From positions 186,001-250,000 of the forward strand of contig NZ_MRAV01000001.1 of NCBI RefSeq assembly GCF_002752355.1: 64,000 bases of DNA, given 5' to 3'. Below the pieces are notes generated by a model that searched no databases, had not been told where the DNA came from, and saw nothing but the letters and a program-made list of their open reading frames with translations. Source of the stretch: Leucobacter sp. OLIS6 (GTDB taxonomy: Bacteria; Actinomycetota; Actinomycetes; Actinomycetales; Microbacteriaceae). Both the position numbers and the translations under genes were made by a program. This document shows positions 1 through 64,000 of the stretch, one piece after another (position 1 is the stretch's first letter; each line of letters opens with the position of its first letter).

Positions 1-2184
1 GAGCAGGTTCACGACGACGCGCTGCAGCAGCACGGGATCCGCGAGCACCTGCGGCGCGTCCGGGTCCAGATCCAGCTCGACGTCGGACGGGCCGAGTCCG
101 AGCTCGTCGAGCGCGGGCGCGATCACGTCGACCGGGTCGACGGGGATCGGCGCGATGGCGAGCACCCCGGCCTGTAAACGGCTGACGTCGAGCAGATCGG
201 TCACGAGCGCGGCGAGCGATCCGAGGCTCTCGTCGGCGGTCTCGAGCAGTTCGGCGCGATCCTCGGGGCTCAGCGCCGACCCCGCTGCGCGGAGTCCGCC
301 GACGGCGGCCGTCGCCGCGGCCAGGGGCCGGCGCAGATCGTGGCTGAGCGCCGAGAGCAGGGCGCCCCGCACGCGGTCGGACGCGGCGATCGGGGCGATC
401 TCGCTCGCGACCTCGGTGAGCTCGCGCACCTCGAGCGCGGCCTCGAGCTGCGCCGCGAGCACGGTCAGGAGCCGGTGCTCCGAGGCGGCGGGCTCGGGGC
501 CGTCGAGCTCGAAGCGAGCGGTCGGACCGACGGGCAGGCTGACGGTCGCGGGGCCGGCGACCGGGATCCCGGAGGACGCGATGAGCACGTCTCCGTCGCG
601 CAGCTGCGCACCCGTCCGGGCGAACGCCTCGCGCGCGCGATCCACGATCGCCTGCACCGCGTCCTGCCCCCGGATCACGCTGCCGGCGACGGTCTGGATC
701 AGCTCGGACTCTGCAGCGGATCGGCGTGCGGCGCGGCTGCGCCGTGCGGCACGGTCGACGACGATGCTGACGAGCACCGCGATGATCACGTAGAGCAGCA
801 GCGCGAGCATGTGCAGCGGGTCGGCGATCGACACGGTGTAGAGCGGCCGGATGAAGAAGTAGTCGAGCGTGAGGCCCGAGAGCACGGCGGCGAACAGGGC
901 GGGCCAGATGCCGCCGACGATCGCGACCACGACTACGAGCAGCTGGTAGCTGAGCACGTCGCTCGTGATCGACTCGGGGCTGCGGGTGAGGCTCAGCGCC
1001 CAGGTGAGCAGGGGTCCTCCGGTGAGCGCGACGACGAGGCCTGCGATCCGCCGTTTCGCGGTGAGCGCCCCGCCTCGGCGGGGGAGCGCGCGGCGGCGGC
1101 CCGCCGCGGCGTGCGTGACGATGTGCACGTCGATGTCGCCGGACTCGCGGATCACGGTCGCGCCGATCCCGGGGCCGGTGAGTGCCGCGGAGAGGCGCCC
1201 GCGCCGGCTGACCCCGACGACGAGCTGCGTGGCGTTCACCGAGCGGGCGAAGTCGACGAGCGCCGTCGGCACGTCGTCGCCGACGACCTGGTGGTAGGTG
1301 CCGCCCAGCTGCTCGGCGAGTGCGCGCAGCTGCACGAGCTCGCCCGGCCGGGACCCTGCGAGGCCGTCCTGCGTCGTGACGTGCACGGCGATCAGCTCGC
1401 CGCCGGACGAGCGGGCCGCGATCCGGGCGCCGCGCCGCAGCAGGGTCTCGCCCTCCGGCCCGCCGGTGAGGGTGACGACCACGCGCTCGCGGGTCTCCCA
1501 GGTGCGCTCGATCCCGTGCTGCGCGCGGTAGTCGCGCAGGGCCTGGTCGACCTCGTCGGCGAGCCAGAGCAGCGCGAGCTCGCGCAGCGCGGTGAGGTTG
1601 CCGAGTCGGAAGTAGTTCGACAGGGCCGCGTCGATGCGCTCGGCTGGGTACACGAGGCCGCCCGAGAGCCGGTCTCGCAGCGCCTGCGGGGCGAGGTCGA
1701 CCACCTCGACCTGGTGGGCGCCGCGCAGGATCTCGTCGGGGATCGTCTCGCGCTGCGCCGCTCCGGTGATCTGCTCGACCACGTCGGTGAGGGAGGCGAT
1801 GTGTTGGATGTTGACCGTCGAGATCACGTCGACGCCCGCGTCGAGCAGTTCGGCGACGTCCTCCCACCGCTTCGCGTTGCGGGACCCGGGGGCGTTCGTG
1901 TGCGCGAGCTCATCGACGAGCGCGACGTCGGGCCGGCGCTCGATCACGGCGTCGAGGTCCATCTCGGACAGGGAGACCCCGCGGTGCTCGACCTGGCGCA
2001 GCGGTGCGCGGGGCAGTCCCGCCGTCATGCGCGCCGTCGCCGCGCGACCGTGGGTCTCGACCACGGCGATCACGACGTCGCGGCCCTCCGCCGAGAGCCT
2101 GACGCCCTCCTCGAGCATGGCGTACGTCTTGCCGACGCCGGGGGCGGCGCCGAGGAGCACGCGGAGCCGTCCCCGTCCGGTCAT
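1..2184 (-). CDS. kdpD: Osmosensitive K+ channel sensor histidine kinase KdpD (3' end cut by window edge)
   Basis: Membrane sensor kinase that controls the kdp operon in response to K+ limitation; its partner KdpE probably lies just beyond position 1. The 728 visible codons show the full sensor half. At the N-terminus is a KdpD domain with a Walker A motif (GAAPGVGKT, about residue 12). A universal-stress-like domain follows, then four closely spaced hydrophobic helices (DUF4118 region, near 800-1050). The dimerisation helix carries the phospho-acceptor box SALSHDLRRP, and the reading frame runs off the window inside the ATPase domain. The ATG at 2184 follows an AAGGGA ribosome site and lies 4 nt after the kdpC stop, so it is co-transcribed with kdpABC. 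Confidence 0.95.
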   Translation of the reverse strand, partial: MTGRGRLRVLLGAAPGVGKTYAMLEEGVRLSAEGRDVVIAVVETHGRAATARMTAGLPRAPLRQVEHRGVSLSEMDLDAVIERRPDVALVDELAHTNAPGSRNAKRWEDVAELLDAGVDVISTVNIQHIASLTDVVEQITGAAQRETIPDEILRGAHQVEVVDLAPQALRDRLSGGLVYPAERIDAALSNYFRLGNLTALRELALLWLADEVDQALRDYRAQHGIERTWETRERVVVTLTGGPEGETLLRRGARIAARSSGGELIAVHVTTQDGLAGSRPGELVQLRALAEQLGGTYHQVVGDDVPTALVDFARSVNATQLVVGVSRRGRLSAALTGPGIGATVIRESGDIDVHIVTHAAAGRRRALPRRGGALTAKRRIAGLVVALTGGPLLTWALSLTRSPESITSDVLSYQLLVVVVAIVGGIWPALFAAVLSGLTLDYFFIRPLYTVSIADPLHMLALLLYVIIAVLVSIVVDRAARRSRAARRSAAESELIQTVAGSVIRGQDAVQAIVDRAREAFARTGAQLRDGDVLIASSGIPVAGPATVSLPVGPTARFELDGPEPAASEHRLLTVLAAQLEAALEVRELTEVASEIAPIAASDRVRGALLSALSHDLRRPLAAATAAVGGLRAAGSALSPEDRAELLETADESLGSLAALVTDLLDVSRLQAGVLAIAPIPVDPVDVIAPALDELGLGPSDVELDLDPDAPQVLADPVLLQRVVVNLL

Positions 2185-2188
2185 GCTG

Positions 2189-2803
2189 CTATCCCTTCGC
2201 CGAATCCAACGCTAGGTTCAGCGTGAGCACGTCGACCACAGGCTCGCCGATGAAACCGAGCGCGCGGCCCTCGGTGTGCGCGGCGACGAGGGCGCGGACG
2301 CGATCCGCGGAGAGGCCCCGCTCCCGGGCGACGCGTTCCACCTGGATCGCGGCGTACGCGGGGCTGATCTGCGGATCGAGGCCGGAGGCCGATGCCGTGA
2401 CGGCATCGGCCGGAACCGCGCGCTCGGCGACCCCGTTGAACGCGGCGATCCGCGCCTTGCGCTCGCGGATCGCCGCGACGAGGTCGGGGTTCGACGGACC
2501 GAGGTTCGAACCCGACGACGCTCGGCCGTCGTAGCCGTCGCCCGCGGCCGAGGGGCGGGGCTGGAAGTACCGCGGCAGCGGCGCGCCCGTCGGGTCCGAG
2601 AAGGACTGCGCGACGAGGGCCGAGCCGACGACCCTGCCGCCGACGTCGCGCACGAGCGAGCCGTTCGCCTGCGCGGGCAGCGCGATCTGGCCGATGCCGG
2701 TGACGACGAGCGGGTAGGCGACGCCGAGCACGAGCGTGCAGACCAGCATGGCCCGGATCGCGACCCAGGCCGTGCGGCCCGCGGTGCGGGATGAGACGTT
2801 CAT
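2189..2803 (-). CDS. kdpC: K+-transporting ATPase subunit KdpC
   Basis: KdpC stabilises the KdpFABC complex and helps ATP binding by KdpB. The 204-residue protein has one N-terminal membrane helix (about residues 13-35), then a soluble domain with the family signatures YFQPRPSAAG, SNLGPSNPDL and the C-terminal LNLALD. Length is normal for the family. It starts 31 nt after kdpB ends and precedes kdpD by 4 nt. Confidence 0.96.
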   Translation of the reverse strand: MNVSSRTAGRTAWVAIRAMLVCTLVLGVAYPLVVTGIGQIALPAQANGSLVRDVGGRVVGSALVAQSFSDPTGAPLPRYFQPRPSAAGDGYDGRASSGSNLGPSNPDLVAAIRERKARIAAFNGVAERAVPADAVTASASGLDPQISPAYAAIQVERVARERGLSADRVRALVAAHTEGRALGFIGEPVVDVLTLNLALDSAKG

Positions 2804-2834
2804 TCGATGGCTCCTAGTACGAGGGGGTTCGGGA

Positions 2835-4982
2835 TCAGAATCCGGGGATCAGGCGGACGACGAGGTCGATCAGCCAGATCCCGATGAAGGGCGCGACCAC
2901 GCCGCCGAGACCGTAGATCAGCAGGTTGCGGCCGAGCGTCTGCGAGGCGCTGAGCGGTCGGTATCGCACGCCCCGGAGCGCGAGCGGCACGAGCAGCACG
3001 ATCACGATCGCGTTGAACACGATCGCCGAGAGCACCGCCGAAGCGGGGGAGTGCAGGCCCATGAGGTTCAGCGCGGAGAGGCCGGGGAACACCCCCATGA
3101 ACATCGCGGGCACGATCGCGAAGTACTTCGCGACGTCGTTCGCGATCGAGAAGGTGGTGAGCGCGCCGCGCGTGATGAGCAGCTGCTTGCCGATGCGGAC
3201 GATGTCGATGAGCTTCGTCGGGTCGGAGTCGAGGTCGACCATGTTGCCGGCCTCCTTCGCGGCCGAGGTGCCCGAGTTCATCGCGACGCCCACGTCCGCC
3301 TGCGCGAGCGCGGGGGCGTCGTTCGTGCCGTCGCCCGTCATCGCCACCATGCGGCCGCCGGCCTGCTCCTTCCGGATGTACGCGAGCTTGTCCTCCGGCG
3401 TGGCCTCGGCGATGAAGTCGTCGACACCGGCCTCGCGGGCGATGGCGGCGGCGGTAAGCGGGTTGTCGCCCGTCACCATGACCGTGCGGATGCCCATCGC
3501 TCGGAGCTCGCCGAAGCGCTCGGTGAGGCCCTCCTTCACCACGTCCTTCAGATGGATCACGCCGAGCAGCCGGCTGTCTCCCGAAGCGCCGCGCACCGCC
3601 ACGACGAGCGGGGTGCCGCCGCTGCGCGAGATCCCCTCGACGATTCCGTCGAGCTCGGCGCGCAGCTTGCCGGCCGCTGGCGATCCCTCGGCCTCGAGCC
3701 AGGCCGCGACCGCGCTGCCCGCGCCCTTCCGGATCATGCCGCCGTCGGGCAGGTCGAGCCCCGACATGCGCGTCTGAGCGGTGAAGGGCACGACCTCGCC
3801 GACGCCGTCCGCGTCGGGCCGTTCTCCGGCCCGCTCGGCGAGCTCGACGATCGACTGCCCCTCCGGGGTGGGGTCCGCGAGCGACGACAGGGCCGCGGCG
3901 CGCACGAGCTCCCGCTCGTCGACGCCGCTCAGCGGCACGAACGCCGACGCGCGACGGTTGCCGTAGGTGATGGTGCCGGTCTTGTCGAGCAGCAGCGTCG
4001 TCACGTCGCCCGCGGCCTCGACCGCGCGGCCCGACATGGCGAGCACGTTTCGCTGCACGAGTCGATCCATGCCGGCGATGCCGATCGCCGAGAGCAGCGC
4101 GCCGATGGTCGTCGGGATCAGGCAGACGAGCAGGGCCACGAGCACGGTCAGGCTCACGGGGCTCGCCGCATATGAGGCGATCGGGTTCAGCGTCAGCACG
4201 ACCACCACGAAGATGATCGACAGTGCCGCGAGCAGGATCGACAGCGCGATCTCGTTGGGGGTGCGCTGGCGGGAGGCACCCTCGACGAGGGCGATCATCC
4301 GGTCGACGAAGGTCTCGCCCGGCTTCGACGTGATGCGCACTACGATCCGGTCGGACAGCACCCGCGTGCCGCCCGTGACCGCGCTGCGGTCGCCGCCGGA
4401 TTCGCGGATCACGGGAGCGGACTCGCCGGTGATCGCGGACTCGTCGACCGATGCGATGCCGTGGACCACGTCGCCGTCGCCCGGGATCAGCTCGCCCGCG
4501 GTCACGATCACCGCGTCGCCGAGCCGCAGTTCCGCAGAGGGGATCTCCGCAGTCGCCGCACGCTCGGCGCCGGGATCGGCGTCGGCGTCGTACTGCTCGA
4601 CGCGGTGCGCGACCGTGCTGGTGCGCGTACGCCGCAGGGTCTCGGCCTGCGCCTTGCCGCGCCCCTCGGCGATCGACTCGGCGAGGTTCGCGAAGAGCAC
4701 GGTCAGCCAGAGCCAGATCGCGATCGCCCAGGTGAACGGCGCGGGCACCGCGCTGCCGCCCGACGCCGCGGGTCCGCCGAGGAACGGCTCGGCGACGGCG
4801 AGAACGGTGGTGAGCGCGGCCCCCAGCCAGACGACGAACATGACGGGGTTGCGCCACTGCTGGCGCGGATCCAGCTTGCGCACCGCGCCGGGGAGCGCCG
4901 CCCGGAACTGGGCGGCCGAGAGGCCCGAGCGCGTGCGCCGCACGGCGACGGCCTCCGGGACCTGCTGTGTGGAAACGGACAT
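2835..4982 (-). CDS. kdpB: K+-transporting P-type ATPase catalytic subunit KdpB
   Basis: Catalytic P-type ATPase of the KdpFABC K+ uptake complex in the plasma membrane. The 715-residue sequence has all hallmarks: the actuator TGES loop (near residue 190), the phosphorylation loop DKTGT (near 337), and the hinge motif [20 protein letters not shown]. Membrane helices lie at about 45-110, 245-300 and the C-terminus. The ATG at 4982 is only 2 nt from the kdpA stop, indicating tight translational coupling. Confidence 0.98.
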
Positions 4983-4984
4983 GG

Positions 4985-6658
4985 CTATCGAAGCCCTTCT
5001 GCCAGGGGACCCAGCGTGAGAACGGGGAAGAACGTGAGGGCCGTGACGAGCACGGTGACGGAGGCGAGCATGCCCACGAACAGCGGGCGGTGCGTCGGCA
5101 GGGTGCCCGCGGTCGCGGGGATCCGATCCTGAGACGCGAACGAGCCGGCCAGCGCGAGCACGAGCGCGATCGGGATGAACCGGCCGAGCAGGATCGCGGT
5201 GCCGAGCGCCCAGTCGAGCCAGGGCGTGCTCGCCGTCAGCCCGGCGAACGCCGAACCGTTGTTGTTCGCGGCCGAGGTGAAGGCGTAGAGCACTTCAGAG
5301 GTGCCGTGCACGCCGTGGTTCAGGATCGACGTGCCGGTGACGCTGTCGCGCACGCCGGGGATCGCGAAGCTCAGCGCCGTGCCGACGAGCACGAGCGTCG
5401 GCGAGACGAGGATGTAGAGGCTCGCGAGCTTGATCTCGCGCGGCCCGATCTTCTTCCCGAGGTACTCGGGCGTGCGGCCGATCAGCAGACCGGCCACGAA
5501 CACCGCGATGATCGCGAGCACCAGGATCCCGTAGAGGCCCGACCCGACGCCGCCGGGCGAGACCTCGCCGAGCATCATGTTCAGCATCGGCAGCATGCCG
5601 CCGAGCGCCGTGTACGAGTCGTGCATCGAGTTCACCGCGCCGGTCGAGGTACCCGTGCTGGTCGTCGCGAACAGCGTGGATCCGATGATCCCGAAACGCT
5701 GCTCCTTGCCCTCCACCGCGCCGCCCGCCAGCTGCGGGGCGGGGCCGCTGCCGCCGGCCTCGAGCATCAGCAGGATCGCGAAGGACGCCGTGAAGAGCAG
5801 CGCCATGACCGCGAGCACCGCGTTGCCCTGGCGGGTATCGCCCACCATGCGTCCGAAGGTTCGGGTCAGCGCGAACGGAATCATCAGCATGAGCACGATC
5901 TCGAACAGGTTGGTCCACCCGGTCGGGTTCTCGAACGGGTGCGCCGAGTTTGCGTTGAAGAAGCCGCCGCCGTTGGTGCCGAGCAGCTTGATCGCCTCCT
6001 GCGACGCGACCGGACCGCCGGGGATGCTCTGCGTGGCGCCGGCGAGCGTGCGCACCTCGGTGAAGCCCGCGAAGTTCTGGATCACGCCGCCGACGAGCAG
6101 CACGAGGGCCGCGACGAAGGCGATGGGCAGCAGCACGCGCACGAGGCCGCGCACGAGGTCGACCCAGAAGTTGCCGATCGTGCCGCCGCGGCGGGCCGCG
6201 AGGCCGCGCACCAGCGCAATCGCGACCGCCATGCCGACGGCCGCAGACGTGAAGTTCTGCACGGCCAGGCCGGCCATCTGCACGGCGTAGCCGAGCGTGC
6301 TCTCGGGAGCGTAGGACTGCCAGTTCGTGTTGCCGACGAACGACGCGGCCGTGTTGAACGCGAGGTGCTCGGACGGCGCCGGCAGACCGAGCGCCTGCGG
6401 GAGCAGCGGCTGCAACCGCTGCATGCCGTAGAGCAGCAGCAGGCCGACGAGCGAGAACAGCAGCACGCTGCGCAGGTACGCCTGCCAGGTCTGCTCGGAG
6501 CGGGAATCGACCCCGAGCAGCCGGTAGGCCCCGCGCTCGACGCGCCAGTCCTTCCGCGAGGTGTAGACCCAGGCGAGATAGTCGCCCAGGGGGCGCACGA
6601 GCGCGCCGACGACGAGCGCGACCGTGGCGAACGAGAGGAGCGCGAACCACCAGGTCAT
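4985..6658 (-). CDS. kdpA: K+-transporting ATPase K+-binding subunit KdpA
   Basis: Channel-like subunit that binds and translocates K+. It has 557 residues and about ten membrane helices. Selectivity-filter-type segments such as [20 protein letters not shown] and [12 protein letters not shown] match the KdpA pore loops. The start codon overlaps the kdpF stop in an ATGA tetranucleotide (6655-6658 region). It is the first large gene of the operon. Confidence 0.98.
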
Positions 6659-6744
6659 CAGAAACGCTCCGGCTTCACGAGCGCGACCACGAGCATCACG
6701 AGGATCGCGATGCCGAGGATCGCGCCGACGATCTCGAAGACCAT
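6658..6744 (-). CDS. kdpF: KdpF, 28-residue accessory membrane peptide
   Basis: Single-helix peptide that stabilises the KdpFABC complex. It starts MVFEIVGAI, is hydrophobic through the middle, and ends ALVKPERF; the PERF-type tail and position directly before kdpA are typical of KdpF. Its TGA overlaps the kdpA ATG, and its own ATG overlaps the stop of a second micro-ORF upstream (ATGA at both junctions). It is too short for ordinary ORF calling. Confidence 0.9.
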
Positions 6745-6827
6745 CACAGCTTCTCCACCGCCTTCCCGATCAGACCGACGAGCGCGAAGATCGCGATCGC
6801 ACCGAGCACGGTGACGACATCAAGCAC
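6744..6827 (-). CDS. 27-residue membrane micro-peptide at the head of the kdp operon
   Basis: A GTG start at 6827 is preceded by a GGGAG ribosome site with a 6-nt spacer. It opens a 27-residue frame starting [16 protein letters not shown] and ending [10 protein letters not shown]: one hydrophobic helix followed by a basic/acidic tail. Its TGA overlaps the kdpF ATG, so it is translationally coupled to the operon. I cannot assign a named family. A role as an extra Kdp accessory or leader peptide is inferred from position only. The clean RBS and coupling make it unlikely to be chance. Confidence 0.7.
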
Positions 6828-6950
6828 GAGAGACTCCCAGTTGGTGAGGATCGCGGCCCCGGGACGGGGACCGCGCACCGGGCTGCGGCAGCAGGCCTGC
6901 GACCGGTGCGAAGCTCATGCAACACCCGTCCGCGGGCTCCGGTTGGCGTC

Positions 6951-7000
6951 CTCACGGAATCCATACGGGCCGGGGACCAGCGCATACGGATTCCATACGG
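6951..7000. promoter_or_regulatory. 11-bp-phased CATACGG direct repeats between kdp and a lipoprotein gene
   Basis: CATACGG occurs at 6962, 6983 and 6994, and a 5/7 match (CTCACGG) at 6951. The two pairs 6951/6962 and 6983/6994 each have 7-bp half-sites with a 4-bp spacer; the pairs are 21 bp apart at their inner copies, two helical turns. This 7-4-7 layout is what OmpR-family response regulators bind, and KdpE belongs to that family. The sites lie 124-173 bp upstream of the first kdp ORF and 67-116 bp upstream of the divergent gene. Operator function is inferred. Confidence 0.55.
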
Positions 7001-7066
7001 GGATGTGGAGCCCTCGCGGTTCCCGGGCCCGCGGCGTACCGTGGAAGCCACCGATCGGAGCGGATC

Positions 7067-7717
7067 ATGGCCGGAGCAGCGGGTGCAGCGGGCGCATCGA
7101 GCGCGGAACGGCGGCGTACGAGGGCCGCGCGGTTCGCGGCGACCGTGCTCGCGATCCTCGCAGCGACCGGGTGCGCGCAGGCTCCGGAGGCGCCGGTGCG
7201 GTCGGCGTCCGCGGAACCGAGCCCGGATGCGCCGAGCCCCTCGGGAAGCGCTTCCGTCGGATGCGACGCCGCGCGGCCCGATCCCGAGCCGACCGGGATC
7301 GCCGACCTGATCATCGGCCCGTTGAGCTACGGCGCGGCCGCCGAGGGGATCCGCACCGCGGACGGGCGGCCCGCCGCCCCCGGGCCCGATGGGATCGCCT
7401 TCTACAAGATCGGCACCCGGCTCGCGCTCGGCGCGAGCGCCACCGTCGCGATCGGCGACCCGGCCCGCGCGTACGCCGGGATCCGCACCGAGCAGGGGAG
7501 CGACGGCGGATACTCCTCCGTCTCCTACGAGGCGTGCGCGCCCGGCGACCCGCGGATCACCGGGGACGACGCGCCAGCCCCGGTGGGCGTCTGGTGGGTC
7601 GGCGGCTTCCTGCTGAGGGACCGCGACTCCGCCTGCCTGCCGCTCGAGATCACCGTCGGCGACGACCCGACCGTGCACCGCGTCGATCTCGCGCTGCCGG
7701 CCGGCGCGTGCGGGTGA
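7067..7717 (+). CDS. Putative lipoprotein of unknown function
   Basis: 216-residue secreted protein of unrecognised family. An N-terminal Arg-rich stretch (RRRTRAARF) and hydrophobic helix lead to a probable lipobox ending in Cys36 (AATGC), followed by a Pro/Ser-rich linker. The rest is a compact domain with at least two further Cys residues. The ATG at 7067 is chosen for its GGAG site 6 nt upstream. Divergent from kdp and sharing the CATACGG repeat region, so co-regulation with K+ uptake is possible but unproven. A TACCGT -10-like hexamer is at 7037-7042. Confidence 0.7.
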   Translation: MAGAAGAAGASSAERRRTRAARFAATVLAILAATGCAQAPEAPVRSASAEPSPDAPSPSGSASVGCDAARPDPEPTGIADLIIGPLSYGAAAEGIRTADGRPAAPGPDGIAFYKIGTRLALGASATVAIGDPARAYAGIRTEQGSDGGYSSVSYEACAPGDPRITGDDAPAPVGVWWVGGFLLRDRDSACLPLEITVGDDPTVHRVDLALPAGACG

Positions 7718-7871
7718 GCGCGCGACCGGGCGCTCGGACGGGTGCGCGGGTCCGCTCAGGAACGGTGCGGCCCGCCCGGAATGCGACGCCCGGGCGACGC
7801 GTTGGAACCCGGCGTAGACTCTCCGCGTCGCGCCCGCCGTGCGTGACGCAACCCCGATCCCGAGGAGGCGC

Positions 7872-8501
7872 ATGACGCGCGAATTCCAGAAGCCGATGCT
7901 GCAGCCGAGCGCCACGTTCGACTGGATCATCGGAGCCGACGACCCCGCGACCACGCACCGCCTCGCGCAGGAGACCTCCTGGGCCCTGCTCGATCGTGTG
8001 CGCAGCGTCGCCGACCCCGAGATCGTCGAGCGCGTCGTGCAGCTCGCGAACGGGCGCGGACTCGAGGACGTCGCCGAACTCTGGTCGCACGCGGGCTCCC
8101 ACTCGCTCGCGGGTGTGCTCTGGCGCCTGTACCTGATCCGCCGCATCGCAGCCGGAGACCCCGAGGGCACCGCCGACCTGTTCCGGCGCGGAGCCGCGGC
8201 GGCCGTCACCATCGACCCCGTCGTCGCGGGCGCCGCCGAACCGGTCACCCCCGAATCGATCGCCGCCCTGTGCGACACGATCCTGCGGGGCGTCTTCGCG
8301 GGCGACCTCGCCATCGCGCTCGACCGGGCCGCCGCCTACTGCCGGATCCTCTCGCTCGGCTCCGCAGACCTCGCCGACTCCCGCGATCCCCACGACGACG
8401 CCCACGCCGAGCACCTCACCAAGCGCTCGCTCCGCTACGCGACCCTCGCCGAAGAGCTGCACGCCGGCGCTCGCCGCTGGCGCGACGGCAGCCTCGACTG
8501 A
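7872..8501 (+). CDS. Conserved actinobacterial hypothetical protein
   Basis: 209-residue soluble, mostly helical protein. I recall relatives in Microbacteriaceae but no established function. Features seen: an acidic/alanine-rich helical sequence, no signal peptide, no membrane helix and no recognisable catalytic motif. The start is set by a strong GAGGAGG site just before the ATG at 7872. A TAGACT -10 element at 7815-7820 would give a leader of about 45 nt. Confidence 0.8.
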   Translation: MTREFQKPMLQPSATFDWIIGADDPATTHRLAQETSWALLDRVRSVADPEIVERVVQLANGRGLEDVAELWSHAGSHSLAGVLWRLYLIRRIAAGDPEGTADLFRRGAAAAVTIDPVVAGAAEPVTPESIAALCDTILRGVFAGDLAIALDRAAAYCRILSLGSADLADSRDPHDDAHAEHLTKRSLRYATLAEELHAGARRWRDGSLD

Positions 8502-8530
8502 GCGAGCACGCCCGGGCTGCGCAGCGACTC

Positions 8531-8557
8531 TTGCGCTCAGCGGCGCCGCGTTAGAAT
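8531..8557 (+). promoter_or_regulatory. Promoter of candidate small RNA
   Basis: TTGCGC (8531-8536) and TAGAAT (8552-8557), spacer 15 nt. The expected start site (about 8563-8565) falls exactly at the first base of the closing helix of the RNA below. The -10 element is good; the -35 spacing is short. Confidence 0.5.
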
Positions 8558-8563
8558 GTTCCT

Positions 8564-8680
8564 GCCGGGCCGCAGTAACCCCGGGCTCCAAATTCAGCCG
8601 CTTCGAGCGGCCTTCCGCCGAGAGGCGTTCTGCGGTCCGGTTCTTTCATGCCCGGGGCCGATCCGCCCCGGGCTTTTTCG
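8564..8680 (+). ncRNA. Candidate structured small RNA with intrinsic terminator (novel)
   Basis: No ORF fits here, but the sequence folds well by inspection. An 11-bp closing helix pairs 8565-8575 with 8630-8640, fully complementary with a single G-U. Inside are a GCCGC/GCGGC hairpin (8597-8601 with 8607-8611) and a CGCC-GAGA-GGCG hairpin with a GNRA-type loop (8616-8627), making a three-way junction. A 9-bp GC terminator with five T's follows. The junction strand 8579-8586 (CCCCGGGC) is identical to the terminator's 3' arm (8666-8673), so it could pair with the 5' arm (8650-8657) and block termination. I recognise no known family. It could be a free sRNA or an attenuator. Confidence 0.55.
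8650..8678 (+). terminator. Rho-independent terminator of the small RNA
   Basis: Perfect 9-bp stem (8650-8658 with 8665-8673), 6-nt loop CGATCC, then TTTTT at 8674-8678. Confidence 0.85.
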
Positions 8681-8700
8681 TGTCCGTGCGCGCCCTCGGG

Positions 8701-8833
8701 GAACGGGTCTGCTGACGAGGACCGGGTCGGCTGACGGGGGTCAGATCTGCTGACGCGGACCGGGTCTGTTGACGAGGACCGGGTTTGCTGATGAGGACCG
8801 GGTCTGCTGATGAGGACCGGGTCTGCTTGGGGT
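8701..8833. repeat. Seven tandem 19-bp repeats, left arm of an inverted array
   Basis: Seven contiguous units of exactly 19 bp, consensus GACCGGGTCTGCTGACGAG. Most units differ from it at up to three positions; the third and the last diverge more. No spacers, so not a CRISPR. A 14-bp centre (8834-8847) separates it from a second seven-unit block in inverted orientation. No coding function is evident. Confidence 0.9.
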
Positions 8834-8847
8834 GATCTGAACCGGCG

Positions 8848-8980
8848 CTCGACACCGGAACCGGTCCTCGATAGGAGACCCGACCCCGGTCAGCGGGACC
8901 GGTTGTCGATACCGGAACCGGTCCTCGACACCGGGACCGGCTCTCGGCAGAGGAGGGCACTCTCGGCATCGGCTGTCGGG
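8848..8980. repeat. Seven tandem 19-bp repeats, inverted right arm
   Basis: Seven further 19-bp units beginning CTCGACACCGGAACCGGTC. The reverse complement of the left-arm consensus matches this first unit at 15 of 19 positions, so the two blocks are the same repeat in opposite orientation. Later units are more degenerate. The last unit merges into an 8-bp microsatellite. Confidence 0.8.
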
Positions 8981-9020
8981 CTGTCGGGCTGTCGGGCCGG
9001 CGGGCCGGCGGGCCGACGGG
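8973..9020. repeat. 8-bp tandem repeat (six units)
   Basis: CTGTCGGG three times, CCGGCGGG twice, then CCGACGGG, contiguous. It continues the array above toward the pstB terminator. The rest of the gap up to 9101 is C-rich with nothing else recognisable. Confidence 0.85.
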
Positions 9021-9101
9021 CCTCGTGCCAAACCCCGACCCCGACCCCCGAACCCCCCCCGACCTCGAGACACCGACTGCCGGGCCCCAACCCCGAAAAC
9101 G

Positions 9102-9140
9102 CGGATGGGCTCCTCCGCGAGAAGCGGAGGAGCCCATCCG
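9102..9140 (-). terminator. Terminator of the pst operon
   Basis: Perfect 17-bp stem (9102-9118 with 9124-9140), loop GAGAA, followed on the minus strand by a TTTT run. It lies 18 nt beyond the pstB stop. Confidence 0.8.
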
Positions 9141-9158
9141 TGAGCGGGGAGCGGCTGC

Positions 9159-9938
<780 letters not shown>

Positions 9939-9971
9939 TGGGTGGGTTTCCTTCGGTTCGTAAGATTCGGG

Positions 9972-11054
9972 TTATCGGCCGGTCTTCGGCGAGAAGTACT
10001 TCGCGACGAGACGGGCGATGAGATTGAGCGCCATCACGATCAGGATGAGCACGAGGGCCGCGGCCCAGGCTCGATCGAGGAAGGCTTCGACCGGGTTGCC
10101 CTGGTTCGCGTACTGCGTGTACACGTACACGGGGAGCGACTGCATGCGGTCGGCGAACAGGTTGTAGTTCATCGAGGCGGTGAAGCCCGCGGTGATCAGC
10201 AGCGGCGCGGTCTCGCCGATGACTCGGGCGATGGCGAGCACGACGCCCGTGGTGATGCCGGCGATCGAGGTGGGGAGCACGACCTTCACGATGGTGAGCC
10301 ACTTCGGCACGCCGAGCGCGTAGGAGGCCTCGCGCAGTTCGTGCGGCACGAGCTTCAGCATCTCCTCGCTCGAGCGGACGACCACGGGGATCATCAGCAC
10401 CGAGAGCGCGACGGCGCCGACGATGCCCATGCGCACGCCGGGGCCGAGGAACAGCGCGAAGAGCGCGTAGGCGAAGAGGCCGGCGACGATCGACGGGATG
10501 CCGGTCATAACGTCGACCAGGAAGGTGATCGTCTTCGCGATGCGGCCGCGGCCGTACTCGACGAGGTAGATCGAGGTCATGAGGCCGAGGGGGACCGAGA
10601 TGATCGTCGCGGCGAGCGTGATCAGCAGCGTGCCGATCATGGCGTGCAGGGCCCCGCCGCCCTCGCCGACGACGTTGCGCATCGACGAGGTGAAGAACGT
10701 CGCATCCATGCGGGCGATGCCGTTCCCGATGACCGTGATCGCGACCGAGACGAGCGGCACCATGGCGAGCAGGAACGCGCCGGTGACGAGGCCGGTGATC
10801 AGGCGATCGGTGGCCTGGCGCCGGCCCTCGACCGCGGCGGTGATGCCCGTCGACGCGACCAGGTAGAGGATCGCGCCGACCAGCACGGCGCCGACGACGC
10901 TGAAGTCGCCTCCCGCGGCCGCGGCGAGCAGCGCGAAGAGGGCGAACGAGATGACGAGGCTGGCCCCGAGGATGATCCAGGGGGTGCTGCGCGGGAGCCG
11001 GTTGCCCGAGAGCGCGGAGCCGGCGGAGACGGGGCGGATGGTGACGGCGGCCAT
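9972..11054 (-). CDS. pstA: Phosphate ABC transporter permease PstA
   Basis: Membrane permease of the phosphate importer. The 360-residue protein has an extra N-terminal pair of hydrophobic segments, then the usual binding-protein-dependent permease domain. The EAA-type loop that contacts PstB reads EASYALGVPKWLTIVKVVLP. The start is the ATG at 11054, whose bases overlap the pstC stop (ATGA). Confidence 0.96.
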   Translation of the reverse strand: MAAVTIRPVSAGSALSGNRLPRSTPWIILGASLVISFALFALLAAAAGGDFSVVGAVLVGAILYLVASTGITAAVEGRRQATDRLITGLVTGAFLLAMVPLVSVAITVIGNGIARMDATFFTSSMRNVVGEGGGALHAMIGTLLITLAATIISVPLGLMTSIYLVEYGRGRIAKTITFLVDVMTGIPSIVAGLFAYALFALFLGPGVRMGIVGAVALSVLMIPVVVRSSEEMLKLVPHELREASYALGVPKWLTIVKVVLPTSIAGITTGVVLAIARVIGETAPLLITAGFTASMNYNLFADRMQSLPVYVYTQYANQGNPVEAFLDRAWAAALVLILIVMALNLIARLVAKYFSPKTGR

Positions 11055-11992
11055 CAGTTGGCTCCAGAGAACTCGGCCCGGCGGCTCACGATCCAGCGGG
11101 CGATCGCGTTGACCAGGAAGGTGACGATGAAGAGGATGAGGCCCGTGGCGATGAGGATGTTGATGTTCTCGCCGTACGCCTCGGGGAACGACAGCGCGAT
11201 GTTCGCGGCGATCGTCGAGGGGTTCTCGGAGGTGAGGAGCTTGAGGCTCACGATGCCGGTGGCCGAGAGCACCATGGCGACGGCCATGGTCTCGCCGAGC
11301 GCGCGGCCGAGGCCGAGCATGGCGGCCGAGACGATGCCGGGGCGGCCGAAGGGCAGCACGGCCATCTTGATCATCTCCCAGCGGGTGGCGCCGAGCGCGA
11401 GCGCGGCCTCCTCGTGGAGCACGGGGGCCTGCAGGAAGATCTCGCGGCAGATGGCGGTCATGATCGGCAGCACCATGACCGCGAGCACGATGGCCGCGGT
11501 GAGGATGGTGCGGCCGGTGCCGCTGACGGTGCCGCCGAAGAGGGGGATCCAGCCGAGGTTGCTGTTGAGCCAGACGAAGACCGGCTGCACCGCGGGGGCG
11601 AGCACGCCGATGCCCCACAGGCCGAAGACGACGCTCGGCACGGCGGCGAGCAGATCGACGACGTATCCGAGCACCTGTGCGAGCTTGCGGGGTGCGTAGT
11701 GCGAGATGAAGAGGGCGATGCCGATGGAGAGCGGCAGCGCGATGACGAGGGCGAGGACGGCCGCCCACACGGTTCCGAAGATGAGCGGGCCGACGTAGGC
11801 CCAGAAGTTCGAGGTGAGGAGCGAGGCCGATTCCTTCGTCGCGACGAACGCGGGGAGGCTCCTCGTGATCAGGAAGATCGCCACCGCGGCCAGGGTGACG
11901 AGGATCATGCTGCCCGCGAAGATCGCGGAGCGGGAGAAGATGCGATCGCCGAGGCTCAAGACCGGCTTGGCTGCCGCGGTGGGTGCGGTCAC
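11054..11992 (-). CDS. pstC: Phosphate ABC transporter permease PstC
   Basis: Partner permease of PstA. It has 312 residues, six hydrophobic helices, and an EAA loop EEAALALGATRWEMIKMAVLP. The end overlaps the pstA start. It begins 78 nt after pstS, past a strong hairpin. Confidence 0.96.
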   Translation of the reverse strand: MTAPTAAAKPVLSLGDRIFSRSAIFAGSMILVTLAAVAIFLITRSLPAFVATKESASLLTSNFWAYVGPLIFGTVWAAVLALVIALPLSIGIALFISHYAPRKLAQVLGYVVDLLAAVPSVVFGLWGIGVLAPAVQPVFVWLNSNLGWIPLFGGTVSGTGRTILTAAIVLAVMVLPIMTAICREIFLQAPVLHEEAALALGATRWEMIKMAVLPFGRPGIVSAAMLGLGRALGETMAVAMVLSATGIVSLKLLTSENPSTIAANIALSFPEAYGENINILIATGLILFIVTFLVNAIARWIVSRRAEFSGAN

Positions 11993-12033
11993 GGGGACGG
12001 GGCTCCTTCGAATACTGGTGAGAACGGCGCGAA

Positions 12034-12062
12034 GGGCGGCCGGGATCGTGTCCCGGCCGCCC
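12034..12062 (-). terminator. Hairpin between pstS and pstC (partial terminator or mRNA stabiliser)
   Basis: 12-bp stem (12034-12045 with 12051-12062), loop of 5, placed 8 nt after the pstS stop and not followed by a T-run. Such hairpins commonly let pstS mRNA accumulate above the permease genes; here that role is inferred. Confidence 0.6.
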
Positions 12063-12070
12063 TCTGCACG

Positions 12071-13174
12071 TTACTTGATCGCGTCGACCGCGGTCTTGAC
12101 CTTGGCGGCGAGCGCCGAGGGGAGCGGGGCGCTGCCGGACGCCTCGGCGGCGGCCTTCTGGCCCTCTTCGCCGGTGACGTATCCGAAGTACGACTTCACG
12201 AGCTCGGCGTTCTTGGCGTCCGCGTACTGCTCGCAGCCGATGAGGTAGCTGATGAGCACGATCGGGTACACGCCCTCCTTGTCGGAGGTGCGGTCGATCT
12301 TGACGGCGAGGTCGTTCGCGGTGCGACCGGTCTCGAGCTCCGAGTGCTCGGCGATGGCCGAAGCCGCCTCGGGGCTGTACTTGACGTACTTGTCGCCCAC
12401 CTTGATCTCGACGGTGCCGAGCTTGCCGGCCTTCGACGCGTCGGCGTAGCCGATGGTGCCGACGCCCTTGGTCACGGCCTGCACGACGCCCGAGGTGCCC
12501 GATGCGCCCTCGCCGCCGAGCTCCTTCGGCCACTCCTCCACCGAACCGGCGGCCCAGTCGGCGCCGCCCGCGGCTGCGAGGTAGTCGGTGAAGTTGCCCG
12601 TGGTGCCCGACTTGTCGGAGCGGTGCACGGCGGTGATGTTGGTGTCGGGGAGCTTCGCGTCGGGGTTCTGCGAGGCGATGGCCTGATCGTTCCACTTGGT
12701 GATCTTGCCCGAGAAGATCTTCGCGACGGTCGGCGCGTCGAGCTTGAGTGAATCGACGCCCTCGACGTTGAAGATGATCGCGATGGGCGAGATGTAGGCG
12801 GGGACCTCGACGATGCCGGTGTCCGGGGCGCAGCCCTTGAACGGGCCGGCCTTGATCTCTTCGGCCTTGAACGCGCGGTCGGAACCTGCGAAGGCGCTGG
12901 CGCCCTGCTGGAAGGTCTCGCGACCGGCACCCGAGCCCGAGGGCTCGTAGTTGATGGTGACCTTGTCGTTGGCCTGCTGGAACGCAGCGATCCAGGCCTG
13001 CTGCGCCGAATCCTGCGAGGACGCGCCGGCGCCGTTGAGCTCACCGGAGAGGTTCGACTTCGAGGCGCTCTCGGAGGGGGTGGTCCCGCCCGACTCGTTG
13101 GCAGCGCAGGAGGTCAGCGCGATCGCGGCGATGCCGCCGATCGCTGCGATCTTGATCGCGGGAGAGATCTTCAC
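12071..13174 (-). CDS. pstS: Phosphate-binding lipoprotein PstS
   Basis: Extracytoplasmic phosphate-binding protein, anchored to the membrane through Cys23 (lipobox LTSC). The 367-residue mature domain has the family phosphate-binding segments, such as SGSGAGRETFQQG and HRSDKSGTTGNFTDYL. The start is the GTG at 13174, followed by a Lys-containing signal peptide. It heads pstSCAB and has a Pho box about 110 bp upstream. Confidence 0.96.
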   Translation of the reverse strand: MKISPAIKIAAIGGIAAIALTSCAANESGGTTPSESASKSNLSGELNGAGASSQDSAQQAWIAAFQQANDKVTINYEPSGSGAGRETFQQGASAFAGSDRAFKAEEIKAGPFKGCAPDTGIVEVPAYISPIAIIFNVEGVDSLKLDAPTVAKIFSGKITKWNDQAIASQNPDAKLPDTNITAVHRSDKSGTTGNFTDYLAAAGGADWAAGSVEEWPKELGGEGASGTSGVVQAVTKGVGTIGYADASKAGKLGTVEIKVGDKYVKYSPEAASAIAEHSELETGRTANDLAVKIDRTSDKEGVYPIVLISYLIGCEQYADAKNAELVKSYFGYVTGEEGQKAAAEASGSAPLPSALAAKVKTAVDAIK

Positions 13175-13243
13175 AGTCAGATCCTGTCCATTTCTTCTGA
13201 TGAACCGGCGCCGGGGCGCCGCGGGCTGGATGCCTCGGTTCCC

Positions 13244-13249
13244 AAGGTA
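13244..13249 (-). promoter_or_regulatory. Probable -10 element of pstS
   Basis: TACCTT on the minus strand, 31 nt downstream of the Pho box, giving a leader of roughly 60 nt. Confidence 0.4.
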
Positions 13250-13280
13250 GGCAGCGCATGTGACGAGCGATCTTCCGTCG

Positions 13281-13298
13281 GGTGAACAGCAGGTGAAC
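13281..13298 (-). promoter_or_regulatory. Pho box upstream of pstS
   Basis: On the pstS strand the sequence reads GTTCACC, TGCT, GTTCACC: two identical 7-bp half-sites with a 4-bp spacer, 11 bp apart. GTTCACC direct repeats are the established Pho-box unit of actinobacterial PhoP/RegX3 regulators. RegX3 is encoded in this window (25.1 kb). Confidence 0.85.
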
Positions 13299-13647
13299 GC
13301 CCGTCGAGAGGCGCGTGATCCCGCGCGGTTTCCGGTGGCGCGGCGACCTGGACAACTTGCGGTGCGTGCGTCCGTGGCGGCTGGGAAACACGGGCGGATC
13401 CTCGCCGGGGAGCGGGGCCGCGGCTAGACTCGTGCCGTGATCATCCGGTTCGGCAGTGCCCTCGGGCGTACGGAGGTCCCCGTCGGCATCGCCGTCGGGG
13501 GCAGGTGAGGACCTCGCCCCCGCCGCCGCGCTCCGCGCGTGCGGCGAACTCGTCGAGCCAGAAAATCACTCGCCCCGCACGTGCGGGCGACGCTGCCGAT
13601 GCGCAGGTCGCCGCGATCGTGCCGGGCACGACCGAAAGCAGTCGATC
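13299..13647. other. Gene-poor stretch upstream of the FBP-domain gene
   Basis: Holds a TAGACT -10 element (13425-13430) followed 6 nt later by a GTG (13437) that opens a frame of only 23 codons ending at 13508. Also a near-palindrome CGCCCCGCACGTGCGGGCG near 13580. No other gene signal seen. Confidence 0.5.
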
Positions 13648-14142
13648 ATGCTTCCCCTGAACGAATCCATCATCCGCTCGTCCTTCGTCAACGCCTCCCG
13701 CAGGGAGGCGAAGGACGCCGTGCTGCCCGACTTCCTCGACGCCGTGGCCTGGGACGCGCTCGACTTCCTCGGGTGGCGCGACCCGAAGTTCGCGAAGCGG
13801 GCCTATGTCGTGCTGCCGTCGCTCGACGGCGACCCGGTCGGGGTCGTGCTGCGCCAGGCCGATGCCGCGCCGCGGTCGCGCGCCATGTGCAGCTGGTGCC
13901 GCGACGTGCGCCTGCCGAACGACGTCGTCTTCTGGAGCGCCCGCCGGGTCGGCGATGCCGGTCGTCGCGGCGCGACGGTGGGCACCCTGATCTGCCGCGA
14001 CTTCGAGTGCTCGCACAACGTGCGCAACGATCCGCCGCCCGCCTACGAGGGCTACGACGTCGCAGCGGCGCGCGCGCAGCGCATCGACGAGCTGCGCCTC
14101 AAGGTCGCGGGTTTCGCCGACATGCTGGTGACCGGGCGCTGA
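13648..14142 (+). CDS. FBP-domain (treble-clef zinc finger) protein
   Basis: 164-residue cytosolic protein. The C-terminal half has the cysteine pattern CSWC ... ICRDFECSHNVR of the FBP_C treble-clef finger found in FusB-type EF-G-binding proteins and related fibronectin-binding-protein homologues. By family, a ribosome/EF-G-associated role is possible; I infer no more than zinc binding. The ATG at 13648 is chosen because homologous sequence begins about there; the ribosome site is weak. Confidence 0.75.
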   Translation: MLPLNESIIRSSFVNASRREAKDAVLPDFLDAVAWDALDFLGWRDPKFAKRAYVVLPSLDGDPVGVVLRQADAAPRSRAMCSWCRDVRLPNDVVFWSARRVGDAGRRGATVGTLICRDFECSHNVRNDPPPAYEGYDVAAARAQRIDELRLKVAGFADMLVTGR

Positions 14143-14167
14143 GTACGGAGTCGCCGAGCCCCCGGAG

Positions 14168-15184
14168 TCAAGCGAGCAGTCGCAGGGCTCCGGGGGCGAC
14201 CGAGATTTCGAAGGGGCCGACGCCGACCGGTTCCCCGTCGGCGTAGGCGACCTCGGATCCGGCCTCGATCCCGACCCGTCCGGTCCGCTCCATGCGCACC
14301 TCCGGCAGGCGGGCGTGCCGTCCGCGGGCCAGCACCCCGAGCACGCTCAGGAGCCGGACCGTGCTGCACGCGTCGACCATGAGGAGGTCGAGCGCGCCGT
14401 CGTCGGGTTCCGCCTGCGGCGTGAGCGGGATCCCTCCGCCGATCGCCCGGATGTTCATCACGGTCGCGAGGAGTCCCGTGAATGCGCGTCGGCGCGCCGG
14501 ATCCGCACCGGTGCCGGCACCGGAACCCGTGCCGGAGCCGACTGCGCCGGCGCCCGGACCGGAGCCGACTGCGTCGGTGTCTCGGGTCCATCGCACGGCG
14601 AAGGCGCGAGGCGCGATGGTGAGTACCTCGACGATGAGCGCGAGGTGGTAGCGGAACGGGCCGAGGGGCAGCCTGATCGCGTTCGCGCGGCGGTTCACCG
14701 CCGCGTCGAACCCGACGGACAGGCCTCCGGCGAACCAGTGCTCGCGCTCCTGTCCGGGCCGCTCGGGGTCGGGCAGGTGCACCACGCCGAGGTCGACCGA
14801 TCGCGGCGCCGATTCCGCGGCGAGGATCCGCTCGACCGCGGCGACGGGGTCGTGCGGGAGCCCGAACTGCCGGGCGAAGTCGTTGCCGCTGCCTGCAGGT
14901 ACGATCCCCAGCGGTAGTCGGCGCGCCTCGGGGACCTGGAGGACGAGGCCGAGGATCCCGTCGCCGCCGACGAGCACGAGGCCGCGCAGTCCGGTCCCGG
15001 TCGCGGCGCGCAACTGCTCCCGGCAGTGGGCGGCGTCCCGCCCCGAGATCGGCACGACCCGCACGCCTCGTTCGGCGAGCGCGCGCGCCGTGCGCACCGC
15101 GGCGCGCTTGCCCCGGCCGAACGCCGAGAACGGGTTCACGACGAGCCCGAAGGGGAGGCCGTCATCGAGGCCGTCGGTGTTCAT
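14168..15184 (-). CDS. Diacylglycerol kinase-family lipid kinase
   Basis: Probably phosphorylates a diacylglycerol-like lipid (DagK/YegS/BmrU family). The N-terminal catalytic domain has the nucleotide loop LVGGDGILG and the substrate motif PAGSGNDFARQ, with a C-terminal beta domain ending in the GEPVGVGPFEI segment. Length 338 residues. Oddity: a Gly/Ala/Ser low-complexity insert (about residues 205-230) encoded by imperfect repeats near 14510-14580. The ATG at 15184 sits 6 nt after TATTCT on the minus strand, so it is probably leaderless. Confidence 0.85.
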   Translation of the reverse strand: MNTDGLDDGLPFGLVVNPFSAFGRGKRAAVRTARALAERGVRVVPISGRDAAHCREQLRAATGTGLRGLVLVGGDGILGLVLQVPEARRLPLGIVPAGSGNDFARQFGLPHDPVAAVERILAAESAPRSVDLGVVHLPDPERPGQEREHWFAGGLSVGFDAAVNRRANAIRLPLGPFRYHLALIVEVLTIAPRAFAVRWTRDTDAVGSGPGAGAVGSGTGSGAGTGADPARRRAFTGLLATVMNIRAIGGGIPLTPQAEPDDGALDLLMVDACSTVRLLSVLGVLARGRHARLPEVRMERTGRVGIEAGSEVAYADGEPVGVGPFEISVAPGALRLLA

Positions 15185-15224
15185 CGCCCCAGAATATTCG
15201 ATGAAACCCCTGTGGTGCGGCCGC

Positions 15225-16186
15225 TCAGTGCCTGACGGGATACACCTCGACGCCGAGGATCCCGGCGCCGGGGTGGGTGCGCGAGAAGTGGAAGACCGAG
15301 AAGCCGCCCGGGGGCAGCGCCGCGGCCTCTTGCAGGTAGTCGCCGGGCAGGCTGCCGGTGGCCAGCGCGAGTTCGCGCGCGACATCGGGCAGCACGGGCC
15401 GGTGGGTGCAGATGATCGTGTTCCTGCCCTTGCGCACGACCTTGCCGACGATGCTGCGCAGCTCGTCGGTGCTGCCGGCGTCCCAAGCCTCCTGGCTGAG
15501 GCCCTCGTGCACGCGGACCGTCTTGCGAAGATGGTGCGCGAGCGGGGCGACCGTGCGCATGCAGCGCTCGGCGTTCGACGAGAGGATCCGCTTGGGGCCG
15601 AACGAGTCGAGCATGGCGATCAGGTTCTCGGCCTGATCCTCGCCGGCGTCGGCGAGCGGCCGGGTGCGGTCCTCGGGGAACATCGCGCTCCGGGGCTCGG
15701 CTTTCGCGTGCCGCAGCAGGATCACCGAGAAGGTCTCGGTGGCGTCGCGATCCGCGAAGCGCTGGAACACGTCGAGGATCTCGCGGTCGGCGGGGTAGCT
15801 CAACCGCTTGCGCGCTTTGCTCAGCGGCACCCACTCGAGTGCTGCGACCTCTTTGTTGGGACGGAAGGTCGACGACTGCACCGCCTGCTCGGTCACCTCC
15901 GCGGCCCAGTACTGCACGGTCTTCTCGCCGTTGCCGGGCATCCGGTAGTGGATCGTGCCCAGGTTCGCGCCGAGACGTACGGTGAGACCCGTCTCCTCGT
16001 GCGTCTCGCGCACCGCGGCCTGCGGCATGCTCTCACCGGGATCCAGCTTGCCCTTGGGGAACGATACGTCGCGCTGCTTGGTGCGGTGGATGAGCAGCAC
16101 CATGAGCTGCTCGCGGCCGTCGGAGCGCACGACACGGCGCCAGCACACCGTGCCCGCAGCGAGGATCGGGCTCGGCGCCGCAGCGC

Positions 16187-16190
<4 letters not shown>
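15225..16190 (-). CDS. mutT1: Nudix hydrolase / histidine phosphatase fusion, MutT1-like
   Basis: Two-domain enzyme of 321 residues. The Nudix box (GKLDPGES ... RETHEETGL) is complete in the N-terminal half. The C-terminal half is a SixA-type histidine phosphatase with LLRHAKAE and a second conserved THRPVLP histidine. Mycobacterial MutT1, also encoded next to ppk, hydrolyses 8-oxo-dGTP and diadenosine polyphosphates; the same activity is inferred. The ATG at 16190 overlaps the ppk stop (ATGA), linking it to polyphosphate metabolism. Confidence 0.88.
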
Positions 16191-18328
<2,138 letters not shown>

Positions 18329-18370
18329 GATCCCCATTCTGTCACTCGGGGTCGGCCCGGCACCCGCCGT

Positions 18371-19312
18371 TCACGAGGAGTTCTCCGCGGTGTCGCCCGG
18401 CGTCGCGCGGCGCAGCCACTGCCGGCTCTCGCGCTCGAGCGCGAAGCCGGCCCGCTCGTACAGGCGGATCGCGCGCTCGTTGGTGCCGTCGACGTAGAGC
18501 GAGACCCGGCCGGGCCGGTGCGCCGACATGCGCGCGAGTGTCGCGTCGAGCAGCGCGCGGCCGAGTCCTCGGCCGCCGTACGCCGGGTCGACGCCGAGCA
18601 CGTACAGCTCGCACTCGACCTCGTCGTCGCCGCGCACGGTCTTGACCCACGCGAAGCCGGCGAGGGGTGCGCCCGGACGCGACGCGTCGGCGGCGAGCAG
18701 CACGTCGTCGGCCGCGAACCAGGGCTCGCGCGCGAGCGTCGCGAAGTCGTCCGCCGTCATCGCGCCCTGCTCGGGGTGATCGGCGAAGGCGCGGGCGTTG
18801 ACACGGACCCGCTCGGCGAGCTGCGTCGCGTTGGCGGGGTCGGCCGCCGGGCTCGCGAACCCCGCGGCGAGGATCGGTGCGGCGGGGTCGGGGGAGCCCT
18901 GGGGAAGACGCTCGGGATCGAGCGTCATCAGGTGGAGCGAGCGGACCGGCGCGAACCCGGCCGCGCCCAGCAGCGCCTCCGCCGCGGGGTTCGTTCCGTG
19001 CACCCAGGCGCGCAGCTCGCCGCTCGCCTCGGGCAGCTCCAGCAGCTCGGCGAGCGCCGCGGTCGCGACGCCGCGCCCGCGCGCGTCGGGGCGCACCACG
19101 AGATCGAGCTCGCCGGCGCCCACGATGCCGACCGCGTCCGGTGACGCCCCGGGATCCGCGCCGAACGCGAGCACGCGCCGGTTCCCCTGCGCGGCTCCGG
19201 CGACGGCCTGGTCCGAGACGGGGGCGGCGCCGTCGGCGCGCTCGGCCGCGTCGAGCAGTGCGCGTACCGCGGTCCAGCCGTCCGCGGATCCGGGATCGAT
19301 CTCGGTGCTCAT
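18371..19312 (-). CDS. mshD: Mycothiol synthase MshD
   Basis: Acetyltransferase for the last step of mycothiol biosynthesis (acetyl-CoA plus Cys-GlcN-Ins). The 313-residue protein has two GNAT domains: a degenerate N-terminal one with RPDARGRGVATAAL and a catalytic C-terminal one with VDPAYGGRGLGRALL and YVDGTNERAIRLYERAGF. Its start overlaps the glnR stop (ATGA); glnR-mshD adjacency is also found in mycobacteria. Confidence 0.92.
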   Translation of the reverse strand: MSTEIDPGSADGWTAVRALLDAAERADGAAPVSDQAVAGAAQGNRRVLAFGADPGASPDAVGIVGAGELDLVVRPDARGRGVATAALAELLELPEASGELRAWVHGTNPAAEALLGAAGFAPVRSLHLMTLDPERLPQGSPDPAAPILAAGFASPAADPANATQLAERVRVNARAFADHPEQGAMTADDFATLAREPWFAADDVLLAADASRPGAPLAGFAWVKTVRGDDEVECELYVLGVDPAYGGRGLGRALLDATLARMSAHRPGRVSLYVDGTNERAIRLYERAGFALERESRQWLRRATPGDTAENSS

Positions 19313-19986
19313 TCGCCGTCCTCCGTGTCCTGCGATTCGCGCGCGAAGCCGTAGCCCACGCCGCGCACCGTGCCGATGAGCGAGTCGTGCTCGCCGAGCT
19401 TCGCGCGCAGTCGGCGCACGTGCACGTCGACCGTGCGCGTGCCGCCGAAGTAGTCGGTGCCCCAGACGTCGCTGAGCAGCTGCTCGCGCGTGAACACGCG
19501 CCCGGGGTGTGCGGCGAGGAAGTGCAGCAGCTCGAACTCCTTGTAGGTGAGGTCGAGCGGCCGGTCGTGCAGGCGCGCGGTGAACGTCTCCTCGTCGATG
19601 CGGAGACCGGTCGCGCCCGTCTCGGCGGTTCCCGCCCCCCGCCGCTGCGCCCGCTCGCAGGCGAGGCGCAGGCGCAGGTCGATCTCGGCCGGGGAAGCGG
19701 TCGGCAGCAGCACGTCGTCGACGCCCCACTCGGTCGTGACCGCGGCGAGCGTGGACTCCGCGATGACGAGCAGCACCGGGGTGGCGGTGCTCGAGGCGAG
19801 GGCCTGGCCGGCGCTGCGCGCGAGCCGCGGATGCTGGGTGCCGTCGATGAGCACGGCGTCGGACCGCGCCGCGAGGCTCGGACTCGGCTCGATCGACAGC
19901 GGTGCTGCGCGCAGCTCGTGGGCCAGCAGCTCCACGCCCGGGAGCGCGTCGGCCGGGTCCTGGTCGGCGAGGCAGAGCAGCTGCAT
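19309..19986 (-). CDS. glnR: GlnR-like OmpR-family transcriptional regulator
   Basis: 225-residue regulator with an atypical receiver domain and a C-terminal winged helix (LTYKEFELLHFLAAHPGRVF, TVDVHVRRLRAKLG). The receiver has lost most of the acidic pocket of normal response regulators, as in actinobacterial GlnR, the nitrogen-assimilation regulator. No kinase gene is adjacent, and position before mshD supports GlnR. The start has a GAGGGGAG site; a TAGGAT hexamer lies near 20030 on the minus strand. Confidence 0.85.
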   Translation of the reverse strand: MQLLCLADQDPADALPGVELLAHELRAAPLSIEPSPSLAARSDAVLIDGTQHPRLARSAGQALASSTATPVLLVIAESTLAAVTTEWGVDDVLLPTASPAEIDLRLRLACERAQRRGAGTAETGATGLRIDEETFTARLHDRPLDLTYKEFELLHFLAAHPGRVFTREQLLSDVWGTDYFGGTRTVDVHVRRLRAKLGEHDSLIGTVRGVGYGFARESQDTEDGE

Positions 19987-20058
19987 CGGTGCGCTCCCCT
20001 CTGCCGCGGCGATCGAGACCCCTCCATCCTAGGCGGAGCGCTGTGCCACAATGGCCGG

Positions 20059-20340
20059 GTGAGCGACACCGACGAAGTGCATTCCTGGCAACTGCCGAGG
20101 CTGATCATCGCCTGGGCCGTCGCCGCCGTGATCGGCGTGCTCGTGACCGTGCTTGAGCACGACGCCGAGCAGCGCTTCGCCTGGCTCGCGCTCGCCATCG
20201 GGGCGAGCACGCTCGTCACCTTCGCCCTGCAGCTCGGCACGGCCCAGCGCGAGGGGTTCATCACGCGCACGGCGTTCAGCGTCGCGGGCTCGGTCGTGGT
20301 CATCGCCGTGATCGACCTCATCGGCCTGCTCGTCGGCTGA
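20059..20340 (+). CDS. Small three-helix membrane protein
   Basis: 93 residues with three hydrophobic segments and no recognised family. The GTG at 20059 is 6 nt after CACAAT (leaderless pattern). Divergent from glnR, followed by another tiny membrane protein. Confidence 0.7.
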   Translation: MSDTDEVHSWQLPRLIIAWAVAAVIGVLVTVLEHDAEQRFAWLALAIGASTLVTFALQLGTAQREGFITRTAFSVAGSVVVIAVIDLIGLLVG

Positions 20341-20370
20341 AGGGCGCCTCCGCGCTGGTAGCATGGGGCC

Positions 20371-20478
20371 ATGCTCGCTCTCGAACTCTTCTTCCTCGGA
20401 CTGCTCGGCCTGGCTTCGCTCTCCATCGCGTGGGTGGCCGGCACCGTCGTCTACAAGCTGTTCAAGGGTCAGCGCTAG
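20371..20478 (+). CDS. 35-residue single-helix membrane protein
   Basis: Starts MLALELFFLGLLGLASL and ends VVYKLFKGQR: one long helix with a basic tail. TAGCAT (20359-20364) ends 6 nt before the ATG, so a leaderless transcript is expected. It lies 5 nt before ygfZ, likely co-expressed. Function unknown. Confidence 0.7.
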   Translation: MLALELFFLGLLGLASLSIAWVAGTVVYKLFKGQR

Positions 20479-20483
20479 GCCGC

Positions 20484-21593
20484 GTGCCCAGCAGCTTCCT
20501 GCGACTTCCCGGCGCCGTCGAGGCGTCGGAATCCGGCGTCGCCGCGCACTACGGCGCTCCGCTCATCGAGCAGCGGGCGCTCGAAGCCGGTGACGCGATC
20601 GTCGATCTCGGCCATCACGAGGTCCTCACCGTCTCGGGCCCCGATCGTCTGAGCTGGGTGCACTCGTTCACCAGCCAGAGCCTCATCGGCCTGCGCCCGG
20701 GTGACTCCGCCGAGACCCTGCTGCTCGATCCCAACGGGCGCATCGAGCAGCCCATCCGCGTCGTCGACGACGGGGAGCGTCTCTGGCTGCTCGTCGATCC
20801 CGGTCGCGGTGCCGATCTGCTGGCCTTCCTGCTCCGCATGCGCTTCGCGCTGCGCGTCGAGATCGAGGATCGCAGCGCCGACTTCGCGACCGTGCTCGTC
20901 ATGGGCGACGGACCCGCGGCGTCCGCGGTCGAGTCGCTCGGCATCGCCGCGGCGGTGTGGCGCGATCCGTGGGGCCAGCTCGCGCACGGCGGTGCCCAGT
21001 ACGCGGGTCGGCACCCCGGCGAGGGCTGGAACGCGATCCGCTTCGTCGTGCCGCGCACCGAGCTCGAACGCGTCGCCGCGCTCGTCGACGGCACCGCGAT
21101 CCGCGCGGCCGGGCTCTCAGCGCTCGACGCGCTCGAGATCCAAGCGGCGCGCCCGTCCGCGGCTGAGCTCGACGAGCGGGCGATCCCGCACGAGTTCGAC
21201 TGGCTGCGATCCGCCGTGCACCTGAACAAGGGCTGCTACCGCGGGCAGGAGACGGTGGCGAAGGTGCACAACCTCGGCCACCCGCCGCGGCGCCTCGTGC
21301 TGCTGCACCTCGACGGTTCCTCAGGCGAGCTGCCCGAGGGCGGCGCGCTCGTCTTCCGCGCGGGCGAAGCCGCCGGGGCCGAGGCGCGACCGGTCGGCCG
21401 GGTGACCCGGGCCGGCCTGCACCACGAGTGGGGCGGGATCGCGCTCGCGCTGCTCAAGCGTTCGGTGCCCGAGGACGCGGCGCTCGAGGTCCGGATCGGC
21501 GAGGGGCCGGATTCGGTCGCGGCCGCGCAGGAGACGATCGTGCCCGCGGACGCCGGTGCGACGCGCGGCGTCCCCCGTCTGCCGCGCATCTGA
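20484..21593 (+). CDS. ygfZ: Folate-binding YgfZ family protein
   Basis: Tetrahydrofolate-binding protein related to the glycine-cleavage T protein, involved in Fe-S cluster assembly or repair. The 369-residue sequence carries the family signature KGCYRGQET. The GTG at 20484 is chosen because the first conserved residues begin here, 5 nt after the upstream micro-gene; the longer frame starting at 20430 would overlap it. Confidence 0.88.
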   Translation: MPSSFLRLPGAVEASESGVAAHYGAPLIEQRALEAGDAIVDLGHHEVLTVSGPDRLSWVHSFTSQSLIGLRPGDSAETLLLDPNGRIEQPIRVVDDGERLWLLVDPGRGADLLAFLLRMRFALRVEIEDRSADFATVLVMGDGPAASAVESLGIAAAVWRDPWGQLAHGGAQYAGRHPGEGWNAIRFVVPRTELERVAALVDGTAIRAAGLSALDALEIQAARPSAAELDERAIPHEFDWLRSAVHLNKGCYRGQETVAKVHNLGHPPRRLVLLHLDGSSGELPEGGALVFRAGEAAGAEARPVGRVTRAGLHHEWGGIALALLKRSVPEDAALEVRIGEGPDSVAAAQETIVPADAGATRGVPRLPRI

Positions 21594-21624
21594 ATCCGGT
21601 CGCGCGCTCGCCTAGACTTGGGGC

Positions 21625-22365
21625 ATGACGAACACGCTGATCCTGCTTCGCCACGGCCAGAGCGAATGGAACCAGAAGAACCTGTTCACCGGCTGGGTCG
21701 ATGTGCGACTCACCGATCAGGGCCGCGGCGAGGCCGCGCGCGCCGGTGAACTGCTCGCCGAGGCGGGGCTGCTGCCCGACGTGCTGCACACCTCCGTGCT
21801 CAGCCGCGCGATCCAGACCGCGAACCTCGCGCTCGAGAGCGCCGACCGCATGTGGATCCCGGTCCGTCGATCCTGGCGCCTCAACGAGCGCCATTACGGC
21901 GCGCTGCAGGGCCTCGACAAGGCCGAGACGCTGCAGAAGTACGGCGAGGAGCAGTTCATGGAGTGGCGTCGTTCCTTCGATACCCCGCCGCCCGTGCTCG
22001 ACGACGCGAGCGAGTGGTCGCAGGCGAACGATCCCCGCTACGACGGCATCGACGGAGAGAAGCCGCGCACCGAGTGCCTGAAGGACGTCATCGAGCGGAT
22101 GGTCCCGTACTGGGAGAACGCGATCGTGCCCGACCTGAACGCGGGCAACACGGTGCTCGTCACGGCGCACGGCAACTCGCTGCGCGCGCTCGTCAAGCAC
22201 CTCGAGGGCATCTCCGACGACGACATCGCGGGTCTCAACATCCCGACGGGCATGCCGCTCGTCTACGAGATCGACGACGCGGGCCGCCCGACCGGCCCCG
22301 GCCGCTACCTCGACCCCGAGGCCGCCGCCGCCGGCGCCGCCGCGGTCGCCAGCCAGGGCCGCTGA
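21625..22365 (+). CDS. gpmA: 2,3-bisphosphoglycerate-dependent phosphoglycerate mutase
   Basis: Glycolytic interconversion of 3- and 2-phosphoglycerate. The 246-residue protein has the phospho-histidine motif [10 protein letters not shown] near the N-terminus and the second catalytic His in [21 protein letters not shown] ends 6 nt before the ATG (leaderless). Confidence 0.97.
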
Positions 22366-22387
22366 CCGCGCACATCGACCGGGTCGT

Positions 22388-22418
22388 GGTCGCGCCCTCC
22401 GGATGAGGAGGCGCGACC
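22388..22418. terminator. Hairpin between convergent gpmA and ispF
   Basis: 9-bp stem (22388-22396 with 22410-22418) extended by 3 bp past a bulged C. No T-run, so a weak or factor-dependent terminator. Confidence 0.45.
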
Positions 22419-22457
22419 CCGGCCCGGTCTGCTGCGTTCCGGGCCGGTTCGCCCGCG

Positions 22458-22925
22458 TCAGTCGCGCTCGATGAGGGCGGTTGCGATCGCCGCGATCCCC
22501 TCGCCGCGACCGGTGAATCCGAGGCCGTCGCTCGTCGTGGCGCCGAGGCTCACGGGGGCGCCGACGAGTGCGCTCATGCGCGCCTCGGCCTCGGCCCGCC
22601 GCGGCGCGAACTTGGGCCGGTTGCCGACGATCTGCACGGAGACGTTGACGGGGCGCCAGCCCGCGGCGCCCAGGCGGTCGAGCGCGAGGCGCACGAAGCC
22701 GGTGCTGTCGGCGTTCTCGGTGCCGGGCAGATCCACGCCGACGAGGCCGCCGATGTCACCGAGGCCGGCGGCCGAGAGCAGCGCGTCGACGATGGCGTGG
22801 CACACGACGTCGCCGTCGCTGTGCCCCGACAGCCCCGCCTCGCCCGGCCAGTCGAGTCCCGCGAGGCGCAAGGCCGCCTCCGGATCGTACGCGTGCACGT
22901 CGACGCCCGTGCCGACGCGGATCAT
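22458..22925 (-). CDS. ispF: 2-C-methyl-D-erythritol 2,4-cyclodiphosphate synthase IspF
   Basis: MEP-pathway isoprenoid enzyme. 155 residues; metal ligands in GTGVDVHAY and [17 protein letters not shown], plus the [15 protein letters not shown] signature. Its start overlaps the ispD stop (ATGA). Confidence 0.96.
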
Positions 22926-23722
22926 CGCGCGTCCGCGGAGCCGCCGCCGAACCGCTCGAAGAGCGCTTCGAGGATCGCCCGGTCCTCGGGGGTCGTGAGT
23001 TTGTGCGCCCGCTGCTCGCCGGCGACCGTGCGCACGGTCCCGCCGGCGCGCTGCACGACCTCGGCGTCGTCCGTCGGCGGCGCCTCATGCCGCGCCGGAT
23101 CGCCGTCCTGCAGCTGCGCGGTCGCGTGCGCGGCGGCGAGCAGTTCGCGCGGGAAGCCCTGCGGCGTCTGCACCGCGACGAGGGCCGAACGGTCGACGGT
23201 CTCGCGCACGACGCCGTCGCCGCCCACCCGCTTCAGGGTGTCGGCGACGGGCAGCGCGGGCACCACCGCGGTCCCGGTGCGCAGCACCTCGGCGGCGACG
23301 CGATCGAACAGCTCCGGGCTCGCGAACGGCCGGGCCGCATCGTGCACGAGCACCGTCGTCACCGAGTCGGGCAGCGCATCGATCCCGAACCGGACCGATT
23401 CGTGGCGCTCCCGTCCGCCGGGGACCACCGCGGTCGACCAGGCGCAGCCGTCGGGGAGCGCGGCATCGAGCAGTTCGAGCGCCTCGGCGGCGCGCTCAGC
23501 CGGCACGACCACCGCGATATGCCCGGCGTGGGGGAGCGCGGTCACCGCGCGGAGCGCGTGCTCGAGCAGGGTGCGTCCGCCGATCTCGACGAAGGCCTTG
23601 GGGACACCCGCGCCGAGCCGGGTACCGCTACCGGCGCCGACGAGCACCACGCCGAGACTGCCGATGGGGTGCGGGGTGCTGCCGGTCCCGGGGTGCTCGT
23701 TCGCGAGCGGTGAGCGTTCCAT
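22922..23722 (-). CDS. ispD: 2-C-methyl-D-erythritol 4-phosphate cytidylyltransferase IspD
   Basis: MEP-pathway enzyme transferring CMP to methylerythritol phosphate. The 266-residue protein has the nucleotide loop [25 protein letters not shown] and QTPQGFP. The N-terminus extends about 20 residues beyond the usual start. TACTCT lies 6 nt before the ATG at 23722 on the minus strand, supporting that start. Confidence 0.95.
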
Positions 23723-23773
23723 AGGGTCAGAGTACCGCGCGGGGACCCGCCGGGCCCGGGTCCACCCCCGGAA

Positions 23774-23810
23774 ACGCAGAACGCCCCGCTCGGGGCGGGG
23801 CGTTCTGCGT
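23774..23810. terminator. Terminator downstream of carD
   Basis: Perfect 16-bp stem (23774-23789 with 23795-23810), 5-nt loop, with a short T-run on the minus strand. Confidence 0.75.
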
Positions 23811-23824
23811 GCGACGGGGCGGGC

Positions 23825-24310
23825 CTAGGAGGCCAGCACCTCGTCGAGCATCTCGGATGCCTTGTCTTCGTCGGTCTTCTCGGCGAGCGCGAGCTCGGAG
23901 ACGAGGATCTGCCGGGCCTTGGCCAGCATGCGCTTCTCGCCGGCGGACAGCGAGCGGACCTCCTGGTCGCGGCGCCACAGGTCGCGCACGACCTCGGACA
24001 CCTTGATGACGTCGCCCGAGGCGAGCTTCTCGAGGTTCGCCTTGTAGCGGCGGGACCAGTTGGTGGGCTCCTCGGTGAACGGGGCGCGCAGGACCTCGAA
24101 GACCTGCTCGAGGCCCTCCTGGTCGATGACGTCGCGGACGCCGACCAGATCGCAGTTCTCTGCCGGCACCTCGATGGTCAGGTCGCCCTGGTTCACCTGG
24201 AGCTTGAGGAAGAGCTTCTCTTCGCCGCCCAGTTTGCGCGTCTTGACCTCGATGATCTTGGCCGCGCCGTGATGGGGATAGACGACAGTCTCTCCGACCT
24301 CAAATTGCAT
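23825..24310 (-). CDS. carD: CarD-family RNA polymerase-binding transcription regulator
   Basis: Essential actinobacterial regulator that binds the RNA polymerase beta lobe and stabilises open complexes, notably at rRNA promoters. 161 residues: N-terminal Tudor-like domain ([17 protein letters not shown]) and C-terminal helical DNA-binding domain. The ATG at 24310 is chosen for its GGAG site and because homologues start [12 protein letters not shown]; a longer frame to 24385 lacks support. Confidence 0.96.
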
Positions 24311-24338
24311 GGAGTGGCTCCTTCGTGTTCCAACCTCT

Positions 24339-24367
24339 AGAATACCACACCGACATACCGCTAGTAA
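24339..24367 (-). promoter_or_regulatory. Promoter of carD
   Basis: On the minus strand TTACTA (24362-24367) and TATTCT (24339-24344), with an ideal 17-nt spacer. Leader of about 20 nt. Confidence 0.65.
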
Positions 24368-24469
24368 GGGCAGCCTAAGCTGCACCGAGTTGCGCGCTGC
24401 CGGTAGGATGATTCCAAACTGCTCGCGGAGCGGGCAGGGACTCGACCACCATCGCTTCGGAGGATCTCC

Positions 24470-25030
24470 TTGAAGATTCGGATCGCCTCATCCATCGCCC
24501 TCGCGGCGGCGCTCACCCTCGGCGCGACCGGCTGCAGCCTGATCGCGGCGCAGGACACGCTGATCCAGTACGCGCCGAGCGACGGGGTCGACGCCAACGT
24601 CAACGGCGTCGAGGTGCGCAACCTCATGCTGGTCGCCGACGAGAGCGGCGAGCAGCAGAACGTCGTCTTCACCGGCATCAACGCCGGCGAGAAGGCGCAG
24701 CAGCTGACCATCTCGTTCATGGCCGACGGCCAGCAGGTCGCCACCTCCGAGTTCGAGGTGCCCGCGGGCACCACCAAGTTCGGCGATCCCGAAGGCGAGC
24801 AGACCCCGGTGCTCGTGCAGATCCCCGAGGCGAAGGCCGGCACGCTCGTCGACGCCTACCTGTCGACCCCGGGTTCGGCCGAGGTGCAGCACCGGATCCC
24901 CGTGCTCGACGGCTCCCTCAAGGAGTACCGCCCCTACGTGCTGACGGCGGAGCAGGTCGCGAAGTTCTCGGGTCCCGCCGAGAAGGCCGCCGACGCGAAG
25001 GCCGGCGCGGAGTCGACTCCCGCCAACTGA
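24470..25030 (+). CDS. LpqE-like lipoprotein
   Basis: 186-residue membrane-anchored protein. Signal peptide with lipobox ATGC at residues 19-22, then an immunoglobulin-like/copper-chaperone-like beta domain ([24 protein letters not shown]). The start is a TTG at 24470 with GGAGG 6 nt upstream. Divergent from carD exactly as lpqE is in Mycobacterium tuberculosis. Function not established. Confidence 0.78.
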
Positions 25031-25041
25031 CGCCCCGCGCG

Positions 25042-25086
25042 AACGACGGAGGGCCCGCAGGCATCGCCTGCGGGCCCTCCGTCGTT
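25042..25086. terminator. Bidirectional terminator between lpqE-like gene and regX3
   Basis: 21-bp perfect stem (25042-25062 with 25066-25086) with a 3-nt loop and a short T-run on the plus strand. Confidence 0.8.
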
Positions 25087-25107
25087 TCCTGCCCGGGGTC
25101 GGCGCGC

Positions 25108-25800
25108 TCAGGCGAAGCGGTAGCCGACGCCGCGGACCGTCGTGACGATCGTGGGGTCGGACGGCACCGGCTCGATCCGGGATCGGATCCGCTTGATGTG
25201 CACGTCGAGGGTCTTGGTGTCGCCGTAGTAGTTGCTGCCCCACACGCGGTCGATGAGCTGGCCGCGGGTGAGCACCCTGCCGGAGTGCCGCATGAGCAGC
25301 TCGAGCAGCTCGAACTCGCGCAGGGGCATCGAGATCTCCTCACCCCGCACCGAGACGGTGTGGCGCTCGGTGTCGAGGCGCACCCCGAGCTCCTCCAGCA
25401 CGCCCTCCTCGGCCTCTTCCTCTTCCGGCTCACCGGCGTGGCCGCGGCGCAGGGCGGCGCGGACGCGGGCCAGCAGCTCGCGGGTCGAGTAGGGCTTCGT
25501 GATGTAGTCGTCGGCGCCGAGCTCGAGTCCCACCACGATGTCGATCTCGCTGTCCTTCGCGGTCAGCATGATGATCGGCACCTGCGAGCGGGCACGGATC
25601 GACCGGCAGACCTCGGTCCCGGGCAGGCCCGGCAGCATGAGGTCGAGCAGCACCAGCTCGAACTGCTCCTCGGGGAAGACGCGGATCGCCTCCGAGCCGT
25701 CCGCGACGACCCGGACCCGGTACCCCTCTCGTTCGAGCAGGAACGCGAGCGGTTGCGAGATCGATTCCTCGTCCTCGACCAGCAGGATGCGCTGACTCAC
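25108..25800 (-). CDS. regX3: Phosphate response regulator RegX3
   Basis: OmpR/PhoB-type regulator activated by SenX3 under phosphate limitation. 230 residues: receiver with EDEE pocket, phospho-acceptor in LLDLMLPG and KPYSTRELLARV; winged helix with SMPLREFELLELLM and LDVHIKRIRSRIE. The linker has an acidic run (EPEEEEAEE). It follows senX3 with an overlapping ATGA. The likely reader of the Pho boxes listed here. Confidence 0.93.
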   Translation of the reverse strand: MSQRILLVEDEESISQPLAFLLEREGYRVRVVADGSEAIRVFPEEQFELVLLDLMLPGLPGTEVCRSIRARSQVPIIMLTAKDSEIDIVVGLELGADDYITKPYSTRELLARVRAALRRGHAGEPEEEEAEEGVLEELGVRLDTERHTVSVRGEEISMPLREFELLELLMRHSGRVLTRGQLIDRVWGSNYYGDTKTLDVHIKRIRSRIEPVPSDPTIVTTVRGVGYRFA

Positions 25801-27023
25801 GCCGTGACCTCTTTCTTCCGCGATGCGGAGGCTTGCTTCTGGTTCTTCTTGGTCTTCGCCGATCCGCGGGCCTTCTTCGCCTTCTTCGATCGCGGGTCCT
25901 CGCCGAGGTCGACGAGCGGGAAGGTCAGGCTGAAGCTGGACCCGACGCCCGGCTGCGACCAGACCTCGATGTCCCCGCCGTGCGAGCGCATGGTGTGCCT
26001 GGCGATGCTCAGGCCGAGGCCCGTGCCGCCGCCCGCGCGGCTGCGCGAGGCGTCCACCCGGTAGAAGCGCTCGAAGATGCGGGGGAGGAGCTCGGCGGGG
26101 ATGCCGTCTCCCTGATCGGTGACGGTCACGACGCAGGCGCGATCGGTGACCTCCATGCCGATCCCGACCCGGCCCCCGTCGGGGGAGTGGCGGATGGCGT
26201 TGCTCAGCAGATTGGCGAGGGCGACGCCGAGCGACGCCTGCCGACCGAGGGTGACGAGATCGCCGAGTTCGGCGGCGGGCTCGGTGACGACGAGCTCGAC
26301 GCCGTGCTGCTCGGCGTAGGTGCGGTGGGCGTCCACCTCGGCCCGCACGAGGCCGCGCAGCGGCACCGGCTCCCGGTCCTCGGGCTGCACGGTGCCCTGG
26401 GCCTCGGAGAGCTGGATGATGTCGCGCGAGAGGTTGCCGAGGCGCTGCGATTCCTTCATCAGGGTCTGCGCGAAACCACGGACCCGATCGGGCTCGTCGG
26501 CGGCTTCGTGCACGGCCTCCGAAAGCAGGCTGATCGCCGCGATGGGCGTCTTGAGCTCGTGGCTGACGTTCGCGATGAAGTCGCGGCGCATCGCGTTGAC
26601 GCGCTGCTCCTCGCCGAGGTCCTCGGCGATCACCACGAGGAATCGGCGCTGGATCCGGAACAGGTGCACGCGCACGGTGTCCGCGGTGTCGTCCGCCGAC
26701 GGCTGCCGGGTCTCGGTCATGCCCGTCGACATCACGCGACGGGCCTGTGCCAGGAAGTCCTGCTCGCGCAACTGCTCGCCTGTGATCCGGGCGTCGTCGC
26801 GGGCGGCCGGGTTCGCGTACACGGGGGAGAGGGAGGAATCGAGGATCACGGCGAAGCTGTCATGCTCGTTCAGGATCTCGACCGCGACCTCGGGGAGCTC
26901 GGGGCGCAGCGCGGCGGCTCGTCGGCGGCCTGCTGAGCGTGCGGCGGTGATCGTCGCCGTGACCAGGACTCCGATGAGGATCCCCAGGCCGATGGAGGCG
27001 AGCACGAGCAGAGTCGGGGTCAT
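25797..27023 (-). CDS. senX3: Phosphate sensor histidine kinase SenX3
   Basis: Two-component kinase paired with RegX3. An N-terminal membrane helix is followed by a PAS-like domain, the H-box NVSHELKTPIAA, and ATPase motifs NLLSNAIRHSPDG, DQGDGIP and GTGLGLSI. The C-terminus is a Lys-rich tail. I take the ATG at 27023 because TACCAT ends 7 nt upstream; an in-frame ATG at 27032 exists. Divergent from phoU, which modulates this pair. Confidence 0.92.
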   Translation of the reverse strand: MTPTLLVLASIGLGILIGVLVTATITAARSAGRRRAAALRPELPEVAVEILNEHDSFAVILDSSLSPVYANPAARDDARITGEQLREQDFLAQARRVMSTGMTETRQPSADDTADTVRVHLFRIQRRFLVVIAEDLGEEQRVNAMRRDFIANVSHELKTPIAAISLLSEAVHEAADEPDRVRGFAQTLMKESQRLGNLSRDIIQLSEAQGTVQPEDREPVPLRGLVRAEVDAHRTYAEQHGVELVVTEPAAELGDLVTLGRQASLGVALANLLSNAIRHSPDGGRVGIGMEVTDRACVVTVTDQGDGIPAELLPRIFERFYRVDASRSRAGGGTGLGLSIARHTMRSHGGDIEVWSQPGVGSSFSLTFPLVDLGEDPRSKKAKKARGSAKTKKNQKQASASRKKEVTA

Positions 27024-27063
27024 GGCACCCATGGTATTCGGCGGCGATCGACCGGAGCCCCGT

Positions 27064-27103
27064 GTTCAACTCCTGTTTACCTGAGGGCCGGGAGGCGTTC
27101 ACG
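27064..27103 (+). promoter_or_regulatory. Pho-box-like repeats between senX3 and phoU
   Basis: GTTCAAC (27064) and GTTTACC (27075) form a 7-4-7 pair; GTTCACG (27097) sits 22 bp further, two repeat units in phase. They lie 79-118 bp upstream of phoU and 41-80 bp from senX3, suggesting autoregulation by RegX3. Confidence 0.7.
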
Positions 27104-27181
27104 GCCGTGGGGAACACTGATGCCGTAACGTTGCGTGCGACGCGCCCTCTCGGCGCGCCGGAGGAAAGGGAACCGTTCGAT

Positions 27182-27823
27182 ATGCGTGAAGTCTTCCAGC
27201 AGGAGCTGCGCGAGGTGCAGGACCGCCTCGTGGAGATCGCTGAGCTCGTGAAGGACGCGATCCAGCAGGCGACCACCGCCTTCGGGAACTCCGACGTCGC
27301 TCTCGCGGAGCAGGTCATCGACAGCAGCGAGGCGGTCGAGGAGCAGGCGGGCGCGCTCGACGAGCTCACCATCGACATCCTCGCCCGGCAGCAGCCGGTC
27401 GCGTCCGACCTCCGCCTCATGGTGGGCGCGCTGCGCATGAGCGCCTCGCTCGAGCGCATGGCGGACCTCGCCCAGCACATCGCCCAGCTCGCGCGCTACC
27501 GCTACCCCGAGAGCGCGATCCCCAAGGGCCTGAAGAAGACCTTCGTGCGCATGGGCGAACTCGACGTGCTCATGGCCGAGAAGCTCGTCGAGCTGCTCCG
27601 CAACCAGGACCCGGCCACGATCGACGTGATCCGCGACATGGACGACGACATCGACGAGCTGCACGCCAAGGTGTTCGAGAAGGTGCTCAGCGACAAGCTG
27701 CAGGCCGACCCGACCGGCGTGGTCGACGCCACCCTCGCGAGCCGCTACCACGAGCGCTTCGGCGATCACGCGGTCCACATCTCGAAGCAGATGAACTTCT
27801 TCCTGCGCGGAGAGCTCGAGTAG
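27182..27823 (+). CDS. phoU: Phosphate signalling protein PhoU
   Basis: Negative modulator linking Pst transporter activity to SenX3-RegX3. 213 residues forming two three-helix bundles with the metal-binding acidic repeats (MRDFx-type positions replaced by IRDMDDDIDELHAKV). ATG at 27182, with a GGAGGAAAGG site upstream. Separated from the pst operon by 14 kb but near senX3, the mycobacterial-like arrangement. Confidence 0.95.
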   Translation: MREVFQQELREVQDRLVEIAELVKDAIQQATTAFGNSDVALAEQVIDSSEAVEEQAGALDELTIDILARQQPVASDLRLMVGALRMSASLERMADLAQHIAQLARYRYPESAIPKGLKKTFVRMGELDVLMAEKLVELLRNQDPATIDVIRDMDDDIDELHAKVFEKVLSDKLQADPTGVVDATLASRYHERFGDHAVHISKQMNFFLRGELE

Positions 27824-27878
27824 GCGGGATCGGCGTCACAGGGGGCGATCGCCCCTGGTGAGGCCGTAGACTCGAAGG

Positions 27879-29309
27879 ATGCAACAGCGGATCTACGACT
27901 CACGGACCCAGGACGTCGTCGACTTCGTCCCGCGCGAAGCGGGCCGGGTCGGACTCTACGTCTGCGGGCCGACCGTGCAGTCCGCGCCGCACATCGGCCA
28001 CCTGCGCAGCGCGCTCGTGTACGACCAGATGCGGCGCTGGTTCGAAGCGAGCGGCCTCGAGGTCTCGCTGATCCGCAACGTCACCGACATCGACGACAAG
28101 ATCCTCGACAACGCACGCATCGCGCGGGAGGCCGGCGGATCCGAGGAATGGTGGGCGCTGGCCTACCGGGTCGAGCGCGACTTCACCGCCGCGTACGACG
28201 CGATCGGTGTGCTGCCGCCCACCTACGAGCCGCGCGCGACCGCGAACATCCGCGAGATGGTCGAGCTGATCGAGCTGCTGATCGAGCGGGGCCACGCCTA
28301 CCGCGCGGCCGACGGCTCGGCGAGCGTCTACTTCGACACCGCGAGCTGGCCCGAATACGGCGCGCTCACGCGGCAGCGCCGCGAGCAGATGGAGGACGCC
28401 GCCGATTCGGAGCCGGTGGGCAAGCGGGATCCCCGCGACTTCGCCCTCTGGAAGGCGTCGCGCGAATCGGAGCCCGCGACCGCGTCGTGGCCGTCCCCGT
28501 GGGGCGCCGGGCGTCCGGGCTGGCACATCGAGTGCTCGGCCATGGCGACCCGCTACCTCGGCACCGAGTTCGACATCCACGGCGGCGGTCTCGACCTGCG
28601 CTTCCCGCACCACGAGAACGAGCTGGCGCAGTCGTCGGCGGCGGGGCACGGCTTCGCCCGGCACTGGATCCACAACGGCCTCGTGAACACCGGAGGCCAG
28701 AAGATGTCGAAGTCGCTCGGCAACTCGCTCTTCGCCCACGATCTGCTGGCCCAGACGCGGCCGATCGTGCTGCGCTACTTCCTCGGCTCGGCCCACTACC
28801 GCTCGGTGCTCGAGTTCTCGGAGACCTCGCTGACCGAGGCCTCGGCGGCGTTCGAGCGCATCGAGGGCTTCGTGGCGCGCGCGACCGAGCGCTCCGGCGC
28901 GGCGCCCGAGCCGGGCGCGCTGCCGCAGGCGTTCGTCGACGCGATGCTCGACGACTTCGCGGTGCCGCAGGCGCTCGCTGCGCTGCACGAGGCCGTGCGC
29001 GCGGGCAACACCGCGATCGACGCCGATGACGCTGAGGGGCTGCGCGTGCGCGCGGGCGAGGTCATCGCCATGCTGCGCGTGCTCGGGCTCGACCCCGCCG
29101 ACCCGGTCTGGCGCGCGAGCGCCGCGGCGGGCGCGGGCGCGGCCGCCGAGGGTGCGCTCGACGCGCTCGTCGGCGCACTGATCGCGCAGCGCGCGGAGGC
29201 GCGCGCCAACAAGGACTTCGCTACGAGCGACGCGATCCGCGACCGGCTGCAGGCCGCGGGCATCGCACTCGAAGATCGTCAGAACGGAACGGGCTGGAGC
29301 CTCGCATGA
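27879..29309 (+). CDS. cysS: Cysteinyl-tRNA synthetase
   Basis: Charges tRNA-Cys. 476 residues, with class I motifs HIGHLRSA (near residue 38) and KMSKSLGN (near 275) and zinc ligands ([19 protein letters not shown]). TAGACT ends 6 nt before the ATG. It overlaps rlmB by 4 nt. Confidence 0.98.
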
Positions 29310-30316
29310 GCAACAAGAGTGGGCGCGCAGGCGCCGTACGCAAGAAGAGCCGCGGCAAGGCGGTCGGGTCGGGCGGTCAGGGCCGCCAGGCGTTGGAGGG
29401 CCGCAAGCCGACCCCCAAGGCGGAGGATCGCCCGTACCACCCGGCGGGTAAGGCCAAGGCCGCGCGCGAGCGTCTGAACGCGGCGCGCGACCGCCACGGC
29501 AGCCGCGGCGGTAGCTCGGGCGAACGCGTGCAGCGCTCCACCCGCAAGCCGGTCGACACCGAGCTCGTCACGGGCCGCAACGCGGTGCTCGAGGCGCTGC
29601 GCACCAAGACCCCGGCGACCGCGCTCTACGTCGCGGCCAAGGTCGAGATGGACGATCGCATGCGCGAGATCCTCGGCCTGGCGGTCGGGCGCGGGGTCCC
29701 CGTGCTCGAGGTGATGCGCGCCGAGCTCGACCGCATGACCATGCGCGATACGGTGCACCAGGGCGTGCTGCTCAAGGTGCCGCCCTACGAGTACGCGCAC
29801 CCGCTCGAGGTGCTCGATCAGGTCGAGGAGCGCGGCGAGAACCCGCTGCTCGTCGCGCTCGACGGGGTCACGGATCCGCGCAACCTGGGCGCGATCATCC
29901 GCTCGGTCGCCGCGTTCGGCGGCCAGGGCGTCATCGTGCCGCAGCGCCGCTCGGTCGGCCTGAACGCCGCAGCGTGGAAGACCTCCGCGGGTGCCGCGGC
30001 GCGGGTGCCCGTGGCGATGGCCACGAACCTCACCCGGACCCTCAAGGACCTGAAGAAGCGCGGCGTCTTCGTGATCGGCCTCGACGGGGGCGGCGATGTC
30101 GAGCTGCCCGGCCTCGAGCTCGCGGATCGCCCCGTGGTGCTCGTGGTGGGCAGCGAGGGCGAAGGGCTGTCGCGCCTCGTCACCGAGACCTGCGACGTGA
30201 TCGTCTCGGTGCCGATCTCGGCCGCGACGGAGTCGCTCAACGCGGGCATCGCGGCGAGCGTCACCCTCTACGAGGTGTCGAAGCTCCGCGCCGAGCGCGC
30301 GGCCGTCTCCGAGTAG
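29306..30316 (+). CDS. rlmB: 23S rRNA 2'-O-ribose methyltransferase, TrmH/SpoU family (RlmB)
   Basis: SAM-dependent SPOUT methyltransferase of 336 residues. A basic N-terminal extension of about 80 residues precedes the substrate-binding domain (GRNAVLEAL) and the knotted domain with [27 protein letters not shown] and [14 protein letters not shown]. It follows cysS with an ATGA overlap, a conserved pair in actinobacteria. Confidence 0.93.
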
Positions 30317-30327
30317 GCGTCGGCGGT

Positions 30328-30792
30328 TCACAGCACCGTCAGCGAGGTCGCGATCCAGCGCCTGCGCAGGTACTCGAGGCGCATCGGTACCGCATAGGCG
30401 CGCACCGCCGTGTGCAGGGTGACGGACGCCTCCGCCACGTTCGGGCGCGGCCTCGTGATGTGCGCGGGGCCGGCCTCCGGCACCGAGCGACGCTGGTCGC
30501 CGAGCACGCGGCGACGCTCCTCGTGCATCGCGCGGAGCCGTTCGAGCCGTCGGGCCACGAGCGGAGTGATCCACGGGCCCAGCTGCGCGGCGGTTCGGGT
30601 GCCGTCGATGATCTCGAACGCGCGGACCGCCAGGTTCCGCACCAGGCGGGGCGGCGGTTCCGGGATGTCGTCGGGCACCGGATCCTGCGGCTTCGGCCAC
30701 TGCAGGTGGTGCTCCGAGCTCTGCGGTCTCCGATGACGGTGCGGGGGCGGCGAGTGCTGATGGGCGCGCGAGCGCATGCGGGTGTCGGGCAC
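30328..30792 (-). CDS. Rv3235-family protein (DUF6459)
   Basis: 154-residue protein with a His/Pro/Arg-rich N-terminus and a conserved C-terminal domain (LAVRAFEIIDGTRTAAQL, YLRRRWIATSL). This domain is typical of a family encoded near secA in actinobacteria; function unknown. The GTG at 30792 has GAGAGGA upstream. Confidence 0.75.
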   Translation of the reverse strand: MPDTRMRSRAHQHSPPPHRHRRPQSSEHHLQWPKPQDPVPDDIPEPPPRLVRNLAVRAFEIIDGTRTAAQLGPWITPLVARRLERLRAMHEERRRVLGDQRRSVPEAGPAHITRPRPNVAEASVTLHTAVRAYAVPMRLEYLRRRWIATSLTVL

Positions 30793-31023
30793 GGGATCCT
30801 CTCGAAGCTGGACGGACGTCCCCCACAGACCCCGGACCCGATCCGCATCGCCGGGCGGCGTGCGATCGGATGACTTCCACCCTAGAAAACCGGATCAATC
30901 GACGGTCAAGCGCGTCCTGGCCGTGGGATCCGAGGCATCCGGCGTCTGCGCCCGGTCTTCAGTGCCGCCTGTCGGCGTCGGTCCGCGTTCCGGGGCCGCT
31001 GCGCGAAACGTTAGGCTGATCCC

Positions 31024-32541
31024 GTGTCGACGCTGCAGAATCTCGCCGAGAAGTACTCGAACCTCAGCCAGGAGGAGATCGAGTGGCTCGATCTGCTCGT
31101 GCTCGACTGGCCGCTGCTCGCCGACCTCGCGCTCGGCGACGTCGTGCTCTGGGCTCCGACCGACGCGGGCGAGTACCTCGCGGTCGCGCACAGCCGCCCC
31201 GCCGGCTCGGTCACGCTGTTCTACCGGGACGTGATCGGCGACTTCCTCCGCCCCGACTGGCGCGACCTCGTCGACGAGGCGATGACCACCCGGGCTCCCG
31301 TGGTCTCCACCTCGCCGGCCTGGTACGAGGAGAACCCGATGAACCTCACCGCGTTCTCGGTGAGCCGTCGCGACGAGCAGGGGCGTCTGCAGGGGCCGTT
31401 CGCGGTCGTCACGCTGCACACGAGCAGCGCCGACCAGCAGAGCGCTTCGCGCATCGGGGCCGCGTTCCGGGAGTGCGCCTCCGACCTCTTCTCCATGATC
31501 CAGCACGGGCTCTTCCCCTCACCAGGCACGACCAAGGGCCGCGAGCGCGGCGCTCCCCGCGCCGCGGACGGGCTCGTGCGAGTCGCCCCCGACGGCGAGG
31601 TCACCTTCGCGAGCCCCAACACGCAGACGACCTTCACGCTGCTCGGATACCGCGACGAGCTCGAGGGCGAGAAGCTGAGCGAGGTGCTCGCCGAGCTGCT
31701 GATGGGCCAGTTCGACACCAACGAGTCGCTGCCGCTCATCACGCAGGGCAAGATCGCGAAGCGCGCCGACATCGAGGCGAGGGGACGCGTGGTGACCCTC
31801 CGGTCGATCCCCGTGATCCGCGACGGCGAGCGGGCGGGCGGCATCATCCTGACCCGCGACGTGACCGATCTGCGTCAGCAGGAGCAGGAGCTCATCACCA
31901 AGGACGCGACGATCCGCGAGATCCATCACCGGGTCAAGAACAACCTGCAGACGGTCGCCTCGCTGCTGCGGGTGCAGGCCCGCCGGGCGCGCAGCGAGGA
32001 GGCCAAAGAGGTGCTCGGCCAGGCCATGCGCCGTGTCGCGGCCATCGCGGTCGTGCACGACACCCTGTCGACGGGGCTCTCGCAGATCGTCGACTTCGAC
32101 GTGGTCTTCGACCGGGTGCTCGGGCTGGCGGCCGAGGTCGCGAGCCTGCACGGCACCACGGTGCACCCGAGCAAGGAGGGCAAGTTCGGTGAGCTGCCCT
32201 CGGAGTACGCGACGCCGCTCGCGCTGGCTCTCACCGAGGTCGTCACCAACGCGGTCGAGCACGGGCTCGCGGGGCGCGAGGGCGAGGTCATCATCCGGGC
32301 CGACCGTACCGACGACCGGCTCGCGGTCGAGGTCATCGACACCGGATCCGGCCTGCCCGACGGTCGCGTCGGCGACGGTCTCGGTACGCAGATCGTGCGC
32401 ACCCTCATCGAGGGCGAGCTCGGCGGATCGATCTCGTGGGGTTCCGACGCCCGGGGCGGTACCCGGGTCGCGATCGAGGTGCCGCTGCACTGGATCCGCA
32501 CCGACACCCGCGAGATCCCGCGGATCAGCACCACGGCGTAG
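31024..32541 (+). CDS. pdtaS: PdtaS-like sensor histidine kinase
   Basis: Cytosolic kinase of 505 residues: N-terminal GAF-type domain, central PAS-type domain, then a HisKA_2 box (EIHHRVKNNLQTVASLL, near residue 300) and an HWE/HisKA_2 ATPase domain (VVTNAVEHG, DTGSGLP). This architecture matches mycobacterial PdtaS, which works with the RNA-binding antiterminator PdtaR; no pdtaR is in the window. The GTG at 31024 is 6 nt after TAGGCT (leaderless). Confidence 0.88.
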   Translation: MSTLQNLAEKYSNLSQEEIEWLDLLVLDWPLLADLALGDVVLWAPTDAGEYLAVAHSRPAGSVTLFYRDVIGDFLRPDWRDLVDEAMTTRAPVVSTSPAWYEENPMNLTAFSVSRRDEQGRLQGPFAVVTLHTSSADQQSASRIGAAFRECASDLFSMIQHGLFPSPGTTKGRERGAPRAADGLVRVAPDGEVTFASPNTQTTFTLLGYRDELEGEKLSEVLAELLMGQFDTNESLPLITQGKIAKRADIEARGRVVTLRSIPVIRDGERAGGIILTRDVTDLRQQEQELITKDATIREIHHRVKNNLQTVASLLRVQARRARSEEAKEVLGQAMRRVAAIAVVHDTLSTGLSQIVDFDVVFDRVLGLAAEVASLHGTTVHPSKEGKFGELPSEYATPLALALTEVVTNAVEHGLAGREGEVIIRADRTDDRLAVEVIDTGSGLPDGRVGDGLGTQIVRTLIEGELGGSISWGSDARGGTRVAIEVPLHWIRTDTREIPRISTTA

Positions 32542-32553
32542 GCGCCGCACGTC

Positions 32554-32598
32554 GAGATGCCCCGTGCTGCGGTCGCAGACCGCGGCACGGGGCATCTC
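32554..32598. terminator. Bidirectional terminator after pdtaS
   Basis: Long hairpin pairing 32554-32574 with 32578-32598, 21 bp with one wobble and a 3-nt loop, between convergent genes. Confidence 0.75.
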
Positions 32599-32610
32599 CG
32601 TCTCGGGGAC

Positions 32611-33024
32611 TCAGCTCCGGCGGCGGGCGCGGGCGTTCCGGACGAGAATCCCCGCGCTGACGCCGAGCAGCAGGACCCCGAGGCCGAGCACGGTGCCCGA
32701 GATCCACACGGCCGGATCGACGGTGCCCGGAGCGAGGGACACCTGGACCACGAAGGCGCAGAACGCCAGGATCAGCGATCCCCAGACGATGGGCCCGGTG
32801 CGCACCCGGCGGCGCGGTTCGGCCGATTGCGCCTGCGGGAACGGCTGCGGCCCGTGAGTCTGCTCCGCCTGCGGGGCCTGTTCGGCCTGCGGGGCCTGTT
32901 CGGCCTGCTCTGCCTGCGGGGCGGCCGGCTCCGCCGGCTCCGCCGCGAGATCCGCCGCGGGATCTTCCGAGGGAACCTCCGCGGGGACGGGCTCGAGCGG
33001 CGCGGTCGGATCCTGAGCGTTCAT
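32611..33024 (-). CDS. Small membrane protein with Ala/Gln/Pro repeat
   Basis: 137 residues. The N-terminal cytosolic half is acidic and has tandem QAEQAP units from repeated DNA near 32860-32920. Two hydrophobic helices and a basic tail RNARARRRS follow. No recognised family. The start overlaps the stop of the PspC-domain gene (ATGA), so the two act together. Confidence 0.65.
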   Translation of the reverse strand: MNAQDPTAPLEPVPAEVPSEDPAADLAAEPAEPAAPQAEQAEQAPQAEQAPQAEQTHGPQPFPQAQSAEPRRRVRTGPIVWGSLILAFCAFVVQVSLAPGTVDPAVWISGTVLGLGVLLLGVSAGILVRNARARRRS

Positions 33025-34562
33025 CGGGTGCCTCTCTGGTTCGACGCCGACGAGTCGACGACGGTGACGTTCCCGCCGAGCACTCGGACGGTCACGCGGG
33101 TGGTGGGGCCGGGCTCGCCGGCACCCGTCTCGATGGTGCGGGCCACCAGCGGGCCGGACTGCTTGAAGTCGATGCCGTCCCGCTGTTCGGTGATGTTGCC
33201 AGCTCCGACCTCGACGCGTACTCGCGCGGGTCGGTCCGAGGGCGCCTGCACCTTGGCGTTGCCGGCGAGCACCCAGACCTCGTAGTCCTCGCCGGCCTGC
33301 TGCGAATCGAGCGCGCCGAGGTCGAGCACGGTGGTTCCCGCGAGCATGACCGTCGCGGGTGCCTCCGCACCGGCGTCGAGGTGCCCGAAGGGCTGGAACC
33401 GGCTGCCCCAGGGCAGCACCGCGGCGAACAGGACCGCGACGACGCCGCAGGCGGAGAGGAATCCGATCCAGCCGGTGCGGCGGCCGCGGATCCCGGCGAC
33501 GACGAGCGAGAGCGCGAGGACGACGAGCGCCGCGATCATCGAGGCGAGCAGCGCACCCGCGGTGTCGCCCGGGATGTGCGAGGCGCCGAGCGCCTGCGAC
33601 TGCTGCGCCCACAGCGCCGTGGCGCCGGCGGCGAGCAGGGCGAGCGCGAGGGTGAGCACGGTGTGCACGGGGCCGAGGCGCGTGGCGCGCTGCTCGGCGC
33701 GATGCTGCGCGGTCCAGGCTGCGGACCGCGCGTTGACGTCTGCGGTCCACTCGTCGGCGCGCTTGCCCGCCCGCTCGCCCCAGGCGTTCGCCCGTTCGCT
33801 GAACTGCTGGCCCCAGGCCTCGGCACGTTCACCGGTGCGCTGGCCCCAGGCTTCGGCACGGTCGGCGAAGTCCCGGGTCTGCTGGCCGAATGATGCCGCC
33901 GGATCCTGCGGGGTTCCGGCGGTGCCGGGCTGTGCGGGGTCACCGGGCTGCGACGGCTGCCCGGGCGCAGCGCCGGGCGTGCCCGGGGCTTGCCGCCCGC
34001 CGCCGAAGGCGCGACTCAGCCATACGATGCCGAGCACGATGATCGCGGCCCAGCAGAGCCAGGCGATCGTGCCCGAGAGCCAACCCGGGATCCCGATGGC
34101 GCCCCAGAGATCCCAGTGCCAGATGCCGAAGTTCGGCACGCCGGCGACGGAGGGGACGAGGAGCCCGATGACGACCGGGATGAAGACGAGCGTCGCGAGG
34201 ATGATCGTGACGGTCAGCATCCCGGCCGAGGCTCGCCCCCGGAAGACCTCCTCCAGGTGGATGTGGCCGAGGGAGTTGGGCAGCAGGAGCCAGCCAGCGA
34301 GGTAGAGCAGGACGCCCGGCCCGCCGAGCAGCGCGAGCACCACGAAGATGCCGCGCACGATCAGCGGGTCGATGCCGAAGCGTGCCGCGAGGCCCGAGGC
34401 GACGCCGGCGAACCAGCGGTCGTCGCTGCGCTGGACCCGGAGGCCGCGGATCCATTCGAAGAAGCCCGCGCCGAAGGGGCGCCCGCCCGGAGCGCCTGCG
34501 GGGCCGGGATTCGCGGGACCGGAGCCGCCGGGGGCGCCGGGAGGGGGAGTCGTTTCGTTCAT
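33021..34562 (-). CDS. PspC-domain membrane protein
   Basis: 513 residues. A Gly/Pro-rich N-terminus precedes a PspC domain (DDRWFAGVASGLAARFGIDPLIVRGIFVVLALL) and several membrane helices. A cytosolic amphipathic stretch with repeated AWGQ/AWGE units (about residues 225-290) follows, then three more helices and a C-terminal beta-rich adhesion-like domain. PspC proteins sense envelope stress. CAGACT ends 6 nt before the ATG at 34562. Divergent from a PspC-containing kinase, so this is probably a membrane stress-response locus. Confidence 0.8.
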   Translation of the reverse strand: MNETTPPPGAPGGSGPANPGPAGAPGGRPFGAGFFEWIRGLRVQRSDDRWFAGVASGLAARFGIDPLIVRGIFVVLALLGGPGVLLYLAGWLLLPNSLGHIHLEEVFRGRASAGMLTVTIILATLVFIPVVIGLLVPSVAGVPNFGIWHWDLWGAIGIPGWLSGTIAWLCWAAIIVLGIVWLSRAFGGGRQAPGTPGAAPGQPSQPGDPAQPGTAGTPQDPAASFGQQTRDFADRAEAWGQRTGERAEAWGQQFSERANAWGERAGKRADEWTADVNARSAAWTAQHRAEQRATRLGPVHTVLTLALALLAAGATALWAQQSQALGASHIPGDTAGALLASMIAALVVLALSLVVAGIRGRRTGWIGFLSACGVVAVLFAAVLPWGSRFQPFGHLDAGAEAPATVMLAGTTVLDLGALDSQQAGEDYEVWVLAGNAKVQAPSDRPARVRVEVGAGNITEQRDGIDFKQSGPLVARTIETGAGEPGPTTRVTVRVLGGNVTVVDSSASNQRGTR

Positions 34563-34676
34563 GCTTCGAGTCTGGTTCCGGCCCGGGCGGCTCGGCTATG
34601 GGGGATCACCCTGAGCCGACCCCCATTCCGCACCCCGAGCCCCCCGGTTTCCGGCTCCGGGTGCTTGGATGGAGAC

Positions 34677-35999
34677 ATGGATCGCCCCGCTCTCACGAGA
34701 CCCGACGACGGCCGCCTGCTCGCGGGCGTCTGCGCCGGGCTCGCGGCGCACCTCGGCATCCCGGTCGCGGGCGTGCGGATCGTGTTCGCGGCCCTGCTGC
34801 TCGCGAGCGGTGCGGGCGGAATCCTCTACCTGTGGTTCTGGGCGACCGTGCCCCGGGTCGGCTCCGACGAGGGGATCCTTCCGATGCGGCGCGTGCTGAC
34901 GCGTCCGGCGGCGAAGGCCGCCGCGGCCCCACCGACCGACCGACCGCCGGCCCGGCCGACCGCCCGGGCGGCGGCCTCGGAACCTGCCGCGGACCGTGAG
35001 CCGCCGGCACCGGTGCGCGAGCCGGGCGCGCGGCGTCCCATCGCCGAGATCGTGCTCGGCGCGAGCCTGCTGGTCGCAGGCCTCGCGCTCGTCCTGAACC
35101 AGCTGGGCGTCGACCTGCGGCTCGAGGTGATCCTGCCGGGCCTCGCGGTGCTCGTGGGCGTCGGTCTCGCCTGGTGGCAGATCGCCGACCGTGATCGACC
35201 CGAGCGCAATCAGGTGCCGCGGGTGCTCGGCGCGCTCGCCCTGGTCGCCGTCGGCGTACTCATGTTCTTCGTGACGGCCAAGCAGCCCAGCGCCTGGACC
35301 GTGATCGCGGCGGCGGTCGCGGTGCTCGTCGGCGTCGCGCTCGCCATCGCGCCGTGGGTGCTCCGGGTCAACCGCGAGCTGATCGCCGAGCGATCCGGCC
35401 GTGCCCGCGAGGCCGAGCGCGCCGAGATCGCTGCCCACCTGCACGACTCCGTGCTGCAGACGCTGGCCCTGATCCAGCAGCGATCCGAGCCGGGCAGCGA
35501 GGTCGCCCGCATCGCCCGCGGGCAGGAGCGCGAGCTGCGGGAGTGGCTGTTCCGCTCGGCCGACGGCGGCGGCCCCGAGGAGCGCACCGAGATCGCCGCC
35601 TCGCTGCGGGCGCACGCGGCGGTGCTCGAAGCGGATCACCCCGTGCGATTCGAACTCGTCGTCGTCGGCTCCGGCGGCGCCGCCCCGGATCCGATCGTGG
35701 CGGCGGCGAAGGAAGCGATGCTCAACGCGGCCAGGCACGCCGGCGGCGAGGCCACGGTCTACATCGAGACGGGACAGGACCGGGTCTCGGTCGACGTGAC
35801 CGATCGCGGCCCCGGCCTCGACCCTGCCGAGCTGCCCGAGGGGCGCATGGGCGTGCGGGAATCGATCCTGGGCCGCATGGAGCGGGCGGGCGGCACCGCC
35901 CGGATCGTGCCCGGGCCGGGAGGCGCCGGCACTGCCGTGCGGCTCGCGATGCCGATGGCCGCGGCGCACGAGGACACGAACGAGAGGGTGGAACGCTGA
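34677..35999 (+). CDS. PspC-domain sensor histidine kinase
   Basis: 440 residues. An N-terminal PspC domain (DGRLLAGVCAGLAAHLGIPVAGVRIVFA) is fused to a Pro/Ala-rich linker, four membrane helices, and a NarL-type HisKA_3 kinase (EIAAHLHDSVLQTLALIQQ; AAAKEAMLNAARHA; DRGPGLDP). The architecture suggests an envelope-stress sensor like those paired with LiaR-type regulators. TTGGAT ends 6 nt before the ATG. The TGA overlaps the next gene's ATG. Confidence 0.87.
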   Translation: MDRPALTRPDDGRLLAGVCAGLAAHLGIPVAGVRIVFAALLLASGAGGILYLWFWATVPRVGSDEGILPMRRVLTRPAAKAAAAPPTDRPPARPTARAAASEPAADREPPAPVREPGARRPIAEIVLGASLLVAGLALVLNQLGVDLRLEVILPGLAVLVGVGLAWWQIADRDRPERNQVPRVLGALALVAVGVLMFFVTAKQPSAWTVIAAAVAVLVGVALAIAPWVLRVNRELIAERSGRAREAERAEIAAHLHDSVLQTLALIQQRSEPGSEVARIARGQERELREWLFRSADGGGPEERTEIAASLRAHAAVLEADHPVRFELVVVGSGGAAPDPIVAAAKEAMLNAARHAGGEATVYIETGQDRVSVDVTDRGPGLDPAELPEGRMGVRESILGRMERAGGTARIVPGPGGAGTAVRLAMPMAAAHEDTNERVER

Positions 36000-36661
36000 T
36001 GGACACGCAGGAGCAGGCGATCCGGGTGGTGATCGTCGACGACCACCAGATCTTCCGGACGGGGCTCCGCGCCGAGCTCGGTCCGGAGCTCGAGGTGATC
36101 GGGGAGGCCGCCGATGTCGATGCGGCTGTCGGGATCATCGAGCGGGAGCGTCCCGAGGTGGTGCTGCTCGACGTCCATCTGCCGGGCGGGGCCGGCGGCG
36201 GCGGAGCCGAGGTACTGCGGCGCACTGCGGCGATCCCGGGCGTGCGCTGCCTGGCGCTCAGCGTTTCGGACGCGGCCGACGACGTCGTCAGCGTGATCCG
36301 CGCCGGTGCGCGCGGCTACCTCACGAAGACGGCCTCGGGCGCGGAGGTGACCGCCGCGGTCGTTCGGGTGCGGGGCGGTGACGCGGTGTTCTCGCCGCGG
36401 CTCGCGGGCTTCGTGCTCGACGCCTTCGGTGCCGGCACGGGCGAGACGGCGCTGGCCGACGACGAGCTCGACCGACTGTCGGCCCGCGAGCAGGAGGTCA
36501 TGCGGATGATCGCGCGGGGCTACGCCTACAAGGAGGTCGCGGCGGAGCTGTTCCTCTCGGTCAAGACGGTCGAGACGCACGTGTCGAACGTGCTGCGCAA
36601 GCTGCAGCTCTCGAACCGGCACGAGCTCACCGCCTGGGCGCTCAGCCGCCGACTGCTCTGA
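35999..36661 (+). CDS. NarL/LuxR-family response regulator
   Basis: 220 residues: receiver domain with DDHQIFR pocket and LLDVHLPG phospho-acceptor, then a LuxR helix-turn-helix (LSAREQEVMRMIARGYAYKEVAAELFLS, SVKTVETHVSNVLRKLQ). Start and preceding kinase stop overlap in TGATG. Regulator of the adjacent PspC locus by context. Confidence 0.93.
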   Translation: MDTQEQAIRVVIVDDHQIFRTGLRAELGPELEVIGEAADVDAAVGIIERERPEVVLLDVHLPGGAGGGGAEVLRRTAAIPGVRCLALSVSDAADDVVSVIRAGARGYLTKTASGAEVTAAVVRVRGGDAVFSPRLAGFVLDAFGAGTGETALADDELDRLSAREQEVMRMIARGYAYKEVAAELFLSVKTVETHVSNVLRKLQLSNRHELTAWALSRRLL

Positions 36662-36668
36662 CCCCCCG

Positions 36669-38309
36669 TCAGTCCCAGCCGGGCAGCCAGCGGTGCGCCT
36701 GCCAGAACCACTCGGCCATGGGGATCCCCGACCAGACCGGGAAGAAGAAGGCGGCGAGGGCGACCGCGAAGCCGAGCACGAGCGCGACGGTCAGCCGCCG
36801 CCCGAGCAGCGACTCCCGGCTCCCGTCGAGCCGCATGCCGCGGGCGGAGGCGCGCTCCGAACGGATCGGAATGGCCCACAGCATGCCGAGGACCAGGGCG
36901 AGCCCGATCGCCGAGAACGGGGTCAGCACGACGGCGTAGAACTCGAACACGGCGCTGCGCTTCACCGTGAGCAGCCAGGGCAGCCAACCCGAGGCGTAGC
37001 CGACGAGCACGAACGCGGCCGCGGGCATCAGCGGGCTCGCGACGAGCGATCGGGAAACACGATGGCGCGGGGCCGGCGGTGCGAACGCGGGCTCCGCCGC
37101 GGGCCTGGCGCGGGCCGCTCGGGCGGCGAGCCGCCCCGCGGCTCGGAGCGGGCTGCCGACGCCGATCGCGGTGCGCAGCACGAGCCAGATCAGCACGAGC
37201 AGCGCGAGGACCCCACCCCAGGTGACGACGATGTTGGGCAGCGGCGACACCACCGAGACGCATCCTCCGGCCCAGGGGCAGGACGCTCCCTGCGGGATCT
37301 GCTGCAGGTACATCGCCGTCGGCCGGAGGTCGAGCGGCCAGGTGATGGGGTGCGAGGCGTACGGGTGCGGAGCCGAGAGCGACCCGTGCCAGGCGAGCAT
37401 GTCGGAGTGGTAGCGCAGCAGGTCCGCCCACCAGGATCCCTTCGGGGTACGGTCCCAGCCGCCCGGCGTGACGATCCAGCCGATCCAGGTCGCGAGGTAC
37501 GCGATGGCGGCGGCGGGCAGCGCGATGAGCCCCGTGATGAAGGCCTGCGCGAGCGCGTCGAGCAGAGGCGTCTTCGCTCCCAGCCGGAGGCGGCGCAGTA
37601 GATCCTGCACGACGACCAGCACGAGGAACGCCGCGAGCGGGTAGAGCCCGGACCACTTGATCCCCGCGGCGGCGCCGAACGTGAGACCCGCCGCCAGCAG
37701 CCACGGACGTCGCCACACCAGGGGTGCGAAGCGGGCCCCGCTCAGCGCCGACTCGCGCAGCACGCGCCCCGTCTGCTCGTGGTCGCGCCACATGAACAGC
37801 GCACCGAGCACGATCGCGAGCGCCAGGAAGCCGTCGAGCAGGCTGACCCGACTGAGCACCACGTGCACGCCGTCGAGCGCGAGCAGCAGGCCGGCGATGC
37901 AGGCGATCGCGATGCTGCGACTCATGCGCCAGGCCAGCCTCATCGTCACCCCGACCGTCGCCACGCCCGCGATCGCGGCCGAGACGCGCCAGCCCCAGCC
38001 GTTGTCGGGGCCGAACAGCAGCACGCCCAGGCCGATCAGCCACTTGCCGAGCGGCGGGTGCACCGCGTTCGACGCGGCATCGGTGAACGCACGCGCGTTC
38101 GCCGAGGTGAGCGCGGGGTCGTCGTTCGGCCAGGTCGTCGGATAGCCGTGCGTGAGCTGGCTGATCGCGTCGCGCACGTAGTAGAGCTCGTCGAAGACGA
38201 GGCTGCCGGGGCGTGCGAGCATCCAGAGGCGCAGTGCCGCCGCGAGCAGCAGCACGAGCACCGGCGCCAGGCGGCGCATCCGGAGGAGAAGCCGCTCGGT
38301 GCTCGACAT
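36669..38309 (-). CDS. Protein O-mannosyltransferase (PMT family)
   Basis: Membrane glycosyltransferase of 546 residues that transfers mannose from a polyprenol carrier to exported proteins. It has about ten helices and the first-loop catalytic motif [12 protein letters not shown]. The [12 protein letters not shown] and [14 protein letters not shown] motifs are also present. TAGGGT ends 6 nt before the ATG. It ends 7 nt from the convergent response-regulator gene. Confidence 0.9.
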
Positions 38310-38362
38310 GGTTCCACCCTACGGTGCGCGCCGGGGGATCCCTCGCGGGTAGCATTGGGGGC

Positions 38363-40129
38363 GTGCTGACTCGTCTGTCCAATTACTTCCTGAAGACGCT
38401 CCGCGAGGACCCGGCCGATGCCGAGGTCGCGAGCCACAAGCTGCTGGTGCGCGCCGGCTACATCCGGCGTCAGTCGCCGGGCGTGTTCGCCTGGCTGCCG
38501 CTCGGCCTGCGGGTCAAGGGCCGCATCGAGCAGATCGTGCGCGAGGAGATGATCGCCGCGGGCGCCCACGAGGTGCACTTCCCGGCCATGCTGCCGCGCG
38601 AGGCGTACGAGTCGACGGGCCGCTGGGAAGAATACGGCGACAACATGTTCCGCCTGCAGGATCGCCACGGCGCCGACCACCTGCTCGCTCCGACGCACGA
38701 GGAGGCCTTCACCGTGATGGTGAAGGACATCGTCGCCTCCTACAAGGATCTGCCGCTCATGCTGTTCCAGATCCAGGACAAGTACCGCGACGAGGCGCGC
38801 CCCCGCGCGGGCCTCCTCCGTGGCCGCGAGTTCACCATGAAGGACGCCTACTCCTTCGACGTGAGCGATGCGGGCCTCGACGCCAGCTACCAGAAGCAGC
38901 GCGACGCTTACGAGCGCATCTTTCAGCGGCTCGGCCTCGAATACGTCATCGTCTCGGCCGACGCCGGCGCCATGGGCGGCTCGCGCAGCGAGGAGTTCCT
39001 GCTGCCGATCGGGATCGGCGAGGACACCTTCGTGCGTTCGGCCGGCGGCTACGCCGCGAACGTCGAGGCGTACGTCACGCCCGTGCCCGAGGCGATCCCC
39101 TTCGACGGGCAGCCCGCGGCGCAGGTCTTCGACTCGCCGGACACCCCGACCATCGACACCCTCGTGGCGCACGCGAACGCGGCGCTTCCGCGGGAGGACG
39201 GACGCGCGTGGACCGCGGCCGACACGCTCAAGAACGTGGTGCTCGCGGTGACCTCGCCCGAGGGCGAACGGTCGCTGGTGATCGTCGGTATCCCGGGCGA
39301 CCGCGAGGCCGACCTGAAGCGCGCCGAGGTCGCCTTCGGCGGCTTCGAGGTCGAGCCCGCCACCGCGGCCGACTTCGCGAAGCATCCGGGCCTCGTCAAG
39401 GGCTACATCGGCCCCGGCACCGTCGACGCGCCCGTGCTCGGCGAGGAGTCCGCGACCGGGATCCGCTACCTGCTCGATCCCCGCGTCGTGCCCGGCACCT
39501 CGTGGATCACGGGCGCCAACGCCGATGAGAAGCACGTCGCCTACCTGGTCGCCGGCCGCGACTTCGTCGCCGACGGCACCGCCGAGGTCGCCGCCGTGCG
39601 CGACGGGGATCCCGCGCCCGACGGATCGGGCCCCATCTCGACCGCGCGCGGCATGGAGATCGGCCACGTGTTCCAGCTCGGACGCAAGTACGCCGAGGCG
39701 CTCGGCCTCAAGGTGCTCGACGAGAACGGCAAGCTCGTCACCGTCACGATGGGCTCCTACGGCATCGGCGTGACCCGCATCATGGCGATCCTCGCCGAGC
39801 TGCACCACGACGACCGCGGCCTGATCTGGCCCCGCGCCATCGCGCCCTTCGACGTGCATCTCGTCGCGACGGGCAAGGATCCCGAGGTGTTCGCCCTCGC
39901 CGAGAAGCTCGCCGCCGACCTCGACTCGGCGGGCGTCGAGGTGCTGTTCGACGACCGTCCCAAGGTGTCGCCCGGCGTGAAGTTCGGCGACGCGGAGCTC
40001 ATCGGCGTACCGCGCGTGGTCGTGGTCGGCCGCGACGCGACCGAGGGCTTCGCCGAGGTCTGGGACCGCGCCGCCGGCACCAAGGAGAAGGTCGCGCTGG
40101 CCGACGTGCCCGCGCTCTTCGGCGCCTGA
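38363..40129 (+). CDS. proS: Prolyl-tRNA synthetase
   Basis: Class II synthetase charging tRNA-Pro. The 588-residue protein has the bacterial-type layout with the editing domain inserted between motifs 2 and 3 ([49 protein letters not shown]). The GTG at 38363, 7 nt after TAGCAT, is chosen over the longer frame because homologues start [14 protein letters not shown]. Confidence 0.97.
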
Positions 40130-40142
40130 GCCGCTCGTGCTC

Positions 40143-40182
40143 CGCCGCAGGCGGCGACCCCTCGGGGCCGCCGCCTGCGGCG
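40143..40182 (+). terminator. Terminator after proS
   Basis: 14-bp stem (40143-40156 with 40169-40182) with a nested loop stem, followed by TTT. Confidence 0.7.
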
Positions 40183-40198
40183 TTTCGGACGGATGCGG

Positions 40199-40204
40199 TA
40201 TCCT
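40199..40204 (+). promoter_or_regulatory. -10 element of the nusA operon
   Basis: TATCCT, giving a leader of about 45 nt that ends in an AAGGAGG ribosome site before the nusA GTG. Confidence 0.5.
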
Positions 40205-40254
40205 AGGCGTTTGATCCGCGAGCGCGGGTCCTACAGCTGAATAAGGAGGCCACC

Positions 40255-41250
40255 GTGCAGATTCCACTTGTCACGCTTCGACAGATCGAGCGTGAGCGGG
40301 AGATCCCGTTCGACGAGCTGGTGGAGATCATCGAGCAGGCGGTGCAGTCCGCCTATCTGCGCCACGCCGAGAATCAGAACATCACCGTGCCCCGGGCGGA
40401 GGATGTGCGCGCGACCCTCGATCGCAAGACCGGCGACATCTCCGTGCTCGTGCCCGAGCTCGACGAGGACGGCCAGGTCATCGGCGAGGCCTACGTCACG
40501 ACCGACGAGTTCGGCCGCATCGCCGCGAGCGCGGCCAAGCAGGTCATCGGCCAGCGCCTCCGCGATCTCTCGGACGACGCGGTGCTCCTCGCCTTCAAGG
40601 AGAAGGAGGGGCAGATCGTCTCCGGTGTCGTGCAGCAGGGCCCGAACCCGCGCATGATCCACGTGTCGCTCGGCGACGTCGAGGCGATCCTGCCTCCCGA
40701 GGAGCAGGCTCCCGGCGAGGAGTACCCGCACGGCGCCCGCATCCGCGTCTACGTCACGAGCGTCTCCAAGGGGCTCAAGGGCACCCAGGTCGTCGTGTCG
40801 CGCACCCACCCCGGACTCGTCCGCAAGCTCTTCGAACTCGAGGTCCCCGAGCTGGCCTCCGGTCTGGTCGAGATCGTGTCGCTCGCCCGCGAAGCCGGGC
40901 ACCGCACCAAGGTCGCGGTCCGCGCGATGCAGCCCGGTATCAACGCCAAGGGCACCTGCATCGGCGAGATGGGGCGCCGCGTGCGTGCCGTCATGAGCGA
41001 GCTCGGCGAAGAGAAGATCGACATCGTCGACTACTCGCCCGAGCTGCCCGCGTTCGTCGCGAACGCGCTGTCGCCGGCGAAGGTGACCGACGTGTTCATG
41101 CTGAACGAGTCGCTCAAGCAGGTGCGCGCGCTGGTGCCCGACTTCCAGCTGTCGCTCGCGATCGGCAAGGAAGGGCAGAACGCCCGTCTCGCCGCGAAGC
41201 TGACGGGCGCGAAGATCGACATCCAGCCCGATTCGATCATGAACGACTGA
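40255..41250 (+). CDS. nusA: Transcription termination/antitermination protein NusA
   Basis: RNA polymerase-associated factor. 331 residues: N-terminal polymerase-binding domain, S1 domain (GQIVSGVVQQGPNPRMIHVSLG), then KH domains (RVRAVMSELGEEKIDIVDY; LSLAIGKEGQNARLAAKLTG). GTG start with a strong AAGGAGG. Unusual context: no rimP between proS and nusA. Confidence 0.96.
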   Translation: MQIPLVTLRQIEREREIPFDELVEIIEQAVQSAYLRHAENQNITVPRAEDVRATLDRKTGDISVLVPELDEDGQVIGEAYVTTDEFGRIAASAAKQVIGQRLRDLSDDAVLLAFKEKEGQIVSGVVQQGPNPRMIHVSLGDVEAILPPEEQAPGEEYPHGARIRVYVTSVSKGLKGTQVVVSRTHPGLVRKLFELEVPELASGLVEIVSLAREAGHRTKVAVRAMQPGINAKGTCIGEMGRRVRAVMSELGEEKIDIVDYSPELPAFVANALSPAKVTDVFMLNESLKQVRALVPDFQLSLAIGKEGQNARLAAKLTGAKIDIQPDSIMND

Positions 41251-41354
41251 GACCGATCCGCGGAAGAGGCGCCGCCGGCCCCGTGGTCGGCGGCGTTTCC
41301 TCCGCCCCGGCGCGCAACGCGCCGGGGAAGACGCGCAAGAGGGAAGCTGGTAAG

Positions 41355-41612
41355 ATGGTTGCGGTTCGGACCTGTGTTGCGTGCCGCCAGCGTGCGGAAC
41401 GTGCAGAGTTGCTCCGAGTCGTGCTGCGCGGGGGTCGGCTCATGGTCGATGAGCGCGCGGTGCTTCCCGGGCGCGGTGCGTGGGTGCATCCCACGCGCAG
41501 GTGTCTCGAACTCGCGGTGTCGCGCGGATCATTCGCGCGTGCACTCAGGGCATCGGGGAAACCCGATGCCAGCCCCTTAGAGAACAGGCTGAAAACACTC
41601 ATGGACAACTAA
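41355..41612 (+). CDS. ylxR: YlxR-family RNA-binding protein
   Basis: 85 residues, with the family signatures RTCVACRQ near the start and GRGAWVHP mid-protein. Encoded between nusA and infB as usual. The ATG at 41355 is chosen because the signature begins four residues later; a longer frame from 41283 has no support. Proposed nucleic-acid-binding or transcription-associated role. Confidence 0.9.
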   Translation: MVAVRTCVACRQRAERAELLRVVLRGGRLMVDERAVLPGRGAWVHPTRRCLELAVSRGSFARALRASGKPDASPLENRLKTLMDN

Positions 41613-41686
41613 TGAGCGGCTCACGATGAGGCCCGTCCGATAATCATGGTTCTCGCCTGTCTGGCGTGAACCCAGACAGGAGAAAA

Positions 41687-44401
41687 GTGGCAAACCCACG
41701 CGTACACGAGATCGCTGCAGAGCTCGGTGTCGATAGCAAGGTCGTCCTGGCCAAGCTGAAGGATATGGGCGAGTTCGTCAAGGCGTCCTCGTCCAGCGTC
41801 GCGCCCCCGGTGGCGCGCAAGGTCAAGGCCGCCCTCGAGGCGGACGGCGTCGCCAAGCCCGGCGCCGAAGGCGCTGCTCCGGCTGCGGCGAAGCCCGCCC
41901 CGAAGAAGCCCGCTGCGGGCCCGCGTCCCGGCCCGGCGAAGCCCGCCGCGCCCGCGAAGCCCGAGCCGGCTCCGGCGGCACCCGCCGCTGCTGAGCCCGC
42001 GGCTCCCGCCGCGCCCTCGAAGCCCGCGGCTCCGGCCGCTCCGGCTGCCGAGAAGCCCGCCGCGGCCCCGAAGCCCGGCGGCCCCAAGCCCGCTGCGGCT
42101 CCCAAGCCCGGTGCTCCGAAGCCCGCAGGCCCGCGTCCGGGCAACAACCCGTTCGCGAGCAGCCAGGGCATGGGCATTCCGCGTCCGCCGCGTCCGGGGA
42201 ACAACCCGTTCGCGGCCAACCAGGGCATGGGTCGCAACCGTCCCAACCCCGGCAACATCCCCCGGCCCGCTCCGCGCCCCCAGGGCGGCGGCGCTGGCGC
42301 CGGTCGTCCCGGCGGCCCCGGTCGCCCGGGCGGTCCCGGTCGTCCCGGCGGCGGTGGCGGTTTCAACCGTCCCGGTGGTGGCGGCGCACCCGGTGCGGGC
42401 GGCGGTTTCGCCGGCCCGCGTCCCGGTGGCGGTTTCGCCGGTCGTGGCCGTGGCGGCCGCGGTGCCGGTACCGCCGGTGCGTTCGGTCGTGGCGGCTCCA
42501 AGAGCAAGGCACGCAAGTCGAAGCGGGCGAAGCGCGCTGAATTCGAGATGCGCGAAGCGCCCTCGATCGGCGGCGTCCAGGTTCCCCGCGGCAACGGTTC
42601 GACCCCGATCCGTCTGCGCCGCGGCGCATCGCTGAGCGATTTCGCGGACAAGATCAACACGAGCGCCTCGAACCTCGTCACCATCCTCTTCCACCTGGGC
42701 GAGATGGCGACGGCGACGGAGTCGCTCGACGAGGCGACGTTCGAGATCCTGGGCGACGAGCTGGGCTACAAGATCCAGATCGTCTCGCCGGAGGACGAGG
42801 ACCGCGAGCTGCTCGAGGGCTTCGATATCGATATCGAGGCGGAGCTCGAAGAAGAGGGCGACGACGTCCTGCAGGCGCGGCCCCCGGTGGTCACCGTCAT
42901 GGGTCACGTCGATCACGGTAAGACCCGACTGCTCGACGCGATCCGCAAGGCGAACGTGGGCGGCGGCGAGGCCGGCGGCATCACCCAGCACATCGGTGCG
43001 TACCAGGTGCACACCGAGCACGACGGCGTCGATCGCGCGCTGACCTTCATCGATACCCCGGGTCACGAGGCGTTCACCGCCATGCGTGCCCGTGGTGCGC
43101 AGGTCACCGACATCGCGATCCTCGTGGTCGCGGCCGACGACGGCATCATGCCCCAGACGATCGAGGCGCTGAACCACGCGCAGTCGGCCGGCGTGCCGAT
43201 CGTGGTCGCCGTCAACAAGGTCGACAAGGAGGGCGCGAACCCCGAGAAGGTGCGCCAGCAGCTCACCGAGTTCGGTCTGGTCTCCGAGGAGTGGGGCGGC
43301 GACGTCATGTTCCGCGACGTCTCGGCGAAGAACGGCACCGGCATCAACGAACTGCTCGACGCGGTCCTGCTGACCGCCGACGCCGGTCTCGACCTGCGCG
43401 CGAACCCCGACAAGGACGCGCGCGGCGTGGCCATCGAGGCGAAGCTCGACAAGGGCCGCGGCTCGGTCGCGACCGTCCTCATCCAGTCGGGCACCCTGCG
43501 CGTCGGCGACGCGATCGTCGCGGGCACGGCCTACGGCCGCGTCCGTGCGATGCACGACGAGAACGGCGAGACCGTGCTCGAGGCGCTGCCGTCGCGTCCG
43601 GTGCAGGTGCAGGGTCTGTCTTCGGTGCCCCGCGCCGGCGACAACTTCATCGTCACCGGCGATGACCGAACCGCTCGCCAGATCGCCGAGAAGCGCGAGG
43701 CCGTGGAGCGCAACGCCCAGCTGGCGAAGGCGCGCAAGCGTCTCAGCCTGGAGGAGTTCACCAAGGCCCTCGAGGATGGCAAGGTCGAGTCCCTCAACCT
43801 GATCATCAAGGGCGATGTCGCCGGTGCCGTCGAGGCACTGGAGGAGTCGCTCATGAAGATCGAGGTCGACGATTCGGTCCAGCTGCGCATCCTGCACCGC
43901 GGCGTGGGCGCGATCACCGCGTCCGACGTGGACCTGGCGACGATCGACAACGCGATCGTCATCGGCTTCAACGTGCGTCCCGACGTCAAGGCCCGCGAAC
44001 GCGCTGCGCGCGAGGGCATCGACATCCGGTTCTACAACGTCATCTACAACGCGCTCGACGACATCGAGGCCTCGCTCAAGGGCATGCTCAAGCCCGAGTA
44101 CGAAGAGGTCCAGTCGGGTGTGGCGGAGATCCGCGAGGTGTTCCGCTCGTCGAAGTTCGGCAACATCGCCGGTGTCATCGTCCGCAGCGGTACCATCACG
44201 CGCAACGCCAAGGCGCGCGTGATCCGCGAGGGCGTCGTGATCGCCGACGGTCTGGCCATCGAGTCGCTGCGTCGCTTCAAGGACGACGTGACCGAGGTCA
44301 AGACCGACTTCGAGGCCGGTATCGGTCTGGGTAAGTACAACGACATCCAGATCGGCGACGAGATCGAGACCACCGAGATGGTGGAGAAGGCGCGCGACTA
44401 G
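41687..44401 (+). CDS. infB: Translation initiation factor IF-2
   Basis: GTPase that delivers initiator tRNA. 904 residues: N-terminal IF2N domain ([19 protein letters not shown]), a long Ala/Pro/Lys then Gly/Arg-rich linker, the second IF2N motif, and a G domain with GHVDHGKT (near 406), DTPGHE (near 456), NKVD (near 510), plus domains II-IV. The GTG at 41687 has AGGAG 6 nt upstream and begins the conserved N-terminus. Confidence 0.98.
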
Positions 44402-44413
44402 TCGCTCGATCCG

Positions 44414-44457
44414 AACGGGTGCGGCCCGGGAGCTTCGGCTCCCGGGCCGCACCCGTT
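44414..44457. terminator. Terminator after infB
   Basis: 19-bp stem (44414-44432 with 44439-44457), loop CTTCGG, ending in TTT. Serves infB and possibly the convergent DUF805 gene. Confidence 0.85.
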
Positions 44458-44468
44458 TCTGCGTGTCG

Positions 44469-45071
44469 TCAGGATCCGATGCGCGACCGATCGAAGCGTC
44501 GTCCGAGCGGCTTCGGCGACAGGAGCGTGAACACGAGCACGATGATGCCGCCGAACGGGACGAAGCCGAGGAACCAGAAACCGCCGGACAGGTTGGCGTC
44601 GTGCAGGCGCCGCCAGGTGATCGAGAGTGTGGGGACGATCGCGGCGAGGTTGCAGAGGACGAGCGCCGACAGCCCGATGATGAAGAGCGTGAACCCGAGC
44701 GGGTGCGACTCGAACTCGATGGCCCCGTTCGACGTGGAGGTCGTCCCATCGGAATACTGGCGCAGCGTCTGGGCGTCCCAGTCGGTCGACAGGAAGAGGC
44801 CGGAGTAGAGCAGGACCAGGCAGGCGAGCGATACGAGCGCGACGAAGAGCCGGGAGTACCAGAACTCGCTGCGCGATGCCCGACCCGAGAACCTGGCGTA
44901 CCCGACGAGGAAGCGTCGGATCGCCTGAGGGAAGGTCGCCCCGTAAAGCGGTCGGCTCGGATCGCGCGGGTCCGCGGCCCCGTCGAACGGTTCGCCGGGC
45001 CCGGGAAGGGGGAAGCCGGTTCCCGGGGGCACGGGCGCGTGGGGGAGGTCGGAAGAGGGGTCGTGGCTCAT
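44469..45071 (-). CDS. DUF805 membrane protein
   Basis: 200 residues. A Pro-rich N-terminus is followed by the DUF805 signatures GRASRSEFWY and SITWRRLHDANLSGGFWFL and four helices. Function unknown. TAGACT ends 6 nt before the ATG (leaderless). Confidence 0.85.
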   Translation of the reverse strand: MSHDPSSDLPHAPVPPGTGFPLPGPGEPFDGAADPRDPSRPLYGATFPQAIRRFLVGYARFSGRASRSEFWYSRLFVALVSLACLVLLYSGLFLSTDWDAQTLRQYSDGTTSTSNGAIEFESHPLGFTLFIIGLSALVLCNLAAIVPTLSITWRRLHDANLSGGFWFLGFVPFGGIIVLVFTLLSPKPLGRRFDRSRIGS

Positions 45072-45117
45072 GCCGGCAGTCTATGAGTACTGGTTCCGTG
45101 GGCGGTAGGCTGGGGGT

Positions 45118-45678
45118 ATGGCAAATCCCAGGGCTGGCAAGGTAGCGGAGCGGATCCAGCAGATCATCGCTCGACGTCTCGAGAAGGGGCTGCGCGACCC
45201 GCGGCTCGGCTTCGTGACGATCACCGATGTGCGCGTCACGGGCGACCTGCAGCACGCGAGCATCTTCTACACCGTGTACGGCAGCGAGGACGAGCAGAAG
45301 GACTCCGCGGCGGCGCTCAAGGCTGCGACGGGAATGCTGCGCAGCGAGGTCGGCCGCCAGCTCGGCACGCGTCTCACGCCGACGCTCGAGTTCATCCACG
45401 ACGAGTTGCCCGAGACCGCCGAGCACCTCTCGGTGCTGCTCGCGGAGGCGAAGCAGCGCGACGAGGCCGCGCAGGCGCTCGCGGCGAACGCCCAGTACGC
45501 CGGCGAGGCGGACCCGTACTCGAAGCCGCAGGCCGAGGAGGCCGACGACTCCGATGACGAGGACGACGAGCTCGAAGCGCTCGACGAAGAGGTGGACGAC
45601 GACTTCGACGACGAGGACCTCGACGACACCGACGAGGATCTCGACGACGAGCCCGAGGCGGCCCCCGCGTCCCGCTGA
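45118..45678 (+). CDS. rbfA: Ribosome-binding factor A
   Basis: 30S maturation factor. Residues 1-125 are the KH-type RbfA fold ([40 protein letters not shown]). An unusually long tail follows: about 50 residues mostly of Asp and Glu. TAGGCT ends 6 nt before the ATG (leaderless). Confidence 0.94.
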
Positions 45679-45685
45679 TCCCGGG

Positions 45686-46123
45686 TCAGCGCTTCCGCAG
45701 GTCTTCGGCGAGCATCACGATGATGCCGCTGGGGCCGCGCACGTAGCTGAGCTTGTAGACGCCCTGGTAGTCGGCGACGCCCCGCAACGGGCGGCAGCCG
45801 TGCCGGGCGGCGATGGCAAGTGCAGCGTCGATGTCGTCGACCGAGAACGCGACCCGGTGCATGCCGATCTCGTTCGGGAGCGTCGGCTCGGTCTCGATGG
45901 CGTCCGGATGCAGATATTCGAATAGTTCGATGCGGCCGTGCCCGTCGGGTGTCTGCAGCATCGCGATGCGTGCGTGGTTGCCGTCCAGGCCGACGGCGGT
46001 GTCGGCCCATTCGCCGCTGACCTCGTCGCGCCCCAGCACGGTGAGGCCGAGGTCGACGAAGAAGGCGATGGCCGCCTCGAGGTCGCGCACGGCGATGCCG
46101 ACGTTCTCCAGTCTGATGCTCAT
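45686..46123 (-). CDS. VOC-family protein, probable methylmalonyl-CoA epimerase
   Basis: 145-residue glyoxalase-fold protein with two beta-alpha-beta-beta-beta modules (LENVGIAVRDLEAAIAFF; MHRVAFSVDDIDAALA) and metal-ligand candidates in both. The best guess is methylmalonyl-CoA epimerase or a lyase of the same fold; substrate not determinable. Start 46123, 7 nt after TAGCAT, preferred over the ATG at 46132 that lies within that element. Confidence 0.7.
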   Translation of the reverse strand: MSIRLENVGIAVRDLEAAIAFFVDLGLTVLGRDEVSGEWADTAVGLDGNHARIAMLQTPDGHGRIELFEYLHPDAIETEPTLPNEIGMHRVAFSVDDIDAALAIAARHGCRPLRGVADYQGVYKLSYVRGPSGIIVMLAEDLRKR

Positions 46124-46180
46124 GCCGGGCATGCTAGTCCGGTCCGCGGCCGCGGGCCAGACCGCTGGGCCGCGCGCGGT

Positions 46181-47119
46181 TCAGGGTAACCGGATCCGGT
46201 CGTCCTCCGCGACGACGAGGCCGTCGGCCAGGAGCGTCGAGAGTGCGCGCTCGGCCTGTTCGGCCGAGCCCGGGCCGTCGCCGGCCCGGCCCGCATCGGC
46301 CCCATCGCCGCGGGCGGCGGCGAGGGCCTCGTCGCGGGGGATCGAGCCGTGCTCCGCGCGGAGCGCCGCGAGGACCCGGCCACGGGCCTGACGGTCGCTG
46401 CCCTCGAAGCGGGCCTGCTTGGGGCGTTTGCTCGGGGCGTTGTCCGGGTAGCCGGCCCCGCGCCACTCGCACCAGGATGCGATGGGGCAGGCGTCGCAGC
46501 GCGGCGCGCGCGCCGTGCAGACGATGGCGCCGAGCTCCATCGCTGCGGCGTTGAACGCCTGCGCGGAGTCCTCGCCCGCGGGCAGCAACCGCTCCATATC
46601 GTCGAGATCCTGGGGCGACGGCATGCCCGCAGCGGCCCGGCCGTGCACCGCGCGGGCGAGCACGCGCCGGGTGTTGGTGTCGACGACGGGGTGCCGGTCG
46701 CCGAACGCGAAGGCGGCGACGGCGCGCGCCGTGTAGGGGCCGATGCCGGTGAGCGAGAGCAGCGTCTCGACATCGCGCGGGACCTCCCCGTCGTGCTCGG
46801 CGACGATCTGCTGCGCCGCGCGATGCAGCCAGAGCGCGCGCCGCGGGTAGCCGAGCCGATCCCAGGCGCGGAGCGCCTCGCCCGGTTCGGCGGAGGCGAG
46901 CGCAGCCGGCGTGGGCCAGCGCTCCATCCAGTCGAGGTACCGGGGCAGCACCCGATCGACCTGGGTCTGCTGCAGCATGAACTCCGACACGAGGACGGCC
47001 CAGGGCGATGCGTCGGGATCGCGCCAGGGCAGCTCGCGTGCAGCGCCGGAGAACCACTCGATCAGGGCCGGGGCGATACCCGTGGCCTGCATGACCTCGG
47101 GATCGGGGCGAGTCGGCAC
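46181..47119 (-). CDS. mutY: A/G-specific adenine glycosylase MutY
   Basis: Removes adenine opposite 8-oxoguanine. 312 residues: helix-hairpin-helix LTGIGPYTARAVAAFAFG, catalytic Asp region VVDTNTRRVL, and a C-x6-C-x2-C-x5-C iron-sulphur motif (CTARAPRCDACPIASWC). It lacks the C-terminal Nudix-like 8-oxoG-recognition domain of E. coli MutY. GTG start at 47119, 6 nt after TAGACT. Confidence 0.92.
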   Translation of the reverse strand: MPTRPDPEVMQATGIAPALIEWFSGAARELPWRDPDASPWAVLVSEFMLQQTQVDRVLPRYLDWMERWPTPAALASAEPGEALRAWDRLGYPRRALWLHRAAQQIVAEHDGEVPRDVETLLSLTGIGPYTARAVAAFAFGDRHPVVDTNTRRVLARAVHGRAAAGMPSPQDLDDMERLLPAGEDSAQAFNAAAMELGAIVCTARAPRCDACPIASWCEWRGAGYPDNAPSKRPKQARFEGSDRQARGRVLAALRAEHGSIPRDEALAAARGDGADAGRAGDGPGSAEQAERALSTLLADGLVVAEDDRIRLP

Positions 47120-47314
47120 TCCACCAGTCTAGGAGACACCGAAGCGGCCGGGCGCGGGCCGAGGAGGAGCGGCCGAGGATCGTGTCCCCAAAAGGGGGGT
47201 CATTTTGCTGTGAACCCGCCAAATGGTCTCAGGCAACTGCTTGGGTACTGCGGGGGACCGCCCGCGGAATCGGCGCGAGCGGCCTCGATGACTCACACAC
47301 GAATTGGGGAGAAT

Positions 47315-49945
47315 ATGGGGAATCGGACTTTCGGATCGGGCAAGCTGCCCGGGCGGGCGCGCAGCGGCGCCACTCGCGGCGCACTGGTCTTCACCGTCGG
47401 ACTCGCGACGGTCGCTGCGGGGGCCGTGCTGCCCGTGTCCGCCGCGAACGCGGCAGCGGACACCATCACGGTCACGAGCCTCGGGCTCACCGGCAACGCC
47501 GGTGCGGGCAACTGCGCGGCGACGGCGGGCGGAAGCGACTGCACACTGCGGGGCGCGCTCGAGATCGCGAACGCGTCGACCAACCCGGACGGCGTGAAGA
47601 TCGACTTCGCTCCGTCGCTCGCCGGGACCGGGCAGATCGCCTTCCCCGGCACGGTCACCGCGGCGAACAGCATGTCGACCTCGGTGCTCAATCCCGGCTC
47701 CGAGAACACCGCGAACGGAGCCCGCTACGTCGTCGATGCGAAGGTCCCCGTCTCGATCGACTTCACCAATCTCGACGGGATCGAGGACCAGGACGGTTCC
47801 CACCTCGCGGGCATCTACGTGAAATCCGACGACGTCACCCTGGCGAACCTCAAGAACATGCGCGCCGCCGAGTCCGGCATCGCCGTGCGCGGCAGCGGCA
47901 CCGTCATCGACGGTGTGCGCCTCGAGGATCCGACTTCGCCGGTGCAGGAGGTCGGCGTGCTGCTGCTCGACGGCGCTTCCGACACGAGGATCGTCGACAC
48001 CACCGTCTACAGCCCGTATTGGGGCAGCGTGGTGGTCGACAACAAGGCCACCGTCACGAACACCGTGATCGACGGCCTCGTGAGCCGCGGCGTCGAGAAC
48101 TGGGGCCACCTCATGTTCGAGGACGACTCGGTGGTGAACGGCTTCTCGGTCGCGAACAGCACGCTCGGTGCGCTCGAGGAGACCTCGCCCTCGCACGGCC
48201 TCTTCATCAACCCGGGCGTCGTCGCCTCGGGCGTGAAGCTCGTCGACTCGACCTTCCAGTCGCCGGGCAAGGAAGGCATCCACTTCTACGGCGCCGGCCA
48301 GAAGCTCACCGGAACCGAGATCACCGGCACGAAGTTCGTCGGGACCGACGCGAAGAACCTCGGTCGCGTCGTCTCGGACAACACGGCGGAGTTCGCCGGG
48401 CTCGACTTCACGGACAACCGCGTCGATTACGCGGGCGGCGCGGTCTTCCGCGGTTCGGTGTCGAACGCGCGCATCGATGACAACACCGTGACGAACAGCG
48501 TCGATCTCGGAGCCGCCGCGCTGCAGCTCGGCCGCACGCTCGACGGAGTGAGCGTCAGCGGCAACCACTTCGAGCACCTCTACACCCTCGACACGATCCG
48601 CGTCGAAGGCACTTCGGCGAAGAACGTGTCCATCTCGGGGAACACGCTCAAGAACCTGTACGCCTCGGTGTCGCGCTCGGCGATTCGCATCGACGCCCCC
48701 GGCAGCGGCAACGTCGTCGACGGCAACACGCTGACGCAGAAGAACGACGACCCGTTCATGCGCCCCGACTCGTTCAACCACTGGGCGATCTACAACTCGG
48801 CGAACGCGACGGCGAACGACGCGAGCGTCGGCTGGGCGGTCACGAACAACTCGATCGACGGCTTCGGCTGGGACTACATCGGCAACCGCGAGGGCGGATC
48901 GCAGGCCCCGATCGTGCACAACGCGCGCGGCAAGCTGCTCGTCACGGGCAACACCTTCGGCGAGCACACGCGCGGCAGCCTCACCACCGACGTGGAGCAC
49001 AGCGGCTACTGGTTCCTCTGGAACGTGGGCGACACAGTGAGCAACAACACGGTGCAGACCTACCGCGCCGACCAGGTCTCGATCGACGGCGACGCCGATG
49101 AGGTCACCTTCACCGCCACGAAGCCGGCGCAGAACCTGATCGGGAACAACGACGCGACCGCGCCGGTGACGCTGCACGTCTACTGGACCGCAGACAACCA
49201 CGCCGAGGTGTACCTCGGCAAGGTCGAGGACGTCAGCCCCGGTGACCGCGTGACGCTCCCGGCGAAGGGCAACACCGGCGGCCACATCCGTTTGCAGACC
49301 GTCGACGCGAACGGCAACACCTCGCAGTACTCGTCGATCGACCCGAACGCCGAGAGCTCGATTCCCTCGGCTCCGAAGGTGACCGGTACGGAGAGCACCT
49401 CTGCGACCGGCACCGGCACGGCCGGCGGAACCTTCACGGTGCGTGACGAGTCGGGCGCCCAGGTCGCGACCGGCCCCATCGACGACTCGGGCAACTGGTC
49501 GGCGACGGGGCTCAAGTGCGGCACCGAGTACACCGTCGTGCAGTCGGTCGACGGTATCGAGAGCCGTGAGACGACGTTCAAGACGGTGGCCTGCCCGACC
49601 GGCAGCAACGCCTCGGCGAACGGCACCAGCTCGGCCGACGGCGCGGACGGGACCAGCAACGCCGGAGGCAGCAACGCCAACGGCACGAGCACTGCCACGG
49701 GCGCGAACGGCACGAGCACCGCGAACGGCACGAGCACCGCGAACGGCGCGAACACGAACGCTGCCGCCGACGGCACCTCGGCGAACGGCACCGCCTCGGG
49801 CACGGCCGGGCAGAGCGACGCCAAGGGCGACGGCTCGCTTCCGACCACCGGTAGCGGCGATCTCGGTGGTCTCGCGATCGGTGCGCTGGCGCTGCTGGCG
49901 CTCGGCGGAGGCGCGCTGCTGATTGCGCGACGTCGCCGGGCATAA
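47315..49945 (+). CDS. LPXTG-anchored surface protein with parallel beta-helix
   Basis: 876-residue secreted protein. Signal peptide (cleavage near ANA-ADT), a CSLREA-like segment (DCTLRGALEIAN), and a long parallel beta-helix region (repeated G-N-x-(V/I/L) turns, about residues 130-600). An Ig-like domain (TFTVRDESG ... TVACPTG), a low-complexity NGTS/NGAN tract, then LPTTG, a hydrophobic helix and RRRRA complete it. Sortase would link it to the wall. Beta-helices often bind or cleave polysaccharides; the substrate is unknown. The ATG at 47315 has GGGGAG upstream; 47288 is an alternative. Confidence 0.85.
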   Translation: MGNRTFGSGKLPGRARSGATRGALVFTVGLATVAAGAVLPVSAANAAADTITVTSLGLTGNAGAGNCAATAGGSDCTLRGALEIANASTNPDGVKIDFAPSLAGTGQIAFPGTVTAANSMSTSVLNPGSENTANGARYVVDAKVPVSIDFTNLDGIEDQDGSHLAGIYVKSDDVTLANLKNMRAAESGIAVRGSGTVIDGVRLEDPTSPVQEVGVLLLDGASDTRIVDTTVYSPYWGSVVVDNKATVTNTVIDGLVSRGVENWGHLMFEDDSVVNGFSVANSTLGALEETSPSHGLFINPGVVASGVKLVDSTFQSPGKEGIHFYGAGQKLTGTEITGTKFVGTDAKNLGRVVSDNTAEFAGLDFTDNRVDYAGGAVFRGSVSNARIDDNTVTNSVDLGAAALQLGRTLDGVSVSGNHFEHLYTLDTIRVEGTSAKNVSISGNTLKNLYASVSRSAIRIDAPGSGNVVDGNTLTQKNDDPFMRPDSFNHWAIYNSANATANDASVGWAVTNNSIDGFGWDYIGNREGGSQAPIVHNARGKLLVTGNTFGEHTRGSLTTDVEHSGYWFLWNVGDTVSNNTVQTYRADQVSIDGDADEVTFTATKPAQNLIGNNDATAPVTLHVYWTADNHAEVYLGKVEDVSPGDRVTLPAKGNTGGHIRLQTVDANGNTSQYSSIDPNAESSIPSAPKVTGTESTSATGTGTAGGTFTVRDESGAQVATGPIDDSGNWSATGLKCGTEYTVVQSVDGIESRETTFKTVACPTGSNASANGTSSADGADGTSNAGGSNANGTSTATGANGTSTANGTSTANGANTNAAADGTSANGTASGTAGQSDAKGDGSLPTTGSGDLGGLAIGALALLALGGGALLIARRRRA

Positions 49946-49972
49946 CCGGTTCCCCGCGCGCTCGCGCAGGAC

Positions 49973-50004
49973 AGGGCGGCGGTCTCCTCGGAGGCTGCCG
50001 CCCT
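49973..50004 (+). terminator. Hairpin after the surface-protein gene
   Basis: 8-bp GC stem (49973-49980 with 49997-50004) with a partially paired loop; no T-run. Confidence 0.4.
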
Positions 50005-50048
50005 CGTCTGCGGAGGGCGCGCCGGTCGGCCGGATAGGCTGTACGGCG

Positions 50049-51020
50049 ATGCACGCCGAGAACGCGGGGGCGGCCCCGCAGAAGACTGAAGCCCCCAACG
50101 GGATCCTGCTGGTCGACAAGGCCGAGACCTGGACCAGCCACGATGCCGTCGCGAAGACCCGACGCGCGCTCGGCCTCAAGAAGGTCGGGCACGCGGGCAC
50201 CCTCGACCCGATGGCGACGGGGCTGCTCGTGCTCGGTGCGGGACCGGCGACCCGCCTGCTCACGCACCTGGTCGGGCTCGACAAGGTCTACGTCACCACG
50301 ATCCGCCTCGGGATCGCGACCGTCAGCGACGACCGCGAGAGCGAAGCGATCGGGACCGCGGACCCTGCCGCCATCGCGGCGCTCGCACGGGATCCGGAGC
50401 GGATCCGCGCAGCCGCGGCCGAGCTCACCGGTGCGATCGAGCAGTCGCCCAGCGCGGTGAGTGCGATCAAGGTCGACGGACGCCGCGCCTACGACCGGGT
50501 GCGCGCCGGCGAGACCGTCGAGCTCAAGAAGCGCCCGGTCACCGTGCACCGCTTCGAGCTGGGGGAGCCCCGCACCGCCACGGGCGCGAACGGCGAAGCC
50601 GTGATCGACGTCGACGCGGTGGTGGAGTGCTCGTCGGGCACCTACGTCCGCGCGCTCGCCAGGGACCTCGGCGCGGCTCTCGGCGTCGGCGGCCACCTCA
50701 CCGCGCTCCGCCGCACCGAAGTCGGCCCCTTCTCGGTCTCCGACGCGGTGAGCACCGAGCGGCTGGCGGCGGGGAATCCCGGCCCGCTCCTCACCCCGAC
50801 CGAGGTCGCCGCACGGCTCTTCCCGGTGCTCCGGCTCACCGCCGAGCAGACCGTCGACCTCGGCAACGGCAAGCGGCTCGAGGTCGAGGCGCCCGACGCG
50901 AAGCTCGTCGCCGCCGTCGCGCCCGACGACCGCCTCGTCGGCCTCATCGAGGTCAAGCGCGGACGCACCCGCGTCGTCACCAACTTCCCCGTGCCCGTCG
51001 AGGGGAGCAGCGCGGCATGA
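50049..51020 (+). CDS. truB: tRNA pseudouridine55 synthase TruB
   Basis: Makes pseudouridine 55 in the tRNA T-loop. 323 residues; catalytic GHAGTLDPMATGLL, and YVRALARDLG. TAGGCT ends 8 nt before the ATG. Overlaps the next gene by ATGA. Confidence 0.96.
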   Translation: MHAENAGAAPQKTEAPNGILLVDKAETWTSHDAVAKTRRALGLKKVGHAGTLDPMATGLLVLGAGPATRLLTHLVGLDKVYVTTIRLGIATVSDDRESEAIGTADPAAIAALARDPERIRAAAAELTGAIEQSPSAVSAIKVDGRRAYDRVRAGETVELKKRPVTVHRFELGEPRTATGANGEAVIDVDAVVECSSGTYVRALARDLGAALGVGGHLTALRRTEVGPFSVSDAVSTERLAAGNPGPLLTPTEVAARLFPVLRLTAEQTVDLGNGKRLEVEAPDAKLVAAVAPDDRLVGLIEVKRGRTRVVTNFPVPVEGSSAA

Positions 51021-51373
51021 TCCTCTGGTTCACGATCCTGCAGATGGTCGTCGCGTTCGCGGGCGCGGCGACCTGCCTCGTGGTGTTCCTGCGCAAGAGC
51101 GCGCCCAACGACTACGTGCTCGGCGCCACCCTGCTCGCCGGAGTGCTGCTGCTCGCGCAGATGGTCGTCGCGATCATCGCGCCGGCGACGGGCAACGCGC
51201 CCGTCGGCGACCCGCTCGAGTTCTGGCTCTACCTGATCGTCGCCCTCGCGCTGCCGTTCGCGGCGGGCTTCTGGGCGCTCGTCGACCGCAGCCGCACCGC
51301 GAACCTGGTGCTCGCCGTCGTGCTCATCTCGGTCGCCGTGATGACCTACCGCATGCAGGTCATCTGGGGGTGA
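51017..51373 (+). CDS. Small four-helix membrane protein
   Basis: 118 residues, almost wholly hydrophobic with four predicted helices. Translationally coupled to truB (ATGA overlap). No recognised family. Confidence 0.7.
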   Translation: MILWFTILQMVVAFAGAATCLVVFLRKSAPNDYVLGATLLAGVLLLAQMVVAIIAPATGNAPVGDPLEFWLYLIVALALPFAAGFWALVDRSRTANLVLAVVLISVAVMTYRMQVIWG

Positions 51374-51418
51374 CCTGCGCGGAGGAACCGTGTCCGACCG
51401 GCGGATACACTGGAAGCC

Positions 51419-51880
51419 GTGCCAGATTCCCAGACCCGTGACGCCCTCGCTCCAGCCGACTCCACCGAGAAGCTGCGCGGCGCGGGCCGCGTGCTCATCG
51501 CGGTGTACCTCGTGCTCGCGATCGCGGCGACGTTCCGATCGGTCTACCAGATCATCTCGAAGTTCGACGAGGCGCCCGTCGCCTACAGTCTCTCGGCGCT
51601 CGCCGGGATCGTCTACATCGTGGCCTCCATCGCGCTGATCAAGCGCCGCGGCGCGTGGCGCACGGTCGCCTGGATCGCGATCGGGTTCGAGCTCCTCGGC
51701 GTCCTCGTCGTGGGCGTGCTCAGCTTCGCCGTGCCGCAGTGGTTCGCCCATCCCTCCGTGTGGTCGTGGTTCGGCGCCGGCTACCTCTTCATCCCGCTCG
51801 CGCTCCCCGTGCTCGGCCTCGTGTGGCTGTCGCGCTCGGCGCGTTCCGCCCGGAACGGAGCACGGCATGCGGCGCATTGA
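51419..51880 (+). CDS. Four-helix membrane protein
   Basis: 153 residues; soluble N-terminus of about 25 residues then four helices. GTG at 51419, 7 nt after TACACT (leaderless). Its last 14 nt overlap ribF. This type of protein commonly precedes ribF in Microbacteriaceae; function unknown. Confidence 0.72.
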   Translation: MPDSQTRDALAPADSTEKLRGAGRVLIAVYLVLAIAATFRSVYQIISKFDEAPVAYSLSALAGIVYIVASIALIKRRGAWRTVAWIAIGFELLGVLVVGVLSFAVPQWFAHPSVWSWFGAGYLFIPLALPVLGLVWLSRSARSARNGARHAAH

Positions 51881-52820
51881 ATCGCTCGACGCCCTGCCCG
51901 AGGGCGGGCTGCCCCGCGGGAGCACCGTCGCGATCGGCAAGTTCGACGGGGTCCACCTCGGGCACCAGGCGATCCTGCGCCGGCTCGCCGCCGCTGCGGA
52001 GGCCGACGGCAGCGAGTCCGTCGTGTTCACCTTCCGCAGCAACCCGCTGAGCCTGCTGCGCCCCGACGCCTGCCCGCAGCCGGTCATGAGCGCCGAGCAG
52101 CGACTGGAAGCCATCGCCGAGACCGGGGTCACGACCTGCGTGATGGTCGACTTCGACGGCGCGCTCGCCGCCGTGCCCGCCGAGGACTTCGTCCGGGACA
52201 TCCTGGTCGGTCGCCTCGGCGCGAGCCGCATCGTGGTCGGCGAGGACTTCCGCTTCGGCCACCGGGGACTCGGCGACGTGGCGCTGCTGCGCGAGCTGGC
52301 TCCCGAACTCGGATTCACGGTGGAGCTCATGGGATCGATCGACGATCCCGAGCTCGGCCGTATTTCTTCGTCGCGTGTGCGCGAGGCCGTCACCGAGGGC
52401 GACGTCGAGCGCGCCGGCCGGCTGCTCGGGCGCCCCGTCGCGGTGCGCGGCGAAGTGGTGCACGGCGACGCGCGCGGACGCGAACTCGGGTTCCCCACCG
52501 CGAACCTCGGCGGCACCGTCGAAGGCCTCGTGCCCGCCGACGGCGTGTACGCCGGGTGGGTGACCGTGAACGGCGAGACCCACCCGACCGCTATCTCGGT
52601 CGGGAACAATCCGACGTTCACGCCGCACGGGCAGTCGCGCGTCGAAGCGTTCCTGCTCGACTTCTCGGGCGATCTCTACGGCGCGACGATCGAGGTGCGC
52701 TTCATCGCGCGGATCCGCGGCATGGTCGCGTTCACCGGGATCGAAGCGCTGATCGAGCGGATGTGCGAAGACGTCGCCGAGACGCGCCGGATCCTGCACC
52801 TGGCCGATCCCTCCGCCTGA
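51867..52820 (+). CDS. ribF: Bifunctional riboflavin kinase / FAD synthetase
   Basis: Converts riboflavin to FMN and FAD. 317 residues: FAD synthetase half with GKFDGVHLGH and the ISSSRVREA motif; riboflavin kinase half with GRELGFPTANLG and GVYAGWVTVNG. ATG at 51867. Confidence 0.96.
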   Translation: MRRIESLDALPEGGLPRGSTVAIGKFDGVHLGHQAILRRLAAAAEADGSESVVFTFRSNPLSLLRPDACPQPVMSAEQRLEAIAETGVTTCVMVDFDGALAAVPAEDFVRDILVGRLGASRIVVGEDFRFGHRGLGDVALLRELAPELGFTVELMGSIDDPELGRISSSRVREAVTEGDVERAGRLLGRPVAVRGEVVHGDARGRELGFPTANLGGTVEGLVPADGVYAGWVTVNGETHPTAISVGNNPTFTPHGQSRVEAFLLDFSGDLYGATIEVRFIARIRGMVAFTGIEALIERMCEDVAETRRILHLADPSA

Positions 52821-52948
52821 TAGAATCGCTGCGAGACCATCGATCCGGGTCGCGCCGCCGTGCCACGCACGACGTCAGGCCGACTCCCGAAGGCTCTCGC
52901 GCACCGGGCACCGGTTCCCGGCCGCGCACCCCGCCGACCAGGAGACCC

Positions 52949-55066
52949 ATGGCATCCACGACTGCCACGCGCCCGGCCCAGACACGGTCCAACCGTAAGC
53001 GCCACACTCAGAACGAGGGCATCATCCCGCTGCTCGCCCGCGCCGTCCGCGAGGTCGAGGCCTCCGCGCAGCGCGGCAAGGCGACACCGGCCAACCGCAC
53101 CAAGTTCCACGTCATCGCGCTGCTCATGCGCGAGGAGCGCGCTCGGATCAAGACCGAGGAGGGCGTGGCCGAGAGCGAGCGCGCCGAGACGCTGAAGCGC
53201 CTCGACGGCATCGCCGGGATCCTCGCGAAGACCGCGGCCCGCGACACGAGCCTCATCACCCTGCTCGAGCCCGCTGCTCCCATCACCGAGGCGACCCGCG
53301 CGCTGAAGCGCAAGATGCTCATGCAGGCCGGTATCGAGCTCCCCGAGGAGGCGCCGGCGCCCGAACCGCGCGCCGCGATCGTGCCGCCCGAGCTGGCCGA
53401 GCGCCAGGTTGAGCCCGCCGGCATCGAGGCGCGCATGCGCGCCAACCCCTTCCTCGCGCCCGACCTCGAGCCCGCTCAGGGCCCGACCCCCGTCGTGCGT
53501 CTCGCGAACTGGGAGCTCCTCAGCCCCCTGCTGAAGTCGTTCGAGCAGGGCGGCGGCGGTTCCGCGTGCATGGCGCTGCCCGAGCCTCCCGTGCCCGACC
53601 GGCTCGCGCCCCGCGGCCTCGAGCTCATGCCGCACCAGGCCCGCCTGCTGGCGAGCGTGCGCGACGGCCACCGCAGCTTCCTGCTCGCCGACGAGCCCGG
53701 CCTCGGCAAGACCGCGCAGTCGGTGCTCGCGGCCTCGGTGGCGGGCGCCTATCCGCTGCTCGTCGTCGTGCCGAACGTCGTCAAGATGAACTGGGCCCGT
53801 GAGGCCCAGCGCTGGACCCCGCAGCGCCGCGTCACCGTGATCCACGGCGACGGACAGGACATCGACGCGTTCGCCGACATCTTCGTCGTGAACTACGAGA
53901 TCCTCGACCGCCACCTGAGCTGGATCTCGCGGTTCGGCTTCGAGGGCATGGTGGTCGACGAGGCGCACATGATCAAGAACGTGCAGTCGCAGCGTTCGCG
54001 CAACGTGCTCGCGATCGCCGACCGGATCCGCGAGCGCGTGGCGAACCCGCTGCTCATCGCGCTCACGGGTACCCCGCTCATCAACGACATCGACGACTTC
54101 CGCGCCATCTGGCGCTTCCTCGGCTGGACCGACGCCGAGAAACCGGGCCGCGAGCTCATGGCCGCGCTCGAGGCCAACGGCTACACGCCCGCCGACGCCG
54201 GGTTCTACCCGGCGGCACGGCAGAGCGTCGTCGACCTCGGCATCGTGCGACGACGCAAGCTCGACGTCGCGGCCGACCTGCCCGCGAAACGCGTCGTCGA
54301 CCTGCCCGTCGAGCTCGACGACGACCTCGGCCGCGGAATCCGCGAGGCCGAGCGCCAGCTCGCCGCGAAGCTCTACGACCGTTTCTCCGCCATGAAGAAC
54401 GGCAAGCTCGGCGAGAAGCTCTCCGACGAGGCGCTCGTGCGCATGGTCTGCGCGCAGGAGCTCGAGGAATCGAACTCGTCCGCCGACGGTACGAACGTGT
54501 TCACCATGGTCCGGCAGATCGGCCAGGCCAAGGCCGGGCTCGCCGCAGACTACGCGGCGCAGCTCGCGCGCTCGGTCGGCAAGGTCGTGTTCTTCGCGAA
54601 GCACATCGACGTGATGGACCGCGCCGAGGCCGCGTTCGCCGAGCGGGGGCTCACCACGATCTCGATCCGCGGTGACCAGACTGCGACCGCCCGCCAGGAG
54701 CAGATCGACGCTTTCAACCAGGACCCCGATGTCGCCATCGCGGTCTGCTCGCTCACTGCGGCCGGCGTCGGCGTCAACCTGCAGGCCGCGTCCGACGTGG
54801 TGCTGGCCGAGCTCAGCTGGACCGATGCCGAGCAGACGCAGGCGATCGACCGCGTGCATCGCATCGGCCAGGAGGAGCCCGTCACCGCGTGGCGGATCGT
54901 GGCCGCGCAGACCATCGACGCCAAGATCGCCGAGCTCATCGACCGCAAGGCCGGCCTCGCCGCCCGCGCGCTCGACGGCGCCGAGGCGAAGCACGAGGAC
55001 GAGGACTCGGTGCAGCTCGCCGCGCTCATGCAGGTGCTGAACGAGGCCATCGCCGCTCACGAGTAA
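52949..55066 (+). CDS. SNF2-family DNA-dependent ATPase (HARP/SMARCAL1-like)
   Basis: 705-residue SF2 helicase-like protein. A basic N-terminal region of about 220 residues is unique. The SNF2 core has Walker A DEPGLGKTAQS (near 250), DEAH box (near 336), TGTPL, and the C-terminal QAIDRVHRIGQEEPVTAWRI (near 636). No nuclease domain is fused. Probably remodels DNA or replication/repair intermediates. A TAGAAT element at 52821-52826 gives a leader of about 115 nt; GGAG precedes the ATG. Confidence 0.88.
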   Translation: MASTTATRPAQTRSNRKRHTQNEGIIPLLARAVREVEASAQRGKATPANRTKFHVIALLMREERARIKTEEGVAESERAETLKRLDGIAGILAKTAARDTSLITLLEPAAPITEATRALKRKMLMQAGIELPEEAPAPEPRAAIVPPELAERQVEPAGIEARMRANPFLAPDLEPAQGPTPVVRLANWELLSPLLKSFEQGGGGSACMALPEPPVPDRLAPRGLELMPHQARLLASVRDGHRSFLLADEPGLGKTAQSVLAASVAGAYPLLVVVPNVVKMNWAREAQRWTPQRRVTVIHGDGQDIDAFADIFVVNYEILDRHLSWISRFGFEGMVVDEAHMIKNVQSQRSRNVLAIADRIRERVANPLLIALTGTPLINDIDDFRAIWRFLGWTDAEKPGRELMAALEANGYTPADAGFYPAARQSVVDLGIVRRRKLDVAADLPAKRVVDLPVELDDDLGRGIREAERQLAAKLYDRFSAMKNGKLGEKLSDEALVRMVCAQELEESNSSADGTNVFTMVRQIGQAKAGLAADYAAQLARSVGKVVFFAKHIDVMDRAEAAFAERGLTTISIRGDQTATARQEQIDAFNQDPDVAIAVCSLTAAGVGVNLQAASDVVLAELSWTDAEQTQAIDRVHRIGQEEPVTAWRIVAAQTIDAKIAELIDRKAGLAARALDGAEAKHEDEDSVQLAALMQVLNEAIAAHE

Positions 55067-55181
55067 CCCTTCCGCGCTAGCATCGGAACCAGGTCCGGGG
55101 ATCCCGGCCCGATTCCGCGCACCGCTGCATCGAGCCGCCCGTACCCATGGGCAACTATCGGTGCAACAGTGAGGATGCGGC

Positions 55182-56207
55182 ATGCGCATTGGAGTTCTCG
55201 TCTCGGGCGGCGACTGCCCGGGACTCAACGCGGCGATCCGCGGGGCCGTGCTCCGCGGGGTCGACGTGCTCGGTTTCGAGATGATCGGCTTCATGGACGG
55301 CTGGCGCGGCGTCATCGAGGGGGAGTGGATCCCGCTCGACCGCGCCGCGGTGCGAGGGATCTCGCCGCTCGGCGGCACGATCCTCGGCACGAGCCGGGTG
55401 AGTCCGCTCACCCCGGAGGTCGGCGTCGAGGGGATCCGGGCGAAACTCGCCGAGTACGACGTCGACGGCCTGATCACGATCGGTGGCAACGGGACCCAGA
55501 CGGTCGCGCGCATCCTCTCGGACGCGGGAATCCCGGCCATCGGCCTGCCGAAGACCATCGACAACGACCTCGCCGGGACCGACTACACCTTCGGCTTCGA
55601 TACCGCGGTCTCGATCGCGACGGAGGCGATCGACCGGCTGCGCACCACGGGCGAATCGCATCGGCGGTGCATGGTGCTCGAGGTCATGGGCCGCGATGCG
55701 GGCTGGATCGCGCTGCACGCGGGCATGGCCGGCGGCGCGCAGGTGATCCTGCTGCCCGAGTACTCCGAATCGCTCGATCAGGTGTGCGCCTGGGTCGAGA
55801 GCGTGCGCGACCGCGATCGGGCGCCGCTCGTGGTCGTCGCCGAGGGGTTCAAGCTCGAGGGGATGGAGCACGAGGTGACTCGTGCCGGACTCGACGGCTT
55901 CGGTCGTCCCCGGCTCGGCGGCATCGGCGAGGTGCTGGCCCCGCTCATCGAGGAGCGCACCGGCATGGAGTCGCGTGCGACCGTGCTCGGACACATCCAG
56001 CGCGGCGGTGTTCCGACGGCGTTCGACCGGGTGCTCGCCACCCGCGCCGGCATCGCAGCGGCGGACGCCGCGGCGGCGGGCGAGTGGGGCACCATGGCGG
56101 CGTTGCACGGCACGCGCCTCGAGATGGTGCCGCTCGCGGAGGCGGTCGGGCGCCTCAACACGGTGCCCGAAGACCGCTACGAAGAGGTGCGCCGCCTGTT
56201 CGGCTAG
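55182..56207 (+). CDS. pfkA: 6-phosphofructokinase
   Basis: Glycolytic enzyme of 341 residues. Motifs: SGGDCPGLNA, GGNGT (101-105), PKTIDND (123-129) with catalytic Asp127, MGRDAGWIAL, and GHIQRGG. Gly104 with Lys124 is the pattern of actinobacterial ATP-using enzymes. Residue 103 is Asn where Asp or Glu is usual, which could alter Mg-nucleotide handling. GAGG precedes the ATG; TAGCAT near 55079 may be the -10. Confidence 0.92.
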   Translation: MRIGVLVSGGDCPGLNAAIRGAVLRGVDVLGFEMIGFMDGWRGVIEGEWIPLDRAAVRGISPLGGTILGTSRVSPLTPEVGVEGIRAKLAEYDVDGLITIGGNGTQTVARILSDAGIPAIGLPKTIDNDLAGTDYTFGFDTAVSIATEAIDRLRTTGESHRRCMVLEVMGRDAGWIALHAGMAGGAQVILLPEYSESLDQVCAWVESVRDRDRAPLVVVAEGFKLEGMEHEVTRAGLDGFGRPRLGGIGEVLAPLIEERTGMESRATVLGHIQRGGVPTAFDRVLATRAGIAAADAAAAGEWGTMAALHGTRLEMVPLAEAVGRLNTVPEDRYEEVRRLFG

Positions 56208-56219
56208 CGCGTGCGTCGA

Positions 56220-56261
56220 AGCGGCGGAGGGGATGAGCGAGCGCTCGACCCCTCCGCCGCT
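56220..56261. terminator. Bidirectional terminator between pfkA and mycoredoxin
   Basis: 13-bp stem (56220-56232 with 56249-56261) plus a nested 5-bp stem in the loop. Confidence 0.65.
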
Positions 56262-56266
56262 CCGTA

Positions 56267-56542
56267 TCAGGCCTGCGCGGCGGCCGCGAGGCGCTGCTGC
56301 ACCTCGGGGAGCGACGGGTTCGTCGCGGTGCTGCCGTCGGGGAACACCACGGTCGGCACGACCGCGTTGCCGCCGTTGACCGCCTTGACGAGCTCCTCGG
56401 TGCCCGGGGTCTGCTCGATGTCGACGATCTCGTAGCCGATGCCCGTGCGGTCGAGCATGGTCTTGAGCCGTTTGCAGTACCCGCACCACTCGGTCGAGAA
56501 CATCGTGATCGTTCCCGCTTCGGGGACGAACTCCTGTTGCAT
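56267..56542 (-). CDS. mrx1: Mycoredoxin (glutaredoxin-like)
   Basis: 91-residue thioredoxin-fold reductase with active site TEWCGYCKRL and the cis-Pro VVPTVVFPDGS. Mycoredoxin reduces mycothiol mixed disulphides; the organism's mshD supports this. ATG at 56542 with GGAGG upstream. Confidence 0.9.
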   Translation of the reverse strand: MQQEFVPEAGTITMFSTEWCGYCKRLKTMLDRTGIGYEIVDIEQTPGTEELVKAVNGGNAVVPTVVFPDGSTATNPSLPEVQQRLAAAAQA

Positions 56543-56615
56543 GATTGCCTCCGTTCGGTGCAACGATACGCGGCCCGGCCGCATTCCGCGCGGTTCCTCC
56601 AGCGGGGACGGCCCG

Positions 56616-56666
56616 GGTGAACGGGCGGGGAACACGCGGGGAACGACCTCGGAATGCGCGGAAAAC
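56616..56666. promoter_or_regulatory. Multi-unit Pho box between mycoredoxin and pit
   Basis: GGTGAAC (56616), GGGGAAC (56627) and GGGGAAC (56638) follow one another at exactly 11 bp with 4-bp spacers; weaker matches continue at 56649 and 56660. Read on the minus strand these are GTTCCCC/GTTCACC units like the pstS Pho box. They lie about 74 bp upstream of the mycoredoxin start and 138 bp upstream of pit. Confidence 0.7.
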
Positions 56667-56803
56667 CGCGCGTGACTTGACCCGCCGGAATCGAGGTGGA
56701 ACGATGATTCACGCGCGCGCAAAGGCGGGGTGCGGGGCGCGATCCGCCTCCACCGAGAACTGCTCCGGGCGTAGACCGAATCCGCCTCGAACGAAAGACA
56801 CCG

Positions 56804-58171
56804 GTGGAGATCACCCTCATCGTGTCGCTGGTCATCGTACTGGCGCTCTTCTTCGATTTCACCAACGGCTTCCACGACACCGCGAACGCGATGGCCACCC
56901 CCATCGCGACGGGTGCGCTCAAGCCCAAGGTCGCCGTGCTCCTGGCCGCGATCCTCAACCTGGTCGGCGCGTTCCTGTCGACCGAGGTCGCCAAGACCAT
57001 CTCGGGCGGCATCATCAACGAGGGCGACGGCGGGGTGCTCATCACACCCGAGCTGATCTTCGCCGGCCTCATCGGCGCCATCGTGTGGAACCTGCTCACC
57101 TGGCTCTACGGCCTGCCCTCCAGCTCCTCGCACGCGCTCTTCGGCGGTCTCATCGGCGCCGCGCTCGTCGGTGCGGGGATCGGGGCCATCAACTTCGGCG
57201 GCGTGCTGTCCAAGGTCATCATCCCCGCGCTCGCGGCCCCGCTCACGGCGGGCCTCGTCGCCTTCGTCGCCACCAAGATCGCCTACGCGATCACGCGCAG
57301 GCACGACGGCAAGAAGGACGGCCGTGGCCACTTCCGCTACGCGCAGATCGCGTCCTCCTCGCTGATCGCCCTCGCGCATGGCACGAACGACGCGCAGAAG
57401 ACCATGGGCGTCATCACGCTCACGCTCGTGGCCGCGGGCACCCAGGCGCCCGGCACGGGCCCGCAGCTCTGGGTCATCGTCGCCTGCGCCCTCGCGATCG
57501 CGGTCGGCACCTACTCGGGCGGCTGGCGCATCATCCGCACCCTCGGCGCGGGGCTCACCCAGGTGAAGCCCGCGCAGGGCTTCGCCGCCGAGACGAGCAC
57601 CGCGGCCACGATCCTCGCATCGAGCCACCTCGGCTTCGCGCTCTCGACCACCCAGGTCGCATCCGGCTCCGTCATCGGTTCGGGTCTCGGTCGTCGCGGA
57701 TCCAGCGTCCGCTGGCGCACCGTCGGGCGTATCGCGCTCGGCTGGCTCTTCACGCTGCCCTCGGCCGCGATCGTCGGTGCGCTCGCCGCGCTGCTCGCCC
57801 AGGGCCTCGGCACCACTGGCGTGATCATCGACGCAGTCCTCGGGCTTCTCTTCATCCTCTTCATCTTCTGGCGGTCGAGCCGCAACAAGGTCGACCACTC
57901 CAACGCGATCAACGTGCCCGACGTCGCCGAGTCCGGCTACGCCGTCCGCATCCGCAAGCGGGGCAAGGTCAAGCCGGTCCCGACCGAGACCGGCACCATC
58001 CCGCCGCTCACCCCGATCGCGAAGTCGGCAGTGCGATCCGACCACGCGGCGCGGGCGGCCGAGCAGGCGGCCGAAGAGGCCGCGCGTCAGATCAAGGCGG
58101 CCGAGCGCGCCGCGGCACGAGCGAACAAGCGCGCCGCCCGTAAGGCCGCGGCGAAGGGGGACCAGAAGTGA
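56804..58171 (+). CDS. pit: Inorganic phosphate transporter, PiT family
   Basis: Low-affinity metal-phosphate symporter. 455 residues with two inverted PD001131-type signatures: DFTNGFHDTANAMATPIATG at the N-terminus and ALAHGTNDAQKTMGV mid-protein, and about ten helices. The C-terminal 90 residues are cytosolic, Ala/Lys/Arg-rich. GTG at 56804. Pho-box-type repeats upstream tie it to RegX3. Confidence 0.95.
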   Translation: MEITLIVSLVIVLALFFDFTNGFHDTANAMATPIATGALKPKVAVLLAAILNLVGAFLSTEVAKTISGGIINEGDGGVLITPELIFAGLIGAIVWNLLTWLYGLPSSSSHALFGGLIGAALVGAGIGAINFGGVLSKVIIPALAAPLTAGLVAFVATKIAYAITRRHDGKKDGRGHFRYAQIASSSLIALAHGTNDAQKTMGVITLTLVAAGTQAPGTGPQLWVIVACALAIAVGTYSGGWRIIRTLGAGLTQVKPAQGFAAETSTAATILASSHLGFALSTTQVASGSVIGSGLGRRGSSVRWRTVGRIALGWLFTLPSAAIVGALAALLAQGLGTTGVIIDAVLGLLFILFIFWRSSRNKVDHSNAINVPDVAESGYAVRIRKRGKVKPVPTETGTIPPLTPIAKSAVRSDHAARAAEQAAEEAARQIKAAERAAARANKRAARKAAAKGDQK

Positions 58172-58464
58172 CCATCGACTGGATCGCATTCCTGCAGGTC
58201 TTCGTGGCCGCGCTCGTCTCGGCCTGCGTCGTCGTCGCGCTCTACGCGCTCGGTATCCGCTTCCTCGCGATCCCGGCGCCCGCGCCGCTGCGCGAGGACG
58301 GCACCCGGGAGCCGAACGGGCCGTCCCGCGATGACGAGGACGACGACCTCGAGCAGTCCGGGCGCCCCCGCTGGGCGCAGATCGCCGCGAACGTCTGCTT
58401 CGGGCTCTCCGCGCTCTGCGTCCTGGCAGGGATCTACCTGATCATCCCGATCTTCCACAAGTAG
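58168..58464 (+). CDS. Small two-helix membrane partner of Pit
   Basis: 98 residues: a helix, an acidic linker (DDEDDDLEQ), and a second helix. The GTG overlaps the pit stop (GTGA), so it is translated with the transporter. Small partners of this kind are common after actinobacterial pit; function unknown. Confidence 0.78.
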   Translation: MTIDWIAFLQVFVAALVSACVVVALYALGIRFLAIPAPAPLREDGTREPNGPSRDDEDDDLEQSGRPRWAQIAANVCFGLSALCVLAGIYLIIPIFHK

Positions 58465-58511
58465 GCCTCCGGCCTCTCGCTCTTGCCAGCCGTCGACAGT
58501 AGGGTGAGCGC

Positions 58512-59918
58512 ATGAGCGACGTCGTATCGATCCCCGCCATCACCGAGATCGTCGGAGGCCTGCGCTACGGCTTCGCGCAGGGGACCACCCGGCCCGAAGC
58601 GTGGCGGCGGCTGCAGCTCGAGGGGCTGCGCCGCATGCTCGTGGAGCGAGGCCCGGACTTCGAGGCGGCCCTTCACACAGACCTGGGCAAACCGGCCATC
58701 GAGTCGCAGCTCGCCGAGATCGGGTTTCTCGTCGCCGAGATCGACCACGCCCTCGGCGAGCTGGGCCGGTGGATGCGGCCCCGCAGGGTCGGGGTTCCGC
58801 TCATGCTGCAGCCGGCCGCCGCCAAGGTCGTCGCCGAGCCGCTCGGCGTCGTCCTCATCATCGCGCCGTGGAACTACCCGCTGATGCTCGCGCTCTCGCC
58901 GCTGATCGGTGCTCTCTCCGCGGGCAACGCGGCCGTCGTGAAACCGAGCGAGCTCGCCCCGGCGACCTCGAGCACGATCGCCCGTCTGCTGCCCGAGTAC
59001 GTCGACCGTCGCGCGGTCGCGGTCGTCGAGGGCGGCGTGCCCGAGACCACGGCGCTGCTCGCCGAGCGCTTCGAACACATCTTCTACACGGGCAACGGGC
59101 GGGTCGGTCGGATCGTCGCGCACGCTGCGGCCGAGCACCTGACCCCGGTGACCCTCGAGCTCGGCGGCAAGTCGCCCGTCTACGTCGACGACTCCGTCCC
59201 GCCGCTGGCCGCGGCGCGGCGCATCGTCTGGGCGAAGTATCTGAACGCCGGGCAGACCTGCGTCGCACCCGACTACGTGCTCGGCACGGCGGACGTGCTG
59301 CGCCGGCTGGCCCCCGCGCTGTCCGATGCGATCCACGAGCTCTACGGGAGCGCGGTCGCGCAGAACCCCGACTACGGGCGCATCGTCAACGATGCGCAGT
59401 TCGAGCGGCTCGTCGGCTACCTGCGCGATGGGGAGGTCGTGGCCGGCGGGCGCAGCGACGCTGCGGATCGCTTCATCGAACCGACCGTGCTGCGGGGGGT
59501 CTCGCCCGATTCTCCGGTGATGCGCGATGAGATCTTCGGGCCGATCCTGCCGCTCGTCGAGGTCCCGGGCCTCGACGCGGCGCTGGGCTTCGTGAACGGG
59601 CGCGACAAGCCGCTGAGCGCCTACGTGTTCACCGAGAAGGCCGATGTGCGCCGCCGGTGGGAGCAGGAGACGAGCTCGGGCGCGCTCACCTTCGGGGCTC
59701 CCGTGCTGCACCTCACGGTGCCCGAGCTGCCGTTCGGCGGGGTCGGGCCGAGCGGCATGGGCGCCTACCACGGTGAGCGCTCGTTCCGCGTGTTCAGCCA
59801 CGAGAAGGCGGTGCTGTCGAAGCCGCTCGCGCCCGACACTCTCGCCGCGACGATCATGCCGCCGTTCACCGCGGGCAAGGACCAGCTGGTGCGGCGCTGG
59901 CTGGGCAAGCTGCGCTAG
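58512..59918 (+). CDS. Aldehyde dehydrogenase family protein
   Basis: 468-residue NAD(P)-dependent enzyme of the class 3-like branch. APWNYPL, TLELGGK (Glu near 215) and catalytic Cys in GQTCVAPDY (near 252), with the C-terminal GPSGMGAYHG. Probably oxidises fatty or aromatic aldehydes; the substrate is not fixed. TAGGGT ends 6 nt before the ATG. Confidence 0.92.
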   Translation: MSDVVSIPAITEIVGGLRYGFAQGTTRPEAWRRLQLEGLRRMLVERGPDFEAALHTDLGKPAIESQLAEIGFLVAEIDHALGELGRWMRPRRVGVPLMLQPAAAKVVAEPLGVVLIIAPWNYPLMLALSPLIGALSAGNAAVVKPSELAPATSSTIARLLPEYVDRRAVAVVEGGVPETTALLAERFEHIFYTGNGRVGRIVAHAAAEHLTPVTLELGGKSPVYVDDSVPPLAAARRIVWAKYLNAGQTCVAPDYVLGTADVLRRLAPALSDAIHELYGSAVAQNPDYGRIVNDAQFERLVGYLRDGEVVAGGRSDAADRFIEPTVLRGVSPDSPVMRDEIFGPILPLVEVPGLDAALGFVNGRDKPLSAYVFTEKADVRRRWEQETSSGALTFGAPVLHLTVPELPFGGVGPSGMGAYHGERSFRVFSHEKAVLSKPLAPDTLAATIMPPFTAGKDQLVRRWLGKLR

Positions 59919-59968
59919 CCGGGCTAGCCGGGCTATTTGGGCTGGCTGCGCTAGGTGCGCTAGCTGCG
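59915..59968. repeat. 9-bp tandem repeat straddling the aldehyde dehydrogenase stop codon
   Basis: Six contiguous units of the type CTAGCCGGG/CTAGCTGCG. The first unit contains the TAG stop. Confidence 0.8.
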
Positions 59969-60047
59969 CGAGACGTCGGCCTCCGTCGCGCCTGTGATCC
60001 CGGCGCTCGGGGCAGCCGCCCGCGCTCGGTCGCCCGGGAAAGTCGCC

Positions 60048-60095
60048 GGTGCTCCGCTGCTCCGGTGCTCCGCTGCTCCGGTGCTCCGCTGCTTC
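60048..60095. repeat. 16-bp tandem repeat (three units)
   Basis: GGTGCTCCGCTGCTCC twice exactly and once with one change, followed by a partial unit. Lies between convergent genes. Confidence 0.9.
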
Positions 60096-60118
60096 GCTGC
60101 TCGGGGACCCGCGAGTGC

Positions 60119-61315
60119 TCAGGGAGCCGGGTCGAAGGTCCCGGGGAGCGGGAGATTGCCCGTGCCCGTCGTCCGTACCGCCGAGAGCCCCTGCCAGGCC
60201 GCCGCGCGCGCGAGCAGCTGCTGGGCGGCTTCAGCGGTGCGCGCGGGGGCGCCGGGCTCCTGCCAGGCGGCCTGCACGAGGAGTTCGCGCTCGGCGCGGT
60301 CGGCCTTGAGATCGATGCGCCCGGCCAGCTTGCCGCCCACCATGAGCGGGAGGCAGTAGTAGCCGAACCGTCGTTGCTCTTTCGGAGTGTAGATCTCGAT
60401 GCGGTAGTGGAAGTCGAACATGCGCTCCGCGCGCGGACGGAACCAGCAGACCGGGTCGAACGGGGTGAGCAGGGCGTCGGGGGCGAGCCGGGTGGGCACC
60501 CGAGCGTCGCGGTGGATCCATGCGCGCAGCGGTGCGCCCTTCGAATCGCTCCAGCCGTTCACGCGCACGGGGATGAGGACGCCCGCCTCTTCGAGATCGG
60601 CGACCGCGGCCTTCGCGGGACCGGACTTGAGACGGTGGTAATCGGCGAGGTCGGCGAGCGTGCCGACGCCGAGCGAGCGGGCGGCCTGTTCGATGAGCGC
60701 CCGCTGCGCCTCCGGCCGGGGCACCGCGCCGAGCGCGGACTCGGGCAGCACCTGCTCGGCCAGCGCGTAGCGGCGCTCGAAGCGTTCTCGCCCGGCGCTC
60801 ACGACCTCGCCCGATGCGAAGAGGATCTCGACGGCGCGCTTGGTATCGCTCCAGTCCCACCAGGGGCCCCGGCGCTCGCGCGGTCCGGTCTCGAGATCGC
60901 GCACGAACTGCGGACCGCGGTCGGCCAGGGCGGAACGGACGGCGGAGATGGCGCCGGAGAGCGCCTCGCTGCGGCCGTCGGCCCGATGCCGTTCGCGGTA
61001 GTCGTCCATGCGCCAGGAGAAGAGCGGGCGGTCGTCGACGGGGATGAACGCGGCCTCGTGCGCCCAGTACTCGGTGAACCCGCCGCCCTGCCAGAGGTGC
61101 CGGTCGAGGGCCTCGGGGTCGTAGGCGCCGTGGCGCGAGAAGACCGGGAGGTAGTGGCTCCGCGCGAAGACGTTGACCGAGTCGATCTGCAGCACGTGCA
61201 GGCGCTCGAGCGCGGGATCGAACGGACGTCTGGAACGGAGCCGCGCGCTCGCTGAGAAGCCCTGCGCAGCGAGCGCGGTGCGTCGGGCTTCGGCCGGGGT
61301 GAGGGTCTCTGGCAT
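60119..61315 (-). CDS. YcaQ/AlkX-type winged-helix DNA glycosylase-family protein
   Basis: 398 residues of the HTH_42 (AlkZ-like) family that unhooks DNA cross-links. The catalytic-site motif reads LQIDSVNV (a QxD type as in YcaQ/AlkX rather than QxQ of AlkZ). Other family features: the SHYLPVFSRHG segment and HRDARVPTRLAPDALLTPFDP. TAGGCT ends 6 nt before the ATG (leaderless). Confidence 0.85.
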   Translation of the reverse strand: MPETLTPAEARRTALAAQGFSASARLRSRRPFDPALERLHVLQIDSVNVFARSHYLPVFSRHGAYDPEALDRHLWQGGGFTEYWAHEAAFIPVDDRPLFSWRMDDYRERHRADGRSEALSGAISAVRSALADRGPQFVRDLETGPRERRGPWWDWSDTKRAVEILFASGEVVSAGRERFERRYALAEQVLPESALGAVPRPEAQRALIEQAARSLGVGTLADLADYHRLKSGPAKAAVADLEEAGVLIPVRVNGWSDSKGAPLRAWIHRDARVPTRLAPDALLTPFDPVCWFRPRAERMFDFHYRIEIYTPKEQRRFGYYCLPLMVGGKLAGRIDLKADRAERELLVQAAWQEPGAPARTAEAAQQLLARAAAWQGLSAVRTTGTGNLPLPGTFDPAP

Positions 61316-61380
61316 GGCGGGAGCCTATCGGGCACCGCAGACATTCCGGTCGGCGCAGGCGCGGTCACTAGGATGTGACC

Positions 61381-62589
61381 GTGGCAGACACCTCACCAGA
61401 AACCGGCGCTCCCGAAGCGGAGACGGGCCGGAACGCAGCGCAGGAGCTTCCGCTCGGCGTGCGCGTCGCGGCCGCCTGGTCGTGGCGTCTCATCGCGATC
61501 GGTCTCGCGTGCGCGGCCCTGCTCTGGCTCATCGCCCAGGTCCGCATCATCGTGATCCCGGTGCTCATCGCGATCCTGCTCACGGCACTGCTCGAGCCGA
61601 TCGTGCGCTGGTTCGAACGCCGCGGCATGCCCCGTTGGGTGGGGGTCGTTGCGGCGCTGCTCGCGCTGATCGCCTCGGTGACCCTGCTCGTCTGGCTCAT
61701 CGTGAGCCAGTTCCGCAACGGGTTCGACGACGTGGCGGCGAAGGCGGAGACCTCGCTGCAGGGCGCCCTCGCCTGGCTCGAGTCCGGCCCCTTCGGCATC
61801 TCGGCGGACAAGATTCAGGGCTACCTCGATCAGGGGTTGAAGGCGATCCAGGACCATCAGTCCGAGATCTGGAGCGGAGCACTCGGCATCGCGACCGGGG
61901 CGGGTCACTTCATCACGGGCAGCCTGCTGACCCTGTTCTCGCTGATCTTCCTGCTGTTCGACGGCAAGCGCATTTGGTTCTGGGTGCTCGGCTTCCTGCC
62001 GAAGAGCGCGCACGCTCCCGTCGACACTGCGGGCCGCGCCGGCTGGGTGTCGGTCGGGCAGTACGCCCGGGTGCAGATCCTCGTGGCGCTCGTCAACGCG
62101 ATCGGCATCGGCGTCGGATCGGCCCTGCTGGGCGTTCCGCTCGCCGTGCCGATCGGCATCCTCGTCTTCCTCGGGTCCTTCATTCCGTTCCTCGGCGCGA
62201 TCAGCACGGGCGCGGTCGCGGTGTTCGTCGCGCTCGTCTACAACGGCCCGATCAACGCGCTGATCCTGCTCATCGTCGTGATCCTCGTGCATCAGCTCGA
62301 GAGCCACGTGCTGCAGCCCCTCATCATGGGGAACGCGGTGCAGGTGCATCCGCTCGGCGTCGTGCTCGCGGTCGCCACGGGCGCGCTGCTGGCGGGGATC
62401 CCGGGTGCGCTCTTCGCGGTGCCGATCGCGGCGGCGGCCAACTCGGTGGTCAACGTGCTCGCCCACCGCAGGTGGGAGTCCGGCAGGGATCCGGTGGACG
62501 ACTTCCATTTCAACGAGAAACGCACGCGGCTCGTCAAGCAGCGGGCCAGGCACGCGGCCCGACTCGGCCGCAGGAACGGAGCAGCATGA
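61381..62589 (+). CDS. AI-2E-family (TqsA/PerM-like) membrane transporter
   Basis: 402 residues, about eight helices with the family core VPIGILVFLGSFIPFLGAI and QLESHVLQPLIMG. Substrate uncertain despite the family name. The GTG at 61381 is 6 nt after TAGGAT; another GTG at 61375 is closer to the hexamer. Overlaps ilvA by ATGA. Confidence 0.88.
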   Translation: MADTSPETGAPEAETGRNAAQELPLGVRVAAAWSWRLIAIGLACAALLWLIAQVRIIVIPVLIAILLTALLEPIVRWFERRGMPRWVGVVAALLALIASVTLLVWLIVSQFRNGFDDVAAKAETSLQGALAWLESGPFGISADKIQGYLDQGLKAIQDHQSEIWSGALGIATGAGHFITGSLLTLFSLIFLLFDGKRIWFWVLGFLPKSAHAPVDTAGRAGWVSVGQYARVQILVALVNAIGIGVGSALLGVPLAVPIGILVFLGSFIPFLGAISTGAVAVFVALVYNGPINALILLIVVILVHQLESHVLQPLIMGNAVQVHPLGVVLAVATGALLAGIPGALFAVPIAAAANSVVNVLAHRRWESGRDPVDDFHFNEKRTRLVKQRARHAARLGRRNGAA

Positions 62590-63830
62590 CCGAGCAGTTC
62601 GTCGCCCCCGGGCTCGAGGAGTTTGAGGCGGCCCTCCCGATCGTGCACCGCGTCACGCAGCGCACCCCGCTCGAGACCTCGCGCTACCTCGCCGAGATCC
62701 TCGGTGTGCCGACCGTCTATCTGAAGTGCGAGAACCTCCAGCGCACGGGCGCGTACAAGCTCCGCGGCGCCTACAACCGGCTCTCGCAGCTCACCGAGGA
62801 GGAACGGGCGCGCGGCGTCGTCGCGGCCTCGGCCGGCAACCACGCGCAGGGTGTCGCGTTCGCGGCGCGCGAGCTCGGCATCAAGGCCACGATCTTCACG
62901 CCCCTCGGCGTCGCGCTGCCGAAGCTGCAGGCGACGCGCAATTACGGCGCCGACGTCGTGCTCGAGGGGCAGATCTTCGACGAGACGAACGTCGCGGCGC
63001 AGGCGTTCGTGCGTGAGACCGGTGCGACCTTCATCCCGCCGTTCGATCATCCCGCGGTGATCGCCGGCCAGGGGACGGTCGCGCTCGAGATGCTCGAGGC
63101 CGCGCCCGATATCGAGACGATCGTGGTCCCGATCGGCGGAGGCGGGCTCATCTCTGGCGTCGCCGCCGCCGCGAAGCTTCGCGCCGAGCGCGAGGGGCGC
63201 CCGATGCGCATCATCGGTGTGCAGGCGGAGAACGCCTCCCCGTTCGTGCGGTCGATCGTGGCCGGGCATCCGGTCACCGTGAAGACGAAGCCGACCATCG
63301 CCGATGGCATCGCCGTCGCGCGGCCGGGCGACCTGACCTTCGAGATGGTCCGCGACTACGTCGATGAGATCGTGACCGTGAGCGACGACGATATCGCCCG
63401 TGCGATCGTCGTTCTGCTCGAGCGGGCGAAGCTCGTCGTGGAGCCCGCGGGTGCCGCCGGAGTCGCGGCCATGCTCGCCGGCAAGATCAACGCGAGCGGT
63501 CCGACGGCGACGATCCTCTCGGGAGGCAACATCGACCCGCTGCTGCTGCAGCGCGTGATCGGCCACGGCCTCGCGGCTTCGGCGCGCTACATGAAGCTCC
63601 GGATCCTGCTGCCCGACATCCCGGGCCAGCTGGTGCGCACGGCGTCGATCGTGGCGGAGGCCAACGCGAACGTCGTCGAGGTGATCCACACGCGTCACGC
63701 GACCGAGCTGCCCATCAGTGAGGTCGAGCTGGAACTGCACATCGAAACCAGGGGGCACGAGCACGGCGAGGCGGTCGCGCAGGCGCTTCGCGATGCCGGC
63801 TACACGGTCCGCGTGGGCGAGAAGTACTAG
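62586..63830 (+). CDS. ilvA: Threonine ammonia-lyase
   Basis: PLP enzyme converting threonine to 2-oxobutanoate, in isoleucine synthesis or threonine breakdown. 414 residues: PLP lysine in GAYKLRGAYNRL, the SAGNHAQGVA and GGGGLISG loops, and a short C-terminal ACT-type domain (MKLRILLPDIPGQLVRTASIVAEANANVVEV), which suggests allosteric control. Single ACT domain as in catabolic-type and actinobacterial enzymes. Confidence 0.95.
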   Translation: MTEQFVAPGLEEFEAALPIVHRVTQRTPLETSRYLAEILGVPTVYLKCENLQRTGAYKLRGAYNRLSQLTEEERARGVVAASAGNHAQGVAFAARELGIKATIFTPLGVALPKLQATRNYGADVVLEGQIFDETNVAAQAFVRETGATFIPPFDHPAVIAGQGTVALEMLEAAPDIETIVVPIGGGGLISGVAAAAKLRAEREGRPMRIIGVQAENASPFVRSIVAGHPVTVKTKPTIADGIAVARPGDLTFEMVRDYVDEIVTVSDDDIARAIVVLLERAKLVVEPAGAAGVAAMLAGKINASGPTATILSGGNIDPLLLQRVIGHGLAASARYMKLRILLPDIPGQLVRTASIVAEANANVVEVIHTRHATELPISEVELELHIETRGHEHGEAVAQALRDAGYTVRVGEKY

Positions 63831-63942
63831 TCGGCCCGCCGAGCGGCGCTTGCTGCTCGGCGTCTGTCGCTCGGCGCTGCACGCGACTTCGGCGCTGCCC
63901 GCGGTCTCGTCGCTGCGCTCGGCGCTGCCGGCGACTTCGGTG

Positions 63943-63996
63943 CTGTTCGAGACCTCGCTGCTGTTCGAGACCTCGCTCCTGCTTGAGACCTCGCTC
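63943..63996. repeat. 18-bp tandem repeat (three units, continuing to the edge)
   Basis: CTGTTCGAGACCTCGCTG and two near copies, preceded by looser repeats (GGCGCTGC, GCGACTTCGG) from 63850. The stretch 63831-64000 holds no gene. Confidence 0.85.
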
Positions 63997-64000
63997 GTCG

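Follow-up and report, generated by a model that had tools for sequence, protein, structure and literature searches.

A structured small RNA adjoining the phosphate-uptake genes of Leucobacter sp. OLIS6 and matched across much of the class Actinomycetes

Introduction

Does the intergenic DNA that adjoins the phosphate-uptake genes of Leucobacter sp. OLIS6 encode an RNA and, if so, does this RNA act on its own transcript or elsewhere in the cell? The question was raised by an initial annotation of the 64,000-nt stretch of DNA analysed here (the window), made from the sequence alone, which had pointed to a candidate new structured RNA with a strand mimicking one arm of a terminator. To our knowledge, few small RNAs are conserved across actinobacteria, namely 6C, Ms1 and the housekeeping RNAs, and the class concerned holds the main antibiotic producers as well as important pathogens.

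Results and Discussion

A three-way junction with an almost invariant strand

The RNA element is a 77-nt fold on the plus strand (8564-8640), composed of a closing helix (P1), two hairpins (P2 and P3) and the unpaired strand CCCCGGGCUCCA (Table 1). The 11-bp closing helix, the pair of internal hairpins, one of GNRA type, and the intrinsic terminator downstream are all present as first described. The RNA is predicted to start at or near 8564, and inspection of the 77 nt found no ATG, GTG or TTG. When the window was scanned with the covariance model R2, the next-best match after the RNA core reached 16 bits. Compared with shuffled sequences, folding gave z = -3.2 for 8564-8640 and z = -4.6 for 8564-8680, which includes the terminator.

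Table 1. Features of the RNA locus, in window coordinates
Feature	Position	Strand	Details
Upstream gene, 209 aa	7872..8501	+	unmatched in Pfam and NCBIfam; commonly found upstream of the RNA
-10 box TAGAAT of predicted promoter	8552..8557	+	from the sequence; TANNNT kept in the family
Structured small RNA core, 77 nt	8564..8640	+	R2 match, 98 bits, E 4e-18 (this copy is itself among the sequences used to build R2)
Closing helix P1, 5' strand	8565..8575	+	pairs with 8630-8640, 11 bp
P1b, two extra pairs	8577..8578	+	A8577-U8629, A8578-U8628
Unpaired, almost invariant strand CCCCGGGCUCCA	8579..8590	+	proposed recognition site
Hairpin P2, loop UUCGA (UNNGA, T-loop-like)	8597..8611	+	stem 8597-8601/8607-8611
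Hairpin P3, GNRA tetraloop GAGA	8616..8627	+	stem 8616-8619/8624-8627
Closing helix P1, 3' strand	8630..8640	+	followed by TTCTTT
Intrinsic terminator	8650..8678	+	stem 8650-8673, 9 GC pairs, loop 6, then TTTTT
pstB, convergent downstream neighbour	9159..9938	-	TIGR00972, 363.9 bits

Two alignments bear on this fold. The alignment of the window's family (110 loci, 106 distinct sequences) was not fitted to the model; 99.1% of its cells are paired, 10 of the 20 pairs have changed on both sides, and 61 compensatory cells compare with 9.3 in shuffles. In the class-wide alignment A2 (90 loci picked for breadth), 98.6% of cells are paired, 15 of 20 pairs are compensatory, and 151 compensatory cells compare with 27 in shuffles and 10-24 with partners slid, pair counts that lean towards structure because A2 is fitted to the model. 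The initial annotation had staked the structure on compensatory changes in the closing helix among relatives; such changes, on both sides, were found at 8 of the 11 P1 pairs in the family and at all 11 class-wide.

Beyond P1, the two extra pairs of P1b exchange together among 90 distinct sequences: 8577-8629 is AU in 69, UA in 6, GC in 4 and unpaired in 11, and 8578-8628 is GC in 51, AU in 22, CG in 1 and unpaired in 16. These exchanges define a three-way junction, where P1 and P1b adjoin P3, P2 lies alongside and CCCCGGGCUCCA remains unpaired between P1b and P2. A C-G to U-A exchange in P2 is present in 13 class-wide sequences. Since the stem of P3 hardly varies, covariation says little for this hairpin, which rests on its invariance and its loop, GNRA in 77 of 91 class-wide sequences and GAGA or GUGA in all 106 family sequences. 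In P2, the loop reads UNNGA in 84 of 91 class-wide sequences, a form resembling the T-loop motif. The CCCGGG of the unpaired strand is shared by all 106 family sequences and by 89 of the 91 class-wide ones.

The wobble pairs of P1 indicate which strand is the RNA. On the plus strand, the eight outer pairs are G-U in 88 of 720 cells of A2 and A-C in none; in the unfitted family alignment, 88 of 1148 cells of the eleven pairs are G-U, with one A-C across ten of those pairs. As A-C is absent or nearly so, we assign the RNA to the plus strand. The same strand-specific wobbles, together with GNRA loops and a -10 box conserved on one side, make it hardly credible that the stretch works as DNA, be it a protein-binding palindrome or a repeat, even though CCCGGG is palindromic and the stretch G+C-rich.

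The minimum free energy fold of the window sequence has a different interior and lies about 5 kcal/mol lower than the conserved fold (-40.2 versus -35.1 kcal/mol). Two of its interior helices pair in 83% and 87% of cells and the third in 98.9%. The first two pairs of this third helix are common to the conserved fold; the other three hardly vary and, being constant in the alignment, are neither supported nor excluded. On the alignment evidence, this alternative interior appears disfavoured relative to the conserved fold.

Distribution across the class

A BLAST search with the locus matched 141 of 150 genomes of the window's family (own genome counted), usually with one copy. Of the nine genomes missed, eight measure at most 1.7 Mb and the ninth is 85% complete. 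The covariance model R1, built from 106 distinct family sequences, matched 244 of 248 genomes of the order, from 20 families and with the own genome counted; the four genomes without a match comprise two smaller than 1 Mb and two with a completeness of about 75%. In class samples, at least 175 of 296 genomes match R1 and at least 212 of 345 (own genome counted) match the broader model R2, 133 of the 345 being without match at these filters; both counts are lower bounds, because the stricter filters of the class searches lose weak matches. A sample of the phylum gave 14 matches among 198 genomes, every one from the window's class.

Among named genomes, at least 119 stretches match, and the 80 listed are all actinobacterial by title. 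They include Cellulomonas, Brevibacterium, Arthrobacter, Nocardia, Gordonia, Rhodococcus, Mycolicibacterium, Nocardioides, Geodermatophilus, Microbacterium, Leucobacter and others. The best match to the neighbouring protein among these 80 loci is in Leucobacter sp. G161 (67% identity), the next being at most 52% identical.

Relation to known RNAs

Rfam 15 gave no match in the window at gathering threshold, and its best score in 8400-8900 was 25.3 bits where 49.5 are needed. Scans of nine loci taken from the class's other families returned only tRNAs outside the element (E up to 0.1), and one further Streptomyces-type locus returned nothing at threshold. Two Rfam families lie below threshold over the element and share with it a layout of helix plus terminator, sX11 (19.4 bits, 70 needed) and anti-hemB (25.3 bits, 49.5 needed); these resemblances are likely due to chance between G+C-rich hairpins. 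The Cuckoo/CcsR RNAs of alphaproteobacteria are controlled by stress sigma factors and carry a conserved C-rich unpaired motif, CCUCCUCCC. They differ from the present RNA in their fold, in the motif itself, which lies in hairpin loops, and in phylum.

The 6C RNA is described as an actinobacterial small RNA with two stem-loops of at least six C each (PMC4046766; PMC8388888), and it resembles our element in belonging to many actinomycetes and in its unpaired C-rich sequence. It was rejected as an identity: in our element, a three-way junction holds the C-rich strand, the loops are UNNGA (84/91) and GNRA (77/91), and Rfam has no match. Ms1 and 6S-like RNAs were rejected as well. Like the present element, Ms1 is a widespread actinobacterial non-coding RNA, found with the help of synteny; its S. 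coelicolor form measures about 230 nt, and the lengths of 6S RNAs start at about 160 nt (PMC9130861). A 77-nt core with a three-way junction contrasts with at least about 160 nt and a long helix with a central bubble, and again there is no Rfam match.

In the group presumed to be Streptomyces, the copies are flanked by a long helicase-like frame on one side and a malic enzyme gene on the other. We take this locus to be the SCO2952-SCO2951 interval. On account of this position, the Streptomyces copy may have been detected earlier as a bare transcript, scr2952, the comparison being by name only. This scr2952 of Streptomyces coelicolor is reported to be in Rfam (PMC8388888), whereas Rfam 15 matches neither Streptomyces-type locus scanned (L188 and L190); its namesake SCO2952 is a helD gene (PMC8655204).

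The top-ranked open-licence literature, taken without supplements, held no recognisable account of this RNA family, and a printed-text search for pieces of its sequence returned nothing about an actinobacterial RNA by title. Thus, as first suggested, the structured RNA is new as far as our searches reach: one RNA spanning much of the class, with a conserved fold supported by covariation, an invariant strand and no Rfam 15 family at threshold. As far as they reach, its changing neighbours and the stress-type promoter sequence in distant relatives are also new.

The terminator and a proposed termination switch

The terminator at 8650-8678 is the sole terminator-like site in 8400-9200, where 0.2 are expected. 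The strand 8579-8586 (CCCCGGGC) is, as had been observed, identical in the window to the terminator 3' arm, from which the initial annotation derived a switch: the strand would mimic that arm, compete for its partner and toggle termination. The exact 8-nt identity speaks for this, as do six distinct family loci, window included, with CCCGGG 10-11 nt past the helix. These are 7 of the 9 loci having CCCGGG in the 60 nt downstream among 128 family loci, a set which holds five genomes twice (the window is among those doubled and counted twice here; 123 loci without repeats); among other loci of the order the count is 1 of 52. However, the strand is kept where such a terminator or complement is absent: within 150 nt, a terminator of the hairpin-plus-T kind turned up in the window alone among the family set and at 1 of 20 loci outside the order. 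Moreover, forced pairing of 8579-8586 with 8650-8657 gives -48.4 versus -64.7 kcal/mol, an antiterminator about 16 kcal/mol worse, and no downstream gene is evident to regulate. The switch is therefore highly improbable and was rejected. So was a terminator/antiterminator attenuator in general, as neither a regulated gene nor a conserved alternative helix involving a downstream terminator was found. Given a strand that is constant without downstream complement and a costly antiterminator, the identity is most plausibly a coincidence among G+C-rich words.

A T-rich tail (at least 6 T in 12) follows P1 in 47 of the 128 family loci versus 3.7 in shuffles, in 1 of 52 other loci of the order and in 2 of 20 outside it. 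This frequency suggests that the closing helix may double as a terminator in the window's family.

Control of read-through into the repeat array, the other role first considered for the RNA, left no sign in our analysis. This tandem array (8700-8827) counts 6.7 copies of a 19-bp unit, GGACCGGGTCTGCTGACGA, and begins directly past the terminator. The same intergenic region holds a second, degenerate 19/38-bp array (8839-8946) and an 8-bp array, GGCCGTCG x6.5 (8971-9022).

Promoter sequences and the thiol-stress link

Of the promoter first read upstream of the RNA, the -10 box TAGAAT is present and the -35 is poor. TANNNT is found 3-12 nt upstream of the RNA in 98 of 110 family loci, and in 115 of the 128 (some genomes twice) versus 7.2 in shuffles. 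The window's -35, TTGCGC, is weak and set at a 15-nt spacer, a sigma-70 scan of 8400-9200 returned no full promoter, and no conserved -35 accompanies the -10 in the family (17 of the 98 loci with TANNNT, versus 11.6 in shuffles).

Other lineages display another type of sequence. The pattern GGAA[TC]-N15-20-GTT precedes the RNA in 13 of 20 loci outside the order (0.1 in shuffles), in 6 of 52 loci of the order's other families (0.05 in shuffles) and in 23 of 128 in the family (0.6 in shuffles), or 20 of 123 without repeats; its spacers are mostly 18. It is also present, by a count without shuffle control, in 27 of the 80 named loci listed. The SigR consensus of Streptomyces coelicolor is GGAAT-N18-19-GTT (PMC9205884). 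This stricter SigR/SigH form is absent from the window, the relatives having been counted with the looser pattern: the GTT of an ECF-type -10 would be 8550-8552, but no GGAAT lies upstream. The window and two genomes of its genus (L006 and L011) have no GGAA[TC]-GTT site and only the TANNNT -10, and a sigma-R-type -35 is absent from most loci of the order. Similar -35 boxes are used by other ECF sigma factors, so that, judging from these motifs, the assignment of the promoter in relatives to the SigR/SigH type is likely rather than proven.

Changing neighbours and an independent gene

The 209-aa gene precedes the RNA, in the same orientation, at 90 of the 110 family loci and faces it from downstream at 6; pstB follows convergently at 30 and precedes the RNA on its strand at 6. 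Absences of neighbours mean little, since the fetched flanks cover only about 1.2-1.5 kb. In a second, overlapping family set, the 209-aa gene is opposed in 8 of 18 loci. Taking both sets, it faces the RNA from downstream in 14 family loci (13 distinct genomes), and in 7 of these the RNA is inverted against both neighbours, pstB being also upstream on the same strand. The absence of a plus-strand gene after the RNA, already pointed out, was borne out: from 8680 up to the pst genes on the minus strand, none stands out in an ORF list where every frame is crowded.

The 209-aa protein family (7872-8501) is itself conserved and, across the order, often encoded next to the RNA. Its members are often misnamed as an RNA polymerase subunit, which led us to consider a relic of a ribosomal L10 leader. 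That candidate was discarded: RF00557 has no match in the own genome, and rplJ is on another contig (C20).

In the order's other families, the 209-aa gene is upstream in 35 of 52 loci and a GlnR-type regulator in 13 of 52, and in 30 of 52, DUF47 and the Pit phosphate transporter come next, in the orientation of the RNA. One locus (L147) has in a row the RNA, DUF47, Pit and a convergent pstB. The RNA could thus be a cis-acting leader of this low-affinity transporter operon, of which the window's family would keep a relic, and a phosphate gene, pstB, flanks it in the window too. Yet neither DUF47 nor Pit was found in the fetched flanks of the 128 family loci (some genomes twice), where the RNA is nevertheless kept in 141 of 150 genomes. 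Other neighbours are present elsewhere: the RNA precedes the malic enzyme gene in the presumed Streptomyces group, and in the presumed Mycobacteriaceae it stands between a whiB-type gene (a 70-aa piece of the translation matches PF02467) and a long convergent frame, both group names being presumed, inferred ones. The RNA is also sometimes inverted against its neighbours. DUF47 and Pit are true neighbours in other families, but dispensable, and we rejected the leader as very unlikely.

Because neighbours change and the RNA is sometimes inverted against both flanks, an RNA gene kept in these different settings is most simply read as an independent transcription unit. The free-standing RNA, one of the two options initially offered, is therefore likely.

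Proposed function

We think it probable, with some reserve, that the element is a trans-acting regulatory RNA of this general type, linked to stress and using its C-rich strand. Its own promoter, predicted just upstream, would yield a separate transcript of some 80-115 nt, a small RNA that would exert its regulation in trans. The C-rich strand would recognise a partner, most likely G-rich sites, for example ribosome-binding sites (GGAG...) of stress-relevant mRNAs. Such pairing is our first hypothesis, since the complement UGGAGCCCGGGG starts with a Shine-Dalgarno-like GGAG. In lineages with GGAAT/C-N18-GTT, thiol-oxidative stress would induce the RNA, and in the window's genus the housekeeping-type -10 would drive it.

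Target searches were null. In six genomes, a genome-wide search, defined as perfect 12-nt sites, found the complement TGGAGCCCGGGG at 12 sites, six of which are the RNA gene, the other six having no gene in common. Pairing of the junction strand upstream of DUF47 reached a mean best score of 16.7 versus 17.8 in shuffles (15 loci). Against the rRNA operon, the best contiguous score on the sense strand was 22, with shuffles at 22-29, and the best gapped duplex, just past the 16S 3' end, was -25.5, with three shuffles at -21.8 to -26.8. There, in the 16S-23S spacer of the window's genome (L334), GGAGCCCTACGGGGTT pairs with AACCCC...GGGCTCC of the RNA through 13 pairs and a 3-nt bulge. As this position looked promising, it was checked in 59 operons, the window's included, and rejected as a target: the site is not kept, the mean duplex is -17.8 versus -18.3 when shuffled, and 5 of 59 operons beat their own shuffles by more than 4 kcal/mol.

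A seed that pairs with mRNAs would seldom be so nearly invariant over a whole class, and such constancy of the strand accords equally with a fixed protein or RNA partner. Alternatively, then, the element could be a housekeeping RNA bound to one invariant protein or machine, such as RNA polymerase, the ribosome or a dedicated RNA-binding protein, through its conserved strand, T-loop-like loop and GNRA loop, without mRNA pairing. The loops and the unpaired strand vary about as little as the inner helices in the class sample, there is usually one copy per genome, and the antisense target search came out empty. Against this, no computation points to a partner, complementarity to rRNA is at chance, and the stress-type promoter of many lineages suits a regulator better than a constitutive part. 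As a whole we regard this alternative as rather unlikely and keep the trans-acting, stress-linked regulator as the preferred reading.

A bolder proposal, which we advance only tentatively, is a core regulatory RNA of the class Actinomycetes, a compact three-way junction whose fixed CCCCGGGCUCCA would serve one universal partner, and which would be wired to sigma-R/H thiol stress in many lineages and to housekeeping expression in others. Actinobacteria would then have an equivalent of the global RNAs known in other phyla. The RNA offers an entry point to ask whether the thiol-stress response has an RNA arm, and the covariance model can now be used by annotators for an element that Rfam 15 does not recognise.

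Additional copies

Genomes of one genus (g99, family f15; G163, G180, G195, G224 and others) carry 2-4 RNA matches each, nearly all other genomes fewer. At one locus (L201), two full copies stand in tandem at 2801-2881 and 2983-3063, about 180 nt apart. At another (L029, ~1600-1741), the full copy is followed by two extra partial copies of the RNA 3' part with a spacing of about 82 nt, which represent tandem decay or amplification of the RNA gene. Finally, genome G016 holds a diverged second copy (L078) in which the closing helix is rebuilt while CCCCGGG, P2 and P3 are intact.
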